Source: Arenicellales bacterium (lineage in GTDB: Bacteria; Pseudomonadota; Gammaproteobacteria; Arenicellales; JAANXG01). From it: 35,811 nt of DNA. Made by a program: the position numbers and the translations under genes. Below the pieces are notes generated by a model that did no database searches, was not told where the DNA came from, and saw only the letters and a program-made list of their open reading frames with translations. Location of the stretch: positions 1 through 35,811 of the forward strand of contig JASJAT010000042.1 in assembly GCA_030066885.1 (NCBI GenBank), written 5' to 3'. Of the stretch, positions 1 to 35,811 are shown piece after piece. Numbering within the stretch: position 1 is the first letter of the stretch; each line of letters starts with the position of its first letter.

Positions 1-745
1 CTGGGGTGAAGTTGCACGCCGGTTAGCGCACGAGATCAAGAACCCGCTTACCCCGATTCAGCTATCGACTGAACGAATCAGACGTAAGTACTTAGATCTC
101 TTAGAAGAAAAAGATCGTGCTACGCTTGACCGGGCCACTAGAACAATTGTGCAACAAGTGGAATCAATGGAAGAGATGGTCAACGCGTTCTCAAATTATG
201 CACAACCCGTGAGGATGGAAATAAAAGAAATCGACTTCAATCAGCTCGTCTCCGATGTGTCGGAACTGCACAAGCACGACGATCCTGCGATCGACTTCCA
301 ATTTGATCTAGCAGCCGATCTACCACTGATATCGGCTGACGCTGGACGGCTACGACAAGTTTTAAACAATCTATTGATTAACGCACAAGATGCGTTAGCG
401 GGTACGGAGAATCCAACCATCGTATTGTCGACCCGGCAGGTGCAAACGGACAGCAACAACGACATAGAGCTGGTAGTTAAAGACAACGGACCGGGTATTC
501 CTGAGGACATGATCAGAAAACTTTTCGAACCCTACGTCACGACCAAAGAGAAAGGCACGGGACTTGGTTTGGCTATTGTCAAAAGGATTGTAGAAGAACA
601 CGGTGGTGCCGTATGGGCAGAGAGTGACGGAAAACAGGGGACAAAAACGACGGTTCGTCTGCCCGTGATCAGTCAGCGTGTGGAAAACACGACGGACATT
701 AATATCAGGCTGGCCAAGGTCCGGGCCGCTGGAGATCCGGGATGA
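1..745 (+). CDS. ntrY: NtrY-type sensor histidine kinase, C-terminal part (cut by window start)
   Basis: This is the catalytic end of a membrane sensor kinase of the NtrY family, which phosphorylates the response regulator NtrX. The frame is open from base 2, so the N-terminal membrane and HAMP/PAS parts lie outside the window. The dimerisation/phosphoacceptor box reads RLAHEIKNPLTPIQ near residue 10, with the histidine to be phosphorylated. The ATPase part follows with an N box (NNLLINAQDAL), a DNGPGIPE G1 box, and an F/G2 region FEPYVTTKEKGTGLGLAIV. The LTPIQLSTERIRRKY stretch after the H box is typical of NtrY rather than NtrB. The stop codon overlaps the next start codon (ATGA), so translation with ntrX is probably coupled. 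The symbol rests on these motifs plus the following NtrX-like gene. Confidence 0.93.
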   Translation, partial: WGEVARRLAHEIKNPLTPIQLSTERIRRKYLDLLEEKDRATLDRATRTIVQQVESMEEMVNAFSNYAQPVRMEIKEIDFNQLVSDVSELHKHDDPAIDFQFDLAADLPLISADAGRLRQVLNNLLINAQDALAGTENPTIVLSTRQVQTDSNNDIELVVKDNGPGIPEDMIRKLFEPYVTTKEKGTGLGLAIVKRIVEEHGGAVWAESDGKQGTKTTVRLPVISQRVENTTDINIRLAKVRAAGDPG

Positions 746-2130
746 ACGGCGAAACGATCCTGGTAGTGGATGATGAACCCGATATAAGACAAGTCGTAAA
801 AGATGTACTGGAAGATGAAGGTTATGCTGTATTTACGGCACAAGGTGCAGACGAAGCAAGAAGTCTAAGGCTGGATAATAAGTTAGATCTGATTTTGCTT
901 GACATTTGGATGCCTGGAACCGACGGCATCTCGTTGTTGAAAGAATGGACCGAAGAAGGAAGTGTGCACACCCCAGTGGTCATGATTTCGGGGCACGGTA
1001 ACGTGGAAACGGCGGTCGAAGCGATTCGGTACGGAGCTTATGACTTTTTAGAAAAGCCGCTATCTACGGCAAAGTTGCTAGTTACGGTAAAACGTGCCCT
1101 GCAGAGCGAAAAATTACGTCAAGAGAACGTAACACTACGCAGCCGTTTAGAGCTGACTTCCGATCTAGTCGGCAAGAGTCAGTCAATTCGAGAGTTAAAA
1201 GAACTTCTTGCGCGAACTGCGGCTACTGACAGCTGGGTGCTAATCACAGGTGAACCGGGTAGCGGAAAAAGCGTCGCCGCTCGTTTATTACACAGTTTAA
1301 GTCAACGTAAAGAGAATCAACTGGTCGAGCTCAGCGTGGCCGCGATTCCGAGTGAAAACCTTGCTGTTCAGTTATTCGGCAGTGAGCTTGACGGGCAGGT
1401 GCGAGCGGGAAGGTTTGAAGAAGCGCAAGGTGGCACTTTGGTATTGGATCAAATAAGCGATGCGAACCTGGAAGTTCAAGCCAAATTGCTCAGTGCCCTC
1501 GAGGAAGGCACGTTCCTCAGGGTGGGCGGACAGCGCTATCTGGATATGAATGTACGCATCATTGCAACCACAAATAGAGACCTACGAGCTTTGGTAGGTG
1601 AGGGTGAATTTAGAGAAGACTTATATTACAGGCTAAATGTAATACCAATACACATTCCTCCACTGCGTGACCATGTGGAGGACATACCTGAACTTACCGA
1701 ATTCTTTCTGAATTGGATGGTTGAGAAAGAACAGCTTCCATACCGGAGGTTCTCTACGGGCGCCTTAAATGCTTTGCGCTACTATCATTGGCCTGGAAAC
1801 GTTCGCGAACTGAGGAATCTCATACAGCGCCTGCTCATATTGAACAAGGACGCAGATGTGAGTGCCGAAGAAGTCGAAAGTGCTCTCCAAGTGGGCAAGT
1901 CCAAAGTTGCTGCGACGTGGTTTCCCGAGTCTATGCTTGAGTTACCAATTAGGGATGCGCGTGATTTGTTTGAGCGCTCATATCTTCTATTTCGGCTGCG
2001 CGAGGTCAAGGGCAGTGTCAGTGATTTGGCACCTTTAGTCGGAATGGAACGGACGCACTTGTATAGAAAACTAAAATCACTCGATATAGATCCCAAATCT
2101 GTGAAAAAGTCAGCCAAACAAGAACAATAA
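742..2130 (+). CDS. ntrX: NtrX-type response regulator with a degenerate AAA+ domain
   Basis: This 462-residue regulator has a receiver domain (acidic pocket D10-D11, phosphoacceptor D54, K105), an AAA+ domain (about 142-370) and a C-terminal Fis-type helix-turn-helix (about 415-455). Walker A is GEPGSGKS (170-177). The arginine-finger region FREDLYYRLNV is kept. The surface loop that carries GAFTGA in sigma-54 activators is missing: between LFG (211-213) and GRFEEAQGG only nine residues remain. The Walker B motif reads LVLDQ, with Gln237 where Glu is expected. The protein is therefore unlikely to remodel sigma-54 polymerase and may bind DNA as an ordinary regulator. Loss of GAFTGA is known in alphaproteobacterial NtrX. 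It overlaps ntrY by 4 bp and lies 14 bp before trkA, which suggests one operon. Confidence 0.93.
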   Translation: MNGETILVVDDEPDIRQVVKDVLEDEGYAVFTAQGADEARSLRLDNKLDLILLDIWMPGTDGISLLKEWTEEGSVHTPVVMISGHGNVETAVEAIRYGAYDFLEKPLSTAKLLVTVKRALQSEKLRQENVTLRSRLELTSDLVGKSQSIRELKELLARTAATDSWVLITGEPGSGKSVAARLLHSLSQRKENQLVELSVAAIPSENLAVQLFGSELDGQVRAGRFEEAQGGTLVLDQISDANLEVQAKLLSALEEGTFLRVGGQRYLDMNVRIIATTNRDLRALVGEGEFREDLYYRLNVIPIHIPPLRDHVEDIPELTEFFLNWMVEKEQLPYRRFSTGALNALRYYHWPGNVRELRNLIQRLLILNKDADVSAEEVESALQVGKSKVAATWFPESMLELPIRDARDLFERSYLLFRLREVKGSVSDLAPLVGMERTHLYRKLKSLDIDPKSVKKSAKQEQ

Positions 2131-2144
2131 GATAGGGCGCTCCA

Positions 2145-3521
2145 ATGAAGATTATTATATTAGGTGCCGGTCAAGTTGGCTCTTCGAGTGCGGACATATT
2201 AGCCAGCGAGGCTAATGACGTTACCTTGGTCGATATAGATCCAAGTCTGCTACGTACTTTGCAGGATCGCCTCGACATCAGGACCGTCGAAGGCAACGCA
2301 TCTTACCCCAGTATACTGAAGCAGGCTGGAGCGGAGGATGCAGATCTCTTGTTGGCCGTAACCAACAGTGACGAAGTCAATATGGTCGCATGTGAAGTGG
2401 CGTCGGCTATGTATGATACACCTAAAAAAATGGCCCGGATTCGTTCATCAGAGTACCTGGCCTGCCCGCAAATCTTCGCTTCTGATGCAATAACCATTGA
2501 TGTACTGATAAGCCCGGAGCAGATCCTGACTAATCATATTATGCGTTTGGTTGAATACCCTGGTGCTTTGCAAGTCCTGGATTTCGCCGACGGTAGGATA
2601 CAGATCGTTGGTATGAGGGCGTACCACGGTGGTCCATTGGTTGGCCATCCTCTGGCGGAGCTGCGCGACCATATGCCAGGAGTGGAGGCGCGTGTGGCGG
2701 CGATCTACCGACAGAATGAAGTGATAACCCCGACAGCAGACACCGTGGTAGAACCGGAGGATGAAGTTTTCTTTGTCGCGGCAAGAGAGAACATCCGCGC
2801 CGTAATGAGTGAAATGCAAAAAATAGACAAATCTGTCAATAAGGTGATGCTCGCGGGCGGTGGCAATATTGGTTTCCGGTTGGCCAGTAATCTTGAGAGC
2901 ATGGGCTACGGAGTGAAGGTTATCGAACATAACTCCCGGCGCGCCGAAATCGTTGCTGATAGGTTACACAATACCGTGGTGTTGCTGGGTGATGCGGCCG
3001 ACGAGGAATTACTGCGCCAGGAAAACATAGAAAATATGGATGTGTTTTGTGCGGTGACTAACAACGATGAGGCGAATATCCTATCGGCCTTGTTAGCAAA
3101 GCGCTTGGGTGCAAACCGTGTTATGGCGCTGATTAACCGCTCTGTGTATGTTGATCTATTCGAGTATAGCGAGCTCGATATTGTAATTTCTCCGCGCTTG
3201 GCTACTGTTGGCAGTATATTGGCCCATATTCGTCGAGGTGACGTTGTGGCAGTACATTCATTGCGGCGGGGGCGAGCCGAAGCCATTGAAGCTATTGCAC
3301 ACGGAGATAAGACGTCATCTCGTGTCGTCGGACGCGGCGTTCGAGATCTTCCATTGCCCCCCGGCACACAGATCGGTGCCATATTGCGTAACGATGATGT
3401 TCTGATCGCACACAAGGAAACAACAATCGAATCCGAGGATCATGTCATTTTGTTTATGGTGGATAAGAAATATATCCCTGAAGTAGAGCGGCTCTTCCAG
3501 GTTGACGTCATGTTTCTGTAA
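2145..3521 (+). CDS. trkA: Trk potassium uptake system peripheral protein TrkA
   Basis: TrkA is the cytoplasmic NAD(H)/ATP-binding gating ring of the Trk potassium channel. The 458-residue protein has the expected duplicated layout: RCK-N, RCK-C, RCK-N, RCK-C. The first Rossmann motif is IIILGAGQVGSS at the N-terminus, with the acidic residue closing the fold in LVDID. The second is MLAGGGNIGFRLAS near residue 235. Length matches the family. It starts 14 bp after ntrX, with a GGG-containing weak ribosome site, and is followed after 138 bp by trkH, its membrane partner. The linkage ntrYX-trkA-trkH is recurrent in gammaproteobacteria and suggests shared control of potassium uptake. No defect is seen. 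Confidence 0.97.
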   Translation: MKIIILGAGQVGSSSADILASEANDVTLVDIDPSLLRTLQDRLDIRTVEGNASYPSILKQAGAEDADLLLAVTNSDEVNMVACEVASAMYDTPKKMARIRSSEYLACPQIFASDAITIDVLISPEQILTNHIMRLVEYPGALQVLDFADGRIQIVGMRAYHGGPLVGHPLAELRDHMPGVEARVAAIYRQNEVITPTADTVVEPEDEVFFVAARENIRAVMSEMQKIDKSVNKVMLAGGGNIGFRLASNLESMGYGVKVIEHNSRRAEIVADRLHNTVVLLGDAADEELLRQENIENMDVFCAVTNNDEANILSALLAKRLGANRVMALINRSVYVDLFEYSELDIVISPRLATVGSILAHIRRGDVVAVHSLRRGRAEAIEAIAHGDKTSSRVVGRGVRDLPLPPGTQIGAILRNDDVLIAHKETTIESEDHVILFMVDKKYIPEVERLFQVDVMFL

Positions 3522-3659
3522 ATGTCACCGCAGTATTGGGCTTGCTAGTGTCCGTCTGTAAACGTTGTGTCCTCCCATGCAGCACGTAAAAAACACCAAT
3601 AAAAATATGTTTCACACAATAATTTAGGGTTTCTAAAGGAACGCTAGCTAGGCCTACGT

Positions 3660-5111
3660 ATGCAATATCAAGTTGTCATGAAACTGCTGGGGATCTTATT
3701 GGTCATGTTCAGCGTCACATTGATTCCCCCTATAGCGTTCTCTTATTTCTACGACGACGGTGCGTTGCAACCTTTTGTAATCGCTTTTTTCGCCACCCTT
3801 TTTACCGGCGGTGGTTTATGGCTGATTAATAGTCGAGTCAGTAGGGATATGCGGTATCGCGACGGTTTTATGGTCGTGGTCTTATTCTGGACTGTATTGG
3901 CGGCATTTGGCGCAATTCCCCTGTACCTGACAACAAAGCCTCTACTCAGTTTTACCGATGCGCTGTTTGAGTCTATGTCGGGTTTGACTACAACTGGTGC
4001 GACCGTTTTAGACGGGATAGACCAGCTACCCGAATCTATCCGATACTACCGACAACAGCTGCAGTGGTTGGGTGGAATGGGAATCATCGTGTTGGCCGTT
4101 GCGGTTATGCCCATGCTGGGGGTTGGAGGAATGCAACTTTTCCGAGCCGAAACCCCGGGCCCGATGAAAGATACCAAGTTAACCCCAAGGATCACCGAAA
4201 CTGCAAAGGCACTTTGGTACATCTATCTCGGCTTAACAGCGTTGTGTGCGTTGAGTTACTGGTTGGCTGGTATGGGTTGGTTCGATGCAATCGGGCACAG
4301 TTTCTCAACAGTGGCGATCGGTGGGTTCTCTACACACGATGACAGCTTGGGATATTTCGATAGCGTGACCATAGACATGGTCGCAATCATTTTCATGCTC
4401 ATATCAGGAGTCAATTTTGCGCTACATTTTGTTGCTTGGCGATCGAGAAGTTTGATTGCGTACCTGCAAGATAATGAGGTTATGGTCTTTGTCGCCGGAA
4501 TATTCTTCGCTACTGTTTTGGTTATTGTGGTACTAAGCAGTTTTGAGACTTTCGAAAGTTTGGAACAACTCATCCGGCAGGGAATTTTTCAAACTGTCTC
4601 AATTGCCACGACAACTGGATTTACGACCGGGGGTTACCACTGGTGGCCCTCGTTTTTGCCGATTTTTTTGATCCTACTTAGTTTCATCGGGGGATGTGCA
4701 GGGTCAACGGCTGGTGGCATAAAAGTGATTCGCATCGTTTTGCTATATAGACAATGGCGCCGTGAGATCATACGACTCATCCACCCCAACGCAATGTTAC
4801 CGTTGAAGCTTGGGGGAAAGCCCGTATCAGATAGTGTGAGTAACGCAGTGTGGGGATTCTTTTCCCTTTACATGTTGAGCTTTGCGGTACTGGGAGTCGT
4901 CATGTCAGCGACAGGACAGGACTGGGTAACCGCGTTCTCGGCTGTTGCGGCCTGTCTGAACAATCTTGGGCCGGGTTTGGGTGAAGTAGCGCAAAACTAT
5001 TCCAGTATCAACATGCCGGGGAAGTGGGTGCTGTGCTTCAGTATGCTATTGGGGCGATTGGAATTGTTTACCCTTCTAGTGCTATTCAGCACTGCCTTTT
5101 GGCGCAGCTAG
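3660..5111 (+). CDS. trkH: Trk potassium uptake channel subunit TrkH
   Basis: TrkH forms the potassium-conducting pore in the inner membrane and works with TrkA. The 483-residue sequence is strongly hydrophobic, with about ten or more membrane segments. The four pore loops that make up the selectivity filter can be seen in order: SGLTTTGATV, STVAIGGFST, ATTTGFTTGG and NNLGPGLGE. The ATG at 3660 gives MQYQVVMKLLGILLVMFS, which fits the usual short N-terminus, so it is preferred over the ATG at 3678. An AAGGAA lies rather far upstream. The 138-bp gap from trkA shows no clear promoter or terminator. Confidence 0.97.
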   Translation: MQYQVVMKLLGILLVMFSVTLIPPIAFSYFYDDGALQPFVIAFFATLFTGGGLWLINSRVSRDMRYRDGFMVVVLFWTVLAAFGAIPLYLTTKPLLSFTDALFESMSGLTTTGATVLDGIDQLPESIRYYRQQLQWLGGMGIIVLAVAVMPMLGVGGMQLFRAETPGPMKDTKLTPRITETAKALWYIYLGLTALCALSYWLAGMGWFDAIGHSFSTVAIGGFSTHDDSLGYFDSVTIDMVAIIFMLISGVNFALHFVAWRSRSLIAYLQDNEVMVFVAGIFFATVLVIVVLSSFETFESLEQLIRQGIFQTVSIATTTGFTTGGYHWWPSFLPIFLILLSFIGGCAGSTAGGIKVIRIVLLYRQWRREIIRLIHPNAMLPLKLGGKPVSDSVSNAVWGFFSLYMLSFAVLGVVMSATGQDWVTAFSAVAACLNNLGPGLGEVAQNYSSINMPGKWVLCFSMLLGRLELFTLLVLFSTAFWRS

Positions 5112-5219
5112 ATGTTAATAGTTGCGAGTAACTGGTAGCTGTAGTGGCGAGCCGAACACTTCCCCACCAAATGTTTGCTACGCAAATACATGATTTAATC
5201 CGAACGAGGGCCCAATCTT

Positions 5220-7547
5220 TTGGGTGAACGACTGGCTAACTGGGTTATTAAATGGCGGTTTGCAATTGTCGCCGTAACGCTGGCGTTGGTTGTAGCGGCG
5301 GGCAGCGGAGCCCGCTTCTTATTGTTCGATACTGATTACAGGATATGGTTCAGCGAGGACAATCCCCAACTGCAGGCCTTTGAAACAATACAGAACACTT
5401 ATACGAAGTACGACAATCTGCTGTTTGTACTGGTGCCAAAAGATGGGGACGTGTTTACCCGGTCGACACTGGCCGCGGTGGAGTGGTTAACCGAACAGGC
5501 CTGGCAGGTACCTTATTCGATTAGAGTAGATTCCCTGTCTAACTTTCAACACACACGTGGCGAAGCCGACGAGTTGATTGTTCAGGATCTGTATACAGAT
5601 GCGGAGTCACTTACGGACGCGGACCTGGAGTACGTTAGGCAAACGGCACTGTCTGAACCTTTGTTGGTTAATCGTTTGGTTTCCCCTCGTTCTCATACCA
5701 CCGGGGTCAACGTGACGGTTCAGCCTCCCGGGATACGAACAGACCTGGAAGTACCCGAAATAGCCGAGTTCTGTCGTGACCTGGCGGAAAATATGAAGCA
5801 GCGATTTCCAGACATCGAGGTTCGCCTAACCGGAATCGTCATGATGAATAACGCCTTTCCCGAGGCTTCCCGTCACGATATCAGTACCCTGATTCCACTG
5901 ATGTTCGCTGTAGTTGTGCTGGTATTGGCGCTAATGACCCGATCAGTAGTCGGTACTCTGGGGACGGTCCTTGTCATCGCGTTTACTGTAATCATGACCA
6001 TGGGTTTAGCCGGTTGGTCCGGTATGAAGTTAACCGGAGCTTCAGCCAGTGCACCGACAATTATTCTTACCTTGGCGGTGGCCGACTGCGTACATATCTT
6101 GGTTAACTTCATTCACGCAATGCGAAATGGGGCGGGCAAGTATCCAGCCCTTGCCGAGAGTCTGCGAATCAATCTACAGCCGGTATTCCTGACCAGTATT
6201 ACCACCGCAATCGGATTCCTCAGTATGAACTTCGGCGATGTTCCCCCATTCCGAGATATGGGAAATCTGGTGGCGTTGGGCGTGATGCTGGCCTTCGCTT
6301 TTGCGGTGATTTTTCTACCGGCCTTCATAGCGATAATGCCGATTCGAGTACGGCAACGCCAAACTCACGGCGACAGAGCTATGACGGCGTTTGCCGAATG
6401 GGTTATCAAAAGACGCCAGATGTTGTTATGGGTTGTCGGGCCACTGATGTTGTTTTTGATTGCTTTCATTCCTCGTAACGAATTTAACGATGAGTTCGTA
6501 AAGTATTTCGACGAATCGATTCAATTTCGCCGTGACACAGATTTCACGACGCAAAACCTAACTGGAATCTACACCATTCAATATTCACTCAATGCCGGTG
6601 AATCAAGCGGTATCTCAGATCCAGAGTTCTTAGCCAAGGTAGAAGAGTTTGCACAATGGTTCAGACAGCATCCCGACGTACTGCATGTCAACTCCATCAC
6701 CGATACACTCAAGCGTCTGAATAAAAACCTTCATGCCGATTCGGCGGATTGGTACAAAGTCCCACAGCAAAGAGATCTAGCCGCACAATATCTACTGCTG
6801 TACGAGATGTCCTTGCCGTACGGTCTCGACTTGAATGATCAGATTAATATAGATAAGTCTGCAACCCGTTTTGTGGTAACCACACAAAGCTTGTCCACAA
6901 AAAAGACCCTAGAAATGGTTGAACAGGCGCGTGAGTGGTTGATGGATAGTGGCTTAGCAAGGGCAGGTGATATCGAAGGATCGAGCCCGAACATCATGTT
7001 CGCGCACATCACCGGGCGCAACATCCGAAGTATGTTGGTGGGTACTACCGTAGCGCTTATTCTTATTTCTCTTATTTTGATAGTGGCATTACGCTCGTTG
7101 AAGTTGGGTTTGATCAGTATGGTGCCTAATTTACTGCCAGCTGCATTGGCCTTTGGGCTGTGGGGAATCGTAGTTGGCCAAGTCGGTTTGTCTATATCTG
7201 TCGTCAGTGCCATGAGCCTGGGTATTATTGTGGATGACACCGTACATTTTCTGACCAAATACACTCGTGCGCGCCGGGAACAAGGGATGAGCGCGGCAGA
7301 CGCCGTTCGCTATGCTTTCTCTACGGTAGGTATGGCACTATGGGTAACTTCACTGGTTCTTGTGGCCGGGTTCCTGGTCCTATCTCAATCAGCATTCCAG
7401 GTGAACTCAGGCATGGGCCTGTTGACTGCCATCGTAATCGTTTTCGCTTTAGTTGCCGATTTCCTGTTTCTTCCACCATTGTTGATTAAACTAAGCGGCA
7501 AACGTCTAGATTTGGGGATTAAAGCTACTACCGAGAAATTTAACTAA
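5220..7547 (+). CDS. MMPL/RND superfamily exporter
   Basis: This is a 775-residue inner-membrane protein of the MMPL branch of the RND superfamily, which uses proton flow to export lipids or other hydrophobic molecules. It has the duplicated layout: one membrane helix, a periplasmic domain of about 170 residues, five helices, then the same again. The charged motifs in the fourth helix of each half are present: LAVADCVHILVNF in the first and LGIIVDDTVHFLTKYTR in the second. The start is TTG at 5220 after a GAGGG; a nearby ATG at 5190 is in another frame and stops at once. No membrane-fusion, outer-membrane or lipoprotein partner is adjacent, so the substrate cannot be told. Its last 8 bp overlap the end of the convergent gene on the other strand. 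Confidence 0.88.
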   Translation: MGERLANWVIKWRFAIVAVTLALVVAAGSGARFLLFDTDYRIWFSEDNPQLQAFETIQNTYTKYDNLLFVLVPKDGDVFTRSTLAAVEWLTEQAWQVPYSIRVDSLSNFQHTRGEADELIVQDLYTDAESLTDADLEYVRQTALSEPLLVNRLVSPRSHTTGVNVTVQPPGIRTDLEVPEIAEFCRDLAENMKQRFPDIEVRLTGIVMMNNAFPEASRHDISTLIPLMFAVVVLVLALMTRSVVGTLGTVLVIAFTVIMTMGLAGWSGMKLTGASASAPTIILTLAVADCVHILVNFIHAMRNGAGKYPALAESLRINLQPVFLTSITTAIGFLSMNFGDVPPFRDMGNLVALGVMLAFAFAVIFLPAFIAIMPIRVRQRQTHGDRAMTAFAEWVIKRRQMLLWVVGPLMLFLIAFIPRNEFNDEFVKYFDESIQFRRDTDFTTQNLTGIYTIQYSLNAGESSGISDPEFLAKVEEFAQWFRQHPDVLHVNSITDTLKRLNKNLHADSADWYKVPQQRDLAAQYLLLYEMSLPYGLDLNDQINIDKSATRFVVTTQSLSTKKTLEMVEQAREWLMDSGLARAGDIEGSSPNIMFAHITGRNIRSMLVGTTVALILISLILIVALRSLKLGLISMVPNLLPAALAFGLWGIVVGQVGLSISVVSAMSLGIIVDDTVHFLTKYTRARREQGMSAADAVRYAFSTVGMALWVTSLVLVAGFLVLSQSAFQVNSGMGLLTAIVIVFALVADFLFLPPLLIKLSGKRLDLGIKATTEKFN

Positions 7548-8181
7548 CCCATGATTGTAGTTCCGGTATCTCTTTTGCTATCTGTTGCAAGTCTTTGAAA
7601 CGATCGATGTCCCGTAGTGGGGCAAGTAAAGTAAAACGAAAACCGCAGCCTCGCGCAGCCTGTAATGTATCTCGCATCACGCTGTCGCTGCCCCAACGGA
7701 TACCTTTGAAAATTTCGGGCCGCGCTTTTTGTAACCCTATCAAGTAGTAGCCTCCATCAATGGTAGGGCCAATGACATTCTGGCCTTGTTTGAGCAGGTC
7801 ATGTGCTTCGCGCAAGAGCTCTCCTGGACAGTGCGGCACATCGCAGCCCATTACAGCGGCTGACATCCCGTGCTCGGTGAGCTCGCGTATCGAACCATAC
7901 ATCTTTTGCCCAAGGTCACCTTGCTTCTGTGCCGCAAGCTGAAGTCCATGTGTGGCTGACAAATTCTTCAGTACCTCATGACTAGTATCGGGCCACGTGT
8001 GAAGAGCGATTGGTCCCGACCAGTTGCTGACCGCCAGTCGCACCGTGTGTTCGATGAGCAGCGTCGCCACCCGGGCTGCCTGTTGCGCGTCAAGCTCAGG
8101 CATCAGGCGGGTTTTGACACGACCCGGCACAGGGGACTTGGCGAACAGGATTAGAGTCGGGTTAGGTGCCTCAACGGGCAT
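7540..8181 (-). CDS. TIGR04282-family (DUF2064) glycosyltransferase
   Basis: This 213-residue protein matches the TIGR04282/DUF2064 group of GT-A-fold nucleotide-sugar transferases. Landmarks are the N-terminal ILFAKSPVPGRVKTRL signature, GCDVPHCP in the middle and IDGGYYLIGLQ further on. The family is named for a link to arsenosugar synthesis, but no arsenic methylation or ArsS-type gene is visible here, so that role is not supported by context. The gene starts inside the end of the upstream glycosyltransferase gene (11-bp overlap), so both are probably made from one transcript. It converges with the MMPL exporter gene with an 8-bp overlap. A soluble cytoplasmic protein is expected because no signal peptide or membrane segment is seen. 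Confidence 0.85.
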   Translation of the reverse strand: MPVEAPNPTLILFAKSPVPGRVKTRLMPELDAQQAARVATLLIEHTVRLAVSNWSGPIALHTWPDTSHEVLKNLSATHGLQLAAQKQGDLGQKMYGSIRELTEHGMSAAVMGCDVPHCPGELLREAHDLLKQGQNVIGPTIDGGYYLIGLQKARPEIFKGIRWGSDSVMRDTLQAARGCGFRFTLLAPLRDIDRFKDLQQIAKEIPELQSWVS

Positions 8182-8863
8182 CGTTATACCACTTAACCAG
8201 GGCTTCGGGTGGAGCTCCGAACCAATAGCGCAATCGAACCCACCACATCACCAGTATGGTCCGGATAGGGCCGTTGGATCGCCAACGACGCGCAGCCGTT
8301 ACTACGGGTGTGCGTAACCTGATGGGTTTGCCGAGGGATTTTAGTTTCTTCGATAGCTCGATGTCCTCCATTAACGGTATTTCATCGAAACCGGCCACGG
8401 CGGTAAATGCTGCTGCGGTCATAAAAATGGCTTGATCGCCGGTGCATATCCCGGTCAGGGCCGAACGCCAGTTCATGAACCAGGCCACCAGCCGCAATAT
8501 CGGTGTTGCTTTATCGAAACTGACGTCAAACCGGCCCCAAACGGATTTATTTTCTTGCAATGCTGCTATGACGTGCATAACGCCGTTATGCGGCAGTGTG
8601 GTGTCTGCATGCAAGAACAGCAAGAAGGGTGTATCGGCATGACGTGCACCCACATTCATCTGGGTGGCACGTCCACGGGGTGCGCTCATTACCCGAACTT
8701 GCGACCTGACAGATGTTTGCAATTTTACATAGGTGTCATCGGTGCTTCCCCCATCCACCACGATAGCCTTGCACGGAAGGGTATTGAGATAAGAGATTAG
8801 CGCATCAACTCGGCTGACTTCGTTGAGGACTGGAACCACAATGGTAAGGGGTTCTGACGCCAT
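8171..8863 (-). CDS. TIGR04283-family GT2 glycosyltransferase
   Basis: This is a 230-residue family 2 (GT-A) glycosyltransferase of the TIGR04283 type. The N-terminus shows the nucleotide-binding pattern TIVVPVLNE, then AIVVDGGSTDDT. A metal-binding-type LFLHADTTLP follows, and the acceptor-site segment GFDEIPLMEDIELSKKL comes near residue 160. Length agrees with the family. It is the first gene of a two-gene unit with the TIGR04282-type gene; the two families are usually found together. The arsenosugar label is a family name only. Substrate and product are unknown here. Upstream is a 294-bp non-coding gap before the end of argG, which points the same way. Confidence 0.87.
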   Translation of the reverse strand: MASEPLTIVVPVLNEVSRVDALISYLNTLPCKAIVVDGGSTDDTYVKLQTSVRSQVRVMSAPRGRATQMNVGARHADTPFLLFLHADTTLPHNGVMHVIAALQENKSVWGRFDVSFDKATPILRLVAWFMNWRSALTGICTGDQAIFMTAAAFTAVAGFDEIPLMEDIELSKKLKSLGKPIRLRTPVVTAARRWRSNGPIRTILVMWWVRLRYWFGAPPEALVKWYNDAR

Positions 8864-8971
8864 AACAGTAGCTTATGTCTAATGACGAGTAGCAGGTGTG
8901 GTAGCTGTTGCTTGTTCTTACTAGCAGATAGATATAAGCGGCTCGCTACTTTTGTCTATGGGTTCCCGCTT

Positions 8972-8992
8972 CCTCCGGATCAAGTCCGGGGG
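8972..8992. repeat. Short palindromic repeat with CCGGA-TCAAG-TCCGG core, copy 1
   Basis: CCGGA (8975-8979) and TCCGG (8985-8989) form a perfect 5-bp stem around the loop TCAAG. It can be extended by a T-G and two C-G pairs on the outside. The same core with a longer perfect stem occurs at 22800-22818. Very similar CCGGACTTGATCCGG-like palindromes are abundant in intergenic DNA of many proteobacteria. The copy sits in the 294-bp gap 8864-9157, where I see no gene, only this palindrome and spacer DNA rich in TAGC and GTAAC. Confidence 0.6.
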
Positions 8993-9157
8993 CCCTGAGA
9001 GAACGTCTTAGAATATGACAAGTTATTTCGGAAACACTGAGCTGGCAAGTACCTTGAGTGTATGAGAGTCGCCTGCATTGTTTTTACTTGCTGCTAACAA
9101 CGAGTAACTTGCGACTGTTCAATATTGTTCACCGCCCAAGTTGCCAACTGTCCCAAT

Positions 9158-10363
9158 CTATTGCGAATATTTCCTACCGGCTAGCCTCAAACGCAGAGCG
9201 TTGAGTTTAATAAAACCGTCGGCGTCAGACTGATCATACGCACCTTGGTCATCTTCAAAAGTCACCACGCGTTCGTCAAATAGAGAACTCTCTGATTTAC
9301 GCCCCGTCACCACGACATTCCCTTTGTAGAGCTGTAACCGGACGGTGCCATTTACTGTTTGTTGGGATTTGTCGATCATTTCTTGCAGCATTTTGCGTTC
9401 TGGGCTCCACCAATAACCGTTGTATATCAAATTGGCATACCTAGGCATCAGCTCATCCTTGATATGAGCGACTTCTCTATCGAGAGTGATGGACTCCATT
9501 GCCCGGTGCGCTTTTAACATGATGGTGCCGCCAGGGGTTTCGTAACAACCCCGGTTTTTCATACCCACGTAGCGATTCTCAACTATATCGGCGCGCCCAA
9601 CGCCGTGTCGCCCGCCAGACTGATTCAATGAGTCCAAGACTTGGGCAGGTGTTTGTCTACTTCCGTTGATAGCCACGATATCGCCTCGATCAAACTCGAG
9701 TTCCAATGTTTCGTCTTGATCTGGCGCGTCTTGCGGTGCAACGGTCCATCGCCACATTCCAGGGTTTGGTTCTTGCCAGGGATTCTCAAGTTCACCACCT
9801 TCGTAAGAGATGTGTAACGCGTTTGCATCCATTGAATACGATGCGCTTCCGTCTGCCTTTTTTTCCACTGGGATCCCGTGTCGGTCGGCGTAAGCCACAA
9901 GCTTCTCTCTCGAGCCAAGGCCCCATTGACGCCACGGTGCAATGATTTTGATGTCCGGATTGAGAGCATAGGCCCCGATTTCCAGTCTTACCTGGTCGTT
10001 ACCCTTGCCCGTAGCGCCATGGGCAATGGCGTCTGCCCCGGTCTGCTGCGCGATCTCAACCAGCCGTTTAGCTATTAGCGGTCGGGCGATAGAGGTACCT
10101 AGCAAATACTCACCTTCGTAGACTGTATTGGCACGGAACATTGGAAAAACAAAATCCCTTACGAACTCCTCTCTGAGGTCCTCTATGAATATTTCCTTCA
10201 CCCCGAGGTTTCGTGCCTTCTCACGAGCAGGCTCTAGTTCCTCCCTCTGCCCGATATCAGCGGTAAATGTAACTACTTCACAGCTGTATTCTTCCTGCAA
10301 CCATTTGAGAATTACCGAGGTGTCCAGCCCACCGGAATACGCGAGTACGACTTTGTTGACCAT
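9158..10363 (-). CDS. argG: Argininosuccinate synthase
   Basis: ArgG joins citrulline and aspartate with ATP to give argininosuccinate, the penultimate step of arginine synthesis. The N-type ATP-pyrophosphatase loop AYSGGLDTS is at residues 8-16 of the chosen start. [12 protein letters not shown] follows near 115 and [14 protein letters not shown] further on. The open frame runs 38 codons further upstream (to 10477), but family members begin just before KVVLAYSGG. The ATG at 10361-10363 gives a normal 401-residue protein, so it is taken as the start even though no clear ribosome site precedes it. The gene is transcribed away from the small membrane-protein unit at 10499. argH is not in the window; argD lies 1 kb away on the other strand. 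Confidence 0.95.
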
Positions 10364-10435
10364 GACTTTATTGAGTGAACTTAAACAGTCGATATCTTCT
10401 TTTGTTTGAGATAAAGACACAAGCTTAAGTTTTGC

Positions 10436-10463
10436 TTGAAATCCTGGTGTGGGTTGGCATAGT
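10436..10463 (+). promoter_or_regulatory. Possible sigma-70 promoter for the small membrane-protein unit
   Basis: TTGAAA (10436-10441) resembles a -35 box in five of six positions. It is followed after 16 bp by CATAGT (10458-10463), a -10 match in four of six positions. The distance to the ATG at 10499 leaves a short leader. This is a visual match only; the -10 could also be read as TAGTCT with an 18-bp spacer. Confidence 0.35.
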
Positions 10464-10498
10464 CTAGCGCACCACATGAACGGCGCGGGAGAGCAAAC

Positions 10499-10594
10499 AT
10501 GAAAAATCCACTTGATTCCATCCCTGGCACGATTGTGGCGGGCGTGGTACTTACGCTTGTCCTTTATGTATTTGTTAGTGGCTTTCTAGTGTAG
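10499..10594 (+). CDS. 31-residue single-helix membrane protein
   Basis: A short open frame starts with ATG at 10499 behind a good ribosome site, GGGAGAG, spaced 5 bp. It encodes 31 residues: a short polar N-terminus [10 protein letters not shown], then about 20 hydrophobic residues ([15 protein letters not shown]...), ending ...GFLV. It should form one membrane helix. It stops 19 bp before the next gene, whose ribosome site (GGGAGA) is nearly the same, so the two are probably co-translated. The composition and size recall the tiny accessory subunits of respiratory membrane complexes, but no family is recognised. A nine-codon frame (10476-10502) overlaps its start and is probably chance. Confidence 0.62.
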
Positions 10595-10613
10595 GTGTTG
10601 CGGGAGAATAGTT

Positions 10614-11135
10614 ATGGATCCTTTGTTTTTAGCGATAGAGCGATGGTTGCATGTGTTGGCCGGTATTACTTGGATCGGCTTACTCTATTATTTTAATTTC
10701 GTTCAAGTCCCGGGTCTCGGTAAAGCCAAAGCGGATGGAACGGCAGCGGGTATAACTAAACACATTGCCCCGCTGGCACTTCTTTGGTTCCGCTGGGCTG
10801 CATTAGCAACTTGGATAACGGGAGCGATTTATTTAATGGCTGGCCACGGTACTGCTGAGATGAACGGCTTCGCTCGTGCATTCTTGTTGCAGGATTCTGC
10901 GGCCCCGATTGGCATGGGAGCGTGGCTGGGCACAATAATGCTGTTTAACGTGTGGGTTTTGATCTGGCCCAATCAAAAAAAGGTTTTGGGTTTAGTTGAA
11001 GCTAGTGATGAAGAGAAAGCCAAAAGCGCGCGGGTTGCCCTACTGGCGTCACGGACGAATACGATGTTGTCCATACCGATGTTGTTCTTCATGGTAACTG
11101 GGAGCCCAGCACATTCGGTGCTCTACTTAGGCTAA
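10614..11135 (+). CDS. Urate_ox_N/PuuD-like four-helix membrane protein
   Basis: This 173-residue membrane protein resembles the N-terminal membrane domain of PuuD-type urate hydroxylase (Urate_ox_N). It lacks the rest of that enzyme and the cytochrome c domain. The N-terminus has ERWLHVLAGITWIGLLYYF with a conserved-looking histidine (H13). Further helices are around 50-77 (TKHIAPLALLWFRWAALATWITG), 100-122 (MGAWLGTIMLFNVWVLIWPN) and 150-166. Paired His/Arg/Trp near helix ends would suit haem binding, but this is inference. Urate oxidation is not implied. Short proteins of this type are often mislabelled in databases. It follows the 31-residue protein gene by 19 bp with a GGGAGA site 6 bp from the ATG, so they form one unit. 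Confidence 0.72.
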   Translation: MDPLFLAIERWLHVLAGITWIGLLYYFNFVQVPGLGKAKADGTAAGITKHIAPLALLWFRWAALATWITGAIYLMAGHGTAEMNGFARAFLLQDSAAPIGMGAWLGTIMLFNVWVLIWPNQKKVLGLVEASDEEKAKSARVALLASRTNTMLSIPMLFFMVTGSPAHSVLYLG

Positions 11136-11172
11136 CGCTAGCCCTTACCCACCTTACCCATCACCGTCTACA

Positions 11173-11300
11173 AAACCGGGGACAGTATACCTTTTAACGT
11201 TGAGTAAGCTGTAGGAACGGAGACTTCGCTGCGATTCGCTCGGAGCGAGGTTGCGCCTCCTACAATGAATCTACCTTAAAAAGTACACTGTCCCCGGTTT
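11173..11300. repeat. MITE-like element with 25-bp terminal inverted repeats, copy A
   Basis: The left end AAACCGGGGACAGTATACC... (11173-11197) and the reverse complement of the right end (11276-11300) agree in 23 of 25 positions. The element is 128 bp, has no open frame, and contains a REP-like core at 11210-11264. A second copy with near-identical ends lies at 24834-24960. It ends only 4 bp before the ATG at 11305 of argD. Ends of the GGGGACAGTATAC kind remind me of sequences mobilised by REP-associated tyrosine transposases, but no transposase gene is in the window. Confidence 0.8.
11210..11264. repeat. REP-like palindrome nested in copy A
   Basis: TGTAGGAACGGAGACTTCGC opens and GCGCCTCCTACA closes this 55-bp imperfect palindrome; outer arms TGTAGGA.../...TCCTACA pair exactly except at one inner position. 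It matches the layout of the 54-bp repeat at 29004-29057 and of the well-known TGTAGGAGCG-type REP sequences of Pseudomonas. Here it sits inside the terminal inverted repeats of a different element. Confidence 0.68.
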
Positions 11301-11304
11301 AATA

Positions 11305-12495
11305 ATGTCCTTGGCTAAGGAAATGGAAGACAACCACCTGATGCAAACATACAAACGTTTACCGCTAAGCTTCGTGCGTGGTGAAGGTGCTTGGTTATGG
11401 GACGACCAAGGAGTGAAATATCTTGATGCCCTGGGCGGTATTGCGGTTGCAGTCCTCGGGCATAGTCACCCCACGGTAGCAGATGCCTTGGCAGATCAAG
11501 CCCGTACCTTGATTCACACTTCTAACTTATATCGTATCCCAATGCAGGAAGAGCTGGGTAGAAAGCTCTGTGAGCTGAGTGGCATGTCTAGAGCGTTCTT
11601 TTGTAACTCTGGAGCAGAAGCCAACGAAGCGGCGATTAAGATTACCCGAAAATACGGTCACCAAAACGACATACGAAATCCCACTGTGTTGGTTACGGAA
11701 GGCAGTTTTCACGGCCGTACGATGGCAACGTTGACAGCAACGGGAAACCCCAAAGTCCAATTGGGGTTTGAACCCTTGGTCCCCGGTTTCAAGCGAGTAC
11801 CGTTTAACGACATAGATGCAGTACAACAAGTAGCCGACGATGACCCCGGTATCGTTGCAGTTATGGTAGAACCCATACAGGGTGAAGGTGGCATAAATAT
11901 TCCCGATGCCGGTTACCTGTCGAATTTACGCGAGACTTGTGATCGTAATGGCTGGCTGCTTGTGGTAGATGAAATTCAAACGGGCATGGGCAGGACCGGG
12001 AATTGGTTTGCGTATCAGCAAGAGTCAGTGGAACCGGATGTGGTCACGCTGGCCAAAGCTTTGGGCAATGGTATTCCCATCGGGGCCTGCCTAGCACGGG
12101 GTGTGGCCAGTGAGATTCTTACCGCGGGAAGCCATGGGACAACTTTCGGCGGCAATCCCTTCGCCTGCCGGGCAGCGTTGACAGTGATCGAGGAGATAGA
12201 GCGAAGCGATTTGGTTCGAAGAGCCAGTGAACTCGGTCAGCGCGTATTAACCCAACTGAGCAAACAGTTAGAGAAAGAGCAAAGAATTAAATCGATACGG
12301 GGCCAGGGATTGATGATCGCCTTGGAGTTTGAGCAGCCTTGTACAGAGCTTGTGTCTATCTGTCTCGACCAAGGTGTATTGATTAACGTCACCGCAGAGA
12401 ATGTTGTTCGGCTATTGCCGCCACTAATCTTAAGCGACGATGAAGCGGATTTTTTGGTAGACCGTCTGGTAGACGCGATCAAGCTCTACAAATAA
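11305..12495 (+). CDS. argD: Acetylornithine aminotransferase
   Basis: ArgD is a class III pyridoxal-phosphate aminotransferase that makes N-acetylornithine in arginine synthesis and often also acts in lysine synthesis. The 396-residue protein has FCNSGAEANEAAIKITRKY (cofactor phosphate contact), GSFHGRTMATL, LVVDEIQTGMGRTG and the cofactor lysine in TLAKALGNGIPIGA. The start is uncertain. ATG 11305 lies 4 bp after a repeat element and has no ribosome site. In-frame ATGs at 11323 and 11341 would give ends (MEDNHLMQTY or MQTYKRLP) closer to the family norm. It is separated from argG, on the other strand, by the small membrane-protein unit. No ArgR box was recognised. Confidence 0.93.
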   Translation: MSLAKEMEDNHLMQTYKRLPLSFVRGEGAWLWDDQGVKYLDALGGIAVAVLGHSHPTVADALADQARTLIHTSNLYRIPMQEELGRKLCELSGMSRAFFCNSGAEANEAAIKITRKYGHQNDIRNPTVLVTEGSFHGRTMATLTATGNPKVQLGFEPLVPGFKRVPFNDIDAVQQVADDDPGIVAVMVEPIQGEGGINIPDAGYLSNLRETCDRNGWLLVVDEIQTGMGRTGNWFAYQQESVEPDVVTLAKALGNGIPIGACLARGVASEILTAGSHGTTFGGNPFACRAALTVIEEIERSDLVRRASELGQRVLTQLSKQLEKEQRIKSIRGQGLMIALEFEQPCTELVSICLDQGVLINVTAENVVRLLPPLILSDDEADFLVDRLVDAIKLYK

Positions 12496-12562
12496 CTGAA
12501 CTATGATAGTAGTACCTAGCAACTAGCCATTAGCAACTGAGCTGTGGCTTGCCCCATACTCT

Positions 12563-13618
12563 ATGAACCTGTTGGAAGTAAAATCGATAGAGTGTCAGTA
12601 CGACACTCGCGTTGCCGTAACTGAGTTGTCTTTTGCGGCTAGCCGTGGTTCTTTCACTTGTTTGCTGGGACCAAGTGGTTGTGGGAAAACAACCGTGTTG
12701 AGAGCAATCGCTGGTTTTCATCCTTTGACGGCGGGCGAGATATGGATCGACGGTCGACTTGTCTCCAAGCCGAGCGTTTCTGTGGCACCAGAAAAGCGTC
12801 GAGTAGGCATGGTGTTCCAGGAAAGTGCACTGTTTCCCCACCTTACCGTGTATGACAATGTGGGTTTCGGCATTAAGAAGCTCGAACCGGAACAACGCAA
12901 ACAAAACATCCAACGATTGCTTCAACGAATTGGTCTGGCTGATATGGCGCAGAGATATCCGCACGAGTTATCCGGCGGCCAACAGCAGCGCGTGGCGCTG
13001 GCGCGAGCGCTGGCGCCGAATCCAGATCTTATTCTGATGGATGAACCGTTCTCCAATCTTGACATAGAGACCAGAGAAAGACTCGGTTACGAAGTGAGGG
13101 ATATATTCAAAGAGCAAGGGACCACCTGTGTTTTGGTTACCCATGACCAAAACGATGCGTTCGCACTGTGTGATCGGGTTGGGGTGATGCGCGAAGGCAG
13201 GCTCTTGCAGTGGGATACACCCTATCGGCTTTATCATGAGCCCTGCACTCGCTTCGTGGCGGACTTTATTGGAGAAGGTGTTTTTCTCCCTGGGAGGCTC
13301 TTGGATTCGAGAGCCGTGGAGACGGGATTGGGCGTGATCAGGAGCGAGCGCAGCTATAATGGTGATGTCGGTGACATACTGGATGTATTGATTAGGCCGG
13401 ATGACATTATCTTTGACCAGGATAGCGATTTGACAGCGACTATCGTGCGCAAAGCCTTTAAAGGACCCGAGATTCTTTATACGCTGAGGGTGGATGACGG
13501 CAATCAGGTACTGTCCTTGTTCCCCAGTCATGCGGACTATCAGCTAGGTGAGTCGGTCAGCATCCGATTGCAGGCTGATCATTTAGTCGCGTTTCCAAGA
13601 GTCGATCGTGCGCCGTAG
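12563..13618 (+). CDS. ABC transporter ATP-binding protein, FbpC-like (orphan)
   Basis: This 351-residue ATPase resembles those of iron(III), spermidine/putrescine or similar uptake transporters. It has Walker A GPSGCGKTT, Q-loop VFQES, the signature LSGGQQQRVALARAL, Walker B LILMDEPFSNLD and the H-loop VTHD. A TOBE-type regulatory domain fills about residues 235-345. The FbpC-type layout favours ferric ion, but no permease or binding-protein gene is adjacent, so the substrate is open; the partners may be encoded elsewhere. The last 11 bp overlap the next gene, which encodes a secreted protein of unknown role. A 67-bp gap separates it from argD. Confidence 0.85.
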   Translation: MNLLEVKSIECQYDTRVAVTELSFAASRGSFTCLLGPSGCGKTTVLRAIAGFHPLTAGEIWIDGRLVSKPSVSVAPEKRRVGMVFQESALFPHLTVYDNVGFGIKKLEPEQRKQNIQRLLQRIGLADMAQRYPHELSGGQQQRVALARALAPNPDLILMDEPFSNLDIETRERLGYEVRDIFKEQGTTCVLVTHDQNDAFALCDRVGVMREGRLLQWDTPYRLYHEPCTRFVADFIGEGVFLPGRLLDSRAVETGLGVIRSERSYNGDVGDILDVLIRPDDIIFDQDSDLTATIVRKAFKGPEILYTLRVDDGNQVLSLFPSHADYQLGESVSIRLQADHLVAFPRVDRAP

Positions 13619-14276
13619 ATACACACGTACGGCAGTGCTGATTACAATGGCGCTATTATTTCTCTTCCCCTTGCACGGCTTGTACGCTCAAAACACAAAT
13701 ATGAAGCGGGCACATGCGGCATTGGAGGCGGCTAAAGCTTACAAAGGGCAGGGAGATTTGTTGAACGCCAAAAATATGTTTCAAATAGTGGTAGATAGTT
13801 CGCCTGAGGGCACAAATATACACCACGAAGCCGAAATTGAACTCACCTACTACCTCCCTCTCATGATGATTCAGCGATTGCTTTGGGATGGGAAAGTAGA
13901 GGCAGCAGAGAAAGAACTGCTTACGCTGCAACAAAAATTTGAGGATCAGCCTGTGCGCCGTCAAGAAATTGGTCGGATATTGAGTGGTTTGCGCACGTCT
14001 GATCGTACACAAAACGCACCAGAGGAAACCCAGATAGACGAAGGCCTGTTAATGAGAGAGGTGAAAAAACGATTGGACGGGTACTATCGGCAAAACAAAC
14101 GCTATCCTACGACCCGCGACTCCCTGGCGAAAGTACTGCCCCCCAACGAGTCCCCTCTACATTCTTTTGAAATTGGACGCTATTCTAGTGACGGCTCGGG
14201 TTATTTGTTGGTCTTACGCAGCAAGCAAGACCCCAACCATACGCTGATGCTGCATCATACCGGTGTGATGGAGTAG
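13608..14276 (+). CDS. Secreted helical protein of unknown function
   Basis: No family is recognised with certainty. The 222-residue product starts with GTG inside the end of the ABC ATPase gene. It has a clear signal peptide: a basic n-region MRRRYTRT, a hydrophobic core and a likely cut after HGLYA. Residues 30-130 are helical with TPR-like spacing (AALEAAKAYKGQGDLLNAK; KVEAAEKELLTLQQKF). The C-terminal 80 residues contain VKKRLDGYYRQNKRYPTTRDSL, cut here as two parts around YPTTRDSL. This recalls the globular part of type II secretion pseudopilins (aL..Y....YPt...L). The overlap suggests it is made together with the ATPase, so a periplasmic helper is possible, but that is inference. Confidence 0.72.
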   Translation: MRRRYTRTAVLITMALLFLFPLHGLYAQNTNMKRAHAALEAAKAYKGQGDLLNAKNMFQIVVDSSPEGTNIHHEAEIELTYYLPLMMIQRLLWDGKVEAAEKELLTLQQKFEDQPVRRQEIGRILSGLRTSDRTQNAPEETQIDEGLLMREVKKRLDGYYRQNKRYPTTRDSLAKVLPPNESPLHSFEIGRYSSDGSGYLLVLRSKQDPNHTLMLHHTGVME

Positions 14277-14299
14277 TATTCCGCAGAAAATACCGTCGG

Positions 14300-14331
14300 T
14301 GGACAAATATATACCGTTCATCGGTTATAAT
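14300..14331 (+). promoter_or_regulatory. Possible promoter of the WYL-domain gene
   Basis: A perfect TATAAT lies at 14326-14331. A TGGACA (14300-14305, five of six matches to the -35 box) is 20 bp upstream, longer than the ideal 17 bp. The predicted transcript would start about 50 bp before the GTG at 14390. The -10 box is the firm part of this call. Confidence 0.4.
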
Positions 14332-14389
14332 CCTCAACTGGGAGTGTCCAGCTATATTTGTAAAAAAACCTCAAGCACCGTAGTAACCC

Positions 14390-14866
14390 GTGATACCAAA
14401 CGTCCAAAATATCATACAAGCCGCGATTCGTAATAAACGTCGACTTAGTCTGCGTTATGACGGCAGATCGCATGCACGCATCGTAGAGCCTCATCTCTTG
14501 TTTCGATCTGATCAAGACGTTATTACGATGCTGGCGTATCAGGTACGCGGTTACCATTCTTCCAAGCGACGGGGTTCGTTCTGGCGACCTTTTCAGATCC
14601 GCAAGATCGATAGTATTTCGGTCACGGATGAGTTATTCACGCCACGAATGAAGGAAGGGTACATCAAAGTGTGCGACATGATCCAAGGCACTGCCTTGAT
14701 TAGAGTGGATGGCGCCGACACCTATATGCATTTCAATCCCGCGATTTACGGGCCGCCGACACCAGCCTACCTTGCAGCTTCTCCCAGTATGTTGATGCGT
14801 ATGCTGGCGGCCAACAATGCCGAAAAACCGACTAGTGAAACCGGATCAGAAACGGGTGTTGGTTGA
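14390..14866 (+). CDS. Stand-alone WYL-domain protein
   Basis: Residues 6-85 of this 158-residue protein match the WYL ligand-binding domain. The pattern is IIQAAIRNKRRLSLRYDG, then RIVEPHLLFR, MLAYQVRGY, WRPFQIRKIDSISV and a trailing F. WYL domains usually sit behind a helix-turn-helix in transcription regulators and are thought to sense nucleotides or other ligands. Here no DNA-binding domain precedes it, and the C-terminal 70 residues are not recognised. The frame begins with GTG at 14390 without a clear ribosome site. It follows the secreted-protein gene after 113 bp and converges with rpoH. It may be a ligand-sensing protein acting through a partner. Confidence 0.72.
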   Translation: MIPNVQNIIQAAIRNKRRLSLRYDGRSHARIVEPHLLFRSDQDVITMLAYQVRGYHSSKRRGSFWRPFQIRKIDSISVTDELFTPRMKEGYIKVCDMIQGTALIRVDGADTYMHFNPAIYGPPTPAYLAASPSMLMRMLAANNAEKPTSETGSETGVG

Positions 14867-14893
14867 CACACCTCGGTACTGACCCGGGAGGTT

Positions 14894-15742
14894 CTAATTC
14901 ACAGCAAGCTGGTCTTTCATTCTCTGCATCGCACGTTTTTCGATTTGGCGTATCCTCTCGGCGGATACATCGTATTCGGCCGCCAGTTCATGCAATGTAG
15001 GTTTTTGCTCGTCCAACCATCGTCTACGGACAATGTCTTGGCTGCGGGGATCTAGAGTTTCTATCGCTTGTTGGAGCTGGAAGTTCCTAGATTGCGCTTC
15101 GTCCGCCATCACGGCTAACCTCTCCGGGTTGTATTGTAAATCCGGTAGGTAACTAGCCGGTGCGCTGCACTCGTCGTCGGTATCATCACCGTCGAACGAA
15201 ACATCAAGACCACCCATACGTGCTTCCATTTCACGTATAGTGTGGGTGGGCACATCAAGGTTTTCGGCGATCTGATCTATCTCGTGTTCTTTCAGCCAGC
15301 CTAGACGCTTTTTGGATTTCCTTAAATTAAAGAACAGTTTTCTTTGCGCTTTAGTCGTCGCCATTTTGACGATGCGCCAGTTCCGCAAGACATAGTCGTA
15401 GATTTCGGCCTTGATCCAATGCACTGCGAAAGATACCAAGCGAACCCCGCGTCCCGGGTCGAAGTTCTTGACCGCTTTCATGAGTCCAATATTTCCTTCT
15501 TGAATCAAGTCGGCCAGAGGTAACCCATATCCGGTGAAACCGCGCGCAACCCGAACCACCTGGCGCAGTTGGGACATGACCAGCTCACGTGCAGCATCTA
15601 AGTCGTTATTCTCTGTATAACGAATCGCCAGATCACGTTCCTGCTCCGCGGACAAAACCGGTGCGGCGTTCACGGCCTGAATGTAGGACGCAAGTCCCTG
15701 ACCGTTCGGTATGTCAATCGGAATGGGCAGTGTATTGGGCAT
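14894..15742 (-). CDS. rpoH: Heat-shock sigma factor RpoH (sigma-32)
   Basis: RpoH directs RNA polymerase to heat-shock promoters. The protein shows sigma-70 region 1.2-2 ([37 protein letters not shown]), the RpoH box [10 protein letters not shown] that sets it apart from other sigma factors, and region 4.2 ([20 protein letters not shown]). From the ATG at 15742 it has 282 residues. The frame also allows a TTG start at 15748, but the strong AAGGAGA ribosome site (15752-15758) is only 4 bp from that TTG and about 10 bp from the ATG, so either start is possible. It lies downstream of ftsX, as in Pseudomonas and Escherichia coli. A perfect CIRCE operator at 15776-15802 precedes it. Confidence 0.96.
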
Positions 15743-15751
15743 ATTCAAGGG

Positions 15752-15758
15752 TCTCCTT
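15752..15758 (-). promoter_or_regulatory. rpoH: Ribosome binding site of rpoH
   Basis: On the minus strand this reads AAGGAGA, a near-perfect Shine-Dalgarno sequence. It lies between the CIRCE operator and the start codon and serves either the TTG at 15748 or the ATG at 15742. Confidence 0.75.
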
Positions 15759-15775
15759 AGTTGACTGAGGGTAGT

Positions 15776-15802
15776 TTAGCACTCAGGTCGTTAGAGTGCT
15801 AA
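15776..15802. promoter_or_regulatory. CIRCE operator (HrcA binding site) upstream of rpoH
   Basis: TTAGCACTC (15776-15784), nine bases AGGTCGTTA (15785-15793), GAGTGCTAA (15794-15802): this equals the CIRCE consensus TTAGCACTC-N9-GAGTGCTAA in all 18 arm positions and in spacer length. CIRCE is bound by the repressor HrcA, usually before groESL or dnaK operons. Here the only gene it can serve is rpoH, whose start is 33 bp away; on the other side lies the end of ftsX. No hrcA gene is in the window. A clear -35/-10 pair around the site could not be picked out. Confidence 0.93.
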
Positions 15803-15863
15803 TAACGGCAAAAGTTCCTTTTTTTTCAGCAGGTTTCTGCCCATTTTAATTGACTAAAGGCCC

Positions 15864-16775
15864 TTATTTTGGCTCGATTTTACTCAAATAGCGGCCCACA
15901 GCGGCACGGGCGGCTAACCAGCCCAAAGCTGCTCCGGCGACCAGTAACGCGGCAAATGCACGGAGATCGATGCCGGATGTCGTGAAATCACCATGGTATA
16001 ACATGACCAATTCGGCAATCGGGTCTCGTAGCAGTCTGACGCAGACGGAGACGATAGCCCCGGCGCATAACGCCCCGAGCAAACCCTGTAATACGCCTCC
16101 ATATAAGAAAGGTCGCCGAATAAAGCGTTCGGTGGCACCGATGAGTTTCATGATCTCAATTTCATCCCGTCTGTTCATTATCGCCAGCCGTATCGTATTG
16201 CTGATAATGATTACAACGGCCAATACCAACAATACGGCCAACAACGCAACGGATCGCTCGACCAGCTTCAGGATTACGTGTAACCGCTTGATCCATGCCA
16301 TGTCCCACTGTGCTAAATCTACCTCAGGCCTCGAGTTGATCTCGGCTATAAGCCCCTCGATAGCAGAAGGTTGGTTGTAGTCACTATTGAGGTGAAGCAG
16401 GATAGAGGCGGGTAGTGGATTATCTGACAAAATATCGAGGGCCACGCCGAAGCCTGATTGAGCTCTAAACTCCTCCAATGCTTGTTGAGCCGTAATCAAT
16501 TGACTGCTTTCTACTTCGGCCCTTTGAGCAAGTTCCCTTTCTAAATTCTGGGCTTGCTGTGTCGTAGCATCCAGTTTCAAAAAAACGGATACTTGTGCCC
16601 GGCCTTGCCAGTTGCGACTGACGTTTTCTACATTCTCTACGAGCAGATATAACAGCGTTGGCAAAGCCAGTGTAATACCGATAGCGCACACCGTCATCAA
16701 AGTTGATCCGGGCGCTCGTGCCAACTGCCCCAAGCTTGACAAAAGAACTTGAGCGTGACGTACGAAATAGCTCAT
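15864..16775 (-). CDS. ftsX: Cell division ABC transporter-like permease FtsX
   Basis: FtsX is the inner-membrane partner of FtsE. The pair sits at the division septum and passes ATP-driven motion to periplasmic activators of cell-wall hydrolases. The 303-residue protein has a first membrane helix at about 27-47 and a periplasmic domain (about 50-170) with the family's AQVSVFLKLDATTQQA segment. Three helices follow (about 177-195, 225-245, 275-292), with the cytoplasmic NRRDEIEIMKLIGATERFIR stretch between the second and third. The start codon overlaps the ftsE stop (ATGA, 4 bp). Order ftsY-ftsE-ftsX-rpoH is conserved in gammaproteobacteria. Confidence 0.95.
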   Translation of the reverse strand: MSYFVRHAQVLLSSLGQLARAPGSTLMTVCAIGITLALPTLLYLLVENVENVSRNWQGRAQVSVFLKLDATTQQAQNLERELAQRAEVESSQLITAQQALEEFRAQSGFGVALDILSDNPLPASILLHLNSDYNQPSAIEGLIAEINSRPEVDLAQWDMAWIKRLHVILKLVERSVALLAVLLVLAVVIIISNTIRLAIMNRRDEIEIMKLIGATERFIRRPFLYGGVLQGLLGALCAGAIVSVCVRLLRDPIAELVMLYHGDFTTSGIDLRAFAALLVAGAALGWLAARAAVGRYLSKIEPK

Positions 16776-17449
16776 GGTTCCGCTTGTTCATCGCCACCGC
16801 GAACGAGTCGACCCTGTTCCAACTCCAGAACACGCTTATTGAGACGATCTATGTGCCGGTGCTCATGAGTGGCAATAAGAACGGTCACACCAAACTGATA
16901 AAACTGGTGAAAGATATCCATGATTTCGTCGGACAGTTCTGGGTCCAAGTTACCCGTGGGTTCGTCCGCTAATAATATTGGGGGACGGTTGACAACAGCC
17001 CTGGCGATTCCAACCCGCTGCTGTTCTCCACCCGACAACATGATCGGATACAAACGTTCTTTACCGAGCAGATCAACCTTATCCAACGCCGCCCGCACAC
17101 GGCGGCTGGTTTCTCTGTGCCCTACGCCGGCCACCACCAAGGGAAGCGCAACGTTGTCAAACACTGTTCGGTCGTGCAGTAGCTTATGATCCTGAAACAC
17201 GACACCTATCTCACGCCGCAAATACGGAACTTGGCGTCTAGTCAGCCGGGTTATATTTCTTTCATTAACGATGAGTTGACCGCGCGTTGCACTTTCTACC
17301 CGTGTGATGAGTTTTAGCAAAGTGCTCTTACCGGCACCCGAACGGCCGATTAAGAATACCATTTCTTGTTTGTCTAAATGAAAACTGACGTTTTTTAACG
17401 CGTCGTGACCACTTTCATATCTTTTAGATACTTGAGCAAATCGAATCAT
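16772..17449 (-). CDS. ftsE: Cell division ATP-binding protein FtsE
   Basis: FtsE is the ABC-type ATPase that drives FtsX during division. The 225-residue protein has Walker A GRSGAGKST, Q-loop VFQDHKLL, signature LSGGEQQRVGIARAV, Walker B ILLADEPTGNLD and the H-loop ATHE. The VFQDHKLL sequence is the usual FtsE form. Length is normal. It is coupled to ftsX by a 4-bp overlap. Unusually, it is separated from ftsY by 323 bp of non-coding DNA, where most relatives have the genes almost touching, so it may have its own promoter or a structured leader. Confidence 0.96.
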   Translation of the reverse strand: MIRFAQVSKRYESGHDALKNVSFHLDKQEMVFLIGRSGAGKSTLLKLITRVESATRGQLIVNERNITRLTRRQVPYLRREIGVVFQDHKLLHDRTVFDNVALPLVVAGVGHRETSRRVRAALDKVDLLGKERLYPIMLSGGEQQRVGIARAVVNRPPILLADEPTGNLDPELSDEIMDIFHQFYQFGVTVLIATHEHRHIDRLNKRVLELEQGRLVRGGDEQAEP

Positions 17450-17772
17450 AGTCGCGCCGCAACGCTGGGGGCTTTCAAAACATCATGCAACATGAAGGTT
17501 ACTAGCTAATATATTGCATCAGGATCCCGGATGATAATGAAGGACAGGGTTTGTTGGACCCAGGGTTGTAACACAAGGCATAACCGTAGCTATGGCTTGA
17601 ATGAAGCTCTAGCGGACCTGGACTAGCCAGGGTCGGCGAAGGCCGATTATTGGTACACGCTGTACTCATCTGAAGATCCATTAATTTGCTGGTCCTATCT
17701 GAAAATAGCGCGGGTCATTTGTTATGGTTCATGCTATATGCAACATACGGCAGTCTTGGTGCAATAGGCGGA
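17450..17772 (-). other. 323-bp non-coding stretch between ftsY and ftsE with two tandem hairpins
   Basis: No open frame or known RNA is recognised. On the minus strand two perfect 5-bp stems lie side by side. One is TCGGC-CTTC-GCCGA (17633-17646, tetraloop) and the other is CCTGG-CTAGT-CCAGG (17617-17631), with one base between. No T-run follows, so they do not look like a terminator. The stretch could be a structured leader of ftsEX, a small RNA, or a decayed insertion; the sequence alone cannot decide. Confidence 0.45.
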
Positions 17773-18681
17773 CTAGTCTTGCAGCAATAAAGCATCGACA
17801 AAAGATTCGGCACTAAAGGGCCGCAGGTCATCGGCACCTTCACCGATACCGATGAAGCGAATAGGAAGTTTGAATTCGTCTGCAATGGCGACGACCACAC
17901 CTCCTTTAGCTGTACCGTCCAATTTTGTAAGGCACAGGCTATTCACCGATACGGCGCTGTCAAAGTGTCTCAGTTGAGATACTGCGTTTTGTCCAGTCGT
18001 AGCATCTAATACTTGCATGATTTCTTGCGGTGTATTCGGATCTACTTTTGCCAATACGCGCTTAATTTTTTTCAGCTGCTCCATTAGATCGCTGTGGGTG
18101 TGCTGGCGACCGGCGGTGTCGATCAACAGCAAGTCGATATTCCTCGACATAGCTGACGTTAAAGCATCGTGAGCTACAGCAGCTGCATCTGCACCCTGGT
18201 GCTGTGCAATGACCGGTATGTCCATCCGTTCCGCCCAGGTGTGCAACTGCTCTACCGCCGCCGCCCTGAACGTATCGGCCGCTGCCAGCAACACAGATTT
18301 ACCCTGTTGCTGAAAATGTTTAGCTATTTTTGCGACTGAGGTTGTTTTGCCGACTCCATTGACGCCGACCACAAGCATAACGTATGGATGTCCCGTCATC
18401 TCCGGGAGATTTTCGCAAGGTTTTAAGATTGCAAGCATTTCCGTTTGGATAACCGAGTTTAGGGACTCAACCGTGGAAACACGATGTGCCTTTGACGCTC
18501 TCTTTACTTGGGTAACAATCCGTTGACTCGCGGATACCCCAACATCTCCGCTGATCAGCAGGTCCTCTAAGTCATCGAGGTGTGAGTCGTCTAGTTTTTT
18601 CGCAGTAAAAAGTTGACCAAGACCACGAGATAGGGATTGTCTGGACCTAGCCAACCGGCTACGGAATTTATTCGATTTCAT
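17773..18681 (-). CDS. ftsY: Signal recognition particle receptor FtsY
   Basis: FtsY is the membrane-associated GTPase that receives ribosome-nascent chain complexes from the signal recognition particle. This 302-residue copy is just the NG domain: the N helical bundle (about 10-95), then G1 GVNGVGKTT, ADTFRAAAVEQL, G3 LIDTAGRQ, G4 TKLDGTAKGG and a closing GEGADDLRPF. The long acidic A domain that precedes NG in E. coli is absent; the N-terminus MKSNKFRSRLARSRQSL is basic and may contact lipids instead. Many bacteria have such short forms. It is divergent from the M16 peptidase genes with a 131-bp gap. Confidence 0.95.
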   Translation of the reverse strand: MKSNKFRSRLARSRQSLSRGLGQLFTAKKLDDSHLDDLEDLLISGDVGVSASQRIVTQVKRASKAHRVSTVESLNSVIQTEMLAILKPCENLPEMTGHPYVMLVVGVNGVGKTTSVAKIAKHFQQQGKSVLLAAADTFRAAAVEQLHTWAERMDIPVIAQHQGADAAAVAHDALTSAMSRNIDLLLIDTAGRQHTHSDLMEQLKKIKRVLAKVDPNTPQEIMQVLDATTGQNAVSQLRHFDSAVSVNSLCLTKLDGTAKGGVVVAIADEFKLPIRFIGIGEGADDLRPFSAESFVDALLLQD

Positions 18682-18812
18682 TCTTTATACTTATTTGATA
18701 CTTCTATTTTTAAGCACTAGGCTTTGCCATGTATCCTATCACGATATATTGAACTAACTTATGTATGTTTTGTCTTGTACCTACTGGATAACAAGTCGGA
18801 ATTTGTATATAG

Positions 18813-20204
18813 ATGTTGCTGAAAATTAAATCACTTTTTCCAAGTAGAAATGGTGTATTACCCTTTTTGGTCTGCCTGGGCGCCATCAGTTTATTGGCTG
18901 GATGCACAAAAGAATATATACAACAGTCCACCGCACCCAAGGTATATGAGAAGATTTTAGACAATGGATTGAAAGTCTTAGTCAAACCAGACACACGAGC
19001 ACCAGTCGTGGTATCACAGATCTGGTACAAGGTTGGAGGGAGCTATGAACCAGAAGGGAAAACGGGAATATCTCACGCTTTGGAACACATGATGTTTAAA
19101 GGAACGGATACGCTGGGGCCAAACGAGTTTTCACGCATCATCGCTGAACACGGTGGTCGAGATAACGCCTTTACTAGCCGTGACTACACAGCATATTTTC
19201 AGACGCTTGAAAAATCAAAACTAGAGGTCGCATTTCGATTAGAAGCGGATCGCATGCGCAATATAACGTTGGATGAGCATGAGTTCAGCAAAGAAATAGA
19301 GGTAGTTAAAGAAGAAAGGAGGTTACGTACGGAAGATCGTCCAGAGTCCATGGCTTACGAAACGTTCATGGCTACCGCCTATACCAGATCGAACTACCGC
19401 AATCCTATTATTGGTTGGCCCAAGGATTTAGATTCATTGCATGTAGAGGATTTGCGTGCTTGGTACGATAATTTTTATGTACCAAGCAACGCAACCTTGG
19501 TGGTTGTGGGAGATGTGGAGCCAGTGGAAGTATTTGATCTGGCCGAGCGATACTTTGGTCAGATAACGAAACCGCGAACTCAGCCAACAGAAAACCCGGC
19601 AGAGCCGGCCCAGTCTGAACTTCGCCGCGTTGAAGTTAGGGCGCCAGCAAAAGTCCCGTACTTACTTCTTGGCTACCACGTTCCGGTCATTACATCCCTC
19701 GATCCTGCAGAAGATTGGGTGCCGTATGCACTTGAGATTGCCGCCTATTTGCTGGATGGTGGAAAGAGCGCACGCCTAAACACTGCGCTGGTGCGTGACC
19801 AGCAAGTTGCCTCATCAGTGGGTGTGGGTTACGGCGCTGTTTCCCGTAATCCGACACTATTTCTCATTGATGGTAATCCGGCCCCTGATGCAACCTTGGA
19901 ACAGTTAGAGAGTGCGATAAAAGAACAGATCGATCTGATGCGAAACGAGCTGGTCACGGAGAAGGAGCTGACTCGAGTTAAGGCACAGATCGTTGCAAGC
20001 AAGGTATATGAAATGGACTCAAGTTTTTATCAAGGCATGCAGTTGGGCGTAATAGAAACCAATGGATTGCACTGGCAGTTGGGGGAAGAAATACACGAAA
20101 GATTGCGGGCAGTAACCGCAGAACAGGTCCGCGACGCTGTTCGCCAATACCTGGTTGACGATAACTTGACCATCGCCGTGCTGCGACCGGAGGCGAGCAC
20201 ATGA
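18813..20204 (+). CDS. M16 family zinc peptidase, lipoprotein (catalytic member of a pair)
   Basis: This is a 463-residue M16 (pitrilysin/processing-peptidase type) metalloprotease. The inverted zinc motif HxxEH is intact as H88-A-L-E91-H92, with the likely third ligand about 76 residues on, in VVKEERR. The N-terminus is a lipoprotein signal ending SLLAGC (Cys31), so the enzyme should be tethered to a membrane on the periplasmic side. The second M16 gene overlaps by 4 bp (ATGA) and lacks the zinc motif, as expected for a heterodimer of active and inactive halves. Such a pair between ftsY and rsmD is conserved in Pseudomonas. The substrate is unknown. Confidence 0.92.
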   Translation: MLLKIKSLFPSRNGVLPFLVCLGAISLLAGCTKEYIQQSTAPKVYEKILDNGLKVLVKPDTRAPVVVSQIWYKVGGSYEPEGKTGISHALEHMMFKGTDTLGPNEFSRIIAEHGGRDNAFTSRDYTAYFQTLEKSKLEVAFRLEADRMRNITLDEHEFSKEIEVVKEERRLRTEDRPESMAYETFMATAYTRSNYRNPIIGWPKDLDSLHVEDLRAWYDNFYVPSNATLVVVGDVEPVEVFDLAERYFGQITKPRTQPTENPAEPAQSELRRVEVRAPAKVPYLLLGYHVPVITSLDPAEDWVPYALEIAAYLLDGGKSARLNTALVRDQQVASSVGVGYGAVSRNPTLFLIDGNPAPDATLEQLESAIKEQIDLMRNELVTEKELTRVKAQIVASKVYEMDSSFYQGMQLGVIETNGLHWQLGEEIHERLRAVTAEQVRDAVRQYLVDDNLTIAVLRPEAST

Positions 20205-21505
20205 TTCGAACCATCGCTAAAGCGTTGTGCCTGTTCGGCATCTTAAGTCTGGATGCCATCGCGGCACCAGACATACAGCGTTGGACTTTGGACAACGGTG
20301 CCAGGGTCTATTTCGTCGAGACCCACCAAATACCCATGGTTCAATTCGCTGTTGGCTTCGATGCTGGAAGCGCACGCGACCCAAAAGCGCTTAAAGGTCT
20401 CGCACGCTTTGTTAGCGACATGATCGAAGAAGGTGCGGAAGGGATGGACGGCGAGACAATTGCGTTGGAGTTGGAATCTGTCGGTGCGCAATATTCAAAC
20501 GGCAATGGTCGAGACATGTCTGTTTTCGAGTTACGTAGCCTGAGTGAAGAGCAGATCCTAGAATCTGCAGTGCAGGTATTCGCCAACATCCTACAGAACC
20601 CGACCTTTCCAGCCAACGCTATGGAGAGGATACGTGATCGCATGCTCGTGGGCTTGAAGCAACAACTTCAGTCCCCTGGTAGTGTGGTCTCTCGGGCTTT
20701 TTATACCAATTTGTTCAAAAACCATCCTTACAGCAATCCGCCTTCCGGTGAAGCGGAAGAGGTGGCTCGAATAGAACGGGGTGATCTGATCAATTTCCAT
20801 CGACGTTATTTTGTCGGTGCCAACGCGGTGATCGCGATAGTCGGTGATTTGAACGAAAAACAAGCACGGATTTGGGCTAGCAAGATAGTAGGCGGGTTAC
20901 CCGCGGGCACCGCACCAGACAAACTGGATGATGTATCCCCATCTGCCCAAGACGACGTTTTGAATATTTCTTTTCCTTCTAGCCAGACCCACATGATGAT
21001 CGGCCAGGTTGGGATCAGGCGAAATGACCCGGACTATTTTCCCCTTTACATTGGTAACTATATCTTGGGTGGCAGCGGTCTAATTTCACGCCTATCGGGA
21101 GAAATTAGGGAGCAACGGGGTTTGGCCTACAGCGTCTACAGCTACTTCATACCAATGCAGCAAAATGGACCTTTTATCATCAATCTGCAAACGCGTAACG
21201 ATAATGGGGCTTTAGCCGAGGAACTGGTAAGCCAAACGGTTACCGAGTTTGTGCAGCGAGGGCCAACCCAGGAAGAATTAGATGCGGCCAAAAAAAATAT
21301 CACCGGTAGCTTTCCTCTTCGCATCAACAGTAACAAGAAGATCGCAGACAACTTGTTGAGCATCGCGTTTTATGACTTGCCGTTGGATTATTTGGAAACC
21401 TACTCGGAGAAAGTAAATAGTGTGACTTTAGAGCAAGTTAAAGAGTCTTTTCAGCGAAGGGTATTTCCAGATCGCTTGTTGCGCGTTTTTGTGGGTGGTG
21501 CGTAG
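20201..21505 (+). CDS. M16 family peptidase homologue, zinc site lost (non-catalytic partner)
   Basis: The 434-residue protein has the M16 fold pattern but not the catalytic site. Where the partner reads GISHALEHM this one reads GLARFVSDM, so all three HxxEH residues are replaced. The N-terminus MIRTIAKALCLFGILSL...AIA looks like a signal peptide, placing it in the periplasm. The C-terminal half keeps the RGLAYSVYS and R/Y substrate-contact region (near residue 305-315) expected in both halves of M16 dimers. It overlaps the active gene by 4 bp, which favours equal synthesis. It most likely completes the chamber of the active subunit. Confidence 0.9.
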   Translation: MIRTIAKALCLFGILSLDAIAAPDIQRWTLDNGARVYFVETHQIPMVQFAVGFDAGSARDPKALKGLARFVSDMIEEGAEGMDGETIALELESVGAQYSNGNGRDMSVFELRSLSEEQILESAVQVFANILQNPTFPANAMERIRDRMLVGLKQQLQSPGSVVSRAFYTNLFKNHPYSNPPSGEAEEVARIERGDLINFHRRYFVGANAVIAIVGDLNEKQARIWASKIVGGLPAGTAPDKLDDVSPSAQDDVLNISFPSSQTHMMIGQVGIRRNDPDYFPLYIGNYILGGSGLISRLSGEIREQRGLAYSVYSYFIPMQQNGPFIINLQTRNDNGALAEELVSQTVTEFVQRGPTQEELDAAKKNITGSFPLRINSNKKIADNLLSIAFYDLPLDYLETYSEKVNSVTLEQVKESFQRRVFPDRLLRVFVGGA

Positions 21506-21533
21506 TACAAAAACCCGATCGCTTTGATGCGAG

Positions 21534-22100
21534 ATGCGGACTAAATCCAAAACAGGTGTCCGCATAATTGGTGGGTGCTGGAGAGGTAGGCGAATTCCGG
21601 TTTCTAATATACCAGGGTTGCGGCCTACTTCAGATCGCACGCGCGAGACACTTTTTAATTGGTTGCAATACAAGATCGATGGTGCTTGCTGTCTAGATCT
21701 ATTCGCGGGTAGTGGGGTACTCGCGTTTGAGGCACTGTCTAGAGGAGCGGCAGAAGTCGTTGCCGTAGACAGCCACCGTCAATCAATCAGGGCCCTAAAC
21801 CAAACAAGTCAGTTGCTCGGTGCCAGCGGCCTGACTGTAGTGCACGACAAAGCGGAGAGGCTGCTCGCAGAGCCTGCCCATCGCCAATTCGATATCGTCT
21901 TTGTTGATCCACCATTCGAGCTTGCACTGCATGAAACTGTGTGCAATCTGCTGGATGAAAACGGCTGGTTAGGGGATACTGCACTGGTCTATCTTGAGGC
22001 ACCCAAGGGCTATGAGTTGAAGCATCCACATAGTTGGTCGCTAGAAAAATCGGGTCAGGCTGGTAATGTTGACTTTAGGCTATACCAAGTCGGTGATTGA
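21534..22100 (+). CDS. rsmD: 16S rRNA (guanine-966-N2)-methyltransferase RsmD
   Basis: RsmD methylates G966 of 16S rRNA using S-adenosylmethionine. The 188-residue protein has the family opening RIIGGCWRGRRIPV, LRPTSDRTRETLFNWL, the AdoMet motif CLDLFAGSGVLAFEALSRGA and the catalytic DPPF of N-methyltransferases near residue 124. Length and order are normal. It starts 28 bp after the inactive M16 gene and is followed by coaD after 51 bp, a neighbourhood common in gammaproteobacteria. Confidence 0.95.
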   Translation: MRTKSKTGVRIIGGCWRGRRIPVSNIPGLRPTSDRTRETLFNWLQYKIDGACCLDLFAGSGVLAFEALSRGAAEVVAVDSHRQSIRALNQTSQLLGASGLTVVHDKAERLLAEPAHRQFDIVFVDPPFELALHETVCNLLDENGWLGDTALVYLEAPKGYELKHPHSWSLEKSGQAGNVDFRLYQVGD

Positions 22101-22151
22101 CAGCTAATCGGGTTTGTAAGTACGCTGCCAGCAAAAAGGAGCGATGCAAAC

Positions 22152-22643
22152 ATGTCCAAGGCGATATATCCCGGTACGTTTGACCCGATAACCAACGGTC
22201 ATACTGATTTAATCGTACGGGCGAAAAGAATTTTCGATGAAATTATCGTAGCCATTGCTGCCAACCCAATCAAAAATCCTTTATTCACGGTAGATGAACG
22301 CATAGCTATGGTTAATCAAGTGTGTGAAGAAGTAAGCGGCATTAAGGTGATGGGATTCGATGGTTTGCTGATCGATTTTGTAAAGGAGCAAAATGCTCAG
22401 GTCGTCATGCGCGGATTGCGCGCAGTGTCGGATTTCGAGTTTGAATTCCAATTGGCATCGGCGAATCGACGATTGAACCCCGATGTAGAAACAGTATTTC
22501 TGACCCCCTCGGAAAACCACACGTTTACCTCCGCCTCGTTGGTAAAAGAAATCGCACACTTTGGTGGAGACGTCTCCAGTTTTGTTGATCCAAGGGTAAA
22601 CCAACTCTTAGTAAATAAAATTAACCAACAAAACGCGAATTGA
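22152..22643 (+). CDS. coaD: Phosphopantetheine adenylyltransferase
   Basis: CoaD transfers AMP from ATP to 4'-phosphopantetheine, the penultimate step of coenzyme A synthesis. The 163-residue protein carries the nucleotidyltransferase motif [16 protein letters not shown] (T/HxGH type), [19 protein letters not shown], and the ATP-binding [12 protein letters not shown] near the end. An AAGGAG lies about 10 bp before the ATG. It follows rsmD and precedes the ferredoxin gene, from which it is separated by 222 bp containing a palindromic repeat. Confidence 0.97.
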
Positions 22644-22799
22644 TGCAGCCTGCCCGCATATTGCCTCAAGGCGGCGTGGCCGAGCTAACAGTACAAAGTT
22701 GAGAGTAACAAGGGAAATATCAAAACCAACGTGGATATTGAAAAATAGGTGCTTTCAACTTTCACCTTTCATTCTTTTAACTATCTGGGTTGCCGCGTC

Positions 22800-22818
22800 C
22801 CCCGGATCAAGTCCGGGG
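22800..22818. repeat. Short palindromic repeat with CCGGA-TCAAG-TCCGG core, copy 2
   Basis: CCCCGGA (22800-22806), loop TCAAG, TCCGGGG (22812-22818): a perfect 7-bp stem with the same loop and orientation as the copy at 8972-8992. The flanks also agree loosely (GGTT-C-CG before, CCT-A/C after). It lies between coaD and the ferredoxin gene and is not followed by a T-run. Confidence 0.65.
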
Positions 22819-22841
22819 TCCTCTCAATTGATAGGTGCTGA

Positions 22842-24833
<1,992 letters not shown>

Positions 24834-24834
<1 letters not shown>

Positions 24835-24960
24835 ACCGGGGACAATATACTTTTTAACTTAGTTAATGAACCTCAGGAACAGGGCGGTGTCGCCTCATTT
24901 CGATCGGTACAAAGGCGCGCCTCGTATGTTTTAAAGTTAAAAAGTATACTGTCCCCGGTT
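24834..24960. repeat. MITE-like element with 25-bp terminal inverted repeats, copy B
   Basis: The left end AACCGGGGACAATATACTTT... (24834-24858) matches the reverse complement of the right end (24936-24960) in 24 of 25 positions. The ends are nearly the same as those of copy A at 11173-11300. The inside holds a degenerate form of the REP-like core (AGGAAC...GCGCCTC). The element fills the whole gap between two convergent genes. Its left end overlaps the last base of the ggt stop codon, and its right end overlaps two bases of the dynamin-like gene's stop codon. A long stem of this kind could end transcription from both sides. Confidence 0.82.
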
Positions 24961-26920
24961 AGGCCGTTTTTTGTTCGAACTCGTTCAGATCTTCCGCGTC
25001 TAACACGGCTTCGATGTCGTTAACCAGGGCCTGCATTTGGGTGCTTTGTTCCTTTATGCCGTCGCGAACGTGTTCTAATTCGGCTAACCGATCGTCCAAT
25101 GTGTCACTCGCCTTGTGAATTCGCTTGATGCTTTCCAAACGCCGGCGTAGTTGAACTTGGTGCTCGCGGACCTGGGTTTCCATTGGTGACATTATCGTAC
25201 GTAACCAGTCATAGGCATCGCGGTTGGCACGCTCGTACGTTTGCTTAATTTTGGCTACGACAGAATCGTAAAAACGCCGGGTCAGCACCATTTGCTCAGT
25301 CATTATCATAGACAGTCCACGAATGAAGTGATCGTGGCGTTCAATTAGGCGCTTGATCTCCCTTTGGTATTTATTGGTGGAGAAGCGCCTGGGTTTTATA
25401 TTGGCTAAGCCGTGCTCTTCTTGAAATTTTTGGTAGACGCCTTCCATTAGATCTTGGATTTCCTTCGATTGCGCGGAAGCTTTTTCAAACGATTTTGTTA
25501 CATCGGTGAAGAACTTCATCATGCATGTTCTTAAGCCTCCGGTGGTAAGGCTCATCGACATGTCTTTCTTGGTTTCTGCTATTAAAACCTCAAGCTTCTG
25601 CGGACTTATCGATTCATACAGTTTGTTGGTCTGCTTAGAGAATATAGAACGGGTGGCCTGGAACCTCTGCAGATTCTTCTCCAAGTGTTCCTTATCCAAA
25701 CGTACTTTCTGCATCATATCCTCTACCACTTCCATATTCTTACTGCTTAAGCGTTCCAACTCTGATATGTGCTCATTAACGTCGTCAAAACGTTGTGTAT
25801 TGATGATCGACGCTGTTTTTATGACTTCGCTGAGTTCGCCACGGACGTTGGCACTGACGATGTCACGTTTGGCGGGTATCAGTAAATCGGTCAGTGCATT
25901 CTCAAAATCTGTGATACGGCTGCTGGCCAGGACATCGTCGTTGGACTTTATCTTACCCAGCAACGCTTTTTGAGCAGACATTGGGAAAATTCTGTTTCTA
26001 TCAATCTCCAAGGTTTGGGCAGTGCTTTGTATTTGTCGCTCGATCTCGTTTTCAACTTGGTAAGTATCTTTGAGCTCATCCCACAAAACATCAATTTTGT
26101 TCAAGACCACCAATTGGCCCTTGCTTCCGCCGGTAATGTTGATGTGGTCCCGCCATAATGTCATGTCCGATTTGGTTACACCGGCATCCGCCGCCAAAAT
26201 GAAAATCACTGCGTGCGCGCTCGAAAGCATGTTTAAGGTGAGTTCGGGTTCTGCACCAAGTGCGTTTAGACCCGGTGTGTCGAGGATCACCAGCCCTTGT
26301 TCCAATAATGGATGTGGAAAATTAACAATCGCGTGACGCCAGCGAGGAATTTCAACTTCTCCACTATCGGTTATTTGCATCCCGTCTTCGTGCGCAGCGT
26401 CATCTGCTATGGGTAGACCCAGTTCTTCTGCTTGCTGTCTGCTGACTAACTTGACCTCCGTCAGTTGGTGCAAAACATCAATCATTGAGTCGGGATCTTC
26501 GGGATCCAGTGGTACGTTGTCCCACTCCTCTGGAAAGTTCTTGTATTCGTTGATGGTGGTTTCTTGACCGCGGGTCTCGATAGGCAACAATCGAATGCAC
26601 GGGTCCCAATCATCACGATAGAGCAGTTCGGTAGGACACATCGTGGTGCGTCCTGCACCCGAAGGTACGACCCGTTGCGGCATGTCACCAAAGAAAATGG
26701 CGTTTATGAGCTCTGATTTACCTCGTGAAAATTCAGCTACAAACGCCACGTATAACCTGTCATCGGTTAAGGTAGAGAGAAGCTGCGCGAGTCGCTGATC
26801 TACATGACTGTCGGCCAAACCCTCTTGATTGAGCCATTCCCGATAAGTGTCTATACGTTGCTGTACTGCTTGACGCCAACTGCCATAGGCGTCCAGTTCG
26901 TGTCCTATATGCGCAATCAT
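24959..26920 (-). CDS. Dynamin-like GTPase
   Basis: This is a 653-residue large GTPase of the bacterial dynamin-like group, expected to act on membranes. The GTPase domain (about 40-350) has G1 VAFVAEFSRGKSELINAIF, G2 threonines in GAGRTTMCPTE, G3 LVILDTPGLNALG and G4 VVLNKIDVLWDE. G1 starts with Ala where most have Gly (AEFSRGKS). The remaining 300 residues are helical with coiled-coil stretches (VRLDKEHLEKNLQRF; LRRRLESIKRI). No membrane segment is evident, so membrane contact would be through the helical stalk. It is a single gene, not the tandem pair seen in some bacteria, and lies 151 bp downstream of mutM. The cell function is not known. Confidence 0.87.
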   Translation of the reverse strand: MIAHIGHELDAYGSWRQAVQQRIDTYREWLNQEGLADSHVDQRLAQLLSTLTDDRLYVAFVAEFSRGKSELINAIFFGDMPQRVVPSGAGRTTMCPTELLYRDDWDPCIRLLPIETRGQETTINEYKNFPEEWDNVPLDPEDPDSMIDVLHQLTEVKLVSRQQAEELGLPIADDAAHEDGMQITDSGEVEIPRWRHAIVNFPHPLLEQGLVILDTPGLNALGAEPELTLNMLSSAHAVIFILAADAGVTKSDMTLWRDHINITGGSKGQLVVLNKIDVLWDELKDTYQVENEIERQIQSTAQTLEIDRNRIFPMSAQKALLGKIKSNDDVLASSRITDFENALTDLLIPAKRDIVSANVRGELSEVIKTASIINTQRFDDVNEHISELERLSSKNMEVVEDMMQKVRLDKEHLEKNLQRFQATRSIFSKQTNKLYESISPQKLEVLIAETKKDMSMSLTTGGLRTCMMKFFTDVTKSFEKASAQSKEIQDLMEGVYQKFQEEHGLANIKPRRFSTNKYQREIKRLIERHDHFIRGLSMIMTEQMVLTRRFYDSVVAKIKQTYERANRDAYDWLRTIMSPMETQVREHQVQLRRRLESIKRIHKASDTLDDRLAELEHVRDGIKEQSTQMQALVNDIEAVLDAEDLNEFEQKTA

Positions 26921-26983
26921 ATTTTTGTATACAGGCTAACGAGTCCCGAGCGAGTGATTGAGTAAGTACCTTAACATTAATAA

Positions 26984-27012
26984 TCTATACACTAAAAAAA
27001 GCATAAATGCAA
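26984..27012 (-). promoter_or_regulatory. Possible promoter of the dynamin-like gene
   Basis: On the minus strand TTGCAT (27007-27012) and TATAGA (26984-26989) are exactly 17 bp apart within AT-rich DNA, 64 bp before the start codon. The -35 match is weak (three of six) and the -10 moderate (four of six), so confidence is low. Confidence 0.32.
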
Positions 27013-27071
27013 AAATCCCACCATTAATCAAAGACATCACATAACAACCCAGAAACTACTTTAACAAAAGA

Positions 27072-27884
27072 TTAGTGCTGGCAACGAGTACAGTAAAAAC
27101 TAGAGCGTCCTTGGATGATTCGACGTCGAATGGGACGGTTGCACCGGGGACACGGTTCTCCTTCCTTGCCATACACCTTGAGAGCGTAACGAAAGTAACC
27201 AGGTCGACCCTCGGCGCTGTGAAAATCTCTCAAAGTCGTTCCCCCGGCTCGGATAGCGTTTTGCAAGGTTTGCTTCGTCTTGTCTGCAAGCACGTGATAC
27301 CGCTTTAAACTCAGCCTGTTGGCCGCCCGTTGGGGATGGATCCCCGCGGCGTACAGGGCCTCAGTAGCGTAGATATTGCCGATGCCGCTCACGATATTGG
27401 AATTCATCAACAAATTCTTCACTGCACCGGGGCGCTGCCGTGAGCTGTTGTATAAGTATGCGCCGTTAAATTCCGCAAGCAGCGGTTCTGGGCCTAGATT
27501 CTTTAGCAAGCGATGCCGCAGCGGGCACCGAGACCACAAAACGCTACCAAACCGGCGTGGATCGTGAAATCGCAAGCAAATATCGTTGTCGAAAACAATA
27601 TCAATATGATCGTGCTTACGCGGTGGTGACACTGTTTTTAATACTCTTAGACTCCCTGACATACCGAGATGAATAATTATGCTGCCCTCGCTGGTGTTCA
27701 ACAGAAGGTACTTGGCGCGCCGTGTCACGCTGTCTATGGTCTGCCCCGTGAGTTTGTGTTGTAAACGGGAGGGGACACGCCAGCGAAGGTTTGGATTGCG
27801 TACGATGACACCTTGTACCGTTTGATCCGTTATATACGGCGCGATACCTTTTCTGGTAATTTCGACTTCGGGTAGCTCAGGCAT
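27072..27884 (-). CDS. mutM: Formamidopyrimidine-DNA glycosylase
   Basis: MutM (Fpg) removes 8-oxoguanine and ring-opened purines and cuts the strand at the lesion. The 270-residue protein begins PELPEVEITRKG, with the catalytic proline directly after the initiator methionine and Glu3 next to it. The DNA-contact lysine is in RRAKYLLL. The C-terminal zinc finger is complete: CPRC near residue 246 and CTRC near the end. MNSNIVSGIGNIYATEALY is the helix-two-turn-helix. It is divergent from the flavin reductase gene (62-bp gap). Confidence 0.97.
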   Translation of the reverse strand: MPELPEVEITRKGIAPYITDQTVQGVIVRNPNLRWRVPSRLQHKLTGQTIDSVTRRAKYLLLNTSEGSIIIHLGMSGSLRVLKTVSPPRKHDHIDIVFDNDICLRFHDPRRFGSVLWSRCPLRHRLLKNLGPEPLLAEFNGAYLYNSSRQRPGAVKNLLMNSNIVSGIGNIYATEALYAAGIHPQRAANRLSLKRYHVLADKTKQTLQNAIRAGGTTLRDFHSAEGRPGYFRYALKVYGKEGEPCPRCNRPIRRRIIQGRSSFYCTRCQH

Positions 27885-27946
27885 TATTCCAATTCAACTT
27901 CAACACGGTAAACTGACACAGCTGCGTAGGTAGCCAAAATTTAACT

Positions 27947-28969
27947 ATGGTTTTTCAAGTAACGCTTAGTAAAAGTGGAAATCAATTCAACGTCGAGGAA
28001 TCAGAGACCGTACTCGATGCCGCATTACGCACGGGCTACGTGATACCGTATAGCTGCAGAATCGGCAGTTGCGGCTCATGCAAAGCCAGAATTGTATCCG
28101 GCAGCATAGACTATGGGGAGTACGAAGGAAATATTCTGACAGAGGTGGAGAGGGCGCAGGGAATTGCGCTGCTTTGCCAGGCTCATCCACTAGAAGACCT
28201 GGTGGTTGACGCGCGCGAAGTGGCTGTATCCGAGGAGATCGAGATTAAGATGCTGCCGTGTCGGGTAGTGAGGCTGGAACAGCTCAATCATGATGTTATG
28301 GGTTTGTCTCTGAAACTGCCACAGAATCAACAATTCAACTATTTAGCCGGGCAGTATATAGACATCTTACTGCGTGATGGTCGCCGCCGCAGTTTTTCTA
28401 TCGCTAACGCTCCAAAGGAGGGTGGAGAGTTAGAGCTTCATGTACGCCGTGTGCCGGATGGGTTTTTTACCAATCAGATCTTTAACACGATGAAGGAAAG
28501 GGATCTATTGCGCTTTCAAGGGCCACTCGGGACCTTCTTTCTGCGACAAGACTCTGATCGACCTATATTGCTTATGGCGGGCGGCACGGGATTCGCTCCC
28601 ATTAAAGCGATCGTAGAGCAAGCGATAGAAAAAGACATAACACGCCCGATGCACCTGTTTTGGGGGGCCCGCACAGAACACGACCTGTACTTAGATGAGA
28701 TGGCTAGGTATTGGGCGGTTCAACATGAGCATATCAACTACACACCGGTGTTATCCGAAGTCGAACCGGAAAACGGATGGTCGGGTGAAACAGGTTGGGT
28801 GCACGATGTACTGCTGGCGCACTATCCTAGTCTAGAACAACATGAAGTTTACATGTCCGGACCGCCGCCGATGATCGATGCTGCACACGCCGCCTTTCTC
28901 GAACATGGGTTGCCCGATGAGCACCTATATTATGACTCTTTTGAATTTTCCGCTGACGTGCCTGCGTAA
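27947..28969 (+). CDS. [2Fe-2S] ferredoxin/FAD/NAD reductase (AscD-like, CDP-6-deoxy-glucoseen reductase type)
   Basis: This is a 340-residue electron-transfer flavoprotein. An N-terminal plant-type ferredoxin domain (1-88) has cluster cysteines C37, C42, C45 and C77. An FAD-binding barrel follows (RRRSFSIANAP, about 146-156). The NAD(P)-binding domain has LLMAGGTGFAPIKA and closes with YMSGPPPMIDAAH. The family is often labelled CDP-6-deoxy-delta-3,4-glucoseen reductase after AscD, but no deoxysugar genes are nearby, so that reaction is not implied. Order of domains also resembles phenol and toluene oxygenase reductases. A general NAD(P)H reductase for a partner encoded elsewhere is the safest reading. 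Confidence 0.88.
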   Translation: MVFQVTLSKSGNQFNVEESETVLDAALRTGYVIPYSCRIGSCGSCKARIVSGSIDYGEYEGNILTEVERAQGIALLCQAHPLEDLVVDAREVAVSEEIEIKMLPCRVVRLEQLNHDVMGLSLKLPQNQQFNYLAGQYIDILLRDGRRRSFSIANAPKEGGELELHVRRVPDGFFTNQIFNTMKERDLLRFQGPLGTFFLRQDSDRPILLMAGGTGFAPIKAIVEQAIEKDITRPMHLFWGARTEHDLYLDEMARYWAVQHEHINYTPVLSEVEPENGWSGETGWVHDVLLAHYPSLEQHEVYMSGPPPMIDAAHAAFLEHGLPDEHLYYDSFEFSADVPA

Positions 28970-29083
28970 AAATTACAAAAGGTGGGAGAGGGTTAAATTT
29001 TTTTGTAGGAGCGGCGCCCTCGCCGCGATGAATCGGCCAGAGGGCGGGACTCCTACAATATTAAATCCCAGTCACCTTTTTTA
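28970..29083. repeat. Composite inverted repeat between two convergent genes
   Basis: The outer arms start AAAATTACAAAAGGTGGGAG on the left and end ...GTCACCTTTTTTA on the right. Read toward each other they share AAAAGGTG and an AT-rich step before meeting the inner REP-like core (29004-29057). Only the ends and the core pair well; the middle of the arms is imperfect. The element fills the gap between the reductase gene, whose TAA directly precedes it, and hemY, whose stop TTA (29081-29083) forms its right tip. On the plus strand the stem is followed by a T-run, so it could serve as a terminator. Confidence 0.65.
29004..29057. repeat. REP-like palindrome nested in the composite repeat
   Basis: TGTAGGAGCGGCGCCCTCGC opens and GAGGGCGGGACTCCTACA closes this 54-bp imperfect palindrome. 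Outer arms TGTAGGAG/CTCCTACA pair exactly over 8 bp and CGCCCTC/GAGGGCG over 7 bp. The layout equals that of 11210-11264 and of TGTAGGAGCG-type REP elements of Pseudomonas. Confidence 0.75.
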
Positions 29084-30322
29084 ATCAGTAAAAGTCTGGG
29101 TTCCCTCATCTCTGACGTCTGTTATCGGCTTGGTGATACCCGGTATGGTCTGGGGCGTCGCTTGTTCTATGCCTTTTCGATACAAATCCAAAGCCTTTTC
29201 TTTTTCGTCAAGTTGCTCCAGCAGGTGACCCAACTCGCGATATGCTTCAACGGTACCGCCGGAGGCTATACAGGCTTCCAGATAACTGCGTGCCTTACCC
29301 CACAATTCATTGTTGAGGGAAATCTGCGCCAAGCTCAACATGAGCTCCGGACTGTCTTTGTGACTGGCCGCCCACTGCTCCGCGCGTTTGAGGTGAGCCG
29401 CCGGGTCACTTGTTTTAACTTGACCGTATAGCCGGACTAATGATGGCTCCCATTTACGTTGAATGGACTTGCGCAAAAGCTCTTCGGCCTCCTTGTGCGA
29501 ACCTTCATTCATCAGGCGTTGTGCATAGGTAGCCAAGAGCCCGGGATCGTTGCGTTGTTCCCGCGATAGAGACCGCCAGACTTGTTGCAGTTCACGGCTT
29601 TGTGAAGCATCGGTCAATAACTTCCTGTTTGCCAATTGCTCTAGTCTCTCGATTTCCGAATCCGGCGCTGCTTGCTGTTTCTTTACCGCTGGCAGGATTT
29701 GTTGCAGAGACGGCCAATCCTGTGTTCTTTCCAGCACTTTGACACTCAATCCCAAGACTCTCTTATTCTTTGGTGAATTACTACGCAACCGTGCCAGCGT
29801 CTCGCTTGCCTGGTCGTATTGTCCGGATCGAAATTGTAGTGTGGCCTGAGTCAACCCAATAGCCGTAGCTTGGCCGGGATCACTGTCTACGGCTTGCGAC
29901 AGATATAAATCTCTTTTCTTGTAGTCGCCCCGGCCTTGGGCGGCGTGGGCTGCGCCTAAATAGTTCAGGGCAGGAGTATCGGTTTGGCTTAAGTGGCTCA
30001 GCAACAATCGCTCCGCTTGATTCCAATCTCCTTCTATAACCCGCATGATCCCATTAGTTTGCAGCTTGCGTGCCTTGTTTTGGGAGCGTGTAGTTTGCCA
30101 TTCATTGATTGCGCGCGGTGAACGCCATAGCTTCACTAAAAAGCGGATAAGGAAATACATAGCTACGAAAAAGATCACGAGCAGTGTCAGGAAAAGCGCC
30201 AACGACAGTTCAATGCTCCATGGCTTCAAGGTGATCAGGACGTAACCGGGGTCCTGCATCACCATCACCACGAAACCTGCGGCCAAGGCCAATGCTATGA
30301 ATATCAAGAACAGGAGGTTCAT
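29081..30322 (-). CDS. hemY: HemY-type TPR membrane protein
   Basis: This HemY is the gammaproteobacterial haem-operon protein, not the protoporphyrinogen oxidase of the same name. The 413-residue product has two N-terminal membrane helices (about 3-23 and 39-62) joined by the conserved-type QDPGYVLITLKPWSIELSL segment cut here around GYVLI. A long helical region with TPR-type repeats follows (for example LNYLGAAHAAQGRGDYKKRD and AYRELGHLLEQLDEKEKA). Its start overlaps the hemX stop by 4 bp. The exact role is unknown; a scaffold for haem enzymes has been proposed for the family. Its stop codon is the tip of a palindromic repeat. Confidence 0.92.
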   Translation of the reverse strand: MNLLFLIFIALALAAGFVVMVMQDPGYVLITLKPWSIELSLALFLTLLVIFFVAMYFLIRFLVKLWRSPRAINEWQTTRSQNKARKLQTNGIMRVIEGDWNQAERLLLSHLSQTDTPALNYLGAAHAAQGRGDYKKRDLYLSQAVDSDPGQATAIGLTQATLQFRSGQYDQASETLARLRSNSPKNKRVLGLSVKVLERTQDWPSLQQILPAVKKQQAAPDSEIERLEQLANRKLLTDASQSRELQQVWRSLSREQRNDPGLLATYAQRLMNEGSHKEAEELLRKSIQRKWEPSLVRLYGQVKTSDPAAHLKRAEQWAASHKDSPELMLSLAQISLNNELWGKARSYLEACIASGGTVEAYRELGHLLEQLDEKEKALDLYRKGIEQATPQTIPGITKPITDVRDEGTQTFTD

Positions 30323-31497
30323 TGCGTTTTCATCCGTGACTTGATGCCTTGCAGCTCGACTATAGAGCCGGTGATTTTGGGACGTTCCGGCGTCAGATTT
30401 TGGCTGCTTATTTCTTCAAGCTCAGTCAGCATGGCTTTCACTGCCTGATCTTCGGTATCGAAGTACTCCGAGAGCCATTGCGTTGCCTGACCTAGGTTGG
30501 CTTTAAAAGTCTGGTTGTCCGAACGCAGCACAGCCATTTGCGCTCCAGACAGCATCAACCTTAGGTTAGCAATCAGAAAATACCTTTGCTCAGGGGTGAG
30601 CAGAGGCTGGGCAGCTTCCGTTACATTCTGGATCCGAACCAAACCCTTCAGGTCTGCCAGTAATGCTTGGCCCGCCTCTACCCAAGCGTTATCAGAACTT
30701 GCTGCAGTAGGCTCGCCGTCTTCTGCAGCAACGGGTCGAACCGGTTCAGATACCAAGGGCAGCTCACTGACGTTCGCGACTAGGGTGGATAGACGCAACG
30801 CGAGTCCGGGCAAGTCTACTTGTTCAGTTGCATTGAGTAACGCAATCTCCTCTGCAATTAAGCGTCTCACCTCCAAGAATTCTGGGTTGCCAAGTTCCGC
30901 CAACCTTTTGTCGGCGAGCTCGAGTGCAATGAGAGCGTTGGCAGCATCACCCTCTAAACTCACGCGATGGTTTGCCATGCGCAACAGCTGCTCGACTTCT
31001 TCAAGAGCCCACGAATCAATACTGCGATCGAGAGAATCATAGATCTTGGTAACTGAATTTGTGAGCGCATCTTGCTGTTCCCGTAGCGTAGCGACACTGG
31101 CCTCTAATTTCTCTTGTATTAACGTATTGAGTTGATCTTGGTCAGAGGCGAGTCTATCTTGCTGCTTTTCCAGGGCCCGGGTGCTCTCTGTGATTGCCTT
31201 TAGCTCGCCAAGCAGGTTCGCGCTGGCTACTTCCTGCTCGTGCTTTTGCTGCACTTCGAATCGGTACCATAGATAAGCACTACCGGCGACGGCGACAATA
31301 GCTAAAATCAGTGCAAAAGTTCCCAGCGCATATGCGCCTTTGGCCTTGGGTTGCACCGGAGCTTGAACGATGGGTTGAACCTCCTCCTCTTCCTCGGTAG
31401 AGGGTTCTACCTCGTCGCTAACTTCCGTAAGTGGTGCTTGTTCTTGTTCTCCTTTGGCAAGGTCGTCGCTGGGCGTTTTATCTTTATCAGAATCCAT
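30319..31497 (-). CDS. hemX: HemX-family membrane protein
   Basis: HemX proteins sit in the inner membrane next to haem-synthesis genes. They are often labelled uroporphyrinogen-III methyltransferase by mistake; no methyltransferase motif is present here. The 392-residue product has an acidic, low-complexity cytoplasmic N-terminus (about 1-50, with a run of five Glu). One membrane helix follows (about 55-77), then a coiled coil (LGELKAITESTRALEKQQDR) and the conserved domain containing EEVEQLLRMANHRV and LTPEQRYFLIANLRLML. It lies 71 bp after hemD and overlaps hemY by 4 bp. Confidence 0.92.
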   Translation of the reverse strand: MDSDKDKTPSDDLAKGEQEQAPLTEVSDEVEPSTEEEEEVQPIVQAPVQPKAKGAYALGTFALILAIVAVAGSAYLWYRFEVQQKHEQEVASANLLGELKAITESTRALEKQQDRLASDQDQLNTLIQEKLEASVATLREQQDALTNSVTKIYDSLDRSIDSWALEEVEQLLRMANHRVSLEGDAANALIALELADKRLAELGNPEFLEVRRLIAEEIALLNATEQVDLPGLALRLSTLVANVSELPLVSEPVRPVAAEDGEPTAASSDNAWVEAGQALLADLKGLVRIQNVTEAAQPLLTPEQRYFLIANLRLMLSGAQMAVLRSDNQTFKANLGQATQWLSEYFDTEDQAVKAMLTELEEISSQNLTPERPKITGSIVELQGIKSRMKTQ

Positions 31498-31568
31498 AGG
31501 TTAACCCGTGCTCGTATTGGAATTTGCTTCCACTTTAACATAAGAACACAAAAAACTGACCCAGTAAG

Positions 31569-32342
31569 CTACGTTTTTACTAGGTCTTGGAGTTTGTTCA
31601 GAATCGCCTCATTGCTAGCGTCGCACGCCGTTAAGACTTCGCCCCGCCATCCTAATTGTTTCGCCTCAGCATGCTGACGTTGACCGATGACCACCAGGCT
31701 GGTTTTCAGTAAGTGGTCATATCCACCGTCGGTCAGAATCCCAACAAGATTTTTTAAGCCATCCACGCTGGTCGTTACCATGACATCTAGATTTTCCTCT
31801 TGCTCGGCTCGCTGTAGCGCAACCGGGTTCGAGTCCGACCGACGCCGTTCATAGCATTCTATGTAACGAACCAATGCCCCCCGATTCCCCAAAGTTTGTC
31901 CTAACAGCTCACGCCCGCCGATTCCTCGGAATATAAAGATCCGCTGATTTTTGACTTTATGCATTTCAGGCATGGCAAGCAGAGATTCACTGCCGGCTGG
32001 TGCCGGACATTCGAGATCAACATGAAGACCGTAGTGATTCAGAGCAGCGGATGTTGCAGCTCCGATGCTTATGGTCTTGACCGAGTCGATATCAACACCC
32101 GCACCTTCAAGGGATTGTGAACCGAATTCTGCCGCGTTAGCGCTAATGAATATGGCCCAATCACCCGGGCGCAGTTCCTTGACGAGTTGTCGCAAACGTT
32201 GTGTGTCGGTGACCGCGGTGATTTTTAGGGTTGGGAACTCTATTGCTTGTCCACCGGCGGATCGAATGAGATCCGCCAGTTTTCGTCCTTGGCGCGCTGG
32301 CCTTGTGACTACAACACCGAGGCCGTTTAGGTTAGTTTGCAT
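31569..32342 (-). CDS. hemD: Uroporphyrinogen-III synthase
   Basis: HemD cyclises hydroxymethylbilane with inversion of ring D to give uroporphyrinogen III. The protein is recognised from the N-terminal VVVTRPARQGRKLADLI, FISANAAEFG (NAV-like motif), IFRGIGGRELLGQTL, VRYIECYERRR and VMVTTSVDGLKNLV. The frame is open back to 32384, inside hemC. The ATG at 32340-32342 starts 7 bp after the hemC stop and gives a normal 257-residue protein, so it is preferred. Sequence conservation in this family is low; context between hemC and hemX makes the call firm. Confidence 0.94.
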   Translation of the reverse strand: MQTNLNGLGVVVTRPARQGRKLADLIRSAGGQAIEFPTLKITAVTDTQRLRQLVKELRPGDWAIFISANAAEFGSQSLEGAGVDIDSVKTISIGAATSAALNHYGLHVDLECPAPAGSESLLAMPEMHKVKNQRIFIFRGIGGRELLGQTLGNRGALVRYIECYERRRSDSNPVALQRAEQEENLDVMVTTSVDGLKNLVGILTDGGYDHLLKTSLVVIGQRQHAEAKQLGWRGEVLTACDASNEAILNKLQDLVKT

Positions 32343-32349
32343 GCGAGTT

Positions 32350-33276
32350 TTAACTAGAGCGGTAAACCTCTTCCAAAATCTCACGTGCGCCGAGCTTTAT
32401 CAATTGGTCCGCCACTTGATCGCCGAGTGCCGTGGGTTGATCGGCGTCACCATCGGCCCGGGTTCGGAGTACGGTTTCGCCGTCAACGGTGCCGACTAAA
32501 CCATCCAAGTTCATTGACTCACCTGTTATCTGGGCAAACGCGCCGATCGGGACTTGGCACCCGCCCTCCAAACGGGCGTTCATGGCTCTTTCCGCTTCAA
32601 CGCAACGCCGGCTGGGGCCATGATCCAACGGAAGCGTTAAATCGATCGCTAAAGTGTTATCTTTTTTGCATTCGATACCGATAGCACCCTGACCAACAGC
32701 GGGTAGGGATACAGCTGGTGGAATACGTTGCCGAATTCGATCGGCCATATTTAGCCGTTTTAAACCAGAGACGGCTAAGATAATGGCTTCATATTCCCCA
32801 TCGTCCAGTTTTCTCAAGCGGGTGTTTACATTTCCACGTAGGTTCAGCACTTTTAGCCCAGGGTAAGCGTTTCTTATTTGGCATTGACGACGCAAGCTAC
32901 AGGTACCGACCCGGGCACCTTCAGGTAATTGATCCAAGTCATTAAATTGATTCGAAACAAACGCATCCAGAGGATCTTCTCGCCGGCAAACTGCCGCTAT
33001 CTCGAACTCGTCAGGCAGCGAAACGACGACATCCTTCATGGAATGAACGGCAATGTCAGCGTGTCCTTCCAGCAAGCTCAGCTCCAGTTCCTTCATGAAA
33101 AGACCTTTACCACCCGCACTGGCCAGGGGCGCACCCAACAGTCGATCCCCAGTTGTGGTTATTTCAACAAACTCGACTCGGAGATCGGAATGGTGGGCGG
33201 TGAGTTGTTGGGCCACATATTGAGCCTGCCACAGTGCCAATGGGCTCTTGCGGGTGGCGATACGCACCTGGGTCAT
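32350..33276 (-). CDS. hemC: Porphobilinogen deaminase (hydroxymethylbilane synthase)
   Basis: HemC joins four porphobilinogens into hydroxymethylbilane. The 308-residue protein shows the N-terminal RIATRKSPLALWQA, KDVVVSLP, the catalytic-arginine segment GTCSLRRQCQIR, LRGNVNTRLRKLD and LEGGCQVPIGAF, where Cys240 holds the dipyrromethane cofactor. It begins 26 bp after the LytTR regulator gene and is followed by hemD. The order algZ-algR-hemC-hemD is the one known from Pseudomonas, so the haem genes may be partly transcribed from the regulator's promoter. Confidence 0.97.
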   Translation of the reverse strand: MTQVRIATRKSPLALWQAQYVAQQLTAHHSDLRVEFVEITTTGDRLLGAPLASAGGKGLFMKELELSLLEGHADIAVHSMKDVVVSLPDEFEIAAVCRREDPLDAFVSNQFNDLDQLPEGARVGTCSLRRQCQIRNAYPGLKVLNLRGNVNTRLRKLDDGEYEAIILAVSGLKRLNMADRIRQRIPPAVSLPAVGQGAIGIECKKDNTLAIDLTLPLDHGPSRRCVEAERAMNARLEGGCQVPIGAFAQITGESMNLDGLVGTVDGETVLRTRADGDADQPTALGDQVADQLIKLGAREILEEVYRSS

Positions 33277-33302
33277 AGCGGGTAAAGTTGTGCGCTACAC
33301 AG

Positions 33303-34034
33303 CTAACGTCGGGTCCAACGACGAACCTCCGGAGTGTGGCGTCGGCTGACGTCGAGTTTGTCATCGATTTCCCTCAACAACACACGCCACCGCCCCGACG
33401 GTTGCTTCTCAATACCGCGTATGTAGTCGACTGCTACAAGAGCATTTCGATGAATCCGTAGAAAACGATCAGCGAATTCTTCTTCTAAGCTAACGAGTGA
33501 GTCTTCGACTAGGTGTTGCTCATTTATCGTGCGCACGGTGACATATTTGTTATCGGCCATGAAATAAACGATGTCTTGGACCGGAATCAGTGTTATTTGT
33601 CCCCGCATGTGCACACTGATATGGCTACGTGAACTTGGTTCACTCTGTGCCTTATTCAACTCTCGCAATTGCTTCAACGTAATTTGTTTCGCTTTTTGCA
33701 GAGCCGCAGATAGTCTGTCCTTACGTATGGGTTTCAGTAAATAATCCACTGCGTTTACTTCAAATGCTTCCAGCGCGTGCTGGTCATAAGCCGTCGTAAA
33801 AATGACGGCTGGTGGATTATCCAGGGATTGCAAATGCATGGCGGCCTCTAATCCGTCCATTACCGGCATGCGTATATCCATCAACACACAGTCGGGTTTG
33901 AGGCTCATCGCTTTTTCGATCGCTTCATTGCCATTCATGGCTTCACCAACGATGGTGTGTTCTCCATCTTTTTCGATCAATTCACGCATGCGGGCGCGTG
34001 CCAGCTTTTCGTCGTCAACGACCAGGATTTTCAT
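33303..34034 (-). CDS. algR: AlgR-type LytTR response regulator
   Basis: This 243-residue regulator has a receiver domain with D7-D8, phosphoacceptor Asp53 (LMDIRMP) and the lysine in DYLLKPIRK. A LytTR DNA-binding domain follows (about 140-240: IPVQDIVYFMADNKYVTV, FLRIHRNALVAVDYIRGIE). AlgR of Pseudomonas controls alginate, twitching and virulence genes, but the targets here are unknown and no alginate genes are present. The symbol is based on domain type and on the synteny with hemC. The start codon lies inside the upstream kinase gene (20-bp overlap). Confidence 0.9.
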   Translation of the reverse strand: MKILVVDDEKLARARMRELIEKDGEHTIVGEAMNGNEAIEKAMSLKPDCVLMDIRMPVMDGLEAAMHLQSLDNPPAVIFTTAYDQHALEAFEVNAVDYLLKPIRKDRLSAALQKAKQITLKQLRELNKAQSEPSSRSHISVHMRGQITLIPVQDIVYFMADNKYVTVRTINEQHLVEDSLVSLEEEFADRFLRIHRNALVAVDYIRGIEKQPSGRWRVLLREIDDKLDVSRRHTPEVRRWTRR

Positions 34035-35148
34035 TTAGTACGCCTCCAAAGGCCGGGTGTTTAACATGCACAGTAAAATAGTGTGAGTCACGTTGGGTTG
34101 TCAGATGTGCGTCATCGCCATAATGGTCTTGAAGCCTTAGGCGGATATTGTCTAAAACGGCATCACGTTCTTGGTCGCTATCTTGGGTCTCCGGTGTTGG
34201 GTTGCCGACCGAAATCAGTAGTTGATCGTCGTCGTTTTCGATGAGCAGTTTTATGTCTATATCCCCACCTTCTGGTAATTGTTCTATACCATGATGTATC
34301 GCATTCTCAAGCAACAGCTGCAAAATGAGCACTGGTGTCTTGGCTTGACGGGTAATACCGTGAACCGACCAATTCGCGTTTAGCCTTTTATCTAAACGCA
34401 GTTTCTCTAATTTTAAGTATTTTCTGGCGATTTGCATCTCGCTTTGCACGGGCATCAAGTCTTTGCTGTCGTCCAGCATTAGCCGGAATAGGTCTGCCAT
34501 ATCCTCGATCGCTGCCTCAGCCCGTGCCGGGGCACGCTGGGTGAGACTGGCAATGATATTCATACTGCTGAATAGAAAATGTGGACGGATTCGAAGTCTG
34601 AGTAGTTGTGACCGGACGCGTTCTGTGGCCAGAGTTTTTTGCCTAAGTTGGTGGCGGGCGACGAAATAGCGCAGGGCCAGAGCATTTATTATCCCACTGA
34701 CCAGAAGATTCTGCGCGTGGAAATAAAGGTGCCATTGCGGCCGTGCCGAGTCTATGTATTTGAAAGAGGCCAACAACCAAATGGAGAGCTCACCCACCAA
34801 CCAAGTGATGCACAACAGCATGGCATACGCCACCAACAACGCCCTTTTTTCCGGCAGTCGGTTGAGCGAAGGTCCAGCAAGACACAAGGCGCTGACGCTC
34901 ATAACTGCTATCCATTGCAAAAACAGAGAGATAAGAAACAGATCTTGAAAGATATTTGTGGTTATAGCCGGGGTGACAATGGTTAAAATGATTGCCAGAA
35001 ACTCCGCTAGGATCACCACGTTCAGGACCATTTCTCCCTTACAGAAGTTGGGAAAAAAATCGGTATCCGTGGAAGCTTCCTGCAAGTCCATATCGTTATA
35101 GTTCCGCTTACCCTGCACGATCTGCTGTAAATTAGCGAGATGCTGCAA
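34015..35148 (-). CDS. LytS/AlgZ-type sensor histidine kinase
   Basis: The product is a membrane histidine kinase of the His_kinase (PF06580) class, the usual partner of LytTR regulators. The N-terminal part has about five or six membrane segments (roughly 42-165). The phosphoacceptor box is LRIRPHFLFSSMN (His190), followed by LEKLRLDKRL and the ATP-binding N box LLLENAIHHGIEQLPEGG. The DFFPNFC...VLNVVILAEFLA opening is like that of AlgZ/FimS. The frame starts with TTG at 35148 after a GAGGG; an ATG at 35091 giving a 358-residue protein fits relatives equally well. It overlaps the regulator gene by 20 bp. Confidence 0.88.
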   Translation of the reverse strand: MQHLANLQQIVQGKRNYNDMDLQEASTDTDFFPNFCKGEMVLNVVILAEFLAIILTIVTPAITTNIFQDLFLISLFLQWIAVMSVSALCLAGPSLNRLPEKRALLVAYAMLLCITWLVGELSIWLLASFKYIDSARPQWHLYFHAQNLLVSGIINALALRYFVARHQLRQKTLATERVRSQLLRLRIRPHFLFSSMNIIASLTQRAPARAEAAIEDMADLFRLMLDDSKDLMPVQSEMQIARKYLKLEKLRLDKRLNANWSVHGITRQAKTPVLILQLLLENAIHHGIEQLPEGGDIDIKLLIENDDDQLLISVGNPTPETQDSDQERDAVLDNIRLRLQDHYGDDAHLTTQRDSHYFTVHVKHPAFGGVLNENPGR

Positions 35149-35166
35149 TGCGTGTACCCTCGCGCG

Positions 35167-35811
35167 CTAACCTCGAACTATGGGCATACTTATCTTTACG
35201 TGGTAGCTCCCTTTCTGCTCAAGGTTCTGCAAAGTGGCCCTGCCACCGAAATGGCGGATCAGCCGCTCACGCACGTTGTTTAAGGCAATCTTGTTACCCT
35301 TGCGATGCTGCGCTTGATTGGTAACCTCGGGCACGGGATTGCTGATCATGATTTTTAGATTATCGCCCTCAGACCACAGCTGAATGTCAACAGTGCCTCC
35401 AGCGAAACTGGGTTCTATACCATGGTAGACGGCATTTTCAAGCAACGGTTGCAGGGTCAGTGAGGGGATCAAAGCACTGCGCGGTACGTTCGAGGCGGTC
35501 CATTTTACCTGCAGCCGATCACCCAGCCGCAGTTTCTCTATATCTAGATACTGACGAGCCAACTCTCCTTCGGCCGTGATGGGTACCATCTTTCGAGCAT
35601 CTGCCAGTAAAACCCGGAATACATCAGCCAAATCCTGCAATGCCTTCTCCGCCATATCCGGGTCGGATCGGATTAGGCTGGCCACGCTGTTCATACTGTT
35701 AAATAAAAAGTGCGGCCGAATACGAGATTGTAATGCCTGTAGTCTATCTTGCTGTTGCGTGTGGCTTCTCAACTGGGTTCGCTGGTAGGCCATGCCGTAG
35801 CGGAGTGCCAC
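35167..35811 (-). CDS. Second LytS/AlgZ-type sensor kinase, partial (runs off the window end)
   Basis: The visible 214 residues are the C-terminal catalytic part of a second kinase of the same class. The phosphoacceptor box is SRIRPHFLFNSMNSVASLI. Further on are EKLRLGDRLQVKW, the N box LQPLLENAVYHGIEPSFAGG and the C-terminal ALNNVRERLIRHFGG. The frame is open to the window edge, so the membrane part and true start are missing. It stops 18 bp before the first kinase's TTG. The two kinases share the same motif order but differ in most residues outside motifs, so this is an old duplication or two independent sensors rather than a recent copy. Confidence 0.9.
   Translation of the reverse strand: MALRYGMAYQRTQLRSHTQQQDRLQALQSRIRPHFLFNSMNSVASLIRSDPDMAEKALQDLADVFRVLLADARKMVPITAEGELARQYLDIEKLRLGDRLQVKWTASNVPRSALIPSLTLQPLLENAVYHGIEPSFAGGTVDIQLWSEGDNLKIMISNPVPEVTNQAQHRKGNKIALNNVRERLIRHFGGRATLQNLEQKGSYHVKISMPIVRG

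Follow-up and report, generated by a model that had tools for sequence, protein, structure and literature searches.

A conserved 31-codon gene that probably encodes a detached transmembrane helix of its short Urate_ox_N neighbour

PuuD is a membrane urate oxidase with a cytochrome c (COG3748), and the parts of the account by Doniselli et al. 2015 (PMC4562309) drawn on here also describe short DUF989 proteins, four-helix variants whose role is unknown. A different known case is subunit IIa of the ba3 (B-type) cytochrome oxidases, an often unannotated one-helix peptide of 34-41 residues; according to the excerpts of PMC3128077 used here, its gene lies just upstream of that of subunit II, the peptide replaces a helix that other oxidases hold within subunit II, and it is missing where subunit II holds both helices. 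The same excerpts mention cytochrome b6 and subunit IV as a split membrane protein.

The window analysed here, a stretch of 35,811 nucleotides from an Arenicellales bacterium, contains a very small ORF directly ahead of a short Urate_ox_N gene, and the pair is flanked by arginine genes:

10487..10492, + strand: GGGAGA, ribosome-binding site for the small ORF, 6 nt 5' of its ATG (basis: sequence)
10499..10594, + strand: 31-codon gene of a one-helix membrane peptide, ATG to TAG, kept in relatives and without a Pfam family
10602..10607, + strand: GGGAGA, ribosome-binding site for the larger gene, 6 nt 5' of its ATG (basis: sequence)
10614..11135, + strand: short Urate_ox_N (former DUF989) protein of 173 aa with a four-helix core (PF06181, 74.4 bits)
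11305..12495, + strand: argD, acetylornithine transaminase, the conserved downstream neighbour (TIGR00707, 481.7 bits)
9158..10477, - strand: argG, argininosuccinate synthase, the divergent upstream neighbour (NF001770, 628.6 bits; coordinates of the ORF as listed, with similarity starting near residue 39)

The preliminary description of this DNA had reported nearly identical ribosome sites and close spacing for the two ORFs; in the sequence GGGAGA indeed stands 6 nt before each ATG and the gap from the small to the larger ORF is 19 nt. The most hydrophobic 19 residues of the peptide average 2.56 on the Kyte-Doolittle scale, and a Pfam search with four of the peptides gave no match at E up to 10.

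The larger protein resembles PuuD in having a Urate_ox_N domain, scored well above the Pfam cut-off of 26.9 bits, though the match stops short of the full profile, and no curated NCBIfam model scored above its cut-off. The window protein has no match to the HemJ family (PF03653); Urate_ox_N alone was found. Unlike PuuD, with its eight-helix domain of ~300 aa, the window protein has neither helices III and IV nor a cytochrome c: as the preliminary description had it, the C-terminal cytochrome domain is missing, and there is no CXXCH in the 173 residues. The purine-degradation context of PuuD is also missing, the gene being flanked by argG and argD instead. The protein matches Urate_ox_N in part, has a core of helices I, II, V and VI and lacks a cytochrome, and so is of the short DUF989 kind. 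The passages of PMC4562309 cited here mention no fifth helix for such proteins, whereas in our material a fifth helix is found as a separate ORF, as an N-terminal fusion or, according to a profile match, as a C-terminal helix of longer homologues, called class C below. The latter also resemble PuuD, as they align to its helices I, II, V and VI (hhalign E 4.7e-22); the peptide itself gave no match of note to the PuuD helices. Like subunit IIa, it is encoded directly upstream and replaces a helix of longer homologues, which we treat as a working likeness and not as homology; unlike subunit IIa, it matches neither that Pfam family nor any other, shows detectable sequence homology to the helix it replaces, and in one clade seems to have its counterpart at the other terminus of the protein. 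As with cytochrome b6 and subunit IV, one membrane protein appears divided over two genes, but here a single helix of 25-36 residues is freed and one clade is seemingly permuted.

The small frame is not a chance ORF: 79 of the 80 named relatives have it with the same reading frame, motif and position, and its codons are under purifying selection. These relatives of the larger protein came from a one-genome-per-species scan and are the best 80 of at least 587 (among at least 599 matched stretches); within this best 80, the peptide profile finds the peptide at all loci except L121, where masked bases stand at the expected place. The small ORF is separate and upstream at 53 of these loci and fused in frame to the N-terminus at 26, and record titles name Thiobacillus, Methylophilaceae, Gallionella, Sulfuricaulis, Thiogranum, Povalibacter and Arenicellales among the hosts. 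The pairing with a short Urate_ox_N gene, noted in the preliminary description, is confirmed at these loci. Separate small ORFs start with ATG in 80 of 82 cases and have an SD-like 4-mer ahead in 74 of 82. The codon-level conservation that had been named as a check was also found: over 24 disjoint pairs of equal length, without the L087 peptide with its altered motif, pN/pS is 0.17, a value somewhat biased to conservation since the peptides were picked by protein similarity. Changes are mainly synonymous (239.8 differences at 562.5 synonymous sites, 114.2 at 1552.5 nonsynonymous sites), and the peptide genes of L006 and L007 differ by ten synonymous substitutions and no nonsynonymous one. By sequence comparison the 31-codon ORF is a real, conserved gene. 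One gene of ~30 codons has gone unlisted in a public record: in L259 a 34-aa helix ORF (2859-2963) lies between pqqE and a gene annotated 'urate hydroxylase PuuD', and the record, whose gene table is said to be incomplete, lists no feature there. A full-text literature search found no paper on the peptide.

Where the helix occurs was followed over wider samples. Among 100 relatives, 89 had Urate_ox_N matches in a protein search, and the peptide profile, searched in all six frames, matched at 37 places, spread over 36 genomes. All but one of these places lie just upstream of, or inside the N-terminus of, short Urate_ox_N genes; the 37th (G057) falls on the C-terminus of a class C protein. The same relatives hold 38 short Urate_ox_N genes with E below 1e-50, of which two lack a peptide match (G027 and G056), their N-terminal helix having diverged (L034, L035). 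The small gene is 25-36 codons long across relatives. In a class-wide draw 63 of 187 genomes had a match, giving 63 loci (a 64th match place, G021, is the class C locus L051): 23 are separate, 26 fused, 8 C-terminal and 6 unassigned, and at none of the 63 does a small-ORF or N-terminal helix stand together with a C-terminal one. Proteins without an upstream or N-terminal helix usually have a similar helix as the last one at the C-terminus. The unassigned six comprise L245, fused by eye; L250, an intact exception; and four broken or cut loci, namely L249 at a contig end, L252 with an internal stop, and the fragments L257 and L258. These two fragments (G145, G254) are 81-residue frames that correspond to the last third of the protein only, with ~81% identity to the window, and we regard them as decayed or cut copies. 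In a phylum-wide draw, of which 30 of 58 matches were examined, short proteins of alphaproteobacterial grade mostly have an N-terminal hydrophobic helix, in many cases one that the peptide profile does not reach. Against the reading of the peptide as a detached helix, neither the intact L250 nor L260, a plasmid copy, has a helix of this kind close by, and peptide searches of G149 and of the L260 plasmid gave no matches.

Class C proteins are ~205-218 aa long, lack the upstream peptide and have two extra C-terminal helices. When the peptide profile was run on a set of 32 of them (one cut at a contig end) together with 892 other ORFs, the class C matches fell on the last helix, in register, the best reaching 17.1 bits and E 1.5e-4. 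Three decoy ORFs at 33-44 bits are the peptide itself read within longer frames, as judged by locus and sequence, and the best decoy left after those three scores 4.1 bits. Profile-profile comparison of the peptide with class C gave E 7.9e-6 and a probability of 84% over 26 columns, with the next place at 0.12, and both helices have in common the motif P-L-x-S-I/V-x-G-x-I-x-S. Against these figures it should be said that for 8 to 10 of these 32 proteins the peptide profile gives no clear match, that the peptide and the class C helix share only about one quarter of residues, and that lone helices are short, low-information sequences. Genomic position points in the same direction as the profiles: in family f10, thirteen class C genes (13 genomes) lie between argG and argD or argF, in the very slot that holds the split pair in the window and its relatives, and a further member of this family, G054, has the split pair in that slot. 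In three genomes of the window's own genus (G001-G003) the split pair accompanies the arginine genes while a class C gene lies at another place, and because the genus carries both, the split and C-terminal forms are perhaps not fully equivalent. By charge, the long loops are cytoplasmic, as reported for PuuD, and therefore an N-terminal helix placed before helix 1 would cross the membrane outwards, as would a sixth helix following helix 5; transfer of the helix between the ends would preserve topology.

Two trees of the four-helix core, made by a quick method with SH-aLRT support only and one of them on a random subset of Gammaproteobacteria rows, place class C in a single clade (SH-aLRT 95 in one tree and 99 in the second). 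Separate and fused states interleave, and the fused state needs 11 changes, at least two of them forced by starred branches, with L034, L035 and L245 scored as fused by eye where the profile failed or was weak. The root hangs on distant PuuD rows, and the program gave a long-branch warning. The C-terminal form would apparently be a permuted protein in one clade. The protein set A2 numbers 71 and consists of 24 fused proteins, the window and 46 of 52 separate ones; L150 (no ATG, contig edge), the masked L115 and L121 and at least one protein without ATG near the start were left out.

From this analysis we consider it probable that the product of the 31-codon ORF is a transmembrane helix detached from its short Urate_ox_N neighbour, and that both products assemble as one five-helix membrane unit. 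The peptide would take in trans the docking site that the fused helix occupies in cis, and its N-terminus would be cytoplasmic. The binding itself is judged very likely from the sequences, because natural fusions occur at 26 of the 80 named loci (the best 80 of at least 587). In this respect the earlier suggestion of a two-protein complex stands, but not in the form of a small subunit added to a finished protein; the comparison then made with the small subunits of haem-containing membrane complexes had to be given up, since by homology the peptide would be a helix of the protein itself, N-terminal in fused relatives and apparently C-terminal in another clade. A widespread family whose short members are known as four-helix proteins would thereby gain one missing part, and the larger gene expressed alone would probably yield an incomplete protein. 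The separate, fused-in-front and C-terminal forms may offer a natural series for studying membrane assembly from detached helices and permutability.

The main competitor, which we hold to be unlikely, makes the peptide a single-helix subunit with an accessory or regulatory task that binds the four-helix protein, and ascribes the resemblance to the class C helix to convergence of membrane helices. It may be argued from the shortness of the similarity (26 aligned columns at that 84% probability), from L250 and L260, which do without the peptide, and from the coexistence of the separate form with class C in G001-G003. Convergence does not readily account for the common register and motif or for the mutual exclusivity of both helix locations; moreover, no remaining decoy scores close, and the whole-genome peptide search reached the C-terminal helix unprompted.

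Regarding the function of the detached-helix unit, our proposal is less confident. All 204 of the S/F/C (separate, fused, C-terminal) cores have H13, and 201 of the 204 also have a histidine close to where helix 4 ends, H167 in the window protein; its absence from the remaining three speaks against a haem pair. Residue conservation was computed over 208 core sequences, and PuuD rows have similar histidines in the alignment. The two histidines would lie on one membrane face, the side being derived from charge and PuuD topology. A model of the natural fusion L126 has five helices (mean pLDDT 93.3, pTM 0.86) with the N-terminal one at residues 7-25. No solved structures related by sequence were found. 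As regards a cytochrome b or STEAP fold, Foldseek gave a best E of 0.51 and nothing under 0.5, and VIA-align gave Z up to 12.8, which is within the ordinary range of helical bundles. Its top rows are designed bundles, cytochrome b6f and haem-binding designs, and its matches also include many unrelated bundles of mixed function. We propose that the larger protein may bind a bis-histidine haem b, with which the two histidines and the modelled four-helix bundle are compatible. The unit could then be a small redox protein built on PuuD core helices I, II, V and VI. Its candidate haem b ligands would be H13, where helix 1 begins, and H167, where helix 4 ends, both on the predicted periplasmic side, and it might pass electrons to or from some partner.

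Another suggestion about function, that the short Urate_ox_N protein is a protoporphyrinogen oxidase standing in for HemJ, appears very improbable to us from searches for HemJ and HemG. Helix 1 looks alike in HemJ and Urate_ox_N, in a weak and short alignment, and some genus g3 relatives hold the gene and have no HemJ or HemG matches; yet 51 of 60 relatives, like the genome of the window itself, encode HemJ (PF03653), in G005 the short protein is missing along with both HemJ and HemG, and the profile comparison gave E 0.09 over 18 columns. HemG-type flavodoxin was found in 3 of the 60. We give even less credence to the idea that the small ORF serves as a leader or for translational coupling and that its peptide does nothing by itself, as its place close ahead of the larger gene and its own ribosome site could suggest, for the amino-acid sequence is conserved, in-frame fusions occur across many lineages, and the distance to the larger gene varies. 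That a fused gene only looks split through an assembly error or frameshift, conceivable since fused relatives are known, is hardly credible, as it is contradicted by many independent assemblies: at 53 of the 80 named loci (best 80 of at least 587) a stop codon, a spacer and a start codon separate the small frame from the larger gene, including the isolates or complete records of Thiobacillus denitrificans RG, beta proteobacterium KB13 and LSUCC0401.

The gene context offers testable leads to function. Of the 48 class-wide separate or fused loci for which 0.7 kb or more is available downstream, 35 have argD or argF, named via NCBIfam, no more than 1.5 kb behind them on the same strand (separate 18/22, fused 17/26); none of the 8 class-wide class C loci does. 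Four deep relatives (L259-L262) have instead the order pqqA-pqqD-pqqE-[Urate_ox_N]-serC-DHODH-like, where the peptide is present in L259, L261 and, weakly, L262 and is absent from L260. An aminotransferase gene lies downstream in both the arginine and the PQQ-type settings. It would be tempting to see here a minimal haem-dependent membrane oxidase on the PuuD core, with an essential, widespread and largely unannotated helix of 25-36 codons that has moved between front, back and own gene (a circular permutation via the detached state), an oxidase acting on a small metabolite linked to arginine synthesis in most of its gammaproteobacterial hosts and, in a deep branch, recruited to maturation of a PQQ-type peptide cofactor; taken as a whole, this picture is speculative and we doubt that all of it will hold.

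Several minor observations may be added. The cluster in L259 (1322-4567, NZ_CP029178.1), L260 (NZ_CP073765.1), L261 and L262 is a conserved second PQQ-like cluster, which includes a serC-like transaminase and a truncated quinone-type DHODH-like protein and whose product may be related to PQQ; standard pqqB and pqqC adjoin it on the other strand in L262. The window has two copies (11173-11300 and 24836-24958) of an element with inverted ends CCGGGGACAGTRTACC, whose arms in the first copy are 31 nt long and 87% complementary; this copy sits between the short Urate_ox_N gene and argD, and the element looks like a small mobile repeat. In some relatives of family f8 (L032, L067, L071) the gene is found near coxA, coxB and a cyoE/ctaB-like gene, these names being judged by eye from the sequences.
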